Positions 1-64,000 of a DNA stretch of 64,000 bases are shown piece after piece. Position 1 is the stretch's first letter. Each line of letters starts with the position of its first letter. The position numbers were made by a program, and so were the translations under genes. Source of the DNA: Leucothrix mucor DSM 2157 (lineage in GTDB: Bacteria; Pseudomonadota; Gammaproteobacteria; Thiotrichales; Thiotrichaceae). The notes beneath the pieces were generated by a model, which searched no databases, was not told where the DNA came from, and saw nothing but the letters and a program-made list of their open reading frames with translations. Location: the NCBI RefSeq assembly GCF_000419525.1, contig NZ_ATTE01000001.1, forward strand, positions 1,426,001 through 1,490,000, written 5' to 3'.

Positions 1-19
1 ATTTATTGCTTGTTACGAG

Positions 20-1699
20 CTACAGCGTCATTAGGAAGGTACCGGCAAAGGTTAGGAATACATTGGCGAAGGTATAAGTCCCCGCGTAACCAATGGCCGG
101 AACGCTGCTTTTAGAGGTTTCGGTCAGTACTGCCAGCGCTGGCGTGCTGGTCATGGCGCCGGTAAGTGAGCCTAATAACAAGGCCGGATTCATTTTCAGA
201 AACTTACGTCCGACAAAGTAACCGATACCAATTGGCAATATGCTGACCAGCACGGCGCTAACAATCATCGGCAGGCCAACATTGAGTAAGCCTTCAACAA
301 TACCACCGCCAGCATTCAGACCGATTGAGGCCATTAGTAACATCAGCCCCAGCTCCTGAAGCAAAAAGCGTGCAGCGCCCGGAACGCGTCCGAAGACGGG
401 GTTAATTGAGCTGAGATAACCCACCAACAGCCCGACAATCAATAGTCCACCGGCACTGCCAAGGCCAATTCCAATGCCGCCGATTGAGAGGGTAATCAAG
501 CCAATAAAAGCGCCCAATGCGATACCCAATGAAAAAGTCACCAGATCCGTTTCTACAATATCTTGCTCGATATGGCCAAGCAGGGTAGCCAGTTCGCGCA
601 GATGCGACTCTTCACCAACGACCTGAATACGATCCCCTTTATTGAGTACCACCTCATCCGTGATCGGTAGCTGGATGCCGGTACGATTTAATCCGGTGGC
701 GAAGCAGCCGTATACCGAGGTGAGGTGCAGATCTTTGATTTGCTTGCCCAGTGCATTTTGGTTGAGAACAACAATTTCCTGAGAAATAACCTGATAATTG
801 AGCAGGTCAGCATCCAGTACTTCTTCACCTTCGAGGTTTTGTTGTAACCATTGGTGCGCGCGCAAGCTGGCAATGATTGAGAGCACATCGCCTTCTTGTA
901 ACTCAAGCTTAGGATCAGGATCGATAAGCTCGCCATTACGGCGCAGTTTCAGCACAACGCCTTCTACTTCGGTTAACTCAGCATCTCGTTGTAAAATCGT
1001 TTTTCCGTAAGAATCAGGCATGATTTTATAGGCTCTGACCACGGGTAAGGTTGCTGCCGTGGTGTGGCGACCTTGCTTGCCCACGAGTAAGCCTTTATCC
1101 ATCGCATAAGTACGCGCCATGGCTTCCAGATTCATCTTTAATAGGCGGGGCGCATAGCGGATGACTAAGATAACGAGCATGGTGCCGATTAAATAAGTCA
1201 GCGCATAGCCCACGCCAATATTCTCGATAATCTGCCTTTGGGTTTCTGCATCGGCTCCGGTTGCGCCACTGGTGACTGCATCTTGTGTGGCAGCTAGTGT
1301 CGGAGTGCTGGTGAGCGCACCAGCCATTAAGCCTGCATTAAAACCAGGCGCAAAGTCGAAAATGGCCGACATGGTCACCGCGGTAGTAAAGCCTATCCCT
1401 GCGACTAACGCCGCTAGCGCGATGTACTTTTTACCGTCTTCCATAAAGGCGGTAAAAAAGCTGGGGCCAGCCTGTAAACCAACTGAGAAAATAAATAAAG
1501 CAAAACCAAAGGTCCCAAACTCGGTTGAGAGGGTTAGCCCGTAATGACCAAAAAACAGCCCGACTAATAAGACCCCGATGGCTGAGCCGACAGGGACACT
1601 GAAAAGCTTCATATTACCAATCAGGTAGCCAAAGCCGATCACCAGAAACAGCAGGATCAAGTCGTTGGTTTTTAATATCTGGTAGAGGTCAATATCCAT
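20..1699 (-). CDS. AspT/YidE/YbjL-family transporter with two RCK_C domains
   Basis: A 559-residue inner-membrane protein. It has about five hydrophobic segments at residues 10-180, a soluble centre (about 200-375) with two TrkA-C/RCK_C-like domains, and a second membrane block (about 385-559). The two membrane halves resemble each other, each ending in a Thr/Ser-Pro motif (ALTSTPTLAA and AMTSTPALAV), which is the internal duplication typical of the aspartate:alanine exchanger family. The length fits the roughly 560 residues usual for YidE/YbjL. The family includes AspT, but most members have no known substrate, so I do not assign one; the RCK_C domains suggest control by a small ligand. It stands alone, divergent from the oleate hydratase gene. 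Family call is firm, substrate unknown. Confidence 0.85.
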   Translation of the reverse strand: MDIDLYQILKTNDLILLFLVIGFGYLIGNMKLFSVPVGSAIGVLLVGLFFGHYGLTLSTEFGTFGFALFIFSVGLQAGPSFFTAFMEDGKKYIALAALVAGIGFTTAVTMSAIFDFAPGFNAGLMAGALTSTPTLAATQDAVTSGATGADAETQRQIIENIGVGYALTYLIGTMLVILVIRYAPRLLKMNLEAMARTYAMDKGLLVGKQGRHTTAATLPVVRAYKIMPDSYGKTILQRDAELTEVEGVVLKLRRNGELIDPDPKLELQEGDVLSIIASLRAHQWLQQNLEGEEVLDADLLNYQVISQEIVVLNQNALGKQIKDLHLTSVYGCFATGLNRTGIQLPITDEVVLNKGDRIQVVGEESHLRELATLLGHIEQDIVETDLVTFSLGIALGAFIGLITLSIGGIGIGLGSAGGLLIVGLLVGYLSSINPVFGRVPGAARFLLQELGLMLLMASIGLNAGGGIVEGLLNVGLPMIVSAVLVSILPIGIGYFVGRKFLKMNPALLLGSLTGAMTSTPALAVLTETSKSSVPAIGYAGTYTFANVFLTFAGTFLMTL

Positions 1700-1949
1700 G
1701 GGTGTTCCTGTCGAGCCTTATCGTTATTGTTAAGTGGAGCGCAGGGTATACCGGATGATCAGCGGATTCAATTTCGACGCGAATAAAACGCCAATGACTA
1801 AGTAGTAGCCGCAGTGATCTACGCATATATACGACTTAAATCCCGAGGGCTTTAGCGAGATGATAGTGAAACTAATCGAATAATTATAAAGGCGCTTATT
1901 CATAGGCTGATGAGCGTTTTTATAGTGACAACCGCAAGTGGAGCAGATC
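1700..1949. other. Divergent intergenic region, transporter / oleate hydratase
   Basis: About 250 bases separate two divergently transcribed genes and must hold both promoters. It is AT-rich near 1820-1900. I see no convincing operator, RNA gene or small reading frame. The only clear signal is a GGAG ribosome binding site at 1940-1943, just before the oleate hydratase ATG. Confidence 0.5.
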
Positions 1950-3542
1950 ATGAAGCATAAAAACCAACAACATCTGAACGATACACAGGTCTACATCATT
2001 GGTAGTGGAATCGCAGGGCTTGCCAGTGCAGTCTATTTAGAAAAGGATGCAGGTGTTCCCGGTAGTAACATCCATATTTTGGAAAAGGATCAAATTGCCG
2101 GTGGAGCGACAGATGGTGCGGGTGATAATGAGAAAGGATTTGTAGTACGTGGTGGTCGCATGCATGAGATGCACTATGAATGCTATTGGGAGTTGCTGTC
2201 GCATATCCCGTCTTTGGAAGCGCCGGAGATCTCAGTCAGAGATGAGTCGTATGAGTTTAATGAGCGTTTTGTTTCCAATGGTCAGGCGCGGCTTTTAAAA
2301 AATGGTAAGAAGCTGGATGTGTCTTCGTATGGTTTGTCTCTTGCACAACAGAAAGATTTTCTTAAGCTTACTTACGTTTCTGAGAAATCATTAGGCAATA
2401 AACGAATCGAAGATTGGTTTGATCAAAGTTTCTTTGAAACCAATTTTTGGTATATATGGACTACCATGTTTGCCTTTCAGAAATGGAGCAGTCTTGCCGA
2501 GATGCGCCGTTATATGAAGCGCTTTATGCATCTGGTCAAGGGCCTGTACAAGCTAGGCGGTGTGATGCGCACCAAGTACAACCAATATGATTCTGTTGTC
2601 AGACCGATGAAACGGTACCTTGAGGAAAAAGGGGTACAGTTTGAGATGGGCACAGAAGTTGTAGATATTGATTTTAATCTATCTGCGGATAAAAAAACGG
2701 CTACCGTGCTACACCTGAAAGATAAATCTGAAATTGTATTGGGTGAGCATGATTATGTGCTTTTCACCAATGACTCGATCACCGAAAGTACTGATAATGG
2801 AAGCTGGGATACGCCCGCAAAACTAAAAGGCGTAGAAGATTCTGGCTCTTGGCAGTTATGGCAGAAAATCGCTAAAAAAGATGCCGCTTTTGGTAATCCT
2901 GCGCCGTTTTGTGACAATGTCGATTTACAAAAATGGTACTCGTTTACCGCGACCATGAAAGACAGCACCTTCCATGATTACATGGAAAACTTCTCTGGTA
3001 ATGTGGATGGCACTGGCGGCTTGGTCACTCTGACTGATTCAAACTGGCTGATGTCAATAGTGATTGCACGGCAGCCTCATTTCCCTAACCAAGCACCCGA
3101 TGTAAAGATTTTTTGGGGCTATGGCCTGTACCCTGATCGCAAGGGTAATTACATTGATAAAACAATGGCGGAATGCAGTGGTGCGGAAATGCTGGAAGAG
3201 CTCTACTACCATTTAAAAATACAAGACCTAATGACGCCAGTCACCGATGCTGGCAGGGTAAATTGCATCCCTGTTTCAATGCCTTTTATTGACAGCTTGT
3301 TTATGCCCAGAAATGCAGGTGACAGACCTGACGTTATTCCTGAAGGGTCAACCAATTTTGCCTTTTTAGGGCAGTTTGCAGAGGCACCAAAAGATTGTGT
3401 GTTTACGGTTGAGTATTCTGTAAGAACTGCACAAATGGCGGTTTATGGTCTATTTGACACGGATAAAAAAGTACACCCAATGTATGAGCCAACACATCAT
3501 CCAAAATATCTACTGGGAGCATTGGAAGCAATTAGCCGTTAA
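1950..3542 (+). CDS. ohyA: Oleate hydratase (FAD-dependent fatty-acid hydratase)
   Basis: Predicted to add water across the cis-9 double bond of oleate or palmitoleate to give 10-hydroxy fatty acids, a membrane-stress and detoxification reaction. Residues near the N-terminus form a Rossmann FAD site (IIGSGIAGLASAVYL), followed by the GGATDGAG loop and the family signature RGGRMHEMHYECYWEL, which contains the acidic catalytic residue region. The C-terminal part (GQFAEAPKDCVFTVEYSVR) is also typical. I chose ATG 1950 (530 aa) because GGAG lies six bases upstream; a GTG at 1938 would overlap that site. The protein is slightly shorter than many family members (about 560-590). A universal stress protein follows after 22 bases and may be co-transcribed. 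Confidence 0.92.
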   Translation: MKHKNQQHLNDTQVYIIGSGIAGLASAVYLEKDAGVPGSNIHILEKDQIAGGATDGAGDNEKGFVVRGGRMHEMHYECYWELLSHIPSLEAPEISVRDESYEFNERFVSNGQARLLKNGKKLDVSSYGLSLAQQKDFLKLTYVSEKSLGNKRIEDWFDQSFFETNFWYIWTTMFAFQKWSSLAEMRRYMKRFMHLVKGLYKLGGVMRTKYNQYDSVVRPMKRYLEEKGVQFEMGTEVVDIDFNLSADKKTATVLHLKDKSEIVLGEHDYVLFTNDSITESTDNGSWDTPAKLKGVEDSGSWQLWQKIAKKDAAFGNPAPFCDNVDLQKWYSFTATMKDSTFHDYMENFSGNVDGTGGLVTLTDSNWLMSIVIARQPHFPNQAPDVKIFWGYGLYPDRKGNYIDKTMAECSGAEMLEELYYHLKIQDLMTPVTDAGRVNCIPVSMPFIDSLFMPRNAGDRPDVIPEGSTNFAFLGQFAEAPKDCVFTVEYSVRTAQMAVYGLFDTDKKVHPMYEPTHHPKYLLGALEAISR

Positions 3543-3564
3543 TGAATCAATTAGGACAGGAAAG

Positions 3565-4002
3565 ATGAAAGCGTATCAACACATTCTCCTGACCACTGAT
3601 TTTTCTAAGTTCAGTGAGACGGTCGCTAAAAAGGCCATTAATCTCGCTGGACATTTTAATGCTGAAATTACGGTATTGCATGTGGTCGAGCAGGGCGCTG
3701 AAAGTAGGGCGGGTGACCGGCTTACGCCTAAACCAGCTGATTCTGACCAGCAGCTGATCGTTCAAGACCGTCACCGGCTTGATGAGTTTATTCGTTCAGT
3801 GCCGAACTTTCGGGCGATACCACTGAGCAGGCTGTCGGTAGTGAGCGTTGAAGATGAAATTATTAAGGTGGCTAAGGAGATAAAGGCGAACCTGATCATT
3901 ATCGGGACGCCAGCGAAAGCTCGGATAGCAGTGATGCCCAGCCTGCGAATGGAAGCGTTTAAAGGTAAAGCGCCCTGCGATGTCTTGGTGGTAAGTGACT
4001 AA
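3565..4002 (+). CDS. UspA-family universal stress protein
   Basis: A 145-residue single Usp domain starting MKAYQHILLTTDFSKFS, with the usual beta-alpha pattern and the strand ELIKVAKEI...LIIIGT near residue 110. An upstream GGACAGGAAAG supports ATG 3565; a longer reading frame would run into the oleate hydratase coding sequence. The classical ATP-binding signature G-x2-G-x9-G-S/T is not intact: GTPAKARIAVMPS lacks the second glycine and the final Gly-Ser. This copy may therefore belong to the non-ATP-binding class. It lies 22 bases after ohyA, suggesting a joint response to membrane or fatty-acid stress (inference). Its stop codon overlaps the stop of the convergent response regulator by four bases. 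Confidence 0.85.
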   Translation: MKAYQHILLTTDFSKFSETVAKKAINLAGHFNAEITVLHVVEQGAESRAGDRLTPKPADSDQQLIVQDRHRLDEFIRSVPNFRAIPLSRLSVVSVEDEIIKVAKEIKANLIIIGTPAKARIAVMPSLRMEAFKGKAPCDVLVVSD

Positions 4003-4613
4003 ACCAGGCCGGACTGAGTGACAATGCGAACCAGTTCAGCCAGCGAATGCGCTTCCAGTTTTTGCATCACATTTTTGCGATGAACTTCAATCGTGCGTTG
4101 ACTCAAATTCAGCTCAATCGCAATGACTTTATTGGCTTTGCCCTCAACGATCATCTGCATCACTTGGTGCTCGCGCGGGGTAAGGTTATGAATGTGCTGT
4201 TTGACCGATTGCGTGTGCTGCTGTGTGTTTTGTTGTTGGTTACAGCTGTTCAGGGCTTGGTTAATGCGGTCCAATAAATCCTGATCGCGAAAGGGCTTTT
4301 GAATGAAATCCAGTGCGCCATTTTGTATCGCCTGAACCGCCATAGGAATGTCGCCATGGCCGGTGATAAAGATAATAGGCAGCAAGGCCTCACGCCGAAT
4401 CAGTTCTTGCTGTAACTCAAGACCACTCATGCCAGGCATACGAATATCCAGTACCAAACAGCCCAGACGATCGATTGAATAGTCTGCCAGAAAGTCAGTG
4501 GTGGTGGCATAGCTTGCGTAGCGATAGCCGATAGAGTCAACCAAGTCAGCCAAGGAGTCTCGTACCGCTTGATCATCATCCACAATAAATACGGTCAGTG
4601 CTTGATTGCTCAT
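3999..4613 (-). CDS. FixJ/NarL-type response regulator (REC + LuxR HTH)
   Basis: A 204-residue two-component response regulator. The receiver domain (about 5-120) has the acidic pair DDD at 12-14, phospho-acceptor Asp56 in LVLDIRMPG, and the switch lysine in FIQKPF. A LuxR-type helix-turn-helix follows (about 138-200: LTPREHQVMQMIVEGKANK, then SQRTIEVHRKNVMQKL), as in FixJ, TtrR and StyR. It acts as a DNA-binding transcription factor in the cytoplasm. The start overlaps the stop of the histidine kinase by four bases (ATGA), so the two are translationally coupled. Target genes cannot be read from this window; the partner kinase gene carries a premature stop. Confidence 0.9.
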   Translation of the reverse strand: MSNQALTVFIVDDDQAVRDSLADLVDSIGYRYASYATTTDFLADYSIDRLGCLVLDIRMPGMSGLELQQELIRREALLPIIFITGHGDIPMAVQAIQNGALDFIQKPFRDQDLLDRINQALNSCNQQQNTQQHTQSVKQHIHNLTPREHQVMQMIVEGKANKVIAIELNLSQRTIEVHRKNVMQKLEAHSLAELVRIVTQSGLV

Positions 4614-5035
4614 AATTCTAAGCTCCCTTTATCAAGGTAAATGGGCAAGGTGAAGCGAAATGTGACGCCTCGTTCCGTGTTGCGACTAAACCAGAGTTGG
4701 CCTTTATGCGCAGTGATAATGGTACGGCTAATGGATAAGCCCATCCCCATGCCATCAGCTTTAGTTGTATAAAACGATTGGAATAAGTTGTCTTCCTGTT
4801 GCTGGCTGATGCCTTCACCGGAATCGCTGACTGAGATTTGCACCGCACTGTCGTCATGTTGAATTGCAGACAGAATTAAATGCCGCTGATTATTGGGTAA
4901 ATGCTGCATAGCCTCGCTGGCATTGCGAATCAGGTTGAGCAGCACTTGTTGAATTTGAGTCGGGTCAGCAATCACGGCGGGGAGCTTTACTGAAAAATGC
5001 GTGGTGATGCAGCTGGTATTAAACAGACCTTCCAT
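4610..5035 (-). CDS. Histidine kinase, C-terminal ATPase part (downstream of amber codon)
   Basis: A 141-residue open stretch coding for a GHKL ATPase domain: N-box VLLNLIRNASEAM, G1 SDSGEGIS and G2 GMGMGLSISRTI. It is in the same frame as the upstream kinase part, separated only by a TAG at 5072-5074 and 12 further sense codons (NELLETCLKFIR), so the two pieces are one gene of about 408 codons. The first Met here (5033-5035) lies inside a conserved helix and has no good ribosome binding site, so separate production of an ATPase domain is possible but doubtful. Overlaps the response regulator start. Confidence 0.8.
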   Translation of the reverse strand: MEGLFNTSCITTHFSVKLPAVIADPTQIQQVLLNLIRNASEAMQHLPNNQRHLILSAIQHDDSAVQISVSDSGEGISQQQEDNLFQSFYTTKADGMGMGLSISRTIITAHKGQLWFSRNTERGVTFRFTLPIYLDKGSLEL

Positions 5036-5071
5036 TCTAATAAACTTGAGGCAGGTTTCCAGTAACTCATT

Positions 5072-5836
5072 CTAATTAACCTGCTGAAACTCGTTGTCTT
5101 TGGTTTTTGCCAGTGAGCGCAGTTGCTTGATAATTTCACCACTGCGAATAGCCTGCTCCTCGATAGAGTCCAGTGCTTCTTTGATTTTGCCTAAATCAGG
5201 GTTTTCCCGGTTAATTCGATTTTTAGCGGCGGCGCAGCGGCTGGTGATTGCAGCTAGGGGTTGATTAAGCTCGTGAGCGATGCCTGCGGTGACTTCGCCA
5301 AGCATGTTCAGTCGATTGCTGTGAGATAGTTTTTGGCGCTGTTGCTCTGCTTGCTGTTGGGCTCGCTTACGTTCGGTGATATTAATTAATGTCGAGAAGG
5401 TCGCCGGTTTACCTCGCCAGTCAATGAGGCTCGATTTAATTTCCATGCAGCGCAGTGTGCCATCGCGATGAAGTGCCTGAAACTCGTATTCAGTCGGGGC
5501 TGCTTCACCTTTGGCTCTGGCCTGTGTGTAGATCATCAGGCGCTCACGCTCATGCTCCGCAATTAAGGGCGCAACGGAATCCATGGCCAAGACCTCGGTA
5601 TAACTGTCATAGCCGAGCATATTCAGTAATGACTTGTTTAAATACAGTGGCTTCCAGTTGCGGTGGATGAGCACGCCTTCGATAGAGCCATCTAACAGGC
5701 TGTATTGAAGTTTTTTACTTTCCTGTAATTGTTGTTCGAGCTTGCGCACACGCAATGAGTGATCTGCCGTGTTACCAAGCGTTGATTCAGTTTTGGATTT
5801 GGACATGAGAGTCATCGGCGCTGTTTGATTGGTCAT
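5072..5836 (-). CDS. PAS-domain sensor histidine kinase, N-terminal part (ends at in-frame TAG)
   Basis: 254 residues holding a coiled coil (about 25-42), one PAS domain with PAC motif (about 45-155; LDGSIEGVLI through LINITERKRA) and the dimerisation/phosphorylation helix with H-box AGIAHELNQPLAAI. No membrane segment is visible, so the sensor is cytoplasmic, like FixL-type kinases. The frame stops at TAG 5072-5074 immediately after QQVN, where homologues normally continue to the linker and ATPase domain; that domain is encoded directly downstream in the same frame. A single base change such as TTG to TAG would explain this. As drawn, the product keeps the phospho-acceptor His but cannot phosphorylate itself. 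A sequencing error or read-through are alternatives. Confidence 0.85.
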   Translation of the reverse strand: MTNQTAPMTLMSKSKTESTLGNTADHSLRVRKLEQQLQESKKLQYSLLDGSIEGVLIHRNWKPLYLNKSLLNMLGYDSYTEVLAMDSVAPLIAEHERERLMIYTQARAKGEAAPTEYEFQALHRDGTLRCMEIKSSLIDWRGKPATFSTLINITERKRAQQQAEQQRQKLSHSNRLNMLGEVTAGIAHELNQPLAAITSRCAAAKNRINRENPDLGKIKEALDSIEEQAIRSGEIIKQLRSLAKTKDNEFQQVN

Positions 5837-5962
5837 CGCATCATTGTAAGTAATTTCCTAGCAAAGTAGTCCTTTTTTAAAGGTTGGCACAACTCCGATT
5901 AACTCCTACAATCATGCCCGCGCAGCGTTTGCGCCGTTTGTTTGTCTATCGGTAATGTCTAC

Positions 5963-6676
5963 ATGCTTGAAAATATTCGTATTGTGCTGGTGCGCACCTA
6001 TCATCCCGGCAATATTGGCTCGTCGATTCGTGCCATGAAAACCATGGGCCTGACACAGCTCGTATTGGTGTCACCACGCGACTATCCTTCGGAAGAAGCC
6101 AATAAAATGGCCAGTAGTGCCGAGGACTTGCTAGACGAAGCCGTGGTGGTTGATGATTTATACAGCGCTGTTCACGATTGTGAGCTGGTCGTTGCCTGTA
6201 CTGCGCGGCCACGGACTTTCGATTTGCCGATGTTATTACCGGAAGAGGCTTCAAAGCAGTTATTTACGACGGCTAAAAAACGGCCTGTGGCATTGGTGTT
6301 TGGCCCTGAGCGCATGGGTTTACACAATGACGACATTCAGTTGGCGCACTATAGAGTATCAATCCCTGCCAACCCCGATTACAGCTCCTTAAACCTGGCC
6401 TCTGCGGTGCAAATTCTGTGTTATGAATTGCGCAAGCAGATGGATGCAATTCCGGAAGAGAGACCGCAGCGGACCTTCCCGGCAATCGCGCAGCTGGAGA
6501 ATTTTTACGAAACGCTGGAGGTGTTATTGAACGACAGTGGTTTTGTGAATCAAAAACATCCCGGCCAATTGATGCAGAAGGTGAGGCGCTTTGTGTCGCG
6601 GGCGGAGCCAGATGAGTCTGAACTCAATATTTTACGGGGCTCATTAGCCGCTATTCAGCGCAAGATGAAACCGTAG
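5963..6676 (+). CDS. trmJ: tRNA (cytidine/uridine-32-2'-O)-methyltransferase TrmJ
   Basis: A 237-residue SPOUT-fold methyltransferase that uses S-adenosylmethionine to methylate the ribose at position 32 in the tRNA anticodon loop. It starts MLENIRIVLVRTYHPGNIG; the conserved N-G-x-x-R-x-M equivalent is NIGSSIRAMK. The knotted SAM site is formed by ALVFGPERMGL and SIPANPDYSSLNLA...QILCYELR, which are characteristic of TrmJ. The C-terminal helical extension reaches KMKP. Length matches E. coli TrmJ (246 aa). I prefer ATG 5963 over an upstream TTG at 5942 because homology begins there. It is divergent from the sensor kinase gene. Confidence 0.9.
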   Translation: MLENIRIVLVRTYHPGNIGSSIRAMKTMGLTQLVLVSPRDYPSEEANKMASSAEDLLDEAVVVDDLYSAVHDCELVVACTARPRTFDLPMLLPEEASKQLFTTAKKRPVALVFGPERMGLHNDDIQLAHYRVSIPANPDYSSLNLASAVQILCYELRKQMDAIPEERPQRTFPAIAQLENFYETLEVLLNDSGFVNQKHPGQLMQKVRRFVSRAEPDESELNILRGSLAAIQRKMKP

Positions 6677-6809
6677 TTCACGCCCATTTGTACAAATCGG
6701 TGCTTTGTTTGCAAATTCATGCTGTGGCGCTAGTCAGTTGTAGGCTGGCATGTTAAATTCTTTGGCTTAGTGAATCCACATTCGGGTCACCATTAGAGAG
6801 AGGAAGACG

Positions 6810-8027
6810 ATGTCTGATTTGAGAGAAGCCGCGTTAAAGTATCATGCCGAGCCAAAGCCCGGTAAATTGGAAGTCAATATCACCAAAGCCACTGCCAATC
6901 AGTATGACTTATCTTTGGCGTATTCTCCTGGTGTAGCTGAGCCTTGCAAAGAAATCGAGAAAAACCCTGATGATGCTTATAAGTACACAGGTAAGGGAAA
7001 TTTAGTTGCCGTCATTACTGATGGTACGGCCGTATTAGGTCTGGGAAATATCGGCGCATTGGCTGGTAAGCCGGTGATGGAAGGTAAGGGTGTATTGTTC
7101 AAGCGCTTTGCTGATATCGATGTGTTTGACATTGAAGTCGGCACCACCGATGTAGAAGAGTTCATCAAGACGGTTGCCAATATCGCGGATACCTTTGGTG
7201 GTATCAATCTGGAAGATATTGCAGCGCCACGTTGTTTTGAGATTGAGCAGCGTTTGAAGAAAATGCTGAACATTCCAGTATTCCACGATGACCAGCACGG
7301 TACAGCAATCATTATTGCGGCTGGTATGATGAATGCGCTGAAGATTCAGGGCAAGACGCTGGAAGAAGCGAAGATTGTTTGCTTGGGTGCAGGCGCAGCG
7401 GGTATTGCATCGGCTAACTTGTTAGTCGGCATGGGCGCGAATAGTGAAAACATTTACATGATCGACCGTAAGGGTGTTATTCACACCGGTCGTGATGATC
7501 TGACTAAGGAAAAGAAAGCAGCTGCAGTCACTACTGATAAGCGCACACTGGCAGATGCTTGTGAAGGCGCAGATGTATTTATTGGTCTGTCTGGTCCTGA
7601 TTTGATGACGGCGGATATGCTGAAATCAATGGCACCAAACCCAGTGGTCTTTGCACTGTCTAATCCGAATCCTGAGATTGCACCAGCACTAGCTCATGCA
7701 ACTCGTGATGATGTGATTATGGCGACTGGCCGTAGTGATTATCCGAATCAGGTGAATAACGTATTGTGCTTCCCGTTCATTTTCCGTGGTGCACTGGACG
7801 TTCGCGCCAGCGATATCAATATGGAAATGCAGATTGCAGTAGTAGAAGCATTGGCGGCACTGGCTGAAGAGCCTGTTCCACAGTCTGTATTGGATGCTTA
7901 CGGCAAGTCTGAGATGAGCTTTGGTAAAGAATACATCATTCCTACGCCTTTGGACCCTCGTCTGGCTGAGCGGATTCCGGGTGCGGTTTCTGCAGCAGCG
8001 CGTGCTAGTGGTGTTGCCCGTATCTAG
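6810..8027 (+). CDS. maeB: NADP-type malic enzyme, short form
   Basis: A 405-residue malic enzyme converting malate to pyruvate, CO2 and NAD(P)H. The N-terminal domain begins at [15 protein letters not shown] and includes YSPGVAEPC and the metal-binding region [11 protein letters not shown]; the NAD(P) domain has [12 protein letters not shown] and [10 protein letters not shown]. coli MaeB carries a C-terminal phosphotransacetylase domain of over 300 residues; this protein ends naturally at GVARI without it, so it is the short bacterial form and loses the acetyl-CoA-responsive regulatory domain. AGAGAGGAAG upstream of ATG 6810 is a strong ribosome binding site. It could supply NADPH for the acetoacetyl-CoA reductase encoded later in the window (inference). 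An intrinsic terminator follows at 8053. Confidence 0.9.
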
Positions 8028-8052
8028 TACTAACGCTTAAACGTTTGATTAA

Positions 8053-8081
8053 AATAGCCCGGCTTGTCCGGGTTATTTTTT
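8053..8081 (+). terminator. Rho-independent terminator after malic enzyme gene
   Basis: A 10-bp stem, AATAGCCCGG paired with CCGGGTTATT (one wobble), with a five-base loop, followed by a T-run. It lies 25 bases after the malic enzyme stop. Confidence 0.85.
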
Positions 8082-8246
8082 GCCCGAAATTTACGTTCTC
8101 TTGTGTGTCTCTTAAAGCATACCGTTAGTCTGTGATTAGATTGTTGGCTATTTGGCTATTGTTCAGAATGACTCGAAATCAGTTGATGCTGATAGATTTA
8201 TTCTCAATGCATTACATAAAAGCAAATAGCTCAATAAGGAGTCACA

Positions 8247-8738
8247 ATGAATAAGGTCGTTCCTCTAATGCTGGCAGTCGCAGTTGTTACTGTTGGTTGC
8301 TCAAGTTCAGGTACCAGAACATCAAATGCAGGCATGGTTGCTAACCACGCTTCTTACAACCAGCACAATTCTCAGCATAACGTACAATACGCTGGCGCAG
8401 TAAACGCTCAGGCAGCTTGTGCGACTTGCCCTCCAGGCTCTCATGCTGTGGCTCATGGCCATAGTAATCAAGTTGGCCAGTTAGTGACTCACACGCATAC
8501 TGGTGGTTTAGGCCATGTGCACAACGGCATGTCACAAAGCCATTCTTATGTAACGACTGCAGCCCATGCTGGCCGCAATACTTATGTAAACGGTGTTGCA
8601 GTCGGTGGTGTTTCACGCGGTGCGGGTATCGCTAAAGTAGCTGGCGCTCTGTTAGTTGGTGGTCTGATTTACAGCGTTGCTAACGACAATGATAATGATT
8701 CTAATGGCTCATCAGGTGGTGGTGAGGACAAAAAATAA
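8247..8738 (+). CDS. Small His-rich lipoprotein of unknown function
   Basis: A 163-residue protein. Residues 1-18 form a lipoprotein signal with lipobox VTVGC (Cys18 lipidated). The mature part is unusually rich in His (about 17), Gly, Ser and Asn, with clusters such as HNSQHN, HAVAHGH, THTHTGGLGHVH and SQSHS, and a CATC pair near residue 56. A hydrophobic glycine-rich segment (AGIAKVAGALLVGGLIYSVA) sits near residues 127-147, and the tail is Asp/Asn/Gly/Lys-rich. His clusters plus a Cys pair suggest binding of Zn, Cu or Ni at the cell surface or periplasm, but I recognise no family. AAGGAG precedes ATG 8247 and a strong terminator follows, so it is a monocistronic unit. Confidence 0.75.
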   Translation: MNKVVPLMLAVAVVTVGCSSSGTRTSNAGMVANHASYNQHNSQHNVQYAGAVNAQAACATCPPGSHAVAHGHSNQVGQLVTHTHTGGLGHVHNGMSQSHSYVTTAAHAGRNTYVNGVAVGGVSRGAGIAKVAGALLVGGLIYSVANDNDNDSNGSSGGGEDKK

Positions 8739-8768
8739 GCGATTCAGCTTATTTTCTATTTAGCATCC

Positions 8769-8806
8769 AAAGCCGTTGCAGGTTTAACACTTGCAACGGC
8801 TTTTTT
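8769..8806 (+). terminator. Rho-independent terminator after His-rich lipoprotein
   Basis: A perfect 12-bp stem: AAAGCCGTTGCA and TGCAACGGCTTT around an 11-base loop, followed by TTT. One of the strongest terminators in the window. Confidence 0.9.
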
Positions 8807-8898
8807 GTGAACGTTTGAATATTTAAATAGCCATTAATGAGCCTTTATTAGTTGCGATGCTACTGAGTCTTATCTAGATTTTATAAAACTGTGCATGC

Positions 8899-11800
8899 AT
8901 GAAACGGCTTAACTCCTATTTACGGAGTTTTATACATTTACTGCTCATTATCCTACTAAGTATCAGCACTGTATCCGCCACCAATAGTTGGGGGGATGTT
9001 GATGCTTTTCTTGAGCAGGATAATCTTCCAGCAGCTATCCAACACTTGGATAAGCAACTGGAGATTTCGCGTGCGCAACACAATCAGGCCGAATGGGCCG
9101 CTGCTTTGATCCGAGGTGCACGGTTACGGGCTTTGCAATCAGAGCCGGAAGCTGCGATTGAATACCTAAGTCAGCAAGCATGGCCAAAGCAGGCTGTTTA
9201 TCAAATCCTATTACACACAAGATTAGCCAGAGAGCTGGAGCATTATCTTAACCAGAAGTCTTGGGATCGGATTGTACAGCTTGATCAGCGCCAAGAGCGC
9301 TTGGCGAGTGTGAAAGATCGCAGCTTAGCCGATCTAAAACATCAACTTAAAAGCCACTACCAGCAAGCATTTACCTTGGCAGAGCAACACGATATTCCTG
9401 TTGATTCGCTTAAACTGTTTCTGGAGCCCGGCGATTACCCAAGTATTGTGCGTGGCAACCTACTGGAATACGTGGGCGCGCTATGGATTAACTTTCTTTG
9501 TGATGATGTGTATTGGACTGATTTAGAACGAGAAGCGCTAAAAACGATCTCATTAAAATCGCTGATAAGTCCTTTTTCAAGCATACCAGAACTCAATTCT
9601 TCGCTTCACCCCTTACAACAAACGCAGGCAATTACCGGACGCCTAAGGCATCGTCACTTGATGCGCACTCAGGCAGAAGCAGCGTTCGAGGCATCCCGCT
9701 ATCATATCGCTTCGCTACGTCGTTATTTTGCCAGCGACAATGATTTAATGTTGCTAAGCCAAGCGCTTAGCGAACAAATGAAAGTACTTGGACCGCAATA
9801 CGCATGGTGGACGATGGGCCAATATCAACTGGCGGAATTTGCGAGGCAGTTAGATCAGCGTGATGCACTTGTTAAAGCCCATGCGCTAGCTGCTCAGGGA
9901 AGTTTGGTACATCCCGACTCTGAAGGTGCAAGGCGTAGCCGAGAGTTGCTGCAGCAGCTTGAGCATCGTGAATACGCGATTTCCAGCCAAGGCAGTCGCG
10001 CACTTAATACGCCATCAATTAAAGTTGATTACCGGAATATTCAACGACTATATTTTCGTGCCTGGAAAATTGACCGAAGCCTGCCAACAGAGCTGAATGA
10101 TGGGCAGAAAAAAGCAGTAATCGGGGCCTTACTCAGTAAAGGCCCCGAAGCATCATGGTCTAAAGAATTCCCCGATCATTGGGACTTACGCCAACACAGC
10201 ATGCAGCTGACGCCTGAAATTAGTAGCCACGGGCAGTGGTTAGTATTGGCTTCGCCACAAGAAGACTTTATTGGTGGCATGAAACATTTGCAGCTATTGG
10301 AATTAACGCTCAGTCGCTTCGTGGCTCGGGCAAATTACCTCAATGGCGAGTTTCAGGTTGCAGTTTATGATGGTCAGCATGGGCGAGCTATGTCTGATGT
10401 CACGGTAGAGCTGCTTGATGCCCAAACCACCGATATCAATGTATTGGCCTCTGCGCGTACTGATTTGCAAGGTGTTGCACGCTTGAAACGTCAATTGGAC
10501 GCTGATTACTTTCAAATCCGAATTCGCCAAGGTGAGGACCGCTCAGTGATTCCGGTGCCAGGCTTATTACCCTTAAGTGATGAGAAAAAATGGCTGATCC
10601 AACCTGCGAATGCGGTGCTTATGACCGATCGCGCAGTATACGCAGGGCAGGCGTTCCTTAAGTGGTCAGTTATTGCTGCTGCACCTGCGGTTTCAGACAA
10701 ACCTTGGCCTGGCGCGTATGCCGATCAGGCCGGTTGGTTGAAATTGTATGATGCGAATAATGATTTAGTGGCTGAGCAATCGTTTAAGACCGGCGTAGCA
10801 GGTACCGCATCTGGCGAGTTTGCTTTAAACGAGTTATTGAACGAGTTGAATGCTGGTGAATGGATGCTAGAGTCTAGCTGGAACGGTAGGGCATTAATTC
10901 AGGTTGCTGCAAAAGCGGTTGTTTTACCCTCGCTGAGTCTCAGGCAACTGCCATCCGAGTTAGCTTTAGGTAGTACCTTGACCGTGACTGGACAGGTGAA
11001 TGGTATACAGCAGCCTGAGCTTGCGATGATCCACTGGAAGCTGCGCCGTTCAGAATATCAAGTGAGCCAAGAGACACCTTATGATGAGCTGCAATCCAGC
11101 GTGGTGGTAGGTAACCAGCGTATGCGGCCAGATCAAAACGGCAAATTCTCTTTTGATATCACTTTAGAAGCGGCGCATGGGGATGATGCTGAGCTACATA
11201 ATCATTATGAGCTCGCGGTCGATTTATTGGATGATAAAGGCATTCGCAGCCAAGTACGTGAAGTGCTGCATGGTTTAAAACCTTATAACCGCTTGCTAAT
11301 TAATGCGGCGAATAATTTTGTAATGCAGGGTGAGTCTGCGAACTTTGAGGTCGCAAAAACAGATAGTGCGCATAAGGGTGTTCAAGGCCAAACCCAGTGG
11401 TATTTATATCGTTTACTAGCGCCGGGCCAGCAAGTATCGGCGGAACTGGTACGCGAAGCGAATAGTGCTTTATCTCAATGGCTCACCGGACCTTTGCAAA
11501 GCAGCGGCAAGCTGGAGCACTTGGAGCAGGGAATTGCTCAGTTAACGCTGGAAGGCTTGCTTGAAGGGGCTTATCGGTTACGGGTGATTGATTCAAATCC
11601 AGAGTTAACGCCGCAAAAAGATTGGGACTTTCTAGTCAGTGCTGAGGGCGCTAGCCACAAGTTTAAAACCAAAGGGGTGTTGTTATCCCAGCATAGCCAA
11701 ATTGCACCGGGTAAGACCTTACGTTTAATGGTTGGTTCCGGGCTTAAAGGACAATGGACGCGGCTCAGTATTTTGCATCGAGGCCAGCAACTGGCGAGTC

Positions 11801-12588
11801 AAATGCTATCACCGGGTGTGCATGTGTTGGAGTATCCGGTACTGGAAAATCATCAGGGTGGTTTGAGTTTTAATCTGGAGTGGGTGAGAGATAACGAGCT
11901 GTACTCCGAGGCTATTTTTGTGGATGTGCCTTGGGCGCTCAAACAACTGAATTTGCAGCTTAATGCATTGAGCTTGGATGAGGCTGCTGATACATCTGGC
12001 GCAGATCGGGTAAAGCAAGCATGGGTATTGAGTGTGAGTGATATTCATGGTCAGCCAGTCTCTGGGCTAGGTAGTACTGCCATCGTTCGCATCCAAGCCT
12101 ATCAGGAGGGCGATAAGCCAACGCCATTGACGGACCTTAGCCGTTTATATGCTCGTGATTCGCAGCGGATTATGACGCTTAGCAATAATGTCACTCATTA
12201 TTCACAGCGTTTCTCAGAGTCTAGTGGTGTGCCTGAAAAAATTGCCCCACTAAAACTGCCTCACTTTATTTATAGCACCAAAAATAATGCGCGATACTCC
12301 AGTGAAGCTTCCGAGTTTATGATTTTCTCAATGCTCTCTAATACAGATGAGAGCACTGAGTCTTTTCAAACGGAGGCAGAAGCACTGCAAGCCCATAAAC
12401 CTGTAACGCCTTCGGCAATAGCCATTAATGAGCCTGAGCAGTTCTTCTATTCAGAGCTGGCCTTGGATGCAAAGGGCCAACTGACCATCCCCGTTCCGGA
12501 TGCGTTGCAAGGCAAACAGGCCTTATTGCAGGTTTTAGTTGTCACTCCTGAGCTAAAAAGCGGGCAGTTATCGGTAGTCGTCCGGTGA
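8899..12588 (+). CDS. Secreted alpha-2-macroglobulin-like protein lacking the thioester half
   Basis: A 1229-residue exported protein with a signal peptide at about 1-27 (LLLIILLSISTVSA). The N-terminal 360 residues are helical and TPR-like. A macroglobulin-type beta region starts near residue 375 (VDYRNIQRLYFRAWKID), and VLMTDRAVYAGQ near residue 575 matches the MG domain signature of bacterial alpha-2-macroglobulins. The protein ends at about 1182-1229 with FFYSELALDAKG...LLQVLVV, which corresponds to the point where family members normally enter the thioester and complement-like domains. No CxEQ thioester motif is present and no space remains: the gene overlaps the convergent protease gene by 21 bases. 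Family members trap proteases in the periplasm; without the thioester this one may act as a scaffold. No clear ribosome binding site is seen. The family call is moderate. Confidence 0.65.
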   Translation: MKRLNSYLRSFIHLLLIILLSISTVSATNSWGDVDAFLEQDNLPAAIQHLDKQLEISRAQHNQAEWAAALIRGARLRALQSEPEAAIEYLSQQAWPKQAVYQILLHTRLARELEHYLNQKSWDRIVQLDQRQERLASVKDRSLADLKHQLKSHYQQAFTLAEQHDIPVDSLKLFLEPGDYPSIVRGNLLEYVGALWINFLCDDVYWTDLEREALKTISLKSLISPFSSIPELNSSLHPLQQTQAITGRLRHRHLMRTQAEAAFEASRYHIASLRRYFASDNDLMLLSQALSEQMKVLGPQYAWWTMGQYQLAEFARQLDQRDALVKAHALAAQGSLVHPDSEGARRSRELLQQLEHREYAISSQGSRALNTPSIKVDYRNIQRLYFRAWKIDRSLPTELNDGQKKAVIGALLSKGPEASWSKEFPDHWDLRQHSMQLTPEISSHGQWLVLASPQEDFIGGMKHLQLLELTLSRFVARANYLNGEFQVAVYDGQHGRAMSDVTVELLDAQTTDINVLASARTDLQGVARLKRQLDADYFQIRIRQGEDRSVIPVPGLLPLSDEKKWLIQPANAVLMTDRAVYAGQAFLKWSVIAAAPAVSDKPWPGAYADQAGWLKLYDANNDLVAEQSFKTGVAGTASGEFALNELLNELNAGEWMLESSWNGRALIQVAAKAVVLPSLSLRQLPSELALGSTLTVTGQVNGIQQPELAMIHWKLRRSEYQVSQETPYDELQSSVVVGNQRMRPDQNGKFSFDITLEAAHGDDAELHNHYELAVDLLDDKGIRSQVREVLHGLKPYNRLLINAANNFVMQGESANFEVAKTDSAHKGVQGQTQWYLYRLLAPGQQVSAELVREANSALSQWLTGPLQSSGKLEHLEQGIAQLTLEGLLEGAYRLRVIDSNPELTPQKDWDFLVSAEGASHKFKTKGVLLSQHSQIAPGKTLRLMVGSGLKGQWTRLSILHRGQQLASQMLSPGVHVLEYPVLENHQGGLSFNLEWVRDNELYSEAIFVDVPWALKQLNLQLNALSLDEAADTSGADRVKQAWVLSVSDIHGQPVSGLGSTAIVRIQAYQEGDKPTPLTDLSRLYARDSQRIMTLSNNVTHYSQRFSESSGVPEKIAPLKLPHFIYSTKNNARYSSEASEFMIFSMLSNTDESTESFQTEAEALQAHKPVTPSAIAINEPEQFFYSELALDAKGQLTIPVPDALQGKQALLQVLVVTPELKSGQLSVVVR

Positions 12589-13683
12589 GGTGAGAGTCAC
12601 GGCTAACGTTTTCTGACTATTACCACGATAGACTGTTAGCTCAACCTGATCGCCAACTTCAGATTCATCCAATATATCCGCCAAGTCATCCACTGACTGC
12701 ACATCCCGACCATTAATTTTCTGAATCACATCACCTAAGATGATGCTGTTGGCTTGTTGGCTGATACCCGTCAAGCCCGCTCTTGCAGCACCACTGCCCG
12801 GCGTTACTGCCAGCACCACAACGCCTTGTACATTATATTGACGACTGATCATCGCGTTGTATCGATCATCCATTTCAATGCCAAGCACAGGTCTTACATA
12901 GCGGCCTTGGCTAATCAATTGAGGAACAATGCGGTTTACACTATCAACCGGAATGGCAAAGCCAATGCCTGCTGAATAGCCAGAGGGGCTATAGATGGCG
13001 GTATTAATTCCAATTAAGCGGCCAGCACTGTCAATCAATGGGCCGCCTGAGTTACCGGGATTGATTGCCGCGTCGGTTTGAATCAGGTCTTCGATTTGAC
13101 CACCTGCCTCACTGTCAATTGAGCGGCCAGTTGCTGAGATAATGCCACTGGTAAGCGTGTGGTCCAGACCAAATGGATTACCGATGGCATAGACCTTCTG
13201 GCCAACCTGCAAGTCACTACTGCGGCCCACTGGCACCGGGGTTGGTTGCCCGATTGGTACATTAATTTTTAGTACTGCCAAGTCATGACGCGGGCTGGCA
13301 CCGACCAAGATCGCATCGTAAGTACGTTGATCTGATAAGCGCACCGTTGCAGATGAGGAGTCTTTGATAACGTGGTAGTTCGTTACTATGTGACCCAGAT
13401 TATCCCAGACAAAACCAGAGCCAGAGCCTAGGGGCACTTCCTGAACCGAGCGCGTCCAAAGGTTTAGTTTGGTGTCTAATGTTGAGATAAACACTACCGA
13501 GGGGCTGGTGCGTTGGAATATACCAATCGTATTTTTTTCATCCGCCGTATAGTCACCACGCTCAATCACCGCCCGTGGTTGATTGGTATCCAGCAACCAA
13601 CTTTGTATATAAGGTTTGCCGATAAATAAAATAATTAGGGCAATGATAATCCAGACGGTGATATTAAGTAGTGTTTTCAACAT
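12568..13683 (-). CDS. DegS-like membrane-anchored HtrA serine protease with one PDZ domain
   Basis: A 371-residue periplasmic protease. An N-terminal hydrophobic segment (residues 4-22) anchors it to the inner membrane. The trypsin-like domain has the full triad: His104 in TNYHV, Asp134 in RHDLAVL and Ser212 in NPGNSGGP. A single PDZ domain (about 275-365) contains VTPGSGAARAGL and GDVIQKING. One anchor plus one PDZ is the DegS architecture, so it may start regulated proteolysis of an anti-sigma factor such as RseA; neighbouring genes give no proof. Its stop overlaps the macroglobulin-like gene in a tail-to-tail arrangement, pairing a periplasmic protease with a possible protease-interacting protein. 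Confidence 0.9.
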   Translation of the reverse strand: MLKTLLNITVWIIIALIILFIGKPYIQSWLLDTNQPRAVIERGDYTADEKNTIGIFQRTSPSVVFISTLDTKLNLWTRSVQEVPLGSGSGFVWDNLGHIVTNYHVIKDSSSATVRLSDQRTYDAILVGASPRHDLAVLKINVPIGQPTPVPVGRSSDLQVGQKVYAIGNPFGLDHTLTSGIISATGRSIDSEAGGQIEDLIQTDAAINPGNSGGPLIDSAGRLIGINTAIYSPSGYSAGIGFAIPVDSVNRIVPQLISQGRYVRPVLGIEMDDRYNAMISRQYNVQGVVVLAVTPGSGAARAGLTGISQQANSIILGDVIQKINGRDVQSVDDLADILDESEVGDQVELTVYRGNSQKTLAVTLTSPDDYR

Positions 13684-13820
13684 GGAATAGTCTTTGGTTG
13701 CGTGATGTGGGGCGTCGATACTTAATGCGTATTATCGCTAATTACGGTGTTCAATGTTGTTAAAAATTTGATAAGGTTACGTTTACGTAAACTGTAGCTT
13801 TTAAATGAATTGGAGGAGAG

Positions 13821-14507
13821 ATGAACGTTAACGACGCGTTGAAAGCCCGTAAGTCAGTCCGTGCTTATCTGGACAAGCCCGTCAGCCAGTCACAGATTGA
13901 GTCGATACTGGAAGCAGCTGCTTGCTCGCCTTCAGGGACCAATACCCAGCCATGGCGAGTAGTGGTGTTAACCGGTAATGCCAAGCAGCAGATGCAAGAG
14001 GCTCTAGAGGGCGCATTTCGCAGTGGTCAAAAGCAGGCTATGGAAGTGACTTATTATCCGCTGACCTGGCAATCGCCGTATATAGATCGTCGTCGTGCTT
14101 GTGGCTTGCAAATGTATGGCACCTTGGATATTAAACGGGAAGATAAGCAGCGCCAGCAAGATCAGTGGGCGGCTAATTACCGTGCCTTTGATGCGCCAGT
14201 GATGATGTTGTTTTATATCGATAAGGTGATGGAAACAGGCTCGTATATGGATTACGGCATGTTTTTGCAGTCCATTATGCTGGCCGCAGAGGGAGAGGGG
14301 TTGGCAACGTGTCCGCAGGCATCCCTTGCTGAATACCCTGATGTGGTGAAAGGTCTGCTGCATTCCAGTGATGATGAGCGACTGATTTGCGGAATGGCTT
14401 TGGGCTATGAGGATAAGTCGGCATTGGTTAATAGCTACCGAACGCCTCGGGAGCCGGTTAGTGCCTTTACGACTTTCTACTCTGAGAGCCTTAGTCATAG
14501 CGACTAA
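13821..14507 (+). CDS. Nitroreductase-family FMN oxidoreductase
   Basis: A 228-residue flavoprotein starting MNVNDALKARKSVRAY, with the family N-terminal phosphate-binding R-x-S-x-R (residues about 10-14) and SPSGTNTQPWRVVVL, which contacts FMN. The C-terminal part has GEGLATCPQASLAEY and ICGMALGYED. The family uses NAD(P)H to reduce nitroaromatics, quinones or enals; the physiological substrate is unknown. GGAGGAG just before ATG 13821 is a strong ribosome binding site. The gene is divergent from the DegS-like gene across 137 bases and appears monocistronic. Confidence 0.88.
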   Translation: MNVNDALKARKSVRAYLDKPVSQSQIESILEAAACSPSGTNTQPWRVVVLTGNAKQQMQEALEGAFRSGQKQAMEVTYYPLTWQSPYIDRRRACGLQMYGTLDIKREDKQRQQDQWAANYRAFDAPVMMLFYIDKVMETGSYMDYGMFLQSIMLAAEGEGLATCPQASLAEYPDVVKGLLHSSDDERLICGMALGYEDKSALVNSYRTPREPVSAFTTFYSESLSHSD

Positions 14508-14568
14508 GAGTTTGCATTGTTAGCTGCTTAGAAACTCAAAAGACTTTCCAGAGCAATTATCTCACGCA

Positions 14569-14600
14569 ATAAAAAAGGCCCGGTTTTTACACCGGGCCTC
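14569..14600 (-). terminator. Terminator of acs (minus strand)
   Basis: AGGCCCGGT and ACCGGGCCT form a perfect 9-bp stem with a short loop. The A-run at 14569-14576 becomes the T-tract when read on the minus strand, so it ends acs transcription. Confidence 0.85.
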
Positions 14601-14622
14601 TGCTTAAACACTCAATAAAGAA

Positions 14623-16566
14623 TTAAGCGTTTTCGCGATTCTCAATCAGGTCATCAACCACTGATGGATCAGCCAGTGTTGAAGTATCACCCAAGCTATC
14701 AATCTCATTGGTTGCGATCTTGCGCAGAATACGACGCATGATTTTACCAGAGCGAGTCTTAGGCAAGCTGTCAGACCACTGAATCAGGTTAACTTTAGCG
14801 ATCGGACCAATCTCAGAGCGAACCAGTTTCACTAGCTCAGCCTTCAATTCATCAGTACCCACTTCGCCATCCATCAACGTCACGTAGGCATAGATACCTT
14901 GACCTGTCAGGTCATGTGGGTAACCAACAACTGCGGCTTCAGCCACTTTTGCATGTAAGCCCAGTGCCGCTTCAATTTCAGCAGTTCCTAAACGGTGACC
15001 GGATACGTTCAGTACGTCATCGACACGACCGGTGATCCAGTAGTCACCATCTTCGTCGCGACGTGCGCCGTCACCAGTGAAGTAGTAACCTTTAAACATG
15101 GAGAAGTACGTCTCATAGAAACGCTTGTGATCACCAAATACAGTACGCAGCATTGAAGGCCAAGGACGGTCAATTGCCAAGTTACCGGCAGCAGGGTTAC
15201 CTAGAATTTCGTTACCTTCATCATCCAGCAGCACTGGCTTTACGCCGAAGAATGGTTGCATTGCAGAGCCTGGCTTCAGTGCATTAACACCTGGCAATGG
15301 CGTCATCATGTGAGAACCGGTCTCAGTCTGCCACCAAGTATCAACGATTGGGCACTTACCGTTACCCACCACGTTGTAATACCATTCCCATGCTTCAGGA
15401 TTGATTGGCTCACCAACCGTTCCCAGTACGCGTAAGCTTGCACGAGAGGTTGACTCAACTGGCTCGTTACCAGCACCCATTAGGGAGCGGATTGCCGTAG
15501 GCGCTGTGTAGAAAATGCTGACATTGTGCTTATCAACGACATCCCAGAAACGAGAAATGCTTGGGTAAGTTGGAATACCTTCAAACATAACAGTCGTTGC
15601 ACCATTAGCCAGTGGACCATATACGATGTAAGTGTGACCGGTTACCCAGCCCACATCCGCTGTACACCAGTAAACATCACCGTCTTTATAGTCAAATACG
15701 GCTTCATGCGTCATTGCCGCCTGAACTAAGTAACCACCTGTTGTGTGCTGAACACCCTTCGGGGTGCCCGTTGAACCAGATGTGTATAGAATGAATAACG
15801 GATCTTCTGAATCCATTTCCTCAGGCTCGCACTCAGCACTTGCCGCATCAACGACTTCGTTGTACCAAACGTCACGGCCTTCGTTCCACTCAACTGGGTC
15901 ACCACCACGCTTAACAACGATACAGGTATGTACGTTAGGGCAGTGAGCCAATGCGACATCTGCATTGCTTTTCAGTGGTACACGACGACCACCACGCATA
16001 GATTGGTCAGCGGTGATGACAACGCGGCAATCAGAATCCTGAATACGGCTAGCCAGTGCTTCGGGAGAGAAGCCACCAAATACAATCGAGTGAACCGCAC
16101 CGATACGTGTACAAGCCAGCATTGCAACGGCTGCTTCAGGAATCATTGGGAGGTATAGAGAAACGCGATCGCCTTTTTCAACGCCACGTGCTTTTAGAAC
16201 GTTAGCAAACTTACAGACTTCTTCGTGCAGTTCGCGGTAGGTAATCTTGCGGGTATCTTCGGGGCTGTCGCCTTCCCAGATAATGGCAACCTGATCGGCA
16301 CGCTTTTCAAGGTGACGGTCGATACAGTTGTAGGAGACGTTTAGCTTGGCATCGTTATACCAGCTGATGTGCAAATCTTCCTGATCGAAGCTCCAGTCCA
16401 GCGTTTTAGACCATGGCTTAAACCAAGTGACATACTTGTTTGCCTGATCAGCCCAGAATCCTTCAGGGTCGTCAATCGAACGTGCATACATTTCTTCGTA
16501 CTGTTCTTTGTTGATGTTTGCTTGTGCAGCAAATTCAGCCGAAACCGGGTAAGTTCTTTCAGACAT
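14623..16566 (-). CDS. acs: Acetyl-CoA synthetase (AMP-forming)
   Basis: A 647-residue enzyme that activates acetate to acetyl-CoA through acetyl-AMP. It shows the adenylation core motif [14 protein letters not shown], the TWWQTETG signature, the [13 protein letters not shown] hinge region and the C-terminal [11 protein letters not shown], whose lysine is the well-known acetylation site that shuts the enzyme off. The start at 16566 ([12 protein letters not shown]) is preferred to a Met 11 codons upstream because GGGAGAAA lies ahead of it and the protein then matches the usual length (652 aa in E. coli). A Pat-type acetyltransferase and a deacetylase-family protein are encoded about 12 kb away and are plausible regulators. 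It is transcribed divergently from phaC. Confidence 0.95.
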
Positions 16567-16761
16567 AAGTGCATTTCTCCCTGGGATAAAACTCAACATA
16601 AACTAGGGCCCACTGGCGTGGATTCCTAACTCAATTCAAATAGCATACTAACATTTTGACGATCAGAATCTAAGTGCTGTGGCTAATTGTCTCTATTAGC
16701 CGTCGATATAATAGCTTTTTAGATTTTCATAAAGTATAGCCTCTAAATGCCACTTTGTGAC

Positions 16762-16775
16762 ATGATCTAAATCAA
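16762..16775. promoter_or_regulatory. FNR/ANR/CRP-family binding site candidate
   Basis: ATGATCTAAATCAA differs at one position from the consensus TTGAT-N4-ATCAA. It lies between acs and phaC, so an oxygen- or redox-responsive regulator could act on either gene. This is inference from sequence match only. Confidence 0.4.
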
Positions 16776-16806
16776 CAAAAACAGGCATGTACTCTTTAAA
16801 TGAGTG

Positions 16807-16827
16807 TTATTGTGCGCTGCACAATAA
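16807..16827. promoter_or_regulatory. Perfect palindrome TTATTGTGC-GCT-GCACAATAA, candidate PhaR operator
   Basis: Two perfect 9-base half-sites surround GCT. The core TGC-N3-GCA resembles the TGC-rich sites bound by PhaR-type PHA repressors, and a related site (TGC-AAT-GCACAA) lies upstream of phaB at 28340-28351. It sits about 200 bases before phaC. Assignment to PhaR is inference. Confidence 0.45.
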
Positions 16828-17024
16828 GCTGTTATGCTAATCCAAGTTATACAAAATTTAGCGGTAATACCGCAATCGCAATAGATTTTTGATTATGTGC
16901 AGCATTTCAGACATTTGATCTAATCTCTATTGCTGATAAGCTAATGAAGATCGTTTGGTGTGGATACGACTACTGATATAGCCACCGATAATGCCACCTG
17001 TGTCAATTGAGTAAAGGAATCATA

Positions 17025-19190
17025 ATGTCTGAACACGAACAACGTGATGCCGCCGCCGAGAATTTGGCCGCAGCGACAGAAGCCATGCAGCAAAATTTCC
17101 AACATATCCAAGATTTAGTAAAGGATTTTGTTTCGTCTAAAGAAAGCAAAAACCTGGACCCATTTAATCTGTCTGAAGCATACTCAGAATGGTTAAAAGC
17201 AGTCAGTAGCGACCCGAAGAAACTGATTGATGCCAATATGCAATTTTGGCAGGACTCAGTCGCACTGACACAGCAAGTATTTAACTCCATGTTAGGGCAG
17301 GCTGCGCCACCAGTTATTACTGAGAATGCAGGCGATCGCCGCTTTAAGCATGAGGAGTGGAACAACAACCCAGTCTTTGGCACCATCAAACAGTCTTACC
17401 TGCTGACATCCAAGTGGATGCGCGATGTGGTGACTGATGTTCAAGGTTTGGATGAGAAAACCGCTGAAAAAGTTGAGTTCTTCACAGAGCGTTATTTGGA
17501 TGCGTTGTCGCCAACTAACTTTGCGGCGACTAACCCTGCTGTTATCGAAAAAGTGCTGGAAACTAAAGGTGAGAACCTGGTTAATGGCCTGAAAAACATG
17601 ATGGCGGACCTGGATACAGGTACCGGCCAGCTAAACATCAAAATGACGGACACTGAAGCCTTTGTTTTGGGTGAAAACGTTGGTGCGACACCAGGTAAAG
17701 TGGTTTTCCAAAACCGCATGTTCCAGTTAATTCAGTACACGCCGACGACGGATAAAGTACTGAAGCGTCCAATGCTGATCGTACCGCCTTGGATCAATAA
17801 GTTTTACATTCTGGATTTGCAGCCTAAGAACTCATTGCTGAAATGGCTGACGGATCAAGGCCACACTGTATTTGTTGTGTCTTGGGTTAATCCGGATGAG
17901 ACTTATGGTGATGTTAGCTTTGAAAACTACATGACTGAAGGCACGCTGGTTGCTGTGGATGCGGTTGAGAAAATCACCGGCCAAAGCGAAATGAATGCGA
18001 TTGGTTACTGCATCGGCGGTACGCTGATGAGTTTGACGCTTTCTTACATGAAGCAGAAAAACGATGATCGTATCAAGAGTATTACCTTCTTCACAACGAT
18101 GCTCGACTTCTCTGATCCAGGTGAGTTAGGCGTCTTTATTGATGAAGGCCAGCTGCAGAATCTTGAATCAAGAATGAATGATCAGGGTTATTTGGATGGC
18201 GCGGGCATGTCTGGCGCATTCAACCTGATGCGTGCCAATGACTTGATTTGGTCTTTCTACATCAGCAACTACCTGTTGGGCAATGATTCACGTCCATTTG
18301 ATTTGCTGTTCTGGAACTCTGATTCAACGCGTATGCCCGCTAAGATGCACTCTTGGTACCTACGTAATCTGTATCTGGAAAACAAGCTGTGCAAGCCACA
18401 AGCTCTGAGTGTTGCAGGTGTTGATGTTGATCTGTCTAAGATTGATATTCCAGCATGCTTTATCTCTGCGGCAGACGATCACATTGCGCCATGGTTATCG
18501 ACTTATAAAGGTGCCAAGCTGCTAGGTGGCAAAGTTCGCTTTATTCTGGGTGGTTCTGGTCACATTGCGGGTATCGTTAATCCACCAACACAGGAAAAAT
18601 ACGGCTACCGCATGACGGATGATTTGCCGGATGATCCAGTCGCATGGGCAGATGATGCTGAGCAATTCACTGGTTCTTGGTGGCCTGAGTGGGAGCGTTG
18701 GGTTCGTTCACAAGATGACTCAACGATTGCCGCACGTATTCCAGGTGCTGGTCCTCTGAAAGTGATCGAGGATGCACCGGGTACTTATGTGAAGTGTAAG
18801 AAGGGTGAGCCTGTTCCGAAGCTTGAGTACACTGTTTTAGAGCCAGTTGCTAAAAAAGCACCAGTGCGTAAAACAGCGGCTAAAAAGCCAGCAGTGAAAA
18901 AAGCACCGGCTAAGCCTGCGGCAACTAAGTCGACAGCAACGAAAACGACTGCGGCTAAGTCTGCAACGGCTTCAAAGACGGCAGCTACTAAGCCATCAAC
19001 TGCGACTAAGAGTACTGCAACTAAAGTAGTGGCTAAGCCGAAAGCTGAGACTAAGCCAACGGCAAAGGCAACTCCAGCTGAGCCAACAAAGCCAGTCGCA
19101 CCAAAGGCCGAAGCACCTGCTGCTAAGCCTGCAACAGATGCTGTTCCAAAGGCACCTGAAGCTCCAAAGAACGATAACGATCAGTCGTAA
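17025..19190 (+). CDS. phaC: Class I poly(3-hydroxyalkanoate) synthase with Lys/Ala-rich C-terminal tail
   Basis: A 721-residue granule-bound enzyme polymerising 3-hydroxyacyl-CoA. An N-terminal helical region (1-200) precedes the alpha/beta-hydrolase core. The catalytic triad is visible: Cys329 in the lipase-like box AIGYCIGGT, Asp485 in AADDHIAPW and His513 in GSGHIAG. Class I synthases are usually near 590-600 residues; here the fold ends near residue 605 and a 113-residue tail (609-721) follows. The tail is almost only Ala, Lys, Thr, Pro and Val in AAKK/AAKP-like units and ends acidic. It resembles the histone-H1-like part of the phasin PhaF, so it may bind nucleic acid. ATG 17025 has AAAGGA seven bases upstream. 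A terminator follows. Confidence 0.93.
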   Translation: MSEHEQRDAAAENLAAATEAMQQNFQHIQDLVKDFVSSKESKNLDPFNLSEAYSEWLKAVSSDPKKLIDANMQFWQDSVALTQQVFNSMLGQAAPPVITENAGDRRFKHEEWNNNPVFGTIKQSYLLTSKWMRDVVTDVQGLDEKTAEKVEFFTERYLDALSPTNFAATNPAVIEKVLETKGENLVNGLKNMMADLDTGTGQLNIKMTDTEAFVLGENVGATPGKVVFQNRMFQLIQYTPTTDKVLKRPMLIVPPWINKFYILDLQPKNSLLKWLTDQGHTVFVVSWVNPDETYGDVSFENYMTEGTLVAVDAVEKITGQSEMNAIGYCIGGTLMSLTLSYMKQKNDDRIKSITFFTTMLDFSDPGELGVFIDEGQLQNLESRMNDQGYLDGAGMSGAFNLMRANDLIWSFYISNYLLGNDSRPFDLLFWNSDSTRMPAKMHSWYLRNLYLENKLCKPQALSVAGVDVDLSKIDIPACFISAADDHIAPWLSTYKGAKLLGGKVRFILGGSGHIAGIVNPPTQEKYGYRMTDDLPDDPVAWADDAEQFTGSWWPEWERWVRSQDDSTIAARIPGAGPLKVIEDAPGTYVKCKKGEPVPKLEYTVLEPVAKKAPVRKTAAKKPAVKKAPAKPAATKSTATKTTAAKSATASKTAATKPSTATKSTATKVVAKPKAETKPTAKATPAEPTKPVAPKAEAPAAKPATDAVPKAPEAPKNDNDQS

Positions 19191-19204
19191 TTTAGGCTGA
19201 GTAC

Positions 19205-19235
19205 AAAAAAGCTCCCAATTTGGGAGCTTTTTTAT
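19205..19235. terminator. Bidirectional terminator between phaC and the chemosensory operon
   Basis: AAAAAAGCTCCCA and TGGGAGCTTTTTT form a perfect 13-bp stem with a three-base loop. The A-run and T-run on its two sides let it work in both directions, for phaC and for the convergent response regulator. Confidence 0.9.
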
Positions 19236-19256
19236 GCCTGAAATTTGTATCGTTTA

Positions 19257-20132
19257 TTATTTACGAAACTCATCCAGCCAACGGGTGATACGATGGGTTA
19301 CTTTCTGAAATTGATCGTGCTTAATCGGCTTGGTTAGATACGTCGATGCACCCGCAATCACGCCTTGTACTTCATCTAATGGTGAAGTCTTGCCACTTAG
19401 CATAATGACAGGCGTCTTTTTATATTGAGGATTACTGCGAATTTTGCCGCAAGTCTCATAGCCATCAATGCCTGGCATCATAATATCCAGAAAAATCAGG
19501 TCATAGGTCTTGCTGCCAATCATCTCTAAAGCACGCTCGCCACTTTCTGCAAATTCACTGCGCATACCGGACGTTCTTAACTCAATCTCTAATTGCTTAC
19601 GGATCGGGGCACTGTCATCCACAATTAAGGCGAGATAGGAATTTTTGGGTGCGACTGTGCTTGCAGCTGGTTTGCTCTGGTCGCTGATAGCAGCTGTAGC
19701 TGATTGTGAGGCTGTCGTTTCATCTGCTCTGGGAGCTTTAGTTGCAGCGGCAGAAGATCTAGGAGCTGAGCTTGCAGGTTGCTTGCCACCTTGCTTACTC
19801 AAGTTTTCCATCATGCGCATCACGCGCGTAACCAATAGTGGACGCACCAGCTGAAAGTCACCCGCCGTACATTCTTTATTGGCGGTAACTACCAGCAAGG
19901 TATTGTCACCTTGTATTTGCTGAGCTGCAGCAATCGCAGAGTCATTATCATCAGTCACTAGAATATTAGCAGCCGTATCGCTGGTAATTTTGAAGTGTTG
20001 CCCTTTTGCGGCGCAAAAGCTCACCACACGCTCAAAGGTTGCCCGGTCAGCATCCGGCAGCCCGATAAAGCACATACTAATATCAGCACTGGGGTTGGCA
20101 GGTGGTGTCATGGAAAGTTTGGACTCACTCAT
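19257..20132 (-). CDS. Response regulator with degenerate N-terminal domain and C-terminal receiver
   Basis: 291 residues. The N-terminal 110 residues resemble a degenerate receiver (NILVTDDNDSA...) without a clear phospho-acceptor. A low-complexity Ala/Ser/Thr linker (about 115-165) follows, then a normal receiver domain (about 168-285) with DDS acidic residues, phospho-acceptor Asp in LIFLDIMMPGIDGYE and lysine in YLTKPIK. There is no DNA-binding or enzymatic output domain, as in PilG/PilH/CheY-type proteins. It is the last gene of a five-gene chemosensory operon, 13 bases after the CheA-like kinase, which likely phosphorylates it. Confidence 0.85.
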   Translation of the reverse strand: MSESKLSMTPPANPSADISMCFIGLPDADRATFERVVSFCAAKGQHFKITSDTAANILVTDDNDSAIAAAQQIQGDNTLLVVTANKECTAGDFQLVRPLLVTRVMRMMENLSKQGGKQPASSAPRSSAAATKAPRADETTASQSATAAISDQSKPAASTVAPKNSYLALIVDDSAPIRKQLEIELRTSGMRSEFAESGERALEMIGSKTYDLIFLDIMMPGIDGYETCGKIRSNPQYKKTPVIMLSGKTSPLDEVQGVIAGASTYLTKPIKHDQFQKVTHRITRWLDEFRK

Positions 20133-20145
20133 AATCTGGATGCCG

Positions 20146-23070
20146 TTAGTTTAACCATTTTTCAATGTATGTCTGAAGCGTATCACGGTCAACCGGCTTA
20201 ACCAGATAGTCGTTAACGCCAGCCAATTGCGCTTGTTTACGGTGTTTATTGGTCGCGCGTGAGGTAACCATAATAAACGGGATGCGCTTAAGTTCAGTAT
20301 TTGCTCGTACCGCTTTCGCCAGTTCCAGTCCGTTCATTCGCGGCATTTCAAGGTCACTAAGGATTAAATCGGGAACCGCTTTAGCAATTTCTTCCAGCGC
20401 CTCCTCGCCATCAATAGCGGTGACCGTGCGATAACCCAGTTGCTTTGCGGTAATACTCAACGCTTTGCGGTTACTCATTGAGTCATCGACAATCAGCACT
20501 AAGGCATTTTCTTGTACTTTGGGCTTTTCACGGCTAAATGCGACCGTTGCTTGTTGAGATTGTATTAAACGCGGTAAGTCTAATACTGCAGCCACCGCAC
20601 CATCACTTAATAAGCAAGCGCCATTGATACCACGCACGCTACTGAGCCACGGTGCAAGCGACTTTACGACCACTTCCCGGGGCTGCAATACAGTATCTAC
20701 AATCAGTGAATAGGATTGATTGAGGTGCTCAATTAAAACCACATTATGGGCTTTTTGCCGATCGGGCGCAGGATTTCCCCAGCCTAATAGCTCAGAGAGC
20801 TGCCTAACCTGATAATCTTTGCCGTTGATATCGGTGGTTAGCTTGCCATCAATTGAGTTAATGCTGCCGGGCGCCAGGGTATGCAAGCGCTCAATACTAT
20901 CAACCGGGATGGCGACCGTATTGCCAGCCACTTTGGCCATTAGCGTATTGGCGGCGACCAGTGTTAATGGCAGGCGAATATGGACTTGACTGCCCGCATT
21001 GGGCGTTGATTCCAGTTTGAGTGTGCCACGTAGACGAGAGACCGCATCACGTACCACATCCATTCCCACGCCACGCCCGGAGATATCACTGACGACATCA
21101 CGAGTAGTGAAGCCCGGTAACAGAATTAGCTGTAATTTATCCGTTTCACTTAAGGCTTGATCGGGTGAAACGAGTTCTAATTGCAAAGCGCGCTCGTAAA
21201 TAGCTTCGGCAGTCATGCCTTTGCCATCATCGCTCAGCGTCATTTCTACGTAGCGGCCTTGCTGTCTAAAGCTTAGCTCAAGCTGGCCACTTTCTGGCTT
21301 GCCACTAGCAAGTCGTTGCTCCGGTGTTTCAATACCGTGATCGACCGCGTTGCGAAGCAGGTGGAGCAGGGGATCTGTCAGTCCTTTTAGAATGTCAGTA
21401 TCCACCGCCAAATTACTACCGATAATGTTTAAGTCAGCTTGCTTGTCGGTCTGGCGACAGGTTTCACGAACGATACGCTCCAAACGTGGTGCCAAGGTTT
21501 CCAGTGACTCCATGCGGGTATCGAGTATGGTGGCATTCAGCTCGCGGTTAATGCGTTGCTGCGAATGCAGTTGATCGCTAAGCTCGCGAATATTTTGCTG
21601 CATACTGCGTTCGATTTCGCGATTATCCGCAATCGTTTCACTCAATAAGCCATGCACACTGTGCAGTTCGTTGTAAACTTCAAGCTCCAACTGGTCAAAG
21701 TCGGAGTTATTCTGAGTTTGTTGGCGAACCTGTCGGAATTGCTGGTCGATAGAGTATTCTAATTCGTCGAGGTTGCTACTGATACGATCATCTTGTTGGC
21801 GCAATTCATAACTCTGGTTCAGTACCCGTTTGACCTTATCATTGATTTGACTGGTTGAGGTGACTAGCTCTTCCGCAAGGTTTAGCAGGTCATCGATCAG
21901 GCTGATGGGTACCCGCATTGATGGCTCATTGCTAAGTGCGCGGCTAGTTCTTGCGGAATTTTTGGTCGGTGGCTCATTGAGCATTTGAGCAGCCATGAGC
22001 TGGGTAGACAGCAGAATATTTTCAGACTCAGAAGGCGCAGTGAGTTTATTCTCAGGCTTTGCTAGCTCTTTGCTATTATCTTGCGGTTTGTTGCTTGACT
22101 CTGGTGCTTCAAAGACAACTTCTTCATCGTCATCAAGTTCGGCTTCTGCTGATTTTAAGTACTTAGCCGTGGCGTCTAGCCGCTCAAGTAGTGGCTCAAA
22201 TTCGGGTGGCAGCGGTTGGTTATTGAGCATGGCGTCACTCATGCTATCCAAGCAATCTGCGGCTTCTGCGAGTAGCTCCTGTGTCTCAGCTGGGAGTTTG
22301 CTATCAACCGAGTATTCTAGAATTTCTTCAAGCTGATGGGTTAGTACCGCAATCGACGTAACACCCACCACGCCACAAGCACCTTTGATGGTATGGGTGA
22401 GTCTGGCCGCGAGTTGATGCTGCTCTTTAGTGCCATTACCTTGAGCGATGGTCTGGAGCAGGGAAGTCGTCTCTGCAATTTGGTCAGGTGTATCGGATAA
22501 GAATGCGCTGAGTATTTCCGGGTGAATGTCCGGGTCCCAAAGTATTGAATACTGGCTAGTTGTTTGAGGCTCTACTGCCGCTGGGACTTCATTAGCCTGC
22601 GCCTCAACGCTGCCGTCATTTACCGCTTCAAACTCATCTGTTGAGGTGGCTGTACCATTCGGTTGAGCAATAGACAGTAATAACGACTCTAAGATAGCCG
22701 TGGGCAACTCGTTTGGCCAATCCGGATGAGTCAGTGAGCTGGTTAACTCTGGCAGCAGTAGCGTATCTTGCTGGCGCAGGCTGGCAGCCAGTAATTCAGC
22801 CCATTCAAAAAAGAGCCCACCATTTTGTAAGCTGGCAAAGGTCTCATTTTGCTTGGCTGCGGTTTCTGTGTTCTCTATTAGCCAGTCACTTAGCGGCTGG
22901 AGCGGGGCATACTCCAGCATTTCAGCGGCCATTTTTAATCGCTGATATTCAGCAATAACAGCTTCGGCAGCTGGCCCAGTATCTTCTGCCTCAAACATTC
23001 CAAGACCGGCTAGTTGAAGTGCCACATCCTCAAGTTCATCAGCCATTTCCTGTGCGTAATCGGTCATCAT
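20146..23070 (-). CDS. CheA/ChpA-like hybrid histidine kinase
   Basis: 974 residues in the order: N-terminal helical region (1-180), one HPt domain with phospho-acceptor His in LTHTIKGACGVVG, linker, dimerisation helices, GHKL ATPase (HLLRNAVDHGIE, DDGKGM, GRGVGMDVV), CheW-like domain, and a C-terminal receiver (LVLIVDDSMSNR; Asp in LILSDLEMP). This is the PilL/ChpA architecture but with only one intact HPt, whereas Pseudomonas ChpA has several. It is cytoplasmic, coupled through CheW to the PilJ-like receptor encoded just upstream, and passes phosphate to the two stand-alone receivers of the operon. The likely output is surface motility or type IV pilus control, although no pilus genes lie here. 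Confidence 0.92.
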   Translation of the reverse strand: MMTDYAQEMADELEDVALQLAGLGMFEAEDTGPAAEAVIAEYQRLKMAAEMLEYAPLQPLSDWLIENTETAAKQNETFASLQNGGLFFEWAELLAASLRQQDTLLLPELTSSLTHPDWPNELPTAILESLLLSIAQPNGTATSTDEFEAVNDGSVEAQANEVPAAVEPQTTSQYSILWDPDIHPEILSAFLSDTPDQIAETTSLLQTIAQGNGTKEQHQLAARLTHTIKGACGVVGVTSIAVLTHQLEEILEYSVDSKLPAETQELLAEAADCLDSMSDAMLNNQPLPPEFEPLLERLDATAKYLKSAEAELDDDEEVVFEAPESSNKPQDNSKELAKPENKLTAPSESENILLSTQLMAAQMLNEPPTKNSARTSRALSNEPSMRVPISLIDDLLNLAEELVTSTSQINDKVKRVLNQSYELRQQDDRISSNLDELEYSIDQQFRQVRQQTQNNSDFDQLELEVYNELHSVHGLLSETIADNREIERSMQQNIRELSDQLHSQQRINRELNATILDTRMESLETLAPRLERIVRETCRQTDKQADLNIIGSNLAVDTDILKGLTDPLLHLLRNAVDHGIETPEQRLASGKPESGQLELSFRQQGRYVEMTLSDDGKGMTAEAIYERALQLELVSPDQALSETDKLQLILLPGFTTRDVVSDISGRGVGMDVVRDAVSRLRGTLKLESTPNAGSQVHIRLPLTLVAANTLMAKVAGNTVAIPVDSIERLHTLAPGSINSIDGKLTTDINGKDYQVRQLSELLGWGNPAPDRQKAHNVVLIEHLNQSYSLIVDTVLQPREVVVKSLAPWLSSVRGINGACLLSDGAVAAVLDLPRLIQSQQATVAFSREKPKVQENALVLIVDDSMSNRKALSITAKQLGYRTVTAIDGEEALEEIAKAVPDLILSDLEMPRMNGLELAKAVRANTELKRIPFIMVTSRATNKHRKQAQLAGVNDYLVKPVDRDTLQTYIEKWLN

Positions 23071-23093
23071 ATCAACGTTTCCCGTTCAGCATA

Positions 23094-24965
23094 TCAGGCT
23101 TCAAGTTTGAAGACGTTAACCGAGTCAACCAGCTGCTTCGCATAGTCAGACATGTCGCCGGTCAATTCAGTAAGCACAACCATTTCTTTACCCGTTGCCG
23201 TGGTGGTCTCAACGATGCGGGTAGCACGTGCTTGCAGGGTATTACTCATCTCCATCTGCTCGTGTGAGGCGCTGGCGATGTCATTAACCGAGGCGGTTAA
23301 TTGGTTGGTTGCTTCGAGGGTTTCCTGCATTTGGCGAGTCGCTTCATCAGCTAGCCCGGAGCCTTCAACTACCTGCTCAATGGTGTGATCCATGGTCGCA
23401 ATTGTTGATTTGGTTTCTTGCTGGATGTTTTTAACCAACGTAGAAATCTGGCTGGTTGATTCGCGTGAGCTTTCTGCTAAGCGCTGAATCTCATCGGCGA
23501 TCACAGAGAAGCCTTTACCTGCATCACCGGCTGCCATGGCTTGCATATTGGCATTCAATGCCAATACTGTGGTTCGCTCGGCGATGCCATTAATGATGTC
23601 GGTGATATAGCTGATCTCTTGCGAACGCTCTCCCAAGCGCTTAATCCGTTTACCCGTATCTTGTACCGTATTACGGATATCCGTCATGCTACTCATTGAG
23701 CGGGATACCGATTGGAACGCATTCTGAGTACGGTTAGAGGTTACGCCAGCCACCTCATTGGTTTGAGTTGCAGCCGAGGCAATGCTGGCAAGACGCTTAC
23801 GAATGTGCTCAATTTGGTTGGCTGTTTCAGTTGCTTCAGCATGCTCTTCAAGCGCTAACCGGCTTACAGACTGCGAGCGTTGGTTAACCGATTCCGCCGT
23901 TTCTTGTACCGATGCGGCAATCTCTTTAACCCGGTTCAATACTTCAGTCGTGTCCTCAGCCAGCTGATTAATCGCATCCGCCAATGGGCCGGTAGCATCT
24001 TCGGTAACGATGGCGCGAACGGTGAGGTTACGGTCACTTAAATCAGAAACGGCTTCCAGCAAGGAGAATACAGAGTGGTTTATGGCTTCATTATCTTTAT
24101 CTACCTGATTTTTCAGTGCGCTACGTTCGTCCATCATTGAGTTGAATGCATCACCCAGGCGGCTTAATTCATCATTACCGCGTAGCCGTGAGCGAATGCC
24201 TAAGTCTCCGCGAGCCAACTGGTTAACCACTTGTCTTAGGTGGTCGATTGGGCGTGCTATCGAGCTATATAACAGAATTCCGGATACCAGAATGAAGATC
24301 AAACCGAGTAGAATGACCGTCGCGATGGTCGAGGTTGATAGATCGATATTATGTTTAGATTCATTATAAACCTGCTGGTTACTCAGGCGATTTTTATTGA
24401 TTTGATCTTTGAGCGCATTGTTCAAGGTACTGGCTAAACCCGAAATATCGTCAAATACAAAGCCCATTCCTGAGGACTCGTTAACCACAAAGTAGCTACT
24501 AGCCTTAACGAATTCGCTGAGGTTATCTGATTTTGTTCGCGCCAGCACATTAAAGAGCTTATCAAGGCCTTGGTCTAAAAATCGTTTACCCCGAGCCATT
24601 TCCGCGACAGTATCAGGATTGCTGTTACCGAGTGAGCTGAGGTAAGTATCCCACTCTTTATCAAAATCAGTACGATCAAACTTTAGACGGCTTAAGCCCA
24701 ATGCCGGCGAGAGTGATGCAGACCGGATGTTATACAGCGGTGTAATGATCTCATCTTGCAGTGTATCTTTAATCTGAGTGGTTTGCTGAGTTTGAATACT
24801 GGAGTCATTGAGGTTACCGAGCGCTTCCGAGCCATTGATCAGGGCCCATAAACTCATCACACTCACTAGCAATAAGATTAGCAGTGGTGCGGTAACTGAC
24901 AGTGCCACCCGTGAACGAATGGATAAAATACCGCCTTGTATTTCATGCTTTACCTGTGTACTCAT
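23094..24965 (-). CDS. PilJ-like methyl-accepting chemotaxis protein
   Basis: 623 residues. TM1 (about 20-42), a periplasmic helical sensor region (43-210), TM2 (about 213-236), a HAMP domain (about 236-290, ending RGNDELSRLGDAFNSMM), then a second HAMP-like linker and the MCP signalling domain (about 350-610). The hairpin tip contains EIQRLAESSRESTSQI. There is no C-terminal tethering pentapeptide, and no CheR or CheB gene is present in the operon. The sensor resembles PilJ, the receptor of the Pil-Chp surface-sensing system. The start overlaps the stop of the CheW gene by four bases, showing tight coupling. Confidence 0.9.
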   Translation of the reverse strand: MSTQVKHEIQGGILSIRSRVALSVTAPLLILLLVSVMSLWALINGSEALGNLNDSSIQTQQTTQIKDTLQDEIITPLYNIRSASLSPALGLSRLKFDRTDFDKEWDTYLSSLGNSNPDTVAEMARGKRFLDQGLDKLFNVLARTKSDNLSEFVKASSYFVVNESSGMGFVFDDISGLASTLNNALKDQINKNRLSNQQVYNESKHNIDLSTSTIATVILLGLIFILVSGILLYSSIARPIDHLRQVVNQLARGDLGIRSRLRGNDELSRLGDAFNSMMDERSALKNQVDKDNEAINHSVFSLLEAVSDLSDRNLTVRAIVTEDATGPLADAINQLAEDTTEVLNRVKEIAASVQETAESVNQRSQSVSRLALEEHAEATETANQIEHIRKRLASIASAATQTNEVAGVTSNRTQNAFQSVSRSMSSMTDIRNTVQDTGKRIKRLGERSQEISYITDIINGIAERTTVLALNANMQAMAAGDAGKGFSVIADEIQRLAESSRESTSQISTLVKNIQQETKSTIATMDHTIEQVVEGSGLADEATRQMQETLEATNQLTASVNDIASASHEQMEMSNTLQARATRIVETTTATGKEMVVLTELTGDMSDYAKQLVDSVNVFKLEA

Positions 24966-25456
24966 ACTTCAATTTCCAGAGCGCTTTGCTGTGTATCATT
25001 CTCATGAATGAGTTGTTCGAACAATTCGTGATGATTGGCCCGATAGAATGTATGGCCAGAGAGAGTGCATTGCTGAATTAACCAGTTGGGCAGAGCGTCG
25101 CCAGAGACTGCGGTGAAGTCATTCGGCTCGATCTGGCGCTGGCTGGGTAAGCTATCAATGCGAATTGCAATTTGTGGTAAAGGTTGGGACTCAACCACCA
25201 GTAACCATTTGCCCGCTGCCTGCGTACTGTTGGCTAATAAGCCATGTAAATTCAATACGGGGATTAGTTTTCCACGTAAGCTGATCATGCCGCTGCACCA
25301 GCTGGGCGCATGCGGAATCGGGAAAATATTGCGCTGTTCGATAATCTCCGTCTTCAGGTCTCGCTCCAGAAGAATGTTAAAGCCTTCAACCGTGTAGGAG
25401 AATAGGGTAATCGCCGTTGACTCTTCAGTCTCGCTTGCTTGCATATCAGCAGTCAT
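24962..25456 (-). CDS. CheW/PilI-like coupling protein
   Basis: 164 residues forming one CheW domain: ALTLFSYTVEGFNILLE-type N-terminus, then IFPIPHAPSWCSGMISLRGKLIPVLNL, the hallmark strand-turn region of CheW. It couples the PilJ-like receptor to the CheA-like kinase. It begins three bases after the stop of the first response regulator and overlaps the receptor gene by four bases, so it belongs to the same operon. Confidence 0.88.
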   Translation of the reverse strand: MTADMQASETEESTAITLFSYTVEGFNILLERDLKTEIIEQRNIFPIPHAPSWCSGMISLRGKLIPVLNLHGLLANSTQAAGKWLLVVESQPLPQIAIRIDSLPSQRQIEPNDFTAVSGDALPNWLIQQCTLSGHTFYRANHHELFEQLIHENDTQQSALEIEV

Positions 25457-25459
25457 AAA

Positions 25460-25942
25460 TCAGACTTCATTCAGGCGTTGGAGTAATTCTTGGTCGCTAT
25501 ACGGTTTAATGATGTAGTCCAGCGCGCCGAGCTTTTTAGCCCACTGTTGATCAACCGCATTGCTTTTGCTGGATACCATAATCACTGGGATATGTTCAGT
25601 GACGGCATTGCGCTTTAGCGAGCGGCAGGTTTGATAGCCATCGCCATTTTCCATAATGATATCCAGTAAGATCAGGTCCGGCAGCTCACTTTGGGCAATG
25701 CTCAACGCTTCCTTCCCGGAGCTTGCGACTAACACGTGATAACCTGCCGATTCCAGCACCTTTTTGAGGTGTGTACGTTCGGTATTGGAGTCATCTGCAA
25801 TCAGAATGTTCGCAAGTTTACTGTTACGAGACGAGTTGTCATCAGCTGATTGGCTTGGCTTACTGCTGCCTTCTCCCTGCTTAGCGGCAAGGCTCAATGG
25901 TATAGACGGCTCAGGTGATTGCGTAACATGGGTTAGATGCAT
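25460..25942 (-). CDS. PilG/PilH-like single-domain response regulator
   Basis: 160 residues. After a 35-residue Ser-rich N-terminal stretch comes a complete receiver domain: DDS acidic residues in NILIADDSNTER, phospho-acceptor in LILLDIIMENGDGYQ and lysine in YIIKPY. There is no output domain. It is the first gene of the chemosensory operon. I place the start at 25942 (MHLTHVTQ) because AAGGA lies seven bases upstream; a longer frame to 26005 has no such site. Note the unusual GluAsn in place of the usual ProGly after the phospho-Asp (IIMENGDG). It probably acts as a diffusible phosphoryl carrier or a direct motor regulator. Confidence 0.88.
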   Translation of the reverse strand: MHLTHVTQSPEPSIPLSLAAKQGEGSSKPSQSADDNSSRNSKLANILIADDSNTERTHLKKVLESAGYHVLVASSGKEALSIAQSELPDLILLDIIMENGDGYQTCRSLKRNAVTEHIPVIMVSSKSNAVDQQWAKKLGALDYIIKPYSDQELLQRLNEV

Positions 25943-26307
25943 AGCTGTATCCTTGATTCTATGTAGATAAGGTATATTGTAAGGGCAATGTTGAGTAAAT
26001 AGCACACATTTCCTGCTCGATGGTTGGATGAGCAGTTTTCTTATCAGTGTGAATAGAAAACATTCCTTAAAATCAAACGCTTAGGGGGGGGCTATCTGAT
26101 TTTTGGGATGGTTCTGGCAGCTAATTAATCGAACGACACGGAGCTCTATACTAGTGGCTAAGCTACCGTTTGTCCCATTAATTTAAATTATCTGTAATGT
26201 CTTCGTTATTTATACTGAATTTGATGCACCAAAAACAAGGCCCGGTGCATTGCTGCAAACCGGGCCTTGTTTCGTCTGCTAACCGCAAACATGTTTTGGT
26301 ACTGGGA
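25943..26307. other. Intergenic region between chemosensory operon and phaA
   Basis: About 365 bases with no gene. The part next to 25943 must hold the chemosensory promoter (minus strand). CTGCTC at 26013-26018 and GAGCAG at 26030-26035 form a short inverted repeat, a run of eight G lies at 26084-26091, and the phaA terminator is at 26233-26272. I see no other structure. Confidence 0.5.
26233..26272 (-). terminator. Terminator of the phaB-phaA operon
   Basis: AAACAAGGCCCGGT and ACCGGGCCTTGTTT form a perfect 14-bp stem around a 12-base loop, 35 bases beyond the phaA stop. The plus-strand A-run at 26231-26235 is the minus-strand T-tract. Confidence 0.9.
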
Positions 26308-27492
26308 TTATGGACGCTCTACTGCTAGCGCAATACCCATACCGCCGCCGATACAAAGCGTGGCAAGACCTTTCTTAGCGTCGCTACGCTTCATTTCGTG
26401 CAGCAAGGTAACCAGAATACGTGCTCCGGAAGCGCCAATCGGGTGGCCAATAGCAATGGCTCCACCGTTAACGTTGACCTTAGCAGGATCCCAACCCATA
26501 TCCATATTCACAGATAGGGCTTGAGCGGCAAACGCTTCATTGGCTTCAACCAAATCCAAATCAGAGACTTCCCAGCCTGCTTTCTTCAGACATTTCTGGC
26601 TAGCAGAAATAGGCCCGGTACCCATGATCTTAGGATCAACACCCGTTGAAGCATACGCTACGATCTTAGCTAATGGTGTCAAACCAAGCTCAGCGGCTTT
26701 GCTTGCGCTCATTACTAATACCGCCGCAGCACCATCGTTAATACCAGACGCATTACCAGCGGTTACTGTGCCATCACGTGAGAAAGCAGCACGTAGCTTG
26801 CCTAAGCTCTCAGCAGTGGTGCCTGCACGTGGGAACTCATCACGATTAAAGATAACCGGATCACCCTTACGCTGTGGAATAGAAACCGGAACGATTTCAT
26901 CATCAAACTTACCCGCAGCTTGTGCGGCTTCTGTTTTCTGTTGAGAAGCAGCGGCAAACTGATCCTGAGCTTCACGGCTGATCTCGTACTTATCCGCGAT
27001 ATTCTGCGCGGTTGTACCCATATGATAGTCATTGAAAGCATCCCACAATCCATCCTGGATCATCGTATCTTTCATTTTCCAGTCCATCATCTTCTGGCCG
27101 TCACGAGAGTGTGGTAACACGTGTGGCGACGCACTCATGTTTTCCTGACCACCCGCAATCACAATGTCAGCATCGCCGCATTTGATTGCCTGATAAGCCA
27201 GTTGAATAGACTTCAAACCACTACCACAGACTTTGTTGATCGTCATCGCAGGGACTGATTCTGGCATGCCAGCCGCAATCACTGTTTGACGAGCAGGGTT
27301 TTGGCCTACGCCGGCGGTTAATACCTGACCAAGAATAACTTCATCTACGGTGCCAGCGTCAATACCGGTTTGCTTTAACAGTGAAGCGACGACTGTTGCT
27401 CCAAGGCTAACTGCAGGTAAACCGGCAAGGCTGCCGCCGAATGAGCCAACTGCGGTACGTCCGGCGGCAACAATTACTACATCATCACTCAT
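26308..27492 (-). CDS. phaA: Acetyl-CoA C-acetyltransferase (beta-ketothiolase)
   Basis: A 394-residue thiolase condensing two acetyl-CoA to acetoacetyl-CoA, the first step of PHB synthesis. Nucleophile Cys89 lies in [11 protein letters not shown], the His in [11 protein letters not shown] and the second Cys in [20 protein letters not shown] is also present. Length is the family norm (about 393). GGAGAG precedes ATG 27492. It follows phaB by 29 bases and ends at a strong terminator, forming a phaBA operon. Confidence 0.95.
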
Positions 27493-27521
27493 AAAATGCT
27501 CTCCTTCCCAATGTTTAAAGC

Positions 27522-28271
27522 TTAAAAGCTCATGAATAGTCCGCCGTTAACTGGGATATTGGCTCCAGTTACATAGGCAGAGTTATCATCAGCGAGCCAG
27601 GCAACCGCTTGTGCGATTTCTTCTGGCTGTGCCATGCGGCCCATCGGTACTTCATTAACAATTGATTCCAGAACAGCTTCAGGCATTGCTGAGGTCATCG
27701 CTGTGGCGACATAACCTGGTGATACTGTGTTAACAGTAACACCTTTACGTGCACCTTCGCGCGCAGCAGCCATGGTAAAGCCGTGCAAACCCGCTTTAGC
27801 CGCTGAGTAGTTTGGCTGACCAAACTGACCGCGCTGGCCATTAACCGAAGAAATATTGATAATTCGACCGAATCCGCGCCCCATCATACCAGTAATTACT
27901 GGTTTGGTGACATTAAAGGCACTGTTCAAATTAGTGTCGATAACCGCGTTCCAGTCACTAACATCCATCTTCTTCAGGCTGCTATCACGTGTGATACCGG
28001 CACAGTTAACCAAAATATCGATTGGGCCAACGCCTTCTTCAACATTCGCAATCATTAACTGGGTTTGTTCAAAATCTGCGACATCAGCAGCGGCTAGCTC
28101 TACGTCATAGCCACTACCCTTCATTTCAGTCTGCCATTTTTCAGCATTCTCTTTATCGCCAGGGTAGTAGCCTGCAACAACAGTACAGCCTTTATCAGCC
28201 AGTGCCTTACAGATGGCTTCGCCGATACCGCCGTTGCCACCGGTGACTAATGCAATTCTTTTATTTCCCAT
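27522..28271 (-). CDS. phaB: Acetoacetyl-CoA reductase (NADPH)
   Basis: A 249-residue short-chain dehydrogenase reducing acetoacetyl-CoA to (R)-3-hydroxybutyryl-CoA. The cofactor motif [10 protein letters not shown], the NCAG-type motif [11 protein letters not shown], the catalytic Ser in [13 protein letters not shown] and the YSAAKAG Tyr/Lys pair all match PhaB. It ends [12 protein letters not shown], typical of this enzyme. I start at 28271 because AAGGAAC lies upstream and homologues begin there; the frame stays open for 26 more codons. It is the first gene of phaBA and is divergent from the Pat-type gene. The NADPH could come from the malic enzyme encoded at 6.8 kb (inference). Confidence 0.95.
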
Positions 28272-28482
28272 GATCTTGTTCCTTTTGTTTTGATGAGGCG
28301 CCTGTCGCCACTCTGCCAGGCGGGCAAATTGAAGTTTGCTGCAATGCACAAATTATGCTATGAATGCGGGTGTGTCAAGGGGCTTATATTAATGAAAGCC
28401 AATCTTCTGTCAGAAATATATCTATATATTAACCACTTAATAGTTATAATTAAGTTTACGGATATTATAAGTAGGAAAAGCC
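28272..28482. promoter_or_regulatory. phaB / acetyltransferase divergent promoter region with PhaR-like site
   Basis: 211 bases between divergent start codons. TTGCTGC-AAT-GCACAA at 28336-28351 shares TGC-N3-GCACAA with the palindrome before phaC, making it a second candidate PhaR operator about 65 bases upstream of phaB. The segment 28390-28470 is very AT-rich and should contain the plus-strand promoter. AGGAAAAG precedes ATG 28483. Confidence 0.45.
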
Positions 28483-31164
28483 ATGCGGCCACATTACCTA
28501 AGCTCAATGTTTTCACCAAAATCGGTAGCGATGTTTGGTGCTAGCGGGCGCACTAAGTCAGTCGGCTATGCCGTCTTTAAGAATTTGATAAATAATGACT
28601 TTAAGGGGGATATCTACCCGATTAACCCTAAGCACAAAGAAGTGCAGGGTTATAAGTGTTATGCCGACCTGAAAACCTTAGGCAGGCAGGTTGATTTAGC
28701 CATTATTACAACGCCCGCTAAAAATGTACTGTCAATCATGCGGCAATGTGGCGAGCATGGCGTCTCAAGCGTTGTACTGATTTCGGCGGGCTTTGGTGAA
28801 TCAGGCTCCGCTGGTGCTGCACTCGAAGAAAAAGTCGTCGAAATCGCTAAAAACTACGGTATTCGCTTACTTGGCCCCAATTCCAGCGGCTTTATCCGCC
28901 CAAAGTCCGGATTAAATATCAGTTGTAGCTTTAGTAAGAGTATCGGCGGCAACTTAGCCATTGTTTCTCAGTCAGGTGCAGTGTGTAGTGCGATGTTGGA
29001 TTGGGCTGATTCCAATGATATCGGCTTTTCTGCAGTGGTTTCGACCGGTGGCTCTGCAGACCTTGATTTTGGTGAGATTTTAGACTTTCTGGTTAATGAT
29101 CCCGATACCCAGAGTATTTTGTTGTATCTGGAAGGCTTACATAATGCGCGGCGCTTTATGAGCGGATTGCGTGCGGCTGCTCGCATCAAGCCAGTCATCG
29201 CCATTAAAGTAGGGCGTTACCATGTCGGGACTGAGACCCCGATGTCACACACTGGTGCCATGGTAGGTAGCGATCAAGTCTTTGAAGAAGCACTCTCCCG
29301 CTCAGGGGTTGTGCGTATTAATGAATTTAATCAATTGTTTGCGGCAGCGCGCATCTTATCCTCTCGCTATAAGAGTGCTGGCAAACGCTTAATGATTGTC
29401 ACAAATGGTGCTGGCCCTGGTGCGTTGGCAGCAGATCACGCGGTCGATATTGGCTTAACCTTAGCTAATCCATCGGATGAGACCAAAAAGCAGTTAAGTA
29501 CCTTAATTGGTGGTAATTTACGCGCTCACAACCCGTTGGATCTGCAGTTTAGTGCAACAGCTGAGCGTTATGCCAAAGCGGTTGATCTTTGCCTGAAGGA
29601 TGCAGACGTTGATGGTGTGATTGTTTTCTTTACGCCGTTAGCCTTGGAGAATGCCGAAGATGTGGCAAAGGCCATTATTCAAGTCTCTGAGAAGCATAAA
29701 AAGCCTATTTTGACTTCATGGATGGGGGGCACGCAAATCAAGTCTTCCCGTGTCTTGTTAGCAAAGTCGCGTATTCCAACCTATCAAACCCCTGAAACCA
29801 CCGTGAGTGCTTACTCATTTTTGGTGGCATATCAAACTAATCAAAAATTGTTACTCCAATCGCCCAGTAAATACACCACCGGCCATGAGCGTGCGGATGT
29901 TGATGCGCCACGCTTAATTATTGAATCAGCCTTAGCCGAGAAGCGTAACTCGCTGACCTCTCAGGAAGCGATGGCGGTATTAGAAGCCTTTGCGATCAAT
30001 ACGGTGCGCAATGGCGTGGCTTCCTCGCCAGAGCAAGCATTAATCATTGCAACCTCTATCGGCTTTCCAGTCGTGATGAAGATTTTATCGCCGGATATCA
30101 CGCATAAATCGGAAGTGAGCGGCGTGGTGCTGAATGTGCGAGGCGCCCAAAAAGTACGTAATGTGTACCGTGAGATTATCGATAATGTAAAAGCCAAGCG
30201 TCCGGATGCTAGGGTTGACGGCATTTTGATCGAAAAAATGCATATCTCACCACATGGCCGTGAGCTGATGATTGGCTTGAAGTTTGACTCCATTTTCGGC
30301 CCTGTTATTAGCTTTGGTAGTGGTGGCACGAAGGTCGAGATTATGCGCGATAATGCCGTTGCCTTGCCACCGCTAAACTCTATGCTGGCTGAAAAGCTGA
30401 TTAGCCGTACCAAGGTTAAGCAGCTACTGGCTGAATTTGGCAATATGCCTGCCGCTAATATGGATGCCATCGTGAATGTATTACTTCGGGTGTCGGCAAT
30501 GGCCTGTGAGTTGCCGTGGATTAAAGAGATGGATATCAATCCTTTAATTGCGGACGAGCATGGCATTATCGCTGTGGATGCACACATCCGGGTGATGTAC
30601 CCCAAGGTGTCTAATAGCCAATATGCGCATATGGCGATTCACCCTTATCCTGCGCGAGTGGTTGAAAAGCAGCAGTTAGCCGATGGTACCGATATTGTCT
30701 TGCGACCTATCCGGCCAGATGACGCCAGTTTGGTGACAACCTTTGTCGATAGCTTATCGTCTGAAGCGAAGTATTTCCGCTTTATGCATGCTTTACAGCA
30801 CCTATCCAGTGAAATGCTGGTGCGCTTTACGCAAATTGACTATGACTTGGAGATGGCCGTAGTGGCTGTCGAGGAGTCTGAAGAGACTAGAGTATTAGGT
30901 GTGGCTCGTTACTTATCGAACCCTGACCACGTTAGTTGTGAGTTTGCCTTAGTGGTTTCTGATGCACGACAAAATCAGGGCTTAGGGCATCGCTTAATGA
31001 CTAAGTTGATTGAAGTGGCAAAGGATAAAGGGCTGAGTGTGATTGAAGGGGAAGTGCTTTCTAATAACTTCAAAATGCTGGGATTAATGCGGTCTTTGGG
31101 CTTTGTGGTCGCAAACGACCCTGAAGATATGAATATTAAGATTGTTTCAAAGCGCATCGCCTGA
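28483..31164 (+). CDS. pat: Pat/PatZ-type protein acetyltransferase (ACD-like CoA ligase + GNAT)
   Basis: 893 residues, the size of Salmonella Pat and E. coli PatZ (886). Residues 1-470 form an ADP-forming acyl-CoA-synthetase-like region (CoA-binding VAMFGASGRTKSVG; SHTGAMVGSD), about 480-690 an ATP-grasp-like domain (VMKILSPDITHKSEVSGV), and about 715-893 a GNAT acetyltransferase (LRPIRPDDASL; acetyl-CoA loop RQNQGLGHRL). The family acetylates the catalytic lysine of Acs and other AMP-forming ligases, switching them off when acetyl-CoA is plentiful. Here it lies between the phaBA operon and phaR/deacetylase genes, and 12 kb from acs. Acs as substrate is an inference from family knowledge. 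Confidence 0.9.
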   Translation: MRPHYLSSMFSPKSVAMFGASGRTKSVGYAVFKNLINNDFKGDIYPINPKHKEVQGYKCYADLKTLGRQVDLAIITTPAKNVLSIMRQCGEHGVSSVVLISAGFGESGSAGAALEEKVVEIAKNYGIRLLGPNSSGFIRPKSGLNISCSFSKSIGGNLAIVSQSGAVCSAMLDWADSNDIGFSAVVSTGGSADLDFGEILDFLVNDPDTQSILLYLEGLHNARRFMSGLRAAARIKPVIAIKVGRYHVGTETPMSHTGAMVGSDQVFEEALSRSGVVRINEFNQLFAAARILSSRYKSAGKRLMIVTNGAGPGALAADHAVDIGLTLANPSDETKKQLSTLIGGNLRAHNPLDLQFSATAERYAKAVDLCLKDADVDGVIVFFTPLALENAEDVAKAIIQVSEKHKKPILTSWMGGTQIKSSRVLLAKSRIPTYQTPETTVSAYSFLVAYQTNQKLLLQSPSKYTTGHERADVDAPRLIIESALAEKRNSLTSQEAMAVLEAFAINTVRNGVASSPEQALIIATSIGFPVVMKILSPDITHKSEVSGVVLNVRGAQKVRNVYREIIDNVKAKRPDARVDGILIEKMHISPHGRELMIGLKFDSIFGPVISFGSGGTKVEIMRDNAVALPPLNSMLAEKLISRTKVKQLLAEFGNMPAANMDAIVNVLLRVSAMACELPWIKEMDINPLIADEHGIIAVDAHIRVMYPKVSNSQYAHMAIHPYPARVVEKQQLADGTDIVLRPIRPDDASLVTTFVDSLSSEAKYFRFMHALQHLSSEMLVRFTQIDYDLEMAVVAVEESEETRVLGVARYLSNPDHVSCEFALVVSDARQNQGLGHRLMTKLIEVAKDKGLSVIEGEVLSNNFKMLGLMRSLGFVVANDPEDMNIKIVSKRIA

Positions 31165-31195
31165 TTAGGGTAATGCGCCTGAAACACGATAGCGT

Positions 31196-32128
31196 TTAGA
31201 TATTCATTAATACTTTGAGGTGTGCAACGACGCTGCGGGCAAGCGCCGAGGTGTCGTAGCCGCCTTCTAGTAATGAGATAATGCGGCCTTCGCTATACTC
31301 GTCAGCAATCTTACGCAACTCTTTGGTGACCCAAGCGTAGTCTGCTTCAACTAAGCGCAAACCCGCCATTTCATCTTCAAGGTGAGCATCGAAGCCTGCC
31401 GAAATGATAACTAGCTGAGGTTTAAATGCATTGAGTTCTGGCAGCCAATGCTCTGTGATGGTCTCACGAAATTCTGCACCACCTGCACCTTCCGGGAGTG
31501 GGGCATTAATTAAGAAGCCGGGCTTGCTAGGCAATGCGCGCTCTGGATAGAGCGGATGCTGATAGGTTGAGCAGAACAAAATTTGCGGGTCATCGCCCAC
31601 AATATCTTCAGTACCATTACCGTGGTGTACATCAAAATCGACAATCGCAACACGCTCAAGCCCATAATCACGAACCGCATGGCGAGCAGCAATGGCGGCG
31701 TTATTAAAGAAGCAAAAACCCATCGCAGCATCACGCTCAGCATGGTGGCCTGCCGGTCGCACATTACAAAACACACGTTTCTCAGTCTTGTCGCCCAATA
31801 CCTTATCCACCGCAGAGATCGCGGAGCCCGCCGACCGTAACGCGGCCTGCAGGGTAAATTCATTCATAAAGGTATCGGGGTCGATATGAGCCATCATCGA
31901 GTCATCAGGTGGTGACTTCCCGAAAATGTAATCGATATGTTTGCGGCTATGAGCCAACTCAAGCTGTTCCGGTGTGGCTAATGGGGCATCATAATAATGC
32001 ATGAAGTCCCCGATTCCAGAAGTTATCAGCTGATCTTCAATTGCCCGTATGCGTTGGGGTCTTTCTGGGTGGCCTATCCCCATCTCATGTTTCAGGCAAT
32101 CACTGTGCGTAATGATTGCTATTGTCAT
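31196..32128 (-). CDS. Histone-deacetylase-family (AcuC/class II-like) amidohydrolase
   Basis: A 310-residue zinc deacetylase. Visible motifs are HPERPQRIRAI at the N-terminus, the His-His active-site pair in RPAGHHAERD, the zinc ligands in AIVDFDVHHGNGTED and SAGFDAHLED, and the tyrosine loop LLEGGYD near the end. Bacterial relatives include AcuC, which deacetylates acetyl-CoA synthetase, and acetylpolyamine amidohydrolases. The start overlaps the phaR stop by four bases, so it is co-transcribed with and translationally coupled to phaR. With acs and a Pat-type gene nearby, removal of acetyl groups from Acs is the most attractive role, but this is inference. Confidence 0.9.
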   Translation of the reverse strand: MTIAIITHSDCLKHEMGIGHPERPQRIRAIEDQLITSGIGDFMHYYDAPLATPEQLELAHSRKHIDYIFGKSPPDDSMMAHIDPDTFMNEFTLQAALRSAGSAISAVDKVLGDKTEKRVFCNVRPAGHHAERDAAMGFCFFNNAAIAARHAVRDYGLERVAIVDFDVHHGNGTEDIVGDDPQILFCSTYQHPLYPERALPSKPGFLINAPLPEGAGGAEFRETITEHWLPELNAFKPQLVIISAGFDAHLEDEMAGLRLVEADYAWVTKELRKIADEYSEGRIISLLEGGYDTSALARSVVAHLKVLMNI

Positions 32129-32595
32129 TTTTTGTTGGTGGTATCGTCCTGATTAGCGGTTTTAAAGAAACGATCCTGCACTTGCTTCCACATTTCCAGA
32201 TTTTTAGCAGTTGACTGCTTCCAGAAATCCATCGGATTAGTTGTGATCAAATCCTTCATCTGCTGTTGCATGGTGACCTGTTGTTGATGGAAAAATTGCA
32301 GATTTTTGTTCATGAAGTCACTAAAACCTTCACGAGAGTTTTCACCATAATAACGAATGAATTTTTCAAGGCTGTCTGTGGTGAAGAGCGGCTCGTCATT
32401 CGACTCCTGTTCCAAAATAATTTGTAACAGAATACTGCGAGTAATATCGAGTTCGGTTTGACTATCTATGACCTTAATTTCAAGGCCATCTTCAATCATA
32501 GTTTTTATATCAACTAGCTTGATATAACGGCTACCTTCCGTATCGTAAAGTCTGCGGTTGGGGTATTTTTTAATTAGACGTATTGCTTGATCCAT
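32125..32595 (-). CDS. phaR: PHA synthesis repressor PhaR
   Basis: 156 residues. The N-terminal PHB/PHA accumulation regulator DNA-binding domain (IKKYPNRRLYDTEGSRYI, residues about 7-25) is diagnostic, followed by the second conserved block (ILLQIILEQE) and a Gln/Met-rich helical tail that in homologues binds PHA granules. PhaR represses phasin and PHA genes and is titrated away by the growing granule. It lies divergent from the PhaE-like/phaC pair and overlaps a deacetylase gene. Candidate operators are the TGC-N3-GCA sites near phaC and phaB. Confidence 0.92.
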   Translation of the reverse strand: MDQAIRLIKKYPNRRLYDTEGSRYIKLVDIKTMIEDGLEIKVIDSQTELDITRSILLQIILEQESNDEPLFTTDSLEKFIRYYGENSREGFSDFMNKNLQFFHQQQVTMQQQMKDLITTNPMDFWKQSTAKNLEMWKQVQDRFFKTANQDDTTNKK

Positions 32596-32687
32596 AAAAA
32601 CTCTTATTCCTTTCCGATGAATCCAAATAGGTTCATTCGTTGATGTTATGTATACTACTACAAATTGAGCGCGCGGTATAAGGTAGA

Positions 32688-33200
32688 ATGAAGCCAGCAG
32701 ACGATTCTAATTCCTCACAAACAGCAGTAGCGGAACCGTTGATTGTGAGAAAAATGCGCTATGCTGGCGTGGCGTACCAACAGTTTCTGTTAAGTCTGGC
32801 GGCCGATGAGGCAATGATCGAACAAGGGCAGCAGTTATTCGATCAGCACTATCAGTGGCTTGAGCTTACAACGGAAAAAATTCAGCAAGAAAAACAAATA
32901 AATATCGGTGTTTCTGAAAAGCAGCTTAGAGATTTTTTAGAGACACTACAAACGTTTCAAAATGAGTTTATGCAGTTTTATCAGCTTCTCTTTATGCAGT
33001 TTAAACAGCAGCAATCGGCGTTGATTGCGAGTAATCCAAAGCAGGCATTTAGCCAATGGATTGCGTTGTTTGATACTCAGTATTTGCAGTATGTTAGGCA
33101 AGAATCAGTGTGTCGCCATTATGCTAAAATATTGCAGCAAAGTAGTGAGCTAAATCGAGCATTACTTACACTAAAGTGCGTCGATAAAAAACGCGGTTAA
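32688..33200 (+). CDS. PhaE-like / phasin-like helical protein preceding class III PhaC
   Basis: 170 residues, predicted almost wholly helical and rich in Gln, Leu and Phe, with heptad-like stretches (EFMQFYQLLFMQFKQQQSAL). No motif is diagnostic to me; the assignment rests on position seven bases before a class III-type synthase gene and on composition. Class III synthases need the PhaE partner, but known PhaE proteins are about 350 residues, so this would be a short form. A phasin is the alternative. AAGGTAGA stands close to ATG 32688. Divergent from phaR. Confidence 0.5.
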   Translation: MKPADDSNSSQTAVAEPLIVRKMRYAGVAYQQFLLSLAADEAMIEQGQQLFDQHYQWLELTTEKIQQEKQINIGVSEKQLRDFLETLQTFQNEFMQFYQLLFMQFKQQQSALIASNPKQAFSQWIALFDTQYLQYVRQESVCRHYAKILQQSSELNRALLTLKCVDKKRG

Positions 33201-33207
33201 TGACCTG

Positions 33208-34275
33208 ATGAATATCCAATCTGAGGCTGATACGATGTTTGAACGCCTTGGCAATGCGTCATGGTTTTTACATCAGCAGGAAGCACCCTGGCGACCCACG
33301 TCAGCGCGCTCTTTAGTGTTGGATTTTCCGCTGGGTGAACTCTATCACTATCATCCGTTGCCAAGTGTTGACCCCTCCGGTGTCCCGAAGCCTCCCATGC
33401 TGATTGTGTATGCCATGGTAAACCGGCCTTCAATCCTCGATTTACACCCTGATACCTCAACGATTCGTGGCTTATTAGAGCAGGGCATTAGCGTCTATTT
33501 ACTGGAATGGAAAGCGCCTACTGTGTTGCATAGTGCATTGGGCTTGGGTGAGTACTTGCATCAGTCACTCGACCATTGTGTGGATTATATGCGTGACCTA
33601 TCGCAAGCGCCCAAGATTGATCTAATGGGGGTTTGCCAAGGCGGTGTCTTTGCGTTGTGTTATAGCGCCATGTTTCCCAAAAAAATCCGCGCTCTAGTGA
33701 CTACCGTAACGCCAGTGGATTTTCATACTGCAGACGATACGCTAAGCATGTGGGTACGCTATTTAGATTTGGAGACGGTGTGTGAGAAAGGCATGAATCT
33801 ATCGGGTGCTATGTTGGCTCAGGTATTTTTAACTTTAAAGCCTATGACGCTAAGTATTCAAAAATATCTGGATTTGCTGGATAGTGCCACGATTAAAGAC
33901 TCCACTAATGGCCAGCGCATGGCCGAGCGGTTTATGGCCATGGAGCAGTGGATTGAAGACTCGCCAGATCAGCCGGGTCGTTTGTTTAAAGAATTTGTGC
34001 ATCAGTGTTATCAGCAAAATGCCTTATGTGATGGGCGATTGGTGTTATCTGAGAAGGCTATCGACTTGAGAAAGCTGACAATGCCTGTCTTTAATATCTA
34101 TGCGTCTCGGGATCATTTGGTGCCGCCGGATTCATCCAAAGCGCTAAGCTCAATAGTCGATGCGAGGCTATATGAAGAACTGGCCGTAGAAACTGGCCAT
34201 ATTGGGATGTTTGTAGGAGGGCGCTCTTTAAGGCAAGTCCCTCTGGCGATTGCCGATTTTCTAAAACAGCTCTAA
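33208..34275 (+). CDS. phaC: Class III-type PHA synthase catalytic subunit
   Basis: 355 residues, the size of the Allochromatium class III PhaC (355) rather than class I/II enzymes (about 560-600). The alpha/beta-hydrolase core has nucleophile Cys143 in DLMGVCQGGVF, an Asp in YASRDHLVPP and His in TGHIGMFVGG; LLEQGISVYLLEWKAP precedes the core. It polymerises hydroxyacyl-CoA, normally as a PhaC-PhaE complex; the preceding small gene may supply PhaE. An alternative start at 33235 (MFERLGN) has GAGG upstream and cannot be excluded. This is the second synthase in the locus, alongside the class I enzyme at 17 kb. Confidence 0.9.
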   Translation: MNIQSEADTMFERLGNASWFLHQQEAPWRPTSARSLVLDFPLGELYHYHPLPSVDPSGVPKPPMLIVYAMVNRPSILDLHPDTSTIRGLLEQGISVYLLEWKAPTVLHSALGLGEYLHQSLDHCVDYMRDLSQAPKIDLMGVCQGGVFALCYSAMFPKKIRALVTTVTPVDFHTADDTLSMWVRYLDLETVCEKGMNLSGAMLAQVFLTLKPMTLSIQKYLDLLDSATIKDSTNGQRMAERFMAMEQWIEDSPDQPGRLFKEFVHQCYQQNALCDGRLVLSEKAIDLRKLTMPVFNIYASRDHLVPPDSSKALSSIVDARLYEELAVETGHIGMFVGGRSLRQVPLAIADFLKQL

Positions 34276-34298
34276 TCGGCACTCGCTGAAGGTTTGTT

Positions 34299-34847
34299 TT
34301 AGTGGCTCGCTTGATCCGTTCGGGTGCGCGCTGCTAGCTTGATATAATTAGACGGTGAGTAAGTTAGAAAAGCCCGCTCTTTATCGCTAATGGGTCGTAC
34401 TTTACGTGCCGGATTACCGACATACAGATGACCACTTTCCAGTGTCTTACCCGGAGGTACGACAGCACCAGCGGCAATCATCACATCATCTTCCACGACC
34501 GTATTATCCATCACAATCGCGCCCATGCCGATCAGGCAACGATTACCAATGGTGCAACCATGTAGAACCACTTTGTGCCCGACTGTAACATCTTCGCCAA
34601 TAATCAACGCGGCGCCAGTGTTGCTGGTAAAGTCAGGATTAGCATGAGTAACGTGTAGTACTGAGCCATCCTGAACATTACTGCGGTCACCAATGCGGAT
34701 GTAATTCACATCGCCACGAATGACCGCACAAGGCCAAACAGAAACATGCTCACCTAAAACCACATCACCCGAAACCACTGCCGATTCATCCACAAAAGCG
34801 GAGTCTGGAATAGTAGGGAAATGCGATTCAAACGCTCGAACGGTCAT
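34299..34847 (-). CDS. Gamma-class carbonic anhydrase-like hexapeptide-repeat protein
   Basis: 182 residues forming a left-handed beta-helix: repeated hexapeptides from VDESAVVSGDVVLGEHVSV through IGNRCLIGMGAIV. Metal-ligand histidines are in SVLHVTHANP (His65/His68) and VGHKVVLHGC (His91, His96). These features match the YrdA/PaaY group of gamma-carbonic anhydrase homologues, for which activity has been shown only in some members. It is convergent with the class III phaC gene and 28 bases downstream of the CBS protein gene, with which it may form an operon. Confidence 0.88.
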   Translation of the reverse strand: MTVRAFESHFPTIPDSAFVDESAVVSGDVVLGEHVSVWPCAVIRGDVNYIRIGDRSNVQDGSVLHVTHANPDFTSNTGAALIIGEDVTVGHKVVLHGCTIGNRCLIGMGAIVMDNTVVEDDVMIAAGAVVPPGKTLESGHLYVGNPARKVRPISDKERAFLTYSPSNYIKLAARTRTDQASH

Positions 34848-34875
34848 AATGTTTCTCTATTTAAGCAGTTGGTAA

Positions 34876-35274
34876 TTAGCGGGATGCGTCAGAAATTGCG
34901 CGCAAAATATCGTCACGCTTGATCACACCAATAACGCGATTGTCATCCATTACCGGGAAAAAGCGGTAAGGCGTTTGCATAAATTCTTTAGCGATATACA
35001 AAATGCTATAACTGGCATCGACGGTTTTAACATCGCGCGTCATCAGATCTGCCACAGTCAGGCGAGAATCAGGGTCAAAGTTGGCTTCAATGGAGGCCTG
35101 AATGCAGTCAGAACCTGATAAAACTCCTACCAGATTGCCTAAATCATCCATCACTGGAGCACCAAAAATCTTGTTTTTATTAAACACGAAGATAACGTCT
35201 TTAATGTATTGCTCAGGCTTCAGTGTAATAAAATTTGGATTTAAGTAATTTTTGACATGAAGTTTTTGCTGCAT
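34876..35274 (-). CDS. Two-CBS-domain protein
   Basis: 132 residues made of a tandem CBS pair (residues about 8-65 and 75-130; FGAPVMDDLGNLVGVLSGSD and RFFPVMDDNRVIGVIKRDD). Such stand-alone pairs bind adenosine nucleotides and regulate partner proteins. AGGAG precedes ATG 35274. The next gene downstream is the gamma-carbonic anhydrase. The partner is unknown. Confidence 0.85.
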   Translation of the reverse strand: MQQKLHVKNYLNPNFITLKPEQYIKDVIFVFNKNKIFGAPVMDDLGNLVGVLSGSDCIQASIEANFDPDSRLTVADLMTRDVKTVDASYSILYIAKEFMQTPYRFFPVMDDNRVIGVIKRDDILRAISDASR

Positions 35275-35322
35275 TGATGTATCTCCTGATGGCTAAAATA
35301 GGGGTGATCGCTTACAACCCAT

Positions 35323-35565
35323 TCAGAGTTTTCTAAACTCGATCGGTGACTCCTTTACTTCTGGCTCACTGGAATCCTGTTCTTTTTGCATACGCGCTTT
35401 GCGTTTCTCGCAAGGCTTAGAACAAGAGCAGTCATTGCTAACGCCTGGGATATTACCCAAGCCTCCGCAACTACCTTTCAATTCCCGTTTGTTTAATATA
35501 ACACCGAGTGACATACCAAATGCAACCAAACAAAGAATCAGAAAAGTTAATAAAAAAACGGACAT
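35323..35565 (-). CDS. nqrM: Na+-NQR maturation factor NqrM
   Basis: 80 residues: one N-terminal membrane segment (2-24), then a compact Cys cluster in KGSCGGLGNIPG and DCSCSKPCEKRK, which is diagnostic of NqrM (former DUF539), needed to insert iron into the sodium-pumping NADH:quinone oxidoreductase. NqrM usually follows nqrF-apbE; here it lies between a CBS gene and an exonuclease gene, away from any nqr genes in the window. Its presence implies that the organism has Na+-NQR elsewhere, which suits a marine lifestyle. Confidence 0.85.
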   Translation of the reverse strand: MSVFLLTFLILCLVAFGMSLGVILNKRELKGSCGGLGNIPGVSNDCSCSKPCEKRKARMQKEQDSSEPEVKESPIEFRKL

Positions 35566-35632
35566 GGTGGTTCCTCAAAAAGCACGCTAAATTCTGTAAG
35601 TATGCGGGCTATTATAGCAGCTCGTTTACACT

Positions 35633-36325
35633 TTACAGTAGAAGGCTTTTTAAACTCGGGGATTGTTTGGAATTCATCATTGCGATCTCAGCTAGTAGCA
35701 ACTCTGCGGTGGCAATCGCATCCGTTAGCGCATTATGGGCACTATAGCGGGGTAGGCTGGCCGAACTGCGCAGTGCTGATAAGCGCAATTCCGAAGGATC
35801 AAAACCCGCACTTTTCATTTCCAAGCGCTGCTTGGCGAGGGCAAAGGTATCAATGATTGGGTAAACCGGTGCCATGCCATACAACTTCATGCAGGCATGA
35901 TTTAAGAAGTTACGCTCAATACGGGCAAAGTGAACCAGCATTACCCGTCCGGTGAGTGCTTTAAGCAGGTCGCTCACTGCTTGCTCCAGGCTCTCTCCGC
36001 GATCCTTGCGATCATCCGTAATCTGATGAATTACCACATTCTGCTCGCTCAGCGCACCTTGGGTTTCAATAATGGTATGATGTGCTGATTTCAGAATAAT
36101 TTCATTATGATCAATATTCAGGTAGCCGGCGCTGAGAATCTGATCCTTGCTGGGCACGAGTCCGGTGGTTTCAAAGTCCAGCGACAGCATGGGTGTCTCT
36201 GAGATCGGTGCCTTCATATCCGGAAATGGCACCGACAAATAATCCCTGAGCGGCCCGGCCGGTGCTTTTTGTAATAAGCGTAAACGGGTGCGTTCGTAGC
36301 CAAGTAACCGATTCAGTATATTCAC
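35633..36325 (-). CDS. DnaQ-like 3'-5' exonuclease
   Basis: 230 residues with the DEDDh exonuclease motifs: Exo I LSLDFETTGL (Asp-x-Glu), Exo II LVHFARIERNFL, and Exo III AHNALTDAIATAELL. It resembles DNA polymerase III epsilon but lacks the clamp- and alpha-binding tail. It starts 12 bases after the DUF294/CBS gene stop; an exonuclease gene is a common partner of the DUF294-symporter set in gammaproteobacteria. Nucleic-acid substrate unknown. Confidence 0.88.
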   Translation of the reverse strand: MNILNRLLGYERTRLRLLQKAPAGPLRDYLSVPFPDMKAPISETPMLSLDFETTGLVPSKDQILSAGYLNIDHNEIILKSAHHTIIETQGALSEQNVVIHQITDDRKDRGESLEQAVSDLLKALTGRVMLVHFARIERNFLNHACMKLYGMAPVYPIIDTFALAKQRLEMKSAGFDPSELRLSALRSSASLPRYSAHNALTDAIATAELLLAEIAMMNSKQSPSLKSLLL

Positions 36326-36337
36326 AGAGTTTTATCC

Positions 36338-38191
36338 TCAATATTTCATTTTGATGCTGGTCTGCATAGTTTGAATCACTTTAAAGGCATCCTTTAAGTA
36401 TTCGCGTTCCAGTTGAGGGATATCTTTGGGTGGCAGGAAGTTATCCGCCGCCTCACCGCGTTTCAGTTGGCGGGTTTGGTGTTTAATACGCAGCTCGCCA
36501 ATGTATTCAAAAGCGGCGAGTAAGTCAGCAGCACCGTCTTCACTTAAGGAGTTGGTTCCGGCCGCTTGTTGAATTCGCTCGCGGGTATTGACGGTTGAGA
36601 TACCTTCAGATAGCGCATAAATACGGGCGAGATCCACAATTGGCGCAGTACCATTATGCTTTAAGTCCAAAGTATCTTTATGTTCGCCGTCATCAACCAA
36701 TACAAAGCCACGGAAGAAGCCGAGTGGCGGGCGAAGTTGTAAGGCGTTTTTCGCCAGCAGTCCGAGGAATAGGGTGCTGGTGCGGCTGCGAGCCAACATA
36801 CGCTCGCGAATCTCATCCAGTAAATGTTCATCGCCATACACGGTACGGAAGTCAAAGAAGGTGCTGGCATTCAGCAAAGCTTGTGGGTCGGGGCGCTCAA
36901 TCCAATTTTTAAAGTAGCCATCCCATACCGATTGAGTTTGACGGTACTCCGGGTTCATCGCCATGATATTGCCGGGGCAGTAGATAAAGCCGCACTCTGC
37001 TAAACCATCGCAAACGAACTTACCCAGCTTGGCATACCATTCCATATCCGCAGGATTAAGCTCATCGGAAATGATCAATGCATTGTCTTGGTCGGTATGT
37101 GAAGTTTGCTCGCGTCGGGCCTGAGAGCCAGCGGCAACCCATGAATAGGGCGCTGGCGGTGGGCCAAACTCTTTCTCGGCCATCTCAATCAGGCGGCGAG
37201 TAATCGCGCCATTCATTGCACTGACCGCTTTACCAATATGATCTGCCGTAGCATTCATATCAGTCAGTTGGACTTGCAGCTGCGGAATCAGTCGGCTGTG
37301 CTCAGATAGGGCGGCGACATTGGGTGCACGGCTAATCGAGCTACTTAAGTAGACCGCATTCTTACTTTCAAATTTAATCAAATCGGTCGAGGTGACCATG
37401 CCCAAGAGCTTATTCTCAGCAATGACTGGCAAATGGTGAATGCCTTTTCGGGTCATTAACATCAAAGCATCAAAGGCATTTAAATCGGGTTTTACCGACA
37501 TCACGCTGGGCGACATTATATGGTCGGCGGCGGTATCAGTTGATAGGCCCTGAGCCACACAGTCCCGACGAATATCCGTATCCGTGACGATGCCAATTGG
37601 CATTTCGTCTTCAGTAATCATAATGCTCGACACGTGATGCTTCGACATTTTGACGGAAGTCTCACGAATCGTAGAGCCACTAGCAATGGTTATCGCCGGT
37701 GCGCTGTAAATGTGTTCAATGGTGTTATACATCAAAGCCGACGCCATTTTTGTATCTTCAGGCGTCGGGTGTAAATTCTCGGTGAGGCCGCCACGAATAT
37801 GCTGAATCAACATACTCAGCACAGAGCGATCATCACTACCTGGCGAGCAAGGGATCTCATCCAGTGCTTGGGTATCAATGGTGTAAACCAACAAGTCCTC
37901 GGTGACATCGCCGGTCTGGGTTGGTAGGGCAGGTTCTTGCATAAATAAAGTCAGCAGATCGCCTTCAGCTGCTTTGCCCACTAGCTTTCCATCATCAGTT
38001 TTCAAGGATACTGCACCCTTGCGAATAATCATTAACTGATCGCACTTTCCACTGGATTTCAGTGGGGTTCCTCGTCTCAGATAGCGAATGCGCATCTCCT
38101 GAGTTAAGGCCTCATGAGTGACTGCTGGAAGCCGATCCAGTGGGGTAACTTCTGAAATAAAATCACAAATTTCTTTAAGTTCAATATCCAT
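36338..38191 (-). CDS. cNMP-CBS-DUF294 nucleotidyltransferase-like signalling protein
   Basis: 617 residues: cyclic-nucleotide-binding-like domain (about 15-120), tandem CBS domains (about 155-275, HHVSSIMITEDEMPIGIVTD and IHHLPVIAENKLLGMVTS), DUF294 nucleotidyltransferase (about 300-440, with G-S-x5-R and TDQDNAL, the GS...DxD pattern of GlnD-like transferases), and DUF294 C-terminal helices. The family is commonly encoded with sodium:acetate-type symporters, as here, and may modify or regulate the transporter by nucleotidylation; this is not established. AGGTG precedes ATG 38191. Confidence 0.9.
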   Translation of the reverse strand: MDIELKEICDFISEVTPLDRLPAVTHEALTQEMRIRYLRRGTPLKSSGKCDQLMIIRKGAVSLKTDDGKLVGKAAEGDLLTLFMQEPALPTQTGDVTEDLLVYTIDTQALDEIPCSPGSDDRSVLSMLIQHIRGGLTENLHPTPEDTKMASALMYNTIEHIYSAPAITIASGSTIRETSVKMSKHHVSSIMITEDEMPIGIVTDTDIRRDCVAQGLSTDTAADHIMSPSVMSVKPDLNAFDALMLMTRKGIHHLPVIAENKLLGMVTSTDLIKFESKNAVYLSSSISRAPNVAALSEHSRLIPQLQVQLTDMNATADHIGKAVSAMNGAITRRLIEMAEKEFGPPPAPYSWVAAGSQARREQTSHTDQDNALIISDELNPADMEWYAKLGKFVCDGLAECGFIYCPGNIMAMNPEYRQTQSVWDGYFKNWIERPDPQALLNASTFFDFRTVYGDEHLLDEIRERMLARSRTSTLFLGLLAKNALQLRPPLGFFRGFVLVDDGEHKDTLDLKHNGTAPIVDLARIYALSEGISTVNTRERIQQAAGTNSLSEDGAADLLAAFEYIGELRIKHQTRQLKRGEAADNFLPPKDIPQLEREYLKDAFKVIQTMQTSIKMKY

Positions 38192-38290
38192 GTTGACACC
38201 TGTTCAGAGCTGATCGGTTAAGTATCGTATATCGAGTTGCGGTGAGGGTTGACGCTAGTCAAAGGCTGGCGAATTAGTCTTGCGGATATG

Positions 38291-38318
38291 AAAAAGGCCC
38301 CATTAAAGGAGCCTTTCT
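38291..38318 (-). terminator. Probable terminator of the symporter genes
   Basis: AAAGGCCCC pairs with GGAGCCTTT with one mismatch; the A-run at 38291-38295 is a T-tract on the minus strand. It lies about 25 bases past the symporter stop, so the downstream DUF294 gene may be expressed by read-through or from its own promoter. Confidence 0.6.
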
Positions 38319-38343
38319 CTTAAGCAATCACGAGCACTAAAAT

Positions 38344-40074
38344 TTAGTGGCTTGTGTCTGCTGCGCCTGCACCTGAAGGAATACGGAAGTTTTCTACCAT
38401 TTCCTGAATGTGCTTAGGAGCGTCACCAGTCATCTTCGTAACAACGAAGGCAACGATGAAGTTCACGATTGCACCAACCGCACCGAATGCTTCTGGTGAA
38501 ATACCCATGAACCAGTTAGGACCAAGGTCGCCAAGGAAGTCAGTACCCTGGATAAACATGATTCCTTTGTGCTGGAACACGTACAACAATGTGATGCTGA
38601 TACCTGACAACATACCCAATACTGCTGCAGTACCACTGATCTTCTTAGAGAAGATACCCATCATCAACGCAGGGAAGATAGAGGAAGCTGCCAGACCAAA
38701 GGCCAGTGCCACCGTACCCGCTGCGAATCCGGGTGGATTCAGACCGAGATAACCTGCCACGAGGATTGCGCCCGTCATAACCAGTCGACTCGACATAAGT
38801 TCGGTCTTCTCCGTCATGTTGGGCATCAGCACCCCTTTCATCAAATCGTGCGAGATGGAGGAGGATATCGCCAAGAGCAAACCAGCCGCTGTAGACAGTG
38901 CTGCTGCCAAACCACCCGCTGCGATCAATGCGATTACCCAGTTAGGTAATTGAGCGATCTCAGGGTTAGCCAGTACCATGATGTCACGGTCAACTTTAAC
39001 CATTTCATTGGTTTCAGCATCAGCAGTGTATTGAATCTTGCCGTCGCCGTTCTTATCTTCAAAGGCCAAAAGACCTGTGTTTTCCCAGTTCTTGAACCAC
39101 TGTGGACGCTCTGCATATTCCAGAGGGCCAGCAACTGGCTTCAGAGTATCCATCAAGTTCATACGAGCCATTGCGCCAACTGCAGGAGCAACAGTGTATA
39201 GACAAGCGATGAAAACCAGTGCCCAACCAGCAGATGAACGAGCATCTTTAACGGTAGGTACTGTGAAGAAACGCATGATTACGTGAGGCAGACCCGCTGT
39301 ACCAATCATCAGAGACAATGTGTACATGAACATGTTCAATGTGCTGCCTAGAGACTGAGTGGTGTACGCCTTAAAACCAGTATCAGTCAAAACCTGATCC
39401 AGTTTGTCTAGCAGGTAAATCTCTTCACCAATCATTTTGCTACCCAGACCAATCTGTGGAATCGGGTTGCCAGTCAGTTGTAGAGAGATGAATACCGCAG
39501 GAACAGTGTAAGCAAAGATCAGTACACAATACTGAGCGATCTGAGTATAAGTAATACCCTTCATTCCACCCATTACCGCGTAAACCCATACTACAACCAT
39601 GCCGATACCAAGACCTAGACCGTAGTCAACTTCAAGGAAACGGGAGAATGCAACACCAACACCTTTCATCTGACCGATTACATAAGTCAGAGAAGCGATG
39701 ATTAGACAGATAACAGCTACAACACGAGCTGTGTTTGAGTAGTAACGATCGCCGATGAACTCAGGTACTGTAAACTTACCGTGCTTACGCAAGTAAGGAG
39801 CCAGTAACATCGCCAACAGTACATAACCACCTGTCCAGCCCATTAGGAATACAGATCCACCGTAACCTAAGAACGCGATTAAACCAGCCATCGAGATGAA
39901 TGACGCAGCACTCATCCAGTCAGCGGCTGTTGCCATACCATTTAGTACAGGATGAACACCACCACCTGCTACGTAGAACTCACTAGTGCTGGCAGCGCGA
40001 GCCCACCAAGCAATACCGAAGTACAGAGCAAAGCTGCTGAATACGACAATATACGTTAACGTTTTTAAATCCAT
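38344..40074 (-). CDS. Sodium:solute symporter, acetate/VC_2705-type
   Basis: 576 residues with about 13 membrane helices of the SSSF family. Conserved segments include FYVAGGGVHPVLNGMATAAD near residue 35, GGMKGITYTQIAQY, and ALSTAAGLLLAISSSISHDL. A hydrophilic insert near residues 325-365 (EDKNGDGKIQYTADAETNEM) contains a Ca-binding-like DxNxDGxI element. Such proteins import acetate or other monocarboxylates with Na+. With the small DUF4212 subunit encoded nine bases upstream it forms the conserved two-gene symporter unit. Imported acetate would feed Acs and PHA synthesis (inference). Confidence 0.9.
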   Translation of the reverse strand: MDLKTLTYIVVFSSFALYFGIAWWARAASTSEFYVAGGGVHPVLNGMATAADWMSAASFISMAGLIAFLGYGGSVFLMGWTGGYVLLAMLLAPYLRKHGKFTVPEFIGDRYYSNTARVVAVICLIIASLTYVIGQMKGVGVAFSRFLEVDYGLGLGIGMVVVWVYAVMGGMKGITYTQIAQYCVLIFAYTVPAVFISLQLTGNPIPQIGLGSKMIGEEIYLLDKLDQVLTDTGFKAYTTQSLGSTLNMFMYTLSLMIGTAGLPHVIMRFFTVPTVKDARSSAGWALVFIACLYTVAPAVGAMARMNLMDTLKPVAGPLEYAERPQWFKNWENTGLLAFEDKNGDGKIQYTADAETNEMVKVDRDIMVLANPEIAQLPNWVIALIAAGGLAAALSTAAGLLLAISSSISHDLMKGVLMPNMTEKTELMSSRLVMTGAILVAGYLGLNPPGFAAGTVALAFGLAASSIFPALMMGIFSKKISGTAAVLGMLSGISITLLYVFQHKGIMFIQGTDFLGDLGPNWFMGISPEAFGAVGAIVNFIVAFVVTKMTGDAPKHIQEMVENFRIPSGAGAADTSH

Positions 40075-40083
40075 GATTATCCC

Positions 40084-40335
40084 TTACTCCTGAACGTTAA
40101 ATTTCTTGTCTAGCTGATTCATGCGGAACGCATAGAAAAAGACCAGGAACAGGAATACGTAGATTGAACCTTGCTGAGCGAACCAAAAACCGAGCTTATA
40201 TCCACCCAGTTGGAAGTTGTTCAGAACGTCTACGAGAAGTATGCCACACCCAAATGACACGACGAACCATATGGCTAGACAAAAATACATCAGCCTCAGG
40301 TTGGCTTGCCAATACAAGCTATTGTTAGAATCCAT
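40084..40335 (-). CDS. DUF4212 small symporter subunit
   Basis: 83 residues with two membrane helices (about 14-38 and 47-70) and the conserved features YWQANLRLMYFCLAIWF and GYKLGFWFAQQGSIYVF. Always found upstream of a VC_2705-type symporter. GGAGG six bases before ATG 40335 fixes the start; a longer frame to 40374 lacks this. Likely a small membrane partner or assembly factor. Confidence 0.9.
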   Translation of the reverse strand: MDSNNSLYWQANLRLMYFCLAIWFVVSFGCGILLVDVLNNFQLGGYKLGFWFAQQGSIYVFLFLVFFYAFRMNQLDKKFNVQE

Positions 40336-40571
40336 TGAATTCCTCCGTAAGAAATTAAAAACATCACATTGCATGATGTAAATATACCGCCCATGTCACA
40401 AAGATATGATTTCAAATCTAGCAGTCGCTTCATGACATAGTGGTAATGATACTACTTAAACATGTATATATAGGCAATAGCTAAGCCCTAATCTTGATAA
40501 TGAGATTTAGAATTACCTATAATCAATAATACCTATTGTTAGATATATGTATGCCATGGCAACCGGTGGCA

Positions 40572-41483
40572 TTATGGATTATTTTTGTCATGCAAGATCT
40601 TTCCCTCATCCTGCATTATTTCAATAATATCAGTAATATAATTCTTGAGGTGTTTGTTCTTCATATAGGCGATGCGGGTGACTGACTCTGGAAAAAACTC
40701 GGAAAGGTCCCTTAATATCAGGCCACGGCTTTCCTCCGGCACGAAAGCTATCTTGGCTATTATTCCAACACCAAAACCCAGTTTTACATAGCTTTTTATG
40801 ACATCGCTGTCAGTCGCGGAGAAGCTGGTGTCAATGCTTAGTTTGAGATCTGCAAAAGCTTGCTCTATTTTTGATCTTCCTGTAAAGCCGAGCACATAGG
40901 TAAGAATAGGATACTCGGCAATGCGTTTTAAACTGAGCTCACCTTCTGCCAGCGGATGGTCTTCCGGGACGATCAACGCATGATTCCAGTCATAGCAATG
41001 ATGAGTGATCAGCGCTTCATCTTCAGCAATCTCCTCAGTACACACTGCAATATCCGCTTGGCGGTCGTGCAGCATTTGAACTAGCTGGTGAGGGTTACCC
41101 TGTAGAAAGTTAACTTTGACCTGTGGGTAGCGCTGGCGAAACTCATTTAACACCACGGGTAAAAAGTATTTAGCCTGCATGTGAGTGGTGGCGATGCGTA
41201 TCTCGCCTTGGCGGCCGTCACGGTGGTCATCTGCCAGTGCGCGAATGTTCTCAATGGCTTGCTCAATCAGATCTACTTCTTCAACAATTGCCTTACTTAA
41301 GGGCGTGGCATCCAGCAGGCGTTTACCTTTACGTTCAAACAACGGCAAACCAAGTTCTTCTTCAAGTAGGCTTAGCTGTCGGCTCACGGCACTTTGCACT
41401 ACAAAGTGTTGCTGAGCAGCCCGTGAAATATTCAAACCATTATTAAGAACGGTCTTTAATAACTGCAATTGGAATAGCTTCAT
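40572..41483 (-). CDS. cysB: CysB-type LysR regulator
   Basis: 303 residues: N-terminal winged helix (MKLFQLQLLKTVLNNGLN; AAQQHFVVQSAVSRQLSLLEEELG) and a substrate-binding-like domain with IATTHMQAKYFLP, in which the Thr-Thr-His motif matches the CysB inducer site, and YPILTYVLGFTGRS. CysB activates sulfate assimilation genes in response to N-acetylserine. It is divergent from the small acidic gene and cysJI, which it likely controls. The start at 41483 matches the conserved CysB N-terminus; ten extra codons upstream have no support. Confidence 0.92.
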   Translation of the reverse strand: MKLFQLQLLKTVLNNGLNISRAAQQHFVVQSAVSRQLSLLEEELGLPLFERKGKRLLDATPLSKAIVEEVDLIEQAIENIRALADDHRDGRQGEIRIATTHMQAKYFLPVVLNEFRQRYPQVKVNFLQGNPHQLVQMLHDRQADIAVCTEEIAEDEALITHHCYDWNHALIVPEDHPLAEGELSLKRIAEYPILTYVLGFTGRSKIEQAFADLKLSIDTSFSATDSDVIKSYVKLGFGVGIIAKIAFVPEESRGLILRDLSEFFPESVTRIAYMKNKHLKNYITDIIEIMQDEGKILHDKNNP

Positions 41484-41581
41484 TTCAATCTCAAAAACTG
41501 ATTTAAATATCAAATTGTATCACTTTATTAGAGAATTGAAATAGCTATAATGGCCTCACTAACAGAAAACAGGTGAGCGAC

Positions 41582-41731
41582 ATGACCACATTAATTAACG
41601 ACGAGCAGCAAGTGACTCCTAGCACCTATGAAGCAAGCGAGACTCAGTACGAGTCAAAGTGTGCTTCAGAGATGGAAGAAGATTCACAAGAGGAACAGTA
41701 TTTCTGGTCCGAGCCTGGCGTTTGCGGTTAA
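41582..41731 (+). CDS. 49-residue acidic small protein upstream of cysJ
   Basis: A short open frame: ATG 41582, stop TAA 41729-41731. The product begins MTTLINDEQQVTPSTYEAS and ends YFWSEPGVCG, with Glu/Asp making up over a quarter of residues and two cysteines (27 and 48). AGGTGAGC lies just upstream of the ATG. It sits in the cysB-cysJ gap and ends 19 bases before cysJ, so it is the first frame of the cysJI transcript. I do not recognise a family. It could be a small partner of sulfite reductase or a leader peptide. Confidence 0.55.
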   Translation: MTTLINDEQQVTPSTYEASETQYESKCASEMEEDSQEEQYFWSEPGVCG

Positions 41732-41750
41732 TTAAGTGGGAGACAATACG

Positions 41751-43538
41751 ATGCAATTACTAACACCACAACAAATAGAGCAGGCTTCCAATGCTGTGAA
41801 CAACCTGACTCCGGCCCAAAAGGTTTGGGTGAGTGGTTACCTTCACGGATTGTCGCTACAAGCCACAAGCCAACCTGGACTAGAGCAGTTCAGCATGACC
41901 GCCGCAGCGGCGCCTGCTGTCAGCCAAAAAGTCACCGTATTGTACGGTAGCCAAACAGGTAACAGCCGTAAAATCGCTGAAAAGTTACATGCCCAATTGG
42001 AAAGCCAAGGCAAGCAAGTGACTTTGCAGAACATGTTGAACTACCGCAGCAGCCAGCTTAAGAAAGAAGAGCACCTGATTGCGGTTGTCAGCACGCACGG
42101 TAACGGCGAGCCGCCCGATGAGGCACTGGGTTTCTTCAAGTTCATCAACAGTGCAAAAGCACCGAAGCTGGACCATGTGAAATTCTCAGTATTAGCACTG
42201 GGTGATTCAAGCTACGACGAGTTCTGCCAAACAGGTTTTGAATTAGACGCACGTTTAGCAGAGCTGGGCGCTACCCGACTGACTGATGTTATTGGTTGCG
42301 ATGTTGACTATGCGGATGACGCCGCTAGCTGGCAGGAATCTGTACTTGAATTATTGAAGACAGAAGCCCCAAGCGTTGGTGATGTGCACTTTGGTGCAAT
42401 GCCTCTGGCTACGACAACTGAATCTGAGTACACCGAGCAGAACCCGTTTAAAGCCGAAGTGCTGGAGACGCTGGTACTGACCGATGAAGGCTCTGACAAA
42501 TCAGTCATGCACATTGAAATCTCATTGGAAGACAGTGGTATTCATTATGCACCTGGCGACATCGTTGCAATCCAGACTAATAACGCTGAAGACTTAGTTG
42601 ATGGTGTCATTAAAGAATTAGGCTTAGATGGCCAAACACTGGTTACCATTAAGAAGCAAACATTGCCACTGCAAGAAGCCTTGCTGACTAAGCGTGAGTT
42701 AACGCATGTCACTCGCAAGCAGCTAAAAGACTATGCAGCACTGATTGGTGATGTTGAGCTGGCGGCACAAGCTGAAGATAAAGGTCAGTTATTGACTGAA
42801 ATCGAAGCGGCTGATGTATTGGATATGTTGCAACTGTGGCCTGCTAAGGCATTAAGTGCTCAAGCATTGGTTGATCTGCTGCGCCCATTGAGTGCTAGAC
42901 AGTATTCAATTGCCTCAAGTGAGACCGCGAGCCCTGAAGAAGTACACGTTCTGGTTAAGCAGGTTGAGTATGAATACCGTGGCCGGGTACATGGCGGCGT
43001 ATGTTCAACACAGCTGGCTGGCATTGAGAACGGTGATTCATTAGGCGTTAGCATCAAGCCGAACAGCAGCTTTAAGTTACCAGAAAATGCTGAGACCAAA
43101 GTCATCATGATCGGCGCAGGAACCGGTGTAGCACCATTCCGTAGCTTCTTGTTTGACCGCGACGCACAAGGAATTGAAGGTAACACATGGTTATTCTTCG
43201 GAGAGCAACGCTTCCAGACTGACTTCCTGTATCAAACAGAATGGCAGCAATTCCTGAAAAGCGGCGTACTGGAAAAGATGAGTGTGGCATTCTCACGGGA
43301 CCAAGCTGAGAAGATTTATGTTCAGCAGCGTATCGTTGAGCAAGCTAAATCGGTTTACCAGTGGTTAGAAGAAGGTGCTCATGTCTATGTATGTGGTGAC
43401 ATGAACCACATGGCTAAGGATGTTCATCAGGCACTGATTGATGTAATTGCACAAGAATCAGAGCGGTCTGCAGAGCAAGCGAGTGAATGGTTAGATCAGT
43501 TGATTGCCGACAAGCGCTATCAGAGAGATGTATACTAA
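41751..43538 (+). CDS. cysJ: NADPH-sulfite reductase flavoprotein (alpha) subunit
   Basis: 595 residues (E. coli 599). Flavodoxin-like FMN domain (about 62-205: VLYGSQTGNSRKIAE, STHGNGEPPDEA, LGDSSYDEFC), linker, FAD domain with ARQYSIASS and GGVCSTQLAG, and NADPH domain (GAGTGVAPFRSF; YVCGDMNHMAKDV; C-terminal RYQRDVY). It passes electrons from NADPH to the CysI hemoprotein during sulfite reduction. GGGAG precedes ATG 41751, preferable to the GTG at 41736 that would include the ribosome binding site. Followed by cysI after 52 bases. Confidence 0.95.
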   Translation: MQLLTPQQIEQASNAVNNLTPAQKVWVSGYLHGLSLQATSQPGLEQFSMTAAAAPAVSQKVTVLYGSQTGNSRKIAEKLHAQLESQGKQVTLQNMLNYRSSQLKKEEHLIAVVSTHGNGEPPDEALGFFKFINSAKAPKLDHVKFSVLALGDSSYDEFCQTGFELDARLAELGATRLTDVIGCDVDYADDAASWQESVLELLKTEAPSVGDVHFGAMPLATTTESEYTEQNPFKAEVLETLVLTDEGSDKSVMHIEISLEDSGIHYAPGDIVAIQTNNAEDLVDGVIKELGLDGQTLVTIKKQTLPLQEALLTKRELTHVTRKQLKDYAALIGDVELAAQAEDKGQLLTEIEAADVLDMLQLWPAKALSAQALVDLLRPLSARQYSIASSETASPEEVHVLVKQVEYEYRGRVHGGVCSTQLAGIENGDSLGVSIKPNSSFKLPENAETKVIMIGAGTGVAPFRSFLFDRDAQGIEGNTWLFFGEQRFQTDFLYQTEWQQFLKSGVLEKMSVAFSRDQAEKIYVQQRIVEQAKSVYQWLEEGAHVYVCGDMNHMAKDVHQALIDVIAQESERSAEQASEWLDQLIADKRYQRDVY

Positions 43539-43590
43539 GCCCTCCGAAATCCGTTACACCAGTAACTACTGATAATAAGAGAATGACCGC

Positions 43591-45360
43591 ATGAGTTATG
43601 CAGACCCCGTAAAAACAGTCCTCGGCGTGGTAGCGCCGGGGAGTAGCGAAGTTGAAACCTACAAAGATGACAGTGATTATCTGCGTGGTTCATTAGTTGA
43701 AAGCTTTGCTAACCCAATTACCGGAGCCATCTCCGACTCTGATATTCAGCTGATTAAATTCCACGGGGCTTATCAGCAGGACGATCGTGATCAGCGTATC
43801 CGTCGCCAGGAAAAGAAATTAGAGCCAGCCTATTCATTTATGATTCGTATGCGCATGCCAGCGGGTGAGCTGAGTGCGAATCAGTGGAAGCAGGTTGACG
43901 AGATCAGTAACACCTACGGCAACAACACGATTAAGTTGAGTAGCCGCCAGGCAGTACAGTTTCACGGCATCATCAAGTTTGATCTGAAGAAAACCATTCA
44001 GATGATGAATGATGCACTGCTGGATAGCATCGCCGGCTGTGGGGATGTAAACCGTAACGTGATGTGCACACCAGACCCATCGTTGTCTGCTGTGAACGAA
44101 GAAGTGTACGACTACGCTAAAAAGATCAGTGAGCACTTATTGCCATCTAGCCGCGCCTACCATGAAATTTGGTTAGACGAAGGCAAGGGTGAAGGCCGCA
44201 AACTGGTTGAAGGTGGCGAAGCAGAAATCGAGCCGCTATATGGCAAGCACTACCTGCCACGTAAATTTAAGATCGGTTTGGCTATTCCGCCATACAACGA
44301 CAGTGATGTGTACATCAATGATATCGGTTTAATCGCGATTGTTGAGAATGACAAATTACTGGGCTTCAATGTCGCCGTTGGTGGTGGATTGGGTATGACT
44401 TTTGGACGTGATGATACGTATCCACGTCTGGCCAGTGAAATTGGCTTCTGTACGCCTGAGCAAGTATTGCAAGTGTGCGCTGAGACAATGATGATTCAGC
44501 GCGATTACGGAAATCGTAAAGACCGCAAATTGTCTCGCTTCAAGTACACCATTGATAAGTACGGTTTGGACTGGTTTAAGCAAGAGCTGAACGAGCGTTT
44601 AGGCTTTGAACTTGGCGCAGTTCGTGAAGCAGTATTCACGACTACCGCTGATCAATACGGCTGGCACAAAGACCGTCATGGCAAGTGGCATTTACTGCTG
44701 CACGTTGAGCATGGTCGCGTACGGGATACTGAAACACTGCAACAGAAATCGGCACTGCGCAAAATTGCAGAAGCAGAGATTTGTAGCTTCCGCTTAACCG
44801 GTAATCAGAACATGCTGCTGCATGGGATTGATAACGCGGATAAGAAAACGATCGAAGATATTTTGGAAGCACATGGTCAGTTTGCTGACGGACGTGAACT
44901 CTCCGGAATGCGCCGTAACTCGATTGCCTGCGTATCCATGAACACTTGCCCACTGGGCATGGCAGAAGCCGAGCGCTATTTGCCAACATTGATCAGCAAG
45001 CTGGAGCCTAGCCTTAAAAAGCATGGCTTGTATGAAGATGAAATCAAAATCCGCATGACGGGTTGTCCGAATGGCTGTGGCCGTTCAGTCATGGCAGAAA
45101 TTGGTTTAATCGGTAAGTCGATGGGCCGTTATAACATCTACTTAGGTGGCGACCATGAAGGTCTGCGTTTAAATAGCTTGTACAAAGAGAATGTTGACGA
45201 AGCCGCTATCCTGGAAATGTTGGATGGTTTGTTTGGCGACTATGTTGCTGAACGCGAGCGTGGTGAGTCCTTTGGTGACTTCACCGTCAGAAAAGGCTTA
45301 GTCACTGCGACTGAAAACCGAGTTGAATACTTCAGCTTGTCAGCGCTACAGTCGGCTTAA
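43591..45360 (+). CDS. cysI: Sulfite reductase hemoprotein (beta) subunit
   Basis: 589 residues. Two ferredoxin-like/sulfite reductase repeats; substrate-binding Arg/Lys in KLSSRQAVQFHG and the siroheme-[4Fe-4S] ligand motifs MNTCPLGMAEAERY and TGCPNGCGRSVMAE. It reduces sulfite to sulfide with six electrons from CysJ. No cysH follows; instead a convergent LysR gene overlaps the last four bases. Together with the divergent cysB it makes a compact sulfur-assimilation unit. Confidence 0.95.
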   Translation: MSYADPVKTVLGVVAPGSSEVETYKDDSDYLRGSLVESFANPITGAISDSDIQLIKFHGAYQQDDRDQRIRRQEKKLEPAYSFMIRMRMPAGELSANQWKQVDEISNTYGNNTIKLSSRQAVQFHGIIKFDLKKTIQMMNDALLDSIAGCGDVNRNVMCTPDPSLSAVNEEVYDYAKKISEHLLPSSRAYHEIWLDEGKGEGRKLVEGGEAEIEPLYGKHYLPRKFKIGLAIPPYNDSDVYINDIGLIAIVENDKLLGFNVAVGGGLGMTFGRDDTYPRLASEIGFCTPEQVLQVCAETMMIQRDYGNRKDRKLSRFKYTIDKYGLDWFKQELNERLGFELGAVREAVFTTTADQYGWHKDRHGKWHLLLHVEHGRVRDTETLQQKSALRKIAEAEICSFRLTGNQNMLLHGIDNADKKTIEDILEAHGQFADGRELSGMRRNSIACVSMNTCPLGMAEAERYLPTLISKLEPSLKKHGLYEDEIKIRMTGCPNGCGRSVMAEIGLIGKSMGRYNIYLGGDHEGLRLNSLYKENVDEAAILEMLDGLFGDYVAERERGESFGDFTVRKGLVTATENRVEYFSLSALQSA

Positions 45361-46256
45361 AGCCCTTCGAGAAAACGTTCTAAAATCAGATTCGGTCGTG
45401 CATCCTTACGGGTCACGACCGCATACTGAGTGTTATAGCCTAACTCTTTAGGTAGCAAGGCTCTCAATGCGCCTTTCAATAGCCAGCGCTCCGCAAAGTG
45501 AGTTGGCAAATAACCAATGTAATGTCCCGTTAAAATCAAAAATGCAATCCCTTCGCGATCCGTTGCGGTTGCCGTACTGATCATTGATTGATACAGCGCC
45601 TTAACCTCAGGTGGCTGAGCATAAGCCGGCAACACCGCATCACTTTCGTAAATCGACTGGACCTCCAGTTCGCTTTCTGCTTGCAGGAATAGGGGGTGCG
45701 TATTGCTGCAATACAACTGCGATTCTTCCTCGTATAAGGGAATGTAATTCAAACCAGCCAATGGTTTAAGTACCGGCACCACGCCAATATGCAAACGCCC
45801 ATCCAATATCCCACGTTCAATCTCACTGGGTGGAATCATCCGAATATTTACCGTCACATCCGGCCCAGCTTCTTTCAATGTTTTAATGGCACGTGTAATG
45901 CGCATACGGGGCATGGTCACCAAATTGTCGGTAATGCCGATATTGAGCTCGCCCTTAAGCCTCGTGTGAATGCTATTGACCTGCGTACGAAAATCTTCCA
46001 GTGCCGAGAGCAGCTGCAAAATCGCCTGATACACTTGCCGACCTTGATCGGTTAATGAAAAGCCACCACGCCCACGCTGACACAAGCGCAATGACAAGCG
46101 CGACTCCAAATCACTAATGGCAATACTGATTGCCGCACGACTAATATTGAGCGTGACTTCGGCTGCAGCAAAACCACCGCATTCCACGACCGCTTTGTAA
46201 ATGCGCAGCAGTCGGATATCGGTGTCGGCAATGCGTCCGGAGAATTCATTTTTCAT
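45357..46256 (-). CDS. LysR-family regulator of the aminotransferase/mmsA genes
   Basis: 299 residues from MKNEFSGRIADTD: winged helix (residues about 10-70, LLRIYKAVVECGGFAAAEVTLNIS; AISIAISDLESRL) and a periplasmic-binding-type effector domain. It is divergent from the beta-alanine aminotransferase gene, the classical place for a LysR-type activator, with TTAACTAAA direct repeats in between. The frame stays open to 46334, but the conserved part starts near 46256; ribosome-binding evidence is weak for both. Effector could be beta-alanine or a related omega-amino acid (inference). Confidence 0.8.
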   Translation of the reverse strand: MKNEFSGRIADTDIRLLRIYKAVVECGGFAAAEVTLNISRAAISIAISDLESRLSLRLCQRGRGGFSLTDQGRQVYQAILQLLSALEDFRTQVNSIHTRLKGELNIGITDNLVTMPRMRITRAIKTLKEAGPDVTVNIRMIPPSEIERGILDGRLHIGVVPVLKPLAGLNYIPLYEEESQLYCSNTHPLFLQAESELEVQSIYESDAVLPAYAQPPEVKALYQSMISTATATDREGIAFLILTGHYIGYLPTHFAERWLLKGALRALLPKELGYNTQYAVVTRKDARPNLILERFLEGL

Positions 46257-46302
46257 AACATTTAGCCATTGGTGAGGGGTTTTTTTATGTGATGTTATTA
46301 AG

Positions 46303-46323
46303 TTAACTAAATGCTTAACTAAA
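46303..46323. promoter_or_regulatory. TTAACTAAA direct repeat, candidate LysR operator
   Basis: TTAACTAAA-TGC-TTAACTAAA, two identical 9-base repeats 12 bases apart, between the divergent LysR and aminotransferase genes. Position and one-turn spacing suit a LysR-type binding site. Confidence 0.4.
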
Positions 46324-46401
46324 AGTAAATACAAATGAATTTTAAAAACTTAGTTTTAGGCAGAGAATCAGGTTTTGCCTCATCTCTCACAGGATACTTC
46401 C

Positions 46402-47745
46402 ATGTCTGAATTCAATACCGTTAAAGCCGCCGGCATGACCCGTGCGGAGCTTGAAGCCTACTGGATGCCTTACACGGCCAACAAGCAGTTCAAAGATGAC
46501 CCACGCATTATCGTTGAAGGCCAAGGCGCTTACTTCACCGATGCGGAAGGCCGTAAGATTTTTGACGGACTATCTGGCTTATGGACCTGTGGTGCCGGCC
46601 ATTGCCGCCCTGAAATTGCTGAGGCAGTTTCCAAACAATTACGCACACTGGACTATGCCCCCGGATTCCAGTATGGCCATCCTTCTGCCTTTAAATTGGC
46701 AAACCGCATTAAAGACTTTATGCCTAAAGGTCTGGATTATGTGTTTTACACGGACTCTGGCTCTGAGAGTGCTGATACCTCACTGAAAATTGCCCGCGCT
46801 TACTGGCGCAAAAAAGGCATGCCTAGCAAGACTAAGTTGATTGGTCGGGTTAAAGGCTACCACGGCGTAAACTTCGGTGGTTTCAGTGTCGGTGGAATTG
46901 GTGCGAACCGTACCCTATACGGACAAGGCGTTGACGCTGACCATTTGCCACACACACTGTTAAAAGAGAATGCATTTACTCGCGGCATGCCACAAACGGG
47001 CGCTGAGAAAGCCGATGAGCTGTTAGAGCTAATCGGCCTGCACGATGCGTCGAATATCGCCGCAGTAATCGTTGAGCCAATGGCCGGTTCTGCTGGCGTT
47101 ATTCCCCCACCGGTTGGCTACTTAAAGCGCCTACGTGAGATTTGTGATCAGCACAATATCCTGCTGATTTTTGATGAGGTGATCACCGGCTTTGGCCGCA
47201 TGGGCTCTAACACGGGTGCGGAAGAGTTTGGTGTAACACCAGACATTCTAAACGTAGCTAAGCAGCTAACTAATGGCGCTGTGCCAATGGGCGCAGTGAT
47301 TGTGAAGGGTGATATCTACCAGACCTTTATGGATAATGGTGGCCCTGACTACATGATCGAAATGCCACACGGTTACACTTACTCTGGTCACCCAGTTGCC
47401 TGTGCTGCGGCATTGGCGTCATTGGATATTCTGGAAAAGGATAACCTGATTCCACGCGTTAAAGAAATGAGCCCGATTTTTGAAGATGCGCTGCACAGCC
47501 TGAAAGGCACCCAATACATCAGCGATATTCGTAACTACGGCTTAGCTGGCGCACTGCAAATTGAACCATATCCTGGCGAGCCTGCACGTCGCCCGTATGA
47601 AATTGCCATGAAATGTTGGGAGAAAGGGTTCTATGTCCGTTACGGCGGCGATACTATCCAGTTGGGTCTGCCATTCATTGTTGAGAATCAGCAGATTGAT
47701 GACCTGATCAATGCCATCGGCGAGTCAATTAACGAGCTGGCTTAA
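46402..47745 (+). CDS. Omega-amino acid (beta-alanine):pyruvate aminotransferase
   Basis: 447 residues, class III PLP-dependent aminotransferase. It begins MSEFNTVKAAGMTRAELEAYWMPYTANKQF, shortened here to the start region, with DGLSGLWTCGAGHCRPEI, YTDSGSESADTSLK, the FDEVITGFGRMG cofactor strand and the PLP lysine in NVAKQLTNGAVPMG. These match beta-alanine-pyruvate transaminase, which makes malonate semialdehyde and alanine. AGGA lies seven bases before ATG 46402. mmsA follows, giving a complete beta-alanine to acetyl-CoA route. Confidence 0.9.
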   Translation: MSEFNTVKAAGMTRAELEAYWMPYTANKQFKDDPRIIVEGQGAYFTDAEGRKIFDGLSGLWTCGAGHCRPEIAEAVSKQLRTLDYAPGFQYGHPSAFKLANRIKDFMPKGLDYVFYTDSGSESADTSLKIARAYWRKKGMPSKTKLIGRVKGYHGVNFGGFSVGGIGANRTLYGQGVDADHLPHTLLKENAFTRGMPQTGAEKADELLELIGLHDASNIAAVIVEPMAGSAGVIPPPVGYLKRLREICDQHNILLIFDEVITGFGRMGSNTGAEEFGVTPDILNVAKQLTNGAVPMGAVIVKGDIYQTFMDNGGPDYMIEMPHGYTYSGHPVACAAALASLDILEKDNLIPRVKEMSPIFEDALHSLKGTQYISDIRNYGLAGALQIEPYPGEPARRPYEIAMKCWEKGFYVRYGGDTIQLGLPFIVENQQIDDLINAIGESINELA

Positions 47746-47774
47746 TTAAGCGCTGGCTTTAGATATACTGTTTG

Positions 47775-47806
47775 GCTGGTTCTAGCATTTATACGGCAGA
47801 ACCAGC
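47775..47806 (+). other. Hairpin between aminotransferase gene and mmsA
   Basis: GCTGGTTCT and AGAACCAGC form a 9-bp stem with a 14-base loop and no T-run after it. It may stabilise or process the joint transcript; it does not look like an intrinsic terminator. Confidence 0.4.
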
Positions 47807-47890
47807 AAATTAACGACCAAGATAAACAATACAGCCACCTGCCAGTTGATCTGGCGCGTGGACAAGTACACACGGAAACGAGGAACTAGC

Positions 47891-49381
47891 ATGACTGTTA
47901 TCGGACACCTGATCAATGGCGAAAGTGTAATCCCAGAAGGGCGCACACAGAATGTATTCAACCCATCTACTGGCGAAGTCAGCAAACAGGTCGCGTTGGC
48001 CACCAAATCAACTGTTGAAGAAGCCATTGCTTCTGCGCAAGCGGCATTCCCGGCATGGCGCAACACGCCACCGGCTAAGCGTGCACGCGTTATGTTCCGT
48101 TTTAAGCAATTGCTTGAGGAAAACTCTGACAAAATCTGCGCAATGATCGGCGAAGAGCACGGCAAAATTGCACACGATGCAGCGGGCGAATTATCCCGTG
48201 GTATTGAGAACGTGGAATACGCTTGCTACGCACCTGAGCTGTTAAAAGGCGAGCACAGCAAAAACGTTGGCCCAAACATCGACTCTTGGAGCGAAATGCA
48301 GCCACTGGGTGTGGTTGCCGGTATTACACCGTTTAACTTCCCAGCCATGGTGCCATTATGGATGTACCCTGCGGCGATCGTTTGCGGTAACTGCTTTGTA
48401 CTAAAACCTTCTGAGCGTGATCCTTCCTCGACGCTTTTCATCGCTGAATTACTGCAAGAAGCTGGCTTACCAGCAGGCGTAATGAACGTGGTAAATGGTG
48501 ATAAAGAAGCGGTTGATACGCTGCTGGAAGACACTCGCGTTAAAGCGGTTAGCTTCGTTGGCTCTACGCCAATTGCAGAGTACATTTACACCACTGCAAC
48601 GGCTAACGGCAAGCGTTGTCAGGCACTGGGTGGCGCAAAAAACCACGCAATCATCATGCCTGATGCCGACATGGATAACGCAGTAAACCAGTTATTGGGT
48701 GCGGCGTTTGGTTCTTCTGGTGAGCGTTGCATGGCGTTATCCGTAGCGGTTGCCGTTGGCGATGCCGCAGCGGATGCACTGGTTAGCAAAATGCAGGAAG
48801 GTATGAAAGCATTGAAAGTTGGCGCATACAGCGACAGCAGCAATGATTTTGGCCCGGTCATCACTAAAGCCCACCAGCAAAAAGTGAATGGCTTAATTGA
48901 TAGCGCAGAAGCCGATGGCGCTACGGTTGTGGTTGATGGTCGTAACCCTGATGTGGCTGGCTACAGCGATGGTTTCTTTGTTGGCGCAACACTGATCGAC
49001 AATGTGACGCCAGGCATGGAAAGCTACAAAGAAGAGATCTTTGGTCCAGTGTTGCAGGTGGTTCGCGTGAACAGCATGCAGGAAGCAATGGATCTGATCG
49101 ATGCGCATGAATACGGTAATGGTACTTGCATCTTCACTCGCGACGGTGAAGCAGCACGTTACTTTACCGATAACATTCAAGTGGGCATGGTTGGCGTAAA
49201 CGTACCCTTGCCAGTGCCGGTTTCTTACCACAGCTTCGGCGGTTGGAAGCGTTCATTGTTTGGTGATTTGCATGCTTATGGCCCGGATGCAATCAAGTTC
49301 TACACCAAGCGTAAGACGATCACTCAGCGTTGGCCCTCAGCGGGCGTAAGAGAAGGCGTTTCATTCGCTTTCCCATCCTGA
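47891..49381 (+). CDS. mmsA: Methylmalonate/malonate-semialdehyde dehydrogenase (CoA-acylating)
   Basis: 496 residues, aldehyde dehydrogenase superfamily. It starts MTVIGHLINGE and has the MmsA signatures GVVAGITPFNFPAMVPLW, FVGSTPIAEYIY, QALGGAKNHAI and the catalytic Cys in GSSGERCMALS; it ends with FYTKRKTITQRWP. The family oxidises malonate or methylmalonate semialdehyde to acetyl- or propionyl-CoA with NAD and CoA. Following the aminotransferase, malonate semialdehyde from beta-alanine is the likely substrate. GAGGAA precedes ATG 47891. Confidence 0.94.
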   Translation: MTVIGHLINGESVIPEGRTQNVFNPSTGEVSKQVALATKSTVEEAIASAQAAFPAWRNTPPAKRARVMFRFKQLLEENSDKICAMIGEEHGKIAHDAAGELSRGIENVEYACYAPELLKGEHSKNVGPNIDSWSEMQPLGVVAGITPFNFPAMVPLWMYPAAIVCGNCFVLKPSERDPSSTLFIAELLQEAGLPAGVMNVVNGDKEAVDTLLEDTRVKAVSFVGSTPIAEYIYTTATANGKRCQALGGAKNHAIIMPDADMDNAVNQLLGAAFGSSGERCMALSVAVAVGDAAADALVSKMQEGMKALKVGAYSDSSNDFGPVITKAHQQKVNGLIDSAEADGATVVVDGRNPDVAGYSDGFFVGATLIDNVTPGMESYKEEIFGPVLQVVRVNSMQEAMDLIDAHEYGNGTCIFTRDGEAARYFTDNIQVGMVGVNVPLPVPVSYHSFGGWKRSLFGDLHAYGPDAIKFYTKRKTITQRWPSAGVREGVSFAFPS

Positions 49382-49405
49382 TCGCGTTAGATCTTTAGCT
49401 TGAAT

Positions 49406-49446
49406 AAGGCGGTGTTTCTTAATTGGATTCACCGCCTTTTTTGTTT
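49406..49446. terminator. Terminator after mmsA
   Basis: AAGGCGGTG and CACCGCCTT form a 9-bp stem with a 15-base loop, followed by a run of T. It separates mmsA from the convergent EamA transporter gene. Confidence 0.85.
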
Positions 49447-49477
49447 AAGCTTGCTGGTGTTAGCCGCGTTGATTTAC

Positions 49478-50281
49478 TTAGCGTTTTCCCAGTAAAGCCA
49501 CGCCCAGCATCACCAATACCATCCCGCCAAAATGAATCCAGCCGAATGGCTCGCCCAATAAAATTACCGCCATCATAATGGTAAGCACTGGACCTGTCGT
49601 GCCGACAATGCTGGTTCTTGATGGGCCAATTCGCGCAATCGCCTCACTCACCATAAAGCTTGGCAATACTGTACTGAACACGGCCAGCAAAGTCGCATAA
49701 AGCCAGATATTACCATTTACCTGTAAATCGCTTAGCTCATTGGTCAGCAGGAAGTGAATGAGTGCATAGGCGGTGGAGGCTAGCATGGCGATACTGGTAA
49801 ACACCCGACTGCCAAATTGCGTAATATAAGGCTTACTAAACACCACGTAGCAGGAAAAGGTAAACGCCGCTGCGGCAACCAGCAAAACACCAATCGTGGC
49901 ATCGGCACCGACCAAATTGGCTTCGTGCCAGTAGAGCAACATCACGCCGCTATAGGTCATTAGCAAAGACAACATCATGCGCTTGGTAATCACGTCTTTT
50001 AGAAACAGCCAGCCGAGTAAAGTGGTCATAATCGGGTAGCTGTAGAGCGTTAAGCGCTCCAATTGCGCCGAGATATAATTGAGCCCTTCTAGATCCAAAT
50101 AGGAGGAGAGGTAATAGCCGATAAAGCCCAAGCCCAGTACCGCCAGCATGTTTTTACCTTGCGGTATGGCTTTGTGCTCTTTGAACATTAGCCAGAGCAA
50201 AATGGCGAGATAAAACGGCAGGGAAATGAGCATGCGTAAGGTGAGCAGGGTGGTTGCATCCACACCTTCTTGGTAGGCCAT
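49478..50281 (-). CDS. EamA/RhaT-family (DMT) transporter; true start probably upstream
   Basis: 267 residues from the first ATG, with nine or so hydrophobic helices in two EamA halves (ending GWIHFGGMVLVMLGVALL). Drug/metabolite transporters normally have ten helices and about 300 residues. Upstream of this ATG the frame continues without a stop for 42 codons and codes a first helix (LRSGLFLAVGGTALFALKS), but contains no ATG, GTG or TTG. A CTG at 50405-50407, overlapping the end of the upstream NTPase gene, would give 309 residues. So either a rare start codon is used or the original start was lost. Substrate unknown. Confidence 0.8.
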   Translation of the reverse strand: MAYQEGVDATTLLTLRMLISLPFYLAILLWLMFKEHKAIPQGKNMLAVLGLGFIGYYLSSYLDLEGLNYISAQLERLTLYSYPIMTTLLGWLFLKDVITKRMMLSLLMTYSGVMLLYWHEANLVGADATIGVLLVAAAAFTFSCYVVFSKPYITQFGSRVFTSIAMLASTAYALIHFLLTNELSDLQVNGNIWLYATLLAVFSTVLPSFMVSEAIARIGPSRTSIVGTTGPVLTIMMAVILLGEPFGWIHFGGMVLVMLGVALLGKR

Positions 50282-50396
50282 TTTGATGAAAATAGACTTT
50301 AGGGCGAATAGTGCGGTGCCGCCGACGGCTAGGAATAAGCCACTGCGCAGTTGTTGGGCTTCGGTAGTGATAGGGATAGTTTCCTGTTTGTGTAGC

Positions 50397-53300
50397 TTAG
50401 TTTTCAGTAGCCTTTAATTCACTTTCTAGTCGAGCGAGATCCTGATGCGTTTCGAAAAAGCTAATAAAGGATTCTGCTTGTGTTTTTCGCGGATCGGGGA
50501 GTTCTTTGATAAAGGATTGGATATCACCCCAGAGCCAGCTGAATTCTACATCTGGTGATAGCTTACGAATAGCGGTGATAACAGAAGCGGGGCTGACTTC
50601 GGGTTCGACCAGCCAGAGTAGGTAGGGCATTATGGCGTACTTCTGGTTGCTTTCATCAACCTTTTTCATTACTTGATGAATACGCTGGGTAGCGGCTTCG
50701 GTTTGGCCCAGTTCTAAGAGAGGTTCAACTATATTGGCGGCTGCACTTAGGCATGGTTCTTGGATAGCTGGGAGTTCTGAATTGCTATAGCGGTCGAGCA
50801 GTTGCTCATAGCAGGTCATGGCTTCGGGAATTCTATCAAACCTGCCTAAAGTTACGCCCTTATTGACCAGAGCCATTGCGCACTGCGCTTGTATGGCTGG
50901 AACGTCAGCGTCGCCAAAACGCTGAATGAGCTGGTCATAGGTGTCGATTTCCGCTTGAAGATTGTCGAGTTGGTTGCGTAAAGTGATGCCCTTGCTGTAC
51001 AGAGCCTTTGCGCACTGTTCTTGTATGGCTGGAACGTCAGCGTCGCCAAAGCGCTGAATAAGCTGGTCATAGGTGTCGACTGCTGCTTGGGGATTGTCGA
51101 GTTGGTTGCCTAAAGTCCAGCCCTTGTTGCGCAAGGCCTTTGCGCACTGCGCTTGTATGGCTGGAACGTCAGTGTCGTCAAAGCGCTGAATAAGCTGGTC
51201 ATAGGTGTCGACTGCTGCTTGAGGATTGTCGAGTTTATTGCGTAGAGTCCAGCCCTTGTTGACCAGAGCCATTGCGCACCGCTCTTGTATGGCTGGGATG
51301 TCAGCGTCGCCAAAGCGTTGAATAAGCTGGTCATAGGTGTCGACTGCTGCTTGAGGATTGTCGAGTTTATTGCGTAGAGTCCAGCCCTTGTCATACAGAG
51401 CCATTGCGCACAGCTCTTGTATGGCTGGAACGTCAGCGTCGCCAAAACGCTGAATAAGCTTGTCATAGGTGTCGGCTGCTGCTTGAGGATTGTCGAGTTT
51501 ATTGCCTAAAGTCCAGCCCTTGTTGTGTAGAGCCTTTGCACACCGCTCTTGTATGGCTGGGATGTCAGCGTCGCCAAAACGCTGAATAAGCTTGTCATAG
51601 GTATCGACTGCTGCTTGAGGATTGTCGAGTTTATTGCGTAGAGTCCAGCCCTTGTTGTACAGAGCATCTGCGCACAGCTCTTGTATGGCTGGAACGTCAG
51701 CGTCGCCAAAACGCTGAATAAGCTTGTCATAGGTATCGACTGCTGCTTGAGGATTGTCGAGTTTATTGCCTAAAGTCCAGCCCTTGTTGTACAGAACACC
51801 TGCGCACAGCTCTTGTATGGCTGGAACGTCAGCGTCGCCAAAACGCTGAATAAGCTGGTCATAGGTGTCGATTTCAGCTTGAGGATTATCGAGTTGGTTG
51901 CCTAAAGTGATGCCCTTGTCATACAGGGAGTTTGCGCAAACTTCAGCAGCCGGTGTGCTATCAGATGCCTGAAAAAGCGAAAATACTTGGTCATAAAGTT
52001 CAATAGCTTGAGTATATTTTTCAGACTTCCTATGAGCGCGCGCCAAACAATAGTAATTGTTGGGCGTTGGGAACTTCTTTACTCGCTCAATCCAGAAAGG
52101 AATGCTTGCTAGCATTAAATCGAGATCGCCACCTCTTCTTTTTTTGGATAGCTCCCGCCATGCTTTACAGCTATCAAGGTCAACTTGATGTGTCCAGGGG
52201 AGTAGATTTATAAATTCATCGGTCTCATCCCTCCAGATTTGCATAAGGGTTTCAACCTGATACTGACTTAACGTTGGTAATGCATCACTCACCCGCCACT
52301 TCTCCAGGTAGTCCAATGAAATAGAACCACTAAGCCCATTCCAAAACTCATCCGCAGAAACCCCATGATAGCTGCCTTGAGCCATTACCCTGTGATAACA
52401 GGCATCAAGTATCCAATTTAAGGAAATGTGTTGAGTGAGTTCACTGATCACTCTGGCAAATGCAGCTTTGCTATCCTTTTCATTACTAACTCGTTCTATG
52501 TTTTCCCGACTAATATAACTCCTCAACTCAATCGGTAGTTTTCCTATATAAAACGCATTTAAATATTCCCAAAGCTTGCCATGTAATGCCCGCGTATCTT
52601 CACTTTCCAACCAGCCCTTATCCCGCGCATAAGCCAGCAATAAATCCCTGATTTCCTCATGTAAGGAAAACTCTGCTCCGGTAGTACGAAACACGCCAGC
52701 AATTTTAAAATTATGAATAATTGCATTGGCTTGCTCTGGGGCAAATAGCTGCTTCACAATGCCTTTATCCAAAACTCGTGGCAAAGCAATTTTCCATGCC
52801 TGATCTTCTAAGCCCGCAATATGATGGGTGATGGTTCTAATCAGGCTCAGCTTGCAACGCCCAAATTCAATACCATCATAAACTCCTGTATCGAACGGGT
52901 CATCTTCCTCAAAACATTCCTGCAAATAGTCAGGTTGTTGCGCGAGGTCTTCCAAGTCTTTGCCTTCTGCCAGCAGGTTTTCCAACAAGTTCATCGCCAC
53001 CTGTAACCAAAGGGGGTTACCATCAAATGACAAAATAGAGAGCACCGTTGCAATTGCATCCTCCTGTTGAGGGAGGTATTGCGTTAGGTCTGGACGACTC
53101 ATAGCAGCTTTGAGCATTTCAGCGCGGTTAAAACTAGGGAGTCGGTCGGGAGTTCTGCTGGCGGTATCTCTGCCTGCGACTACAATGCACCAGCCTTTGG
53201 CCTCCAGGTAGCTAAATAATGAAGAAAGCCAAGAAGATAATAATATTTCTTTTTCAGTATTTTCACGCGCATTGCCATAGCTAAGCATTAGACGGCTTTT

Positions 53301-53870
53301 GATCACAAAGTCATTGCGGAGGATATGTTCATAGGTATCAACTAGTAAAACGGGTTTGTTGGTTCTGCCACCAGCTGCAGCCAGTGCATCTAGTAGGTAT
53401 AACTCAGGATGGGCCACCGCAGCATCTTCACTGATTTGCGCGGCTTTCCCTGCGATACCTTCACCTAAGCCAAGTAATACTTTCGCGGTGCCTGCGGCTA
53501 ATGCGCCGCCTGGTATCAGGTCTTTGCCAAGCTCCAGTGCGCCAACCAAGCCACTACTAATTGTTTTGTAACCTTCGCCAATTTTTTCTTTGGTGCTCTT
53601 ATTAGACTTTTCTGCATCGAAGAATTTGGCCGAGCCTGCCATGCCAGCGAGTATATCCAAGCCATGTTTGGCTTGTGTGCTCTCAAGGTCTAACCAGATA
53701 TTGGGTCGTTCATCAAGTGTGCAGAGGTGTTCAAAATGACCGAGCAGGGTGCTCTTACCAATACCAGGCTGCCCTGAAATATGCCAGATAGAGCCTTTAG
53801 CTGCTGAGGCGCGTGTTTTGAAGCGCTCTAACCAGTCTTCTCGCCCGATGAATTGGTGCTCATTAAACAT
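50397..53870 (-). CDS. STAND-like P-loop NTPase with long TPR repeat array
   Basis: 1157 residues. The N-terminus holds an NTPase module: FIGREDWLERF, Walker A GQPGIGKST (33-41) and Walker B PVLLVDTYE near residue 175, followed by winged-helix-like and helical regions (about 260-600). From about residue 610 come TPR-like repeats, including eight nearly identical 44-residue units (YNKGWTLGNKLDNPQAAVDT...) and a diverged ninth. No catalytic effector domain is recognisable at either end. The architecture is that of STAND sensors, which oligomerise on ligand binding; the TPR array would be the sensor. Its place at the edge of an accessory region allows a defence role, but this is unproven. Last bases overlap the possible CTG start of the EamA gene. 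Confidence 0.75.
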   Translation of the reverse strand: MFNEHQFIGREDWLERFKTRASAAKGSIWHISGQPGIGKSTLLGHFEHLCTLDERPNIWLDLESTQAKHGLDILAGMAGSAKFFDAEKSNKSTKEKIGEGYKTISSGLVGALELGKDLIPGGALAAGTAKVLLGLGEGIAGKAAQISEDAAVAHPELYLLDALAAAGGRTNKPVLLVDTYEHILRNDFVIKSRLMLSYGNARENTEKEILLSSWLSSLFSYLEAKGWCIVVAGRDTASRTPDRLPSFNRAEMLKAAMSRPDLTQYLPQQEDAIATVLSILSFDGNPLWLQVAMNLLENLLAEGKDLEDLAQQPDYLQECFEEDDPFDTGVYDGIEFGRCKLSLIRTITHHIAGLEDQAWKIALPRVLDKGIVKQLFAPEQANAIIHNFKIAGVFRTTGAEFSLHEEIRDLLLAYARDKGWLESEDTRALHGKLWEYLNAFYIGKLPIELRSYISRENIERVSNEKDSKAAFARVISELTQHISLNWILDACYHRVMAQGSYHGVSADEFWNGLSGSISLDYLEKWRVSDALPTLSQYQVETLMQIWRDETDEFINLLPWTHQVDLDSCKAWRELSKKRRGGDLDLMLASIPFWIERVKKFPTPNNYYCLARAHRKSEKYTQAIELYDQVFSLFQASDSTPAAEVCANSLYDKGITLGNQLDNPQAEIDTYDQLIQRFGDADVPAIQELCAGVLYNKGWTLGNKLDNPQAAVDTYDKLIQRFGDADVPAIQELCADALYNKGWTLRNKLDNPQAAVDTYDKLIQRFGDADIPAIQERCAKALHNKGWTLGNKLDNPQAAADTYDKLIQRFGDADVPAIQELCAMALYDKGWTLRNKLDNPQAAVDTYDQLIQRFGDADIPAIQERCAMALVNKGWTLRNKLDNPQAAVDTYDQLIQRFDDTDVPAIQAQCAKALRNKGWTLGNQLDNPQAAVDTYDQLIQRFGDADVPAIQEQCAKALYSKGITLRNQLDNLQAEIDTYDQLIQRFGDADVPAIQAQCAMALVNKGVTLGRFDRIPEAMTCYEQLLDRYSNSELPAIQEPCLSAAANIVEPLLELGQTEAATQRIHQVMKKVDESNQKYAIMPYLLWLVEPEVSPASVITAIRKLSPDVEFSWLWGDIQSFIKELPDPRKTQAESFISFFETHQDLARLESELKATEN
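50868..51923 (-). repeat. Eight tandem 132-bp repeats (44-residue TPR-like units)
   Basis: The coding sequence here consists of eight consecutive 132-base units with very few differences, e.g. the 30-base core around GTATGGCTGG recurs at exact 132-base intervals (50891, 51023 and so on). Unit differences are mainly at a few codons (GNKL/RNKL/GNQL; VPAIQ/IPAIQ; ELCA/ERCA/QCA). High nucleotide identity means recent duplication or gene conversion and a potential for copy-number change without frameshift (132 = 3 x 44). Confidence 0.95.
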
Positions 53871-54032
53871 ACTAAACTTCCCTGAAAACGACTGACTGAG
53901 AATATCATAGTGAATGGGATATTTAGTATTGGAATGGTGTTTATTTAGACTTTAAGAAGTTGCGGTTATCTCTTTAATAATTAGCGCTCATATAGCGAAA
54001 AATTCCTTCTCACCATACAAGCGCCATCAACC

Positions 54033-54344
54033 TTACTTTGCTGTCATTTGTCCCTTCATTGAAGGATGCACCGCGCAAAAGTAAGCCAATACGCCTGCCT
54101 TAGCGATGGTAACAGTGCCACTCTGGCCCTGATTCAAAATACCCGTGTCGAAGCTTTTGTTGTTAGCCGTACCGGTATGTGGCATGCCATCCATATTGGT
54201 AAACACCACGGTATCGCCAACAGCAACATTGAGGTTAGCAGGGCTGAACTTCATACCCTGAATTTGAACATTGTGCTGGGCTGCAAATGCTGAGCTGCTC
54301 AGCATGATGACTGCGCTTAGTATTACTGTAGAGAGTGATTTCAT
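54033..54344 (-). CDS. Small periplasmic cupredoxin (plastocyanin/amicyanin-like)
   Basis: 103 residues with signal peptide 1-22 (cleavage after AFA). One blue-copper fold with the ligands His56 (GMPHTGT), Cys90, His93 and Met96 (YFCAVHPSM), a complete type 1 copper set with short Cys-x2-His-x2-Met spacing. It carries electrons in the periplasm; donor and acceptor are not apparent. The upstream region has a palindrome CATCACAA-GGC-TTGTGATG at 54391-54409 and a hairpin at 54365-54382. Confidence 0.9.
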   Translation of the reverse strand: MKSLSTVILSAVIMLSSSAFAAQHNVQIQGMKFSPANLNVAVGDTVVFTNMDGMPHTGTANNKSFDTGILNQGQSGTVTIAKAGVLAYFCAVHPSMKGQMTAK

Positions 54345-54364
54345 AACAGATTCCTTCCTATTGG

Positions 54365-54409
54365 GTACGGGTTGCCCCGTACTTTAATTGCATCACAAGG
54401 CTTGTGATG
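54365..54409 (-). promoter_or_regulatory. Hairpin and perfect palindrome upstream of cupredoxin gene
   Basis: GTACGGG/CCCGTAC (7-bp stem, 54365-54382) and CATCACAA-GGC-TTGTGATG (8-bp perfect arms, 54391-54409) lie 21-65 bases before the cupredoxin start. The second is a plausible operator for a dimeric, perhaps metal-responsive, regulator. Confidence 0.45.
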
Positions 54410-54555
54410 TCTAATTAGCTTAGGCCGGAAGTGCGCTTAAGTCATAAAGAACTGGTAAAGTTTGGGTAAATGAAACCATGACTCAGCCGCGTAAATTGCA
54501 ATTAGCCAGATTTGCTCATAAGATTGTATTACAAATGCAATGCAGGGAAATCAAT

Positions 54556-54822
54556 ATGAAAACATCCACAATACCACCGCTCAGAGTCACCGCCGATTTT
54601 CGAAATGATGCGGAAAGCGTGCTGCACGAGGGCGAAACGCTAAGCAGCTTTGTTGAAGAGGCGTTACGCAAACAAATTGAGTATCGCAAATTCCAGCAAG
54701 CCTTTATTGCAAGAGGTCTGCAAGCACGAGACCGTGCCAAATCCACTGGCCAATATGCCTCTAAAAACGAGGTTATGGATTCCTTGCGTTCAATTTTAAA
54801 TGCTGCGAAACATAAGCAGTGA
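54556..54822 (+). CDS. Antitoxin-like protein (partner of RelE/ParE toxin)
   Basis: 88 residues. The N-terminus TSTIPPLRVTADFRNDAESVL followed by LSSFVEEALRKQIEYR is a ribbon-helix-helix-like DNA-binding segment seen in YacA/ParD-type antitoxins. The C-terminus is charged and probably disordered until it binds the toxin. AGGGA seven bases upstream supports ATG 54556 over a longer frame from 54478. It overlaps the toxin gene by four bases (GTGA), the normal arrangement of an antitoxin-toxin operon. Confidence 0.8.
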   Translation: MKTSTIPPLRVTADFRNDAESVLHEGETLSSFVEEALRKQIEYRKFQQAFIARGLQARDRAKSTGQYASKNEVMDSLRSILNAAKHKQ

Positions 54823-55118
54823 GTTTTCAGATTCGGTTTACGCTTGAAGCGAAAGAGGATTTGGAGCGCCTGTATTTTTTCTTGGCAGAAAACGACTTGG
54901 ATGCCGCAGCACGTGCATTGAACACCATCGATAAAGCGTGGGAACTGTTAGAAAACTTCCCATTTTCCTGTCGTAAGGTTGATGGCTCAAATCCCTTTCT
55001 ACGAGAGTTGGTGATTTCATTTGGGGGAAGTGGATACGTCGCGCTTTTTGATATTGAGGATAGCGACACGATTACAGTGCTTGCTGTGCGTCATCAACGT
55101 GAAGATGATTATCATTAA
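54819..55118 (+). CDS. RelE/ParE-superfamily toxin
   Basis: 99 residues starting at GTG 54819. FTLEAKEDLERLYFFL, a central helix pair, LRELVISFGGSGYVALFDI and LAVRHQREDDYH match the RelE/ParE plasmid stabilisation fold, with the C-terminal R-H-Q-R-E-D-D typical of the YacB/ParE group. The target (gyrase or ribosome) cannot be told. Translationally coupled to the upstream antitoxin. Such modules often mark mobile or accessory DNA. Confidence 0.88.
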   Translation: MSFQIRFTLEAKEDLERLYFFLAENDLDAAARALNTIDKAWELLENFPFSCRKVDGSNPFLRELVISFGGSGYVALFDIEDSDTITVLAVRHQREDDYH

Positions 55119-55271
55119 TAAGCAATAGCATGTAATTAACAGCAATTCTGTCAAAACTTACTACACTTAAGTGAATGGCACTTGCTGGTCGCTTGCACTC
55201 TCGACGCACGATACCGACTGGTCAGGATGACCACGGATAACAATGAAACACCAAAAGGACTTGGAGTCATA

Positions 55272-55919
55272 ATGATACGAACAAAAACAATCAGAATTAC
55301 CGTGTGCTCGCTACTGCTAGCGGGAGTTACGCTTCAGGCAAGCGCATCGCCCAATGCCATTCAGGATAATCACCGAGACTTAGCCGCTGTTATCCAAAAC
55401 ATCATTCTCCAGCAGCAATCCCTGAAGAAGCTCGACAATACTTTTCTCCACCCGATTGATGCGATTCAATATGGCGTGCCGATTCGCAATCCGTTTAACA
55501 AAGTCCCGCCACATATCACCAAGGCCATGCTGGCGGGTGGCATTGACCTGTTGGCTATGGCGCGCTATCGGGCGATTTATGTGGGTGGCCTGCTAGCCGG
55601 CGCTGATGCGCGAAAGCTGATTAATAGCGACCCGCGCACGGTGTTGGTGATTGGCAATGGCACCATTGCGCATGAGAAGGTTTACAGCCGAGGGCCAGTG
55701 GTGTTGCTTGGCGATGCTGAGCTATCAGATGGCATCTATGGCGAAAGTCTGGTGTGGTACAGCGATAAGGCGTCGTTTTACAGTGATCCTTCTAACAGGC
55801 ATATCGGCTTGCCGTCGGTGAGGCGAGGCAGCGTTCCCAATCATAGCTTTGGCACCACGCTGTACAGTCCGCAGGAAGAACAAGCTGCCGCAACCGCACT
55901 CAGCAGGAAGGTGAAGTAA
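55272..55919 (+). CDS. Exported protein of unknown function
   Basis: 215 residues with a signal peptide (about 1-28, CSLLLAGVTLQASA). The mature part has RNPFNKVPPHITKAMLAGG, a hydrophobic patch (YVGGLLAGADARK) and strands TVLVIGNGTIAHEKVYSRGPVVLLGDAEL; I recognise no domain. GGAG lies before ATG 55272. Its stop overlaps the start of the next secreted-protein gene by one base (TAATG), so they form an operon. Possibly a partner of the two paralogous proteins that follow. Confidence 0.75.
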   Translation: MIRTKTIRITVCSLLLAGVTLQASASPNAIQDNHRDLAAVIQNIILQQQSLKKLDNTFLHPIDAIQYGVPIRNPFNKVPPHITKAMLAGGIDLLAMARYRAIYVGGLLAGADARKLINSDPRTVLVIGNGTIAHEKVYSRGPVVLLGDAELSDGIYGESLVWYSDKASFYSDPSNRHIGLPSVRRGSVPNHSFGTTLYSPQEEQAAATALSRKVK

Positions 55920-56758
55920 TGAAATCATTCAACAAATTAACGCTGATCAGTTCGTCATTATTAAGCCTTGGAATAGCCACGCAGGCGCAGGCCGATTTCG
56001 TTATTCCGACGCTGGCACAAATTCAGGACCGGCAGGCGGCTATTCAGTATTGCAAAGGCTATGCCAGTAGTGCGGTTCAGCAGTTTGCCAAAAGCCAGGC
56101 GCTCGGCTGTGGCTTTAGCGGGCCGCGTTGGAATAATGATTATCAAGGGCAATACAATTGGTGTTTAACGGTATTGGAGCCGTTCGCGCTGAATGAGGAG
56201 GGCATTCGCTCCGATGCCTTAAAAGCCTGTCAGGAGAAGCAAGGGAGCGGCAGTAATCCGCAAAATCAGGTGCCAGTACCGCAGGTGTGCAAAGACCCCA
56301 GCAAGGCCTACACCGCAGTCAGACAGATTAATCATCATTTCCGTTATGAAACCACGGTGACCTCACCAGTGCAGAATGGCTTGATTAGCTATGACTACAA
56401 CCGCGATAAAAAGCCGGATTATGTGTTTCTGGAAACACAGGAAGACCAATCCAGAGTCGCGGTGTGCTTTAGTCAGGGGCAGGGGTATCGACGCCAGCTG
56501 ACCGATATTAAGTTTTACTCAGGCGCGGGTGGCTTGGGCAGTTCGAACTATGAAATCTCCCAACAAGGCGACCTGCTAGTAGTGCGAATTGATGAGTTTG
56601 AACACAACGCCGGGAGTAGTTATCTCACGGTGTCTTACCGTTTTGATACAGCTATCGCGAAATTTAGGATGGTTGACAGCTCTGGGGATGACTCTCCGGT
56701 GATTTATGATGGCGAACCGTACCCGATGGCGCTGCCGACGATGCCGAGATTATTTTGA
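55919..56758 (+). CDS. Secreted Cys-containing protein, paralogue A
   Basis: 279 residues, signal peptide about 1-25 (LGIATQAQA). The mature N-terminus has a spaced Cys pattern (YCKGYASSAVQQF, LGCGFSGPRW, GQYNWCL, KACQEK). The C-terminal half has NGLISYDYNRDKKPDYVFLE, a D-x-N-x-D-x3-D element like the calcium loops of FG-GAP/VCBS or dockerin-type repeats, and EFEHNAGSS. The gene at 56854 codes for a clear paralogue with the same order of motifs. No known family recognised; coupled to the upstream exported protein by a one-base overlap. Confidence 0.75.
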   Translation: MKSFNKLTLISSSLLSLGIATQAQADFVIPTLAQIQDRQAAIQYCKGYASSAVQQFAKSQALGCGFSGPRWNNDYQGQYNWCLTVLEPFALNEEGIRSDALKACQEKQGSGSNPQNQVPVPQVCKDPSKAYTAVRQINHHFRYETTVTSPVQNGLISYDYNRDKKPDYVFLETQEDQSRVAVCFSQGQGYRRQLTDIKFYSGAGGLGSSNYEISQQGDLLVVRIDEFEHNAGSSYLTVSYRFDTAIAKFRMVDSSGDDSPVIYDGEPYPMALPTMPRLF

Positions 56759-56853
56759 TTGTTTAGCTATCCATAGCGGTGGAATTGCTTAATCCACACT
56801 ACACTTATTGGTGAGCGCTCTTCCAGAGTGCAATTTGGCCAATAGGATCAGGA

Positions 56854-57780
56854 ATGATGAATAAGCAACGCGCTGTTTTTTTGATAGGACTTGGGGTGGT
56901 CATCGCCAGTAGTCATATGACCGCCTCCGCCGCAAGCCGTGCTGAAGAGTGTGCCAGCTATGCCAGTACTGCAACGGATCAATACCGACTTAGTAAACAT
57001 GCTCAATGCAATTACAACGGATCTCGCTGGAGTGGCGATCTGGCTGGTCAAACGGCATGGTGTATGGGGGTGCGTAAAAACATTACCGATGCTGAAAATA
57101 CTGCCCGTAGCCAGCTGCTCACTTCCTGTTACGCCAATAAGGCCGATGCGGATAACAACCGGTCTCCCATCAATCTGCCGGGAGCTTGCCGCTATAACCC
57201 TGAGCAATATAAAGCGGTGCGCTATATCTTTACCCGCACCAGTTACAACACGCCCCCGACCAATGTCATGCCGATCCCTCGTGGCTTGATCACTTATGAT
57301 TTTAATGAGGATCGCAAGAATGACTATGTATTTGTTGAGCGCAATTCGGCTCTGAAATTTCGCACCATTATGTGCATGAGCTCTCCGTCTGGCTGGAAGC
57401 GCCAACAGCTCTGGAGTATTACCGCCGATGTGAGTAATGACTTTACGGCTAATCTAACGGATTACTCGTTTAATAACGGCAAGTTGAGCTATAGCACTGG
57501 CTACCATGAGCATAACCTTGGCTCGTACTCAAACACTTGGACCTATGCTTATTCGGTGAGGGAGAAAGCCTTTTTATTGGAAACCTTTGTCGCCCGATCC
57601 GATAGTGGGGATGGTATGACGCCCAATACCCAAGAAGTTAGTGACTACGTAAAGGGTGAAATCCGCGAGACCGTTGACTGTAGCGCCGTGCATACCTATG
57701 GCATGCCTTGCGAGGCTAAAAATAATGTTGTTAGGAAAATGAAGCCGGCTGATTACACGGTGGCAAAGCGCCGGCTTTAA
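56854..57780 (+). CDS. Secreted Cys-containing protein, paralogue B
   Basis: 308 residues with signal peptide about 1-27 (VVIASSHMTASA). It repeats the layout of paralogue A: ECASYASTATDQY, AQCNYNGSRWSGDLAGQTAWCM, RGLITYDFNEDRKNDYVFVE and YHEHNLGS, and adds a C-terminal extension with VDCSAVHTYGMPCEAK. Eight or so cysteines suggest disulfides in the periplasm or outside. The D-x-N-x-D-x3-D loop may bind Ca2+. AGGA six bases before ATG 56854. The two genes are separated by 95 bases, so B may have its own promoter. Confidence 0.75.
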   Translation: MMNKQRAVFLIGLGVVIASSHMTASAASRAEECASYASTATDQYRLSKHAQCNYNGSRWSGDLAGQTAWCMGVRKNITDAENTARSQLLTSCYANKADADNNRSPINLPGACRYNPEQYKAVRYIFTRTSYNTPPTNVMPIPRGLITYDFNEDRKNDYVFVERNSALKFRTIMCMSSPSGWKRQQLWSITADVSNDFTANLTDYSFNNGKLSYSTGYHEHNLGSYSNTWTYAYSVREKAFLLETFVARSDSGDGMTPNTQEVSDYVKGEIRETVDCSAVHTYGMPCEAKNNVVRKMKPADYTVAKRRL

Positions 57781-57807
57781 AAGGTGGGCGTTGGCTATAT
57801 TTGCCCG

Positions 57808-58236
57808 TTAAGCCGTTGAGCGATCGGGCGTGTTAAAGCGCTCGTTGTACCATTTAGTGCTGGCAGCAAGGTAGGCTCTGGCTTTCTCGATATCCGCTTC
57901 AGGGATTGTAAGCTGACTACCTTGTTTAAAAATAAGCTTCTTGATACCGGACCGCTTGATCGCTGCAATCACGCCTGACAAACCATTTCGTATCAAGAAG
58001 CGCACAGTGACATTAGCCGCTCGCATTAGCAGAGGGCTTCGCACACAGCCAATCGCAGCTGAATTGACCTTGTTCTCAAAGGCATAATCCGCATTGAACG
58101 GGACGCCGATTATCTCGCAGGTCTTTTTCATAAAGGACTCAGGGTCTTGCTTTAGCTCACGATAATCCAGAAAAAATACATTGTCTTCGCCAAAGGCGGC
58201 AATCCATTTGCCGACAGGGTTCATTATCCAAATCAC
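57808..58236 (-). pseudogene. 5'-truncated sulfotransferase-family remnant
   Basis: 142 residues from a GTG at 58234-58236. The product fits the C-terminal part of sulfotransferase-family proteins (WIAAFGEDNVFFLDYRELKQDPESFMKKTCEIIGVPF; YLAASTKWYNERF). The N-terminal PAPS-binding P-loop and the 3'-phosphate site are missing. Upstream in frame there are only about 27 more codons before a stop, and the 115-bp repeat begins about 68 bases upstream. So the 5' end was probably lost in the rearrangement that placed the oxygenase cassette. No ribosome binding site supports expression. Confidence 0.65.
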
Positions 58237-58303
58237 TGTGCAGCCATTATGTGAGCAGTGTGGTGGAAATGTGGAGATGTTGAGAGCGGCTTATTTGAGT
58301 CTC

Positions 58304-58418
58304 TGTGCCTGTATTCGCCTGCTTGAGCTCATTATTCGTATCACTATGCATCACGTTGTCTGATATATTGCGGCAGCTAGGGGCCTGGAAATTCGATAAA
58401 GCAAGAGAGTCTTCATGT
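58304..58418 (+). repeat. 115-bp direct repeat, copy 1 (duplicated hsdM leader)
   Basis: Matches 59429-59543 with six differences and no gaps. It ends ...AGAGAGTCTTCATGT, i.e. including the hsdM ribosome-binding region and ATG, but here the ATG is followed at once by TGA. The unit period is 1125 bases, with the oxygenase gene in between. Confidence 0.92.
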
Positions 58419-58460
58419 GATAAATAAACTTTACTGTCCATTAAATGACGCAAAATAAAT

Positions 58461-59360
58461 ATGAGCAATACTGAAATCAATCTAAAGTCACTTATTGGCG
58501 ATAACACCAGAGAAGAATTCTTAACGTTACTCAAGTCTCGAACACCTTTTGTATCCCATGGTAATTCAGAGTCTCTTAAAGCTTTAACGATTCTTCCATT
58601 TCTTAATTCTGTTGAAGATCTTGCGGACTGTTGGCGAGACACAGTGGATGTCTTCAATCCAGAAGTGGCAGATGAGATTTCAAAGGCTTCTATCTCTCCT
58701 GAAGATGCTCTCCATGAATATCAGTATGGAAGCTGCATTCTATTTAATGACGTCAATAGAATCACGCCTGAGTTTGACAGGTGGAATCAGGACATTAGAA
58801 GAGAAATTGGTTTTTCTGAGTTGACCTATGTTAGAAACCTAGTCTACGCAACACCAGCGGGTAAAGGAAACGCGCCTCATTTCGATCAGAATTTTAATTT
58901 TGCTATTCAATTAGAAGGAACAAAGAAATGGTGGCTGGCAGATAATACAACCATTAATAACCCAATGACTCGTCATGTGATCGGACACCCAGTTGACAGT
59001 GAACTAGGAAGTTATACCGCTAAGGATTTTCCAGAGTCATTCCCCGAAGATTGTACTGAATATATTTTAGAACCGGGCTCAATTCTGTTCGTACCACGAG
59101 GCGTTTGGCACATGACCGAAGCTGTGACGGATGCTGTTTCGTTTAATTTTACGTTTACACCGCCGACTTGGATTGACCTTGCGACGACTGCCTTAAGAGA
59201 AAAGCTCTCTCATTCTGAGAAGTGGAGGGAGTCGGCAATTTTTGATGATAATGGATCAGACAACGCTGAGTTCAAGCAGCTTCTAAATGGTTTGAGTGCC
59301 GATGCTAAAAATTGGAATGCGGAAGATTTCTTAGAGGTTACTGAGCACCAAGAGATATAA
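58461..59360 (+). CDS. JmjC/cupin-type 2-oxoglutarate-dependent oxygenase
   Basis: 299 residues. The iron-binding triad is visible as His-x-Asp in NAPHFDQNFNFAIQLEGTKKW (iron ligands in PHFD) and the distal His in VPRGVWHMTEA, a double-stranded beta-helix like cupin_8/JmjC oxygenases such as RoxA. ITPEFDRWNQDIRREIGF and WWLADN are consistent with that fold. Enzymes of this group hydroxylate protein side chains or act in peptide natural-product synthesis; the substrate is unknown. It lies alone inside a 1010-base segment flanked by 115-bp direct repeats, ahead of the hsd locus, and its promoter is probably the duplicated hsdM leader. AT-richer codon use than hsdM suggests separate origin. Confidence 0.8.
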   Translation: MSNTEINLKSLIGDNTREEFLTLLKSRTPFVSHGNSESLKALTILPFLNSVEDLADCWRDTVDVFNPEVADEISKASISPEDALHEYQYGSCILFNDVNRITPEFDRWNQDIRREIGFSELTYVRNLVYATPAGKGNAPHFDQNFNFAIQLEGTKKWWLADNTTINNPMTRHVIGHPVDSELGSYTAKDFPESFPEDCTEYILEPGSILFVPRGVWHMTEAVTDAVSFNFTFTPPTWIDLATTALREKLSHSEKWRESAIFDDNGSDNAEFKQLLNGLSADAKNWNAEDFLEVTEHQEI

Positions 59361-59428
59361 CTAACTTTTAATTTTTTTGGGTTTTGGAAATGACGCATAT
59401 CTTCGAGCCGCCATTTACCGATCAGCAT

Positions 59429-59543
59429 TGTACCTGTATTCGCCTGCCTAAGCTCATTATTCGTATCACTATGCATCACGTTGTCTGATATATTGCGGCA
59501 GCTAGGGTCCTAGAAATTCGATAAAACAAGAGAGTCTTCATGT
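59429..59543 (+). repeat. 115-bp direct repeat, copy 2 (hsdM promoter/leader)
   Basis: The copy immediately before hsdM. It carries the hsdM leader, AAGAGAG ribosome-binding region and ATG at 59540. About 95 percent identical to copy 1 at 58304-58418. Confidence 0.92.
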
Positions 59544-61150
59544 TAACAGGCAAAATTCGTAATCAAGTCGATCAAGTATGGGAAATGTTTTGGACAGGAG
59601 GCGTCGCTAACCCCATTTCGGTTATCGAACAAATCTCTTATTTGCTCTTCATTCGCCGTTTAGATGAGCTACAGCGCACCGCCGAGCGCCGCTCGCAAGC
59701 TACCGGCGTGCCACTGACCAACCCAACGTTTGGCCCTGACGAACAAGCGCTGCGCTGGAATAACTTTAAAGACAAAGATCCCAATACAATGATGGAGATT
59801 GTCCAGTTTAAAGTATTCCCAAAAATCAAAACGTTGCAAGACAAAGGCAGCTTTGCTGAACACATGAAAGATGCCATTTTCATGATTCCGTCGCCCAAGC
59901 TGCTTGATCAGGTGGTGCAGCTACTCAGCGCCATCAATATGGACGATAAAGACACCAAGGGTGACCTTTACGAATACCTGCTCAGCAAGCTGCAACACTC
60001 TGGTGTGAATGGTCAGTTCCGCACACCACGCAATATTATCAAAATGATGGTTGAGCTAATGCAGCCGAAAGTTGGCGACACTATTTGTGACCCGTCATCT
60101 GGTACTTGTGGCTTTCTGATGGCGGCGATTGAGCATGTTGAAACGCATCACCAAAGCGAAGTGAATAAACCGGATAACCGTAAACATTTCAATAATCACA
60201 TGTTCACCGGCTTTGATTTTGACAAGCACATGCTGCGCATTGGTGCGATGAATATGTTGCTGCACGGCATCGAAAACCCCAGTGTCCACTACCGTGACAG
60301 CTTGCAAGACCAAGGCGCTGAGAATATTTCAGAAGCGTATAACCTGATCTTAGCCAACCCGCCATTTAAAGGCTCAGTAGACTTTGAGATCGTTGCGCCA
60401 GACTTACTACGGGCATTGGGTAAGAATCCCATTGTCAAAAAAACAGCCCCAAAGTACAAAACCGAGCTCGACGAAGACGGTAATGAAATTCAGGTCGAGA
60501 TCAAGAAAAAAGGCCCTACTGAAAAGTCTGAGTTACTGTTTTTAGCGTTGATCCTCCGCATGTTAAAAGTCGGTGGAAAAGCGGCGGTAATCGTGCCGGA
60601 TGGCGTACTGTTTGGCTCGACTAAATCCCACAAGTCCATTCGTGAAAAAATCGTGTCTGAGCAAAAGCTGGAAGCCGTTATTTCACTGCCCTCTGGTGTG
60701 TTTAAACCGTATGCCGGTGTGAGTACCGCTATTTTGATCTTTACCAAAACCAATAGCGGCGGCACGGATAAGGTCTGGTTTTATGATATGCAGGCGGATG
60801 GCATGTCGCTAGATGACAAGCGTACTCAGCTATACAAAGACGATGAAACGCCGACGCATGAGCAAAGTAACATTGCGGATATACAAGCACGCTTTGCATC
60901 GCTTACTAATGATGATGGCACACCGAATACTGACAGCCCTGAATACCAGCGTGGCAAGACTGAGCAGAGCTTTATGGTGGAAGTGGATGACATTATTGGT
61001 AATGGCTTTGATTTGAGCTTGAACCGCTATAAAGAGGTGGTTCATGAAGAGATTGAGTATGACGAGCCTGCGGTGATTTTGGGGCGGATTAAGGCATTGC
61101 AGGCTAGAATGGCTAAAGGCGTTGTTGAGCTAGAAGGATTACTAAAATGA
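59540..61150 (+). CDS. hsdM: Type I restriction-modification DNA methyltransferase subunit HsdM
   Basis: 536 residues, adenine-N6 methyltransferase of a type I R-M system. The N-terminal helical domain (LTGKIRNQVDQVWEMFWTG) is followed by the SAM-binding motif I DPSSGTCGFLMAA near residue 190 and the catalytic motif IV LILANPPFKGS. The C-terminal region reaches ALQARMAKGVVELEGLLK. It needs HsdS for target recognition, but hsdS is interrupted by an IS66 element. The stop overlaps the hsdS start (ATGA). No hsdR is present in the window. Intact as far as I can see. Confidence 0.95.
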   Translation: MLTGKIRNQVDQVWEMFWTGGVANPISVIEQISYLLFIRRLDELQRTAERRSQATGVPLTNPTFGPDEQALRWNNFKDKDPNTMMEIVQFKVFPKIKTLQDKGSFAEHMKDAIFMIPSPKLLDQVVQLLSAINMDDKDTKGDLYEYLLSKLQHSGVNGQFRTPRNIIKMMVELMQPKVGDTICDPSSGTCGFLMAAIEHVETHHQSEVNKPDNRKHFNNHMFTGFDFDKHMLRIGAMNMLLHGIENPSVHYRDSLQDQGAENISEAYNLILANPPFKGSVDFEIVAPDLLRALGKNPIVKKTAPKYKTELDEDGNEIQVEIKKKGPTEKSELLFLALILRMLKVGGKAAVIVPDGVLFGSTKSHKSIREKIVSEQKLEAVISLPSGVFKPYAGVSTAILIFTKTNSGGTDKVWFYDMQADGMSLDDKRTQLYKDDETPTHEQSNIADIQARFASLTNDDGTPNTDSPEYQRGKTEQSFMVEVDDIIGNGFDLSLNRYKEVVHEEIEYDEPAVILGRIKALQARMAKGVVELEGLLK

Positions 61151-61211
61151 GTTTCCCTTGTGTTGCTTTGTCTTCGCTTGTTTATATCAAAGGCGGGGGA
61201 ACTCCTAGCAA

Positions 61212-61220
61212 GTCCCAGCC
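61212..61220. repeat. Target-site duplication, left copy (GTCCCAGCC)
   Basis: GTCCCAGCC is repeated exactly at 62757-62765 on the other side of the IS66 element. IS66 elements usually make 8-bp duplications, so one of the nine bases may be shared by chance. Confidence 0.85.
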
Positions 61221-62756
61221 GTAACCCTTCACGGGGGGCTTACGCTGATATAGCGTGCTGACCTAAGGGTAGCCGTACGGTAATAGCCTCACCACACAGG
61301 CCTTGTTCACAGACTTTTCTCAATAGTCCATAAACGCCTAAGCCCAACCGCTTACAGGTTTCAGTCAGAGTCAGAATCACCGGACGGAACTGATCTCCTC
61401 TGGCAGACTGACTGAAGAAACTGGTTTTACGCCAGATCACATAAGGACGTATCGCACGTTCTGCTTCATTGTTGGTCATGGGAATCGCGCGATCCTGCAA
61501 AAACGTCCAGAGCATCGATTCATCCGCCAGCAGTCGTTTGCACTGATTGGCTGTTTTGCTGGCTTTTTTTAACGGGTCAGCGGGCGCGGTCTCACACCCC
61601 AGGCACAGTAGCGTATGGATCGCCTGTTTGAATCGTCGCATTCGTGTGTGGTAGCCAGCATCAGAATAGCCGCCCGATCGCCAACGATTACGACAGTGTA
61701 CAATCAAGCGGGATAATCGCCAGAGTTGTTTCCCCAGCACCCCGGCCCGTCCCACACGTTCTGATATTTTCCGAAACTTACGGATAATATGCGCCCAGCA
61801 AAGCTGGCGCTTTTCGACCGGATAATCGTTGTAGCCGCCATGTTGGTCAGTGACCAGTATACCCTCAAAATTATCCAGTAAACCCTTCGCGGCACCTTTA
61901 CCCCGAGAATGATGCGTTAGAAAGTAGACGACTTGCGAGGAACACAGCACCCAAAGCCAACGCTGCTCATTATTGCGGTAATGACTGGTTTCATCCGCAT
62001 GAGCAACGGGTAAATTCCGTACCGCCTGACCCACTTGCTGATACAGCGGCAGCAACCATCCCGTGACCGAGCGGGTGGCCTGGCTCACGGCACCGGTACT
62101 GAAGGCGAGTTGCCAGTGATCTTTCAGTAAGCGTTGAATGTTTGACACCGATAAGGCATAAGCGCCATTCATCAGCGTAATCCAGCTGACCAGTCCCGGC
62201 CCCATTTGCCCACAGGGAACCGTGTCTGGCAAGCGAGCCACCTGACGCTTGCGGCAACCCGGACAGATTGCCTCATAAAGACAATGTTCAGTGACTTGAC
62301 TGCGAACCTCAGGCAGGTCAAAGACCTGATGTCGCTGATAAGGCTCCTGAGCGACATCACACACCGCACCACAGGTGCATTGAGTGCCTGGGTAGTAATG
62401 AACTTGCTCATCCGTCGCAGACAGCTCTACCCGAACGCGTTGATGACCCTGATGACCCGGCTGGGCTCCTTGCTTGCGAGGACTCTTAGGCTTCTTCTCG
62501 CGCTTAGCCCGTTGTTCCGGTGAATCCTGGGACGGTGGTCTGGAGGAGTTTCTGGAAGAACTCCCGCTGCCTGCGATGTCTTCCAGCTCAGCGACACGCT
62601 GTTCCAGTTGGGTCACTAAATCCAATAACTGACGATTGAGACGCTGCGACGCCGCCAGATCCGCGGGCAGTTGGTGATTGAAAAGCGCCTCAGTTAGTTT
62701 GTTCATTGTTTAATCATAACGAATTGTGGCCTAAATGCAACCCCGTGAAGGGTTAC
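61221..62756 (-). mobile_element. IS66-family insertion sequence, 1536 bp, single-gene type
   Basis: The ends are perfect inverted repeats: GTAACCCTTCACGGGG at 61221-61236 and its complement at 62741-62756; a GTAA terminus is typical for IS66. The only gene is an IS66 transposase on the minus strand, with no tnpA/tnpB, as in the ISBst12 subgroup. Direct repeats of GTCCCAGCC flank it. It interrupts hsdS near codon 25 in the opposite orientation. Confidence 0.93.
61240..62706 (-). CDS. IS66-family transposase (TnpC type)
   Basis: 488 residues. N-terminal leucine-rich coiled coil (NRQLLDLVTQLEQRVAELE), then a basic Ser/Arg/Pro-Lys linker (SSSRNSSRPPSQDSPEQ), a Cys4-type zinc finger (CTCGAVC ... 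CPGCRKRQ) and the catalytic domain with DDE candidates in PVAHADETSH, LVTDQHGGYND and MTNNEAERAIRPY. It ends with the short C-terminal IS66 tail. Full length with no frameshift, so the element may still be active. Contained within the 16-bp inverted repeats. Confidence 0.95.
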   Translation of the reverse strand: MNKLTEALFNHQLPADLAASQRLNRQLLDLVTQLEQRVAELEDIAGSGSSSRNSSRPPSQDSPEQRAKREKKPKSPRKQGAQPGHQGHQRVRVELSATDEQVHYYPGTQCTCGAVCDVAQEPYQRHQVFDLPEVRSQVTEHCLYEAICPGCRKRQVARLPDTVPCGQMGPGLVSWITLMNGAYALSVSNIQRLLKDHWQLAFSTGAVSQATRSVTGWLLPLYQQVGQAVRNLPVAHADETSHYRNNEQRWLWVLCSSQVVYFLTHHSRGKGAAKGLLDNFEGILVTDQHGGYNDYPVEKRQLCWAHIIRKFRKISERVGRAGVLGKQLWRLSRLIVHCRNRWRSGGYSDAGYHTRMRRFKQAIHTLLCLGCETAPADPLKKASKTANQCKRLLADESMLWTFLQDRAIPMTNNEAERAIRPYVIWRKTSFFSQSARGDQFRPVILTLTETCKRLGLGVYGLLRKVCEQGLCGEAITVRLPLGQHAISA

Positions 62757-62765
62757 GTCCCAGCC
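62757..62765. repeat. Target-site duplication, right copy (GTCCCAGCC)
   Basis: Identical to 61212-61220; hsdS coding resumes with the next base. Confidence 0.85.
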
Positions 62766-62916
62766 TACCTATTGGAATGGCGATATTCCTTGGGTATCAG
62801 TTAAAGATTTCAAAAGTTCAACGATAGATGGAGCCAGTAGCTACATCACTCAGGAAGGTATCGATAACTCAGCAGCTTCAATCATTCCAAAAGGAAATCT
62901 GATTATTCCTACCCGT

Positions 62917-63882
62917 ATGGCTCTGGGAAAAATTGCTGTAAACACTGTTGATTTAGTGATTAATCAAGACTTAAAAGCACTGATAATTAAGGACGCCAAC
63001 AACGTAGATCGTGATTTTCTTTTTCGATGTATTGAATCTAAAGCTGAAGAGATAATCGAACAAGGGAAAGGGGCTACTGTCAAAGGTATCACCTTAGATG
63101 TGCTCAGAAACTTACAAATCCCACTCCCCCCACTAGAAACCCAAAAACAAATTGCAGCCGTCTTAGAAAAAGCCGATCAGCTACGCAAAGATTGTCAGCA
63201 AATAGAGCAAGAGCTAAATAGCCTCGCTCAATCGGTGTTTATTGACATGTTTGGTGATCGCTTGGAGTCTCCTCACTCCTCTTTGGGAGAAGTATCTCAA
63301 GTGGTTTCTGGGGTTACTAAAGGGCAGAAACTACAAAACAAAGTAACAGTAATGGCTCCATACATGAGAGTAGCTAATGTACAAGCAGGCTACTTAAATC
63401 TCGATGAAATTAAAGAGGTCGAAGTCAAAGAAACAGACGTAGAAAAATACAAACTAGAAGTTGGCGATGTTTTGCTAACGGAAGGTGGGGACTACGATAA
63501 GCTGGGCCGAGGGGCAATTTGGCATGGGGAGATAATTGGGTGTATCCATCAAAACCATATATTTAGGGTTCGTCTTGACCGTAACATCTATACGCCAGAA
63601 TGGTTGAATGGTTACTTGAAGACTACTTTTGCTAAGCGCTATTTTATGAAGTGCGCTAAGAAAACAACAAACTTGGCTTCTATTAATATCACTCAACTCA
63701 AGGGCTTACCGATGCCAAAGATAAGTCTAGAAAAACAAAAAGAATTTGATCATAAAAATGAAGCTATTAAAAAACAAATTTTATTAAATATTGATCTAGC
63801 GGCAGAGGCTCAAAACAACTTCAATGCCTTAATGCAAAAAGCCTTTAAAGGTGATTTGAACCTCGACAAATCAGCCACCTAA
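62917..63882 (+). CDS. hsdS: HsdS C-terminal fragment (open frame after the IS element)
   Basis: 321 residues from the first in-frame ATG downstream of the insertion (MALGKIAVNTVDLVINQDL). It holds the end of the first target-recognition domain, the first conserved coiled-coil (PPLETQKQIAAVLEKADQL), a complete second recognition domain (VVSGVTKGQKL to ITQLKGLPMPKI) and the distal conserved helix (EKQKEFDHKNEAIKKQ). Half-length HsdS proteins can dimerise and still guide methylation in some systems, so residual function is possible. There is no obvious ribosome binding site before 62917, so expression is doubtful. Confidence 0.7.
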   Translation: MALGKIAVNTVDLVINQDLKALIIKDANNVDRDFLFRCIESKAEEIIEQGKGATVKGITLDVLRNLQIPLPPLETQKQIAAVLEKADQLRKDCQQIEQELNSLAQSVFIDMFGDRLESPHSSLGEVSQVVSGVTKGQKLQNKVTVMAPYMRVANVQAGYLNLDEIKEVEVKETDVEKYKLEVGDVLLTEGGDYDKLGRGAIWHGEIIGCIHQNHIFRVRLDRNIYTPEWLNGYLKTTFAKRYFMKCAKKTTNLASINITQLKGLPMPKISLEKQKEFDHKNEAIKKQILLNIDLAAEAQNNFNALMQKAFKGDLNLDKSAT

Positions 63883-63905
63883 AAGAAACGAAAATATGCT
63901 TCGGG

Positions 63906-63936
63906 AAAAGGCCACGCACTGCGTGACCTTTCTTTT
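63906..63936 (+). terminator. Terminator after hsdS
   Basis: GGCCACGC and GCGTGACC (one mismatch) with flanking AAAA and TTTCTTTT form a terminator-like hairpin 24 bases past the hsdS stop. An hsdR gene, if present, would need its own promoter or lie elsewhere. Confidence 0.7.
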
Positions 63937-64000
63937 GCCTGTATTGGGCTATTTGGTTTTAACACGCACTGTTAAAACGTGACTTGCTGATAAATACTCT

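What the first reader, a model, noticed from the sequence alone, without database searches (positions are those of the whole stretch)
18849..19190. Class I PHA synthase carrying a histone-H1-like Lys/Ala/Pro tail
The synthase fold ends near residue 605 and is followed by 113 residues of AAKK/AAKP-type sequence. In Pseudomonas a similar tail belongs to the phasin PhaF, which ties granules to the nucleoid and helps segregate them. Here the polymerising enzyme itself would bind DNA, merging synthesis and granule positioning in one protein.
Basis: partly seen in the sequence, partly recalled or inferred. Interest (0 to 1): 0.72.

Follow-up and report, generated by a model that had tools for sequence, protein, structure and literature searches.

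The report
Bioplastic synthase with disordered basic tail
A bacterial bioplastic-making enzyme really does carry a long, floppy, positively charged tail that its close relatives share (some with an extra nucleic-acid-binding-type module on the end), and it may tie storage granules to the chromosome, an idea already proposed for another genus but not shown for either.

Summary
ORF 17025-19190 (+, 721 aa) is a class I PHA synthase (TIGR01838, 761 bits, cut-off 622.65). Its fold ends near residue 609; the last 113 residues are a disordered Lys/Ala/Thr/Pro tail. It is real protein: two same-genus orthologues share it, often through different codons. In this genome an HC2 (H1-like) search finds only topoisomerase I and PhaC, both below cut-off.

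Long tails mark one PhaC clade (the Leucothrix/Thiothrix/Cocleimonas family plus a sister lineage); outside the family 3 of 99 class I-type synthases pass the same rule, two of them that sister lineage. In six relatives the arm ends in a helix-hairpin-helix (HhH) cap related to that of phasin PhaH. Some PhaE subunits carry arm, cap or both; one class III PhaC carries an arm.

Best reading: a nucleoid-DNA tether built into the synthase, doing what PhaM, PhaF or PhaH do elsewhere. DNA binding is not shown; such caps also sit on ribosomal-type and complex I proteins, and some Thiothrix tails are short or not net basic. A basic PhaC tail as DNA anchor is already proposed for Cobetia PhaC2, and an HhH described on Haloferax PhaC: a new variant of a known kind.

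The parts
17025..19190 (+). phaC, class I PHA synthase with C-terminal arm, 721 aa
   Evidence: TIGR01838 761.3 bits vs cut-off 622.65
18003..18020 (+). PhaC box GYCIGG (residues 327-332) with Cys329 (catalytic role recalled from the PhaC family)
   Evidence: C329, G331, G332 invariant in 15 aligned orthologues/paralogues
18774..18791 (+). APGTYV, end-of-fold motif, residues 584-589
   Evidence: solved PhaC chains align to residue 592 or 597
18849..19052 (+). basic half of the arm, residues 609-676, net +17, K/A/T-rich, predicted disordered
   Evidence: HC2 24 bits (below cut-off 40) over residues 608-702
19053..19187 (+). distal half of the arm, residues 677-721, P/A-rich, net +1
   Evidence: pLDDT about 30
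19210..19233 (+). inverted repeat followed by a T run just after the stop, probable terminator
   Evidence: read by eye; the scan did not list it

Best explanation
The 113-residue tail is a disordered, lysine-rich arm that lets the class I PHA synthase bind a polyanion, most likely nucleoid DNA and without sequence specificity. Nascent granules, which carry PhaC from the start, would thus be held on the nucleoid and shared out at division. This is the job of PhaM, PhaF or PhaH in other bacteria, built here into the polymerase. In the ancestor of this PhaC clade the arm probably ended in an HhH cap; the Leucothrix and Thiothrix lines lack the cap, Leucothrix keeping a long basic arm and Thiothrix shortening it. 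Shown: the arm, its predicted disorder, its clade-wide presence, the HhH cap in relatives, similar appendages on PhaE. Inferred: DNA as the ligand, granule positioning, cap loss.
For: Arm of 41-250 aa (cap included where present) after APGxYV in 20 of the 21 family genomes that have this orthologue (TIGR01838 757-781 bits); the exception is G078, 19 aa. One clade of 23 rows holds these, L068, L112 and L160 (ultrafast bootstrap 83, SH-aLRT 100). HHH_5 at or above cut-off in 4 of 4 caps tested; the NCBIfam PhaH model hits 5 of 5 capped PhaC tails at E 2e-9 to 8e-17, as partial matches far below its cut-off of 250 bits. In 29 of 33 family genomes with a synthase hit, at least one synthase subunit has a basic arm or HhH; 3 more pass a shorter rule, 1 (G079) has none (rule set after seeing sequences). 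PF05597 phasin: 0 of 24 family genomes. PhaM: 0 of 63 over cut-off, 2 weak sub-threshold hits. The only other HC2-like stretch found in this genome is the tail of topoisomerase I. PhaM, PhaF and PhaH bind granules by the N-terminus and DNA by the C-terminus (PMC13052382 passages).
Against: No DNA-binding test. HC2 and H1-like models score below cut-off. Thiothrix arms L013, L015, L146 have net charge -2, -1, -1, and L145 is 19 aa with net 0. The HhH type also sits on proteins that read as bL21 and uS2 in this family and phylum; in 3 of the 5 capped PhaC tails an L21 or NuoE model scores better than PhaH; its best PDB sequence matches are a complex I subunit and a photosynthetic reaction-centre subunit; Foldseek gave no hit at E <= 0.001. 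The Leucothrix enzyme itself has no cap. Four Phasin_2 proteins exist in the genome and could position granules. The ancestral-cap reading rests on a tree whose four sub-clades are unresolved and whose root is a midpoint.
Confidence: 0.5

Rival explanations
1. The arm binds a different polyanion or surface: polyphosphate, RNA/ribosomes, or acidic partners such as the acidic synthase core (pI 4.8) or phasins, thereby regulating activity or granule composition rather than position.
For: Core -25 and tail +17 invite electrostatic contact. Caps of this type occur on proteins that read as bL21 and uS2. AlgP, whose DNA-binding domain resembles that of PhaF, spaces polyphosphate granules (PMC13052382 passages).
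Against: The arm varies strongly in length and sequence between genera, which fits nonspecific binding better than a fixed protein partner. Known granule proteins with such tails bind DNA (PMC13052382, PMC5658603 passages).
Confidence: 0.25
2. The arm is an entropic, charged brush on the granule surface that keeps granules apart and the enzyme soluble, with no specific ligand.
For: Predicted fully disordered; the distal 45 residues are nearly neutral and P/A-rich; some Thiothrix arms are net neutral.
Against: A lysine cluster persists at the end of 9 of the 10 Thiothrix arms read (by eye), and the HhH caps of relatives are folded; a brush needs neither.
Confidence: 0.13
3. Lineage drift: this family tends to grow K/A/P C-terminal extensions and HhH caps on many proteins, and the PhaC tail has no selected role.
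For: Arm plus cap on proteins reading as bL21 and uS2, K/A tail on topoisomerase I, fast change of arm sequence beyond the genus: against L009, 72 of 300 shuffles reach the score once the first 20 residues are removed.
Against: HC2-like stretches are rare in this genome (2 places) and 1 of 47 window genes has such a tail; the tail is conserved at protein level within the genus and present across a whole clade.
Confidence: 0.12

Closest known systems
Cobetia PhaC2 (PMC8686332; section 26 and passages read)
   Same: Class I PhaC with basic disordered C-terminal extension (core pI 4.6-4.9, tail pI about 10.1-10.4), weak HC2 hits, proposed in silico as nucleoid anchor in place of PhaM
   Different: Extension 380 aa in strain MC34 against 132 here; different genus; no HhH cap reported for Cobetia in what I read. 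Not placed in my tree, so a separate origin is untested
PhaF phasin of Pseudomonas (PMC5658603 passages)
   Same: Histone-like basic C-terminal DNA-binding region on a granule protein thought largely disordered when unbound
   Different: N-terminus is a phasin, not a polymerase; eight AAKP-like repeats against one exact AAKP here
PhaM of Cupriavidus necator (PMC13052382 passages)
   Same: Links PhaC and granules to the nucleoid with a histone-like C-terminus
   Different: Separate protein that acts on PhaC in trans; no above-cut-off PhaM in the 63 family genomes
PhaH phasin of Caulobacter (PMC13052382 passages; NCBIfam NF045508)
   Same: HhH domain related to the caps on the PhaC arms of Cocleimonas and other relatives
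   Different: A phasin; the Leucothrix PhaC has no HhH
Haloferax mediterranei PhaC (PMC12028471 passages)
   Same: Long disordered C-terminus, there with an HhH, on a synthase subunit
   Different: Archaeal PhaEC synthase; the paper says the domain is absent in PhaC from bacteria, which L004, L005, L007, L068, L112 and L160 contradict, as may the H3TH hit that PMC8686332 mentions for Halomonas sp. O-1 PhaC2

Membership tests
Class I PHA synthase | TIGR01838 above cut-off and PhaC box with Cys | tested here: met
   761.3 vs 622.65 bits; GYCIGG at residues 327-332
Histone H1-like HC2 / NF038053 | Curated score cut-off | tested here: not met
   HC2 24.0 vs 40 bits; NF038053 20 vs 80 bits
PhaF-type phasin | N-terminal phasin domain PF05597 | tested here: not met
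   not among Pfam hits at E <= 1; 0 of 24 family genomes
PhaF-type phasin | Series of AAKP-like repeats (eight in PhaF, PMC5658603 passage) | tested here: not met
   one exact AAKP, three AAK; looser AAKP-like spellings were not counted
PhaM | NF043076 match | tested here: not met
   not among NCBIfam hits at E <= 1; 0 of 63 family genomes over cut-off, 2 weak hits below it in incomplete genomes (no control genome rang, so sensitivity unproved)
PhaH-type HhH granule protein | C-terminal HhH domain | tested here: not met
   absent from this tail; present in six related PhaC
Nucleoid-tethered granule protein (function of the above) | Binds DNA and positions granules | not testable with these tools
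   needs binding assay and imaging

The most novel reading that the evidence does not exclude
In this family the nucleoid tether of the PHA granule belongs to the synthase complex itself and has moved between its subunits: arm with or without HhH on class I PhaC (Leucothrix, Cocleimonas, Thiothrix and others), HhH with or without arm on class III PhaE in genomes whose class I PhaC is tailless, not found or cut off (G069, G070, G071, G073; two of these genomes are under 80% complete), arm alone on many Thiothrix PhaE, and arm on class III PhaC in one Leucothrix-genus genome without a class I hit (G006). It would replace PhaM/PhaF/PhaH, so that every granule starts on DNA. Not a strict swap: G015, G014 and G030 carry appendages on both PhaC and PhaE.
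Probability: 0.3. Interest if true: 0.7.

Novelty: new variant of a known kind. Interest (0 to 1): 0.5.

Why it matters
If the arm binds DNA, polymer synthesis and chromosome-based granule inheritance sit in one protein, and granule position could be set simply by which synthase is expressed, which is useful for engineered PHA production. The data also show bacterial class I PhaC proteins ending in an HhH domain, against the statement in PMC12028471 that it is absent in PhaC from bacteria, and suggest the tether is a module that several subunits of the synthase have acquired. It makes a clean prediction: truncating the arm should free granules from the nucleoid without changing catalysis.

Tried and rejected
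Frame or annotation artefact: rejected, since the tail is open and conserved at protein level in L002 and L003. DNA-repeat slippage as sole cause: only two short weak repeats. Tail found only in this strain: rejected. Tail general to class I PhaC: rejected; 3 of 99 outside class I-type synthases pass the rule, although 37 of the 99 had been fetched mainly because of long frames. A PhaF- or PhaM-type phasin doing the job in the same genome: not found. A second copy of the tail elsewhere in the genome by protein search: none, though low complexity limits that search. HhH in this genome on a PHA protein: the two hits lie in one 687-aa frame of acidic repeats with no PHA link seen. Foldseek with the capped-tail model gave no hit at E <= 0.001. 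Papers on PhaE with a DNA-binding or histone-like tail: the listings showed nothing on the point (one search was swamped by unrelated words; 25 of 1,448 listed). PHA in Leucothrix: one paper listed, not read. A first strict count on the last 60 residues only missed basic parts lying earlier in long arms, so I recounted on the whole extension. That recount sets the tail start by rule of thumb: for PhaE, alignment end minus 25, or the last 170 or 260 residues where HhH was present. (order) repeated (same 63 genomes).

Limits and rows dropped: searches scored at most three candidates a genome and did not list all matches (one search's list stops at about 719 bits), and the two samples overlap, so other armed PhaC may have been missed. 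In one search, 14 of the 80 genome-contig loci lacked the strict end motif and are not in the count; the printed ends of all 14 show a variant motif followed by at most about 12 residues. Four of them were asked for in the tree and lost (L073, L100, L104, L131). Of the 40 stretches fetched, three (L174-L176) held no class I PhaC in the frame read. The class I PhaC of G071 is cut by a contig end and was not judged; that of G062 was read from L112.

Full report
What is there. The ORF at 17025-19190 on the + strand encodes 721 residues. It is a class I PHA synthase: TIGR01838 761.3 bits against a cut-off of 622.65, PhaC_N and alpha/beta-hydrolase domains in Pfam, and PhaC box GYCIGG at residues 327-332, its Cys invariant in a 15-row alignment. 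Solved PhaC chains align up to residue 592 or 597, and the end motif APGTYV is at 584-589. An AlphaFold model built on 31 rows (mean pLDDT 76) is mostly confident over the core and falls below 50 from 610 to 721.

Composition. Residues 593-721 have 26 Lys, 1 Arg, 7 Glu, 3 Asp, 32 Ala, 19 Pro, 19 Thr; net +17, pI 10.16, against -25 and pI 4.76 for the core. The charge lies in residues 609-676; the last 45 are near neutral. HC2 (24 of 40 bits) and an H1-like model (20 of 80) match below cut-off, so 'histone-H1-like' describes composition, not membership. In the whole genome, HC2 at E <= 1 finds two places: the tail of a protein that reads as DNA topoisomerase I, and this one. Among 47 window genes only phaC passes a simple basic-tail rule.

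Is it real protein? Yes. Against two orthologues of the same genus the tails align above all 300 shuffles, and 36 of 62 and 26 of 52 identical residues are encoded by different codons. Beyond the genus the arm keeps its type but less of its sequence: once the first 20 residues are removed, 72 of 300 shuffles reach the score against L009 and 6 of 300 against L011.

Where the organism sits. G003, of the same genus, is Leucothrix pacifica JCM 18388: its PhaC contig has the same length, 81,782 bases, as the named record. By the same matching, G019 is Thiothrix sp. UBA5583 and G062 a Cocleimonas bin. Names such as Thiothrix for genus g2 follow from these matches.

Distribution. Of the 57 genomes searched first (own included), 26 had a match, one of them (G004) a topoisomerase-type tail only; the family holds 63 genomes, 33 with a TIGR01838 match of any class. 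Of the 21 family genomes with the armed orthologue type (757-781 bits), 20 have 41-250 aa after APGxYV and G078 has 19. Other class I copies in the family stop 1-5 residues after the motif (L017, L018, L028-L030, L151-L154, L157). In genome contigs (best 80 loci), 66 of 80 carry the strict motif; 5 have long arms (L065-L068, L112) and 61 have at most 13 residues; the other 14 show short ends too. In samples of 370 genomes of the class and 397 of the phylum (lists capped) I fetched 40 stretches, chosen mostly for long open frames, 37 with a class I-type PhaC. Of these only L160 has a long arm and L197 one of about 40 residues. Over both outside sets, 3 of 99 class I-type PhaC pass the arm rule: L068, L160, L197.

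The HhH cap. In L004, L005, L007, L068, L112 and L160 the arm ends in about 65 residues beginning DDLT, in L112 with a further short basic end. HHH_5 (PF14520) is at or above its cut-off in 4 of 4 tested (27.1, 37.2, 38.2, 28.5 against 27). The six align with 16 invariant columns, and the AlphaFold model of the L068 end is helical with block pLDDT 86-90 over most of the cap. The NCBIfam model of the phasin PhaH matches 5 of 5 capped tails tested at E 2e-9 to 8e-17, as partial matches far under the whole-protein cut-off; in 3 of the 5 an L21 or NuoE model scores better. A phylum-wide search with the cap also found a PF05597 phasin with this cap (L274).

Tree. In a 48-row PMSF tree of the core, the armed family synthases with L068, L112 and L160 form one clade of 23 rows (ultrafast bootstrap 83, SH-aLRT 100; not starred); L197, on a long branch, falls outside. 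HhH sits in two separate starred groups, L068+L160 and Cocleimonas with L007. The order of the four groups is unresolved and the root is a midpoint, so ancestral cap with later loss is the simpler reading but not proved.

Other subunits. In G071 and G073 the class III PhaE continues into a K/A/P arm of roughly 130-150 residues and then an HhH cap; in G069, G070 and G015 PhaE ends in the cap; PHA_synth_III_E and HHH_5 both match in the G071 protein. Of 16 Thiothrix-genus PhaE read, 10 have a basic K/A/P stretch by the 30-residue rule, 3 by the 20-residue rule, 3 not. G006, a Leucothrix-genus genome without class I hit, has a K/A/P tail on class III PhaC. By one rule (30-residue window, net charge >= 5, >= 75% K/A/P/T/S, or HhH), 29 of 33 family genomes have such an appendage on at least one synthase subunit; 3 more have it by a 20-residue rule; G079 does not. 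The rule was set after seeing sequences and the genomes are related, so this is a pattern, not a test. Redundancy also occurs: G015 has caps on both PhaC and PhaE, and G014 and G030 have arms on both.

Known tethers. No PF05597 phasin in 24 family genomes, no PhaM over cut-off in 63, with two weak hits in incomplete genomes (no control genome rang, so its sensitivity is unproved here). Phasin_2 proteins are present: four in this genome, without long tails, one ending in about 28 residues rich in A/P/K. A review states that PhaM, PhaF and PhaH each bind granules by the N-terminus and DNA nonspecifically by the C-terminus, two by histone-like domains and one by HhH (PMC13052382, passages).

Against the DNA reading. 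The HhH type also caps proteins that read as bL21 and uS2 in this family and elsewhere, and models for L21, S2 and NuoE match the same tails. Its best solved sequence relatives are a complex I subunit and a reaction-centre subunit (E 6e-10 and 5e-9); DNA polymerases, RadA, topoisomerase V and ribosomal L32e follow at E 0.002-0.06. Foldseek gave nothing at E <= 0.001. So the cap does not prove DNA binding. Three Thiothrix arms are slightly acidic overall (L013, L015, L146), though they keep lysines at the very end, and L145 has lost the basic end.

Prior art. Cobetia PhaC2 has the same design with a 380-residue extension, and the authors propose, in silico, that it binds the carbonosome to DNA in place of PhaM; they also mention an H3TH-type hit in Halomonas sp. 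O-1 PhaC2 (PMC8686332, section 26 and passages). PMC12028471 describes an HhH at the end of Haloferax PhaC and calls it absent in PhaC from bacteria (passages). The six HhH-capped bacterial PhaC above contradict that. In the listings of the searches made here and the four papers I looked into I saw no report of the Leucothrix-family arms or of arms and caps on PhaE; most listed papers were not opened and subscription papers are mostly not held.

Verdict. Observation confirmed; interpretation plausible, partly supported, and already proposed for another genus. Best reading: a DNA tether built into the synthase (0.5).

Noticed in passing
window 32125-34275: Second PHA locus in the window: phaR (32125-32595, -, TIGR01848 above cut-off), a 170-aa ORF without Pfam or NCBIfam match at E <= 0.01 (32688-33200, +) directly before a class III-type PhaC (33208-34275, +, TIGR01836 339.5 bits, under its cut-off of 365.3). 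The 170-aa protein may be a divergent PhaE-like partner.
   Followed up: partly
L230, L231 (PhaE ORFs), L229, L232, L233: Class III PhaE subunits ending in an HhH domain, two of them after a K/A/P arm of roughly 130-150 residues.
   Followed up: partly
L236 4920-6293: Class III PhaC of a Leucothrix-genus genome (G006) with a K/A/P tail of about 70 residues, in a genome without a class I PhaC hit.
   Followed up: partly
L271 (G000:C1 near 502273-502590): A protein of the same genome that reads as DNA topoisomerase I carries a long K/A/P C-terminal tail.
   Followed up: partly
L203, L206, L216, L219: Proteins reading as ribosomal bL21 and uS2 in family genomes end in a K/A/P arm plus the same HhH type.
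   Followed up: no
L234 553-2613: 687-aa frame with an N-terminal hydrophobic stretch, long acidic repeats of LPDV type and two HhH domains in the window's own genome.
   Followed up: no
L264, L265, L266, L268, L269, L270: PhaE proteins of genomes outside the family also end in basic tails, one over 200 residues (L266).
   Followed up: no
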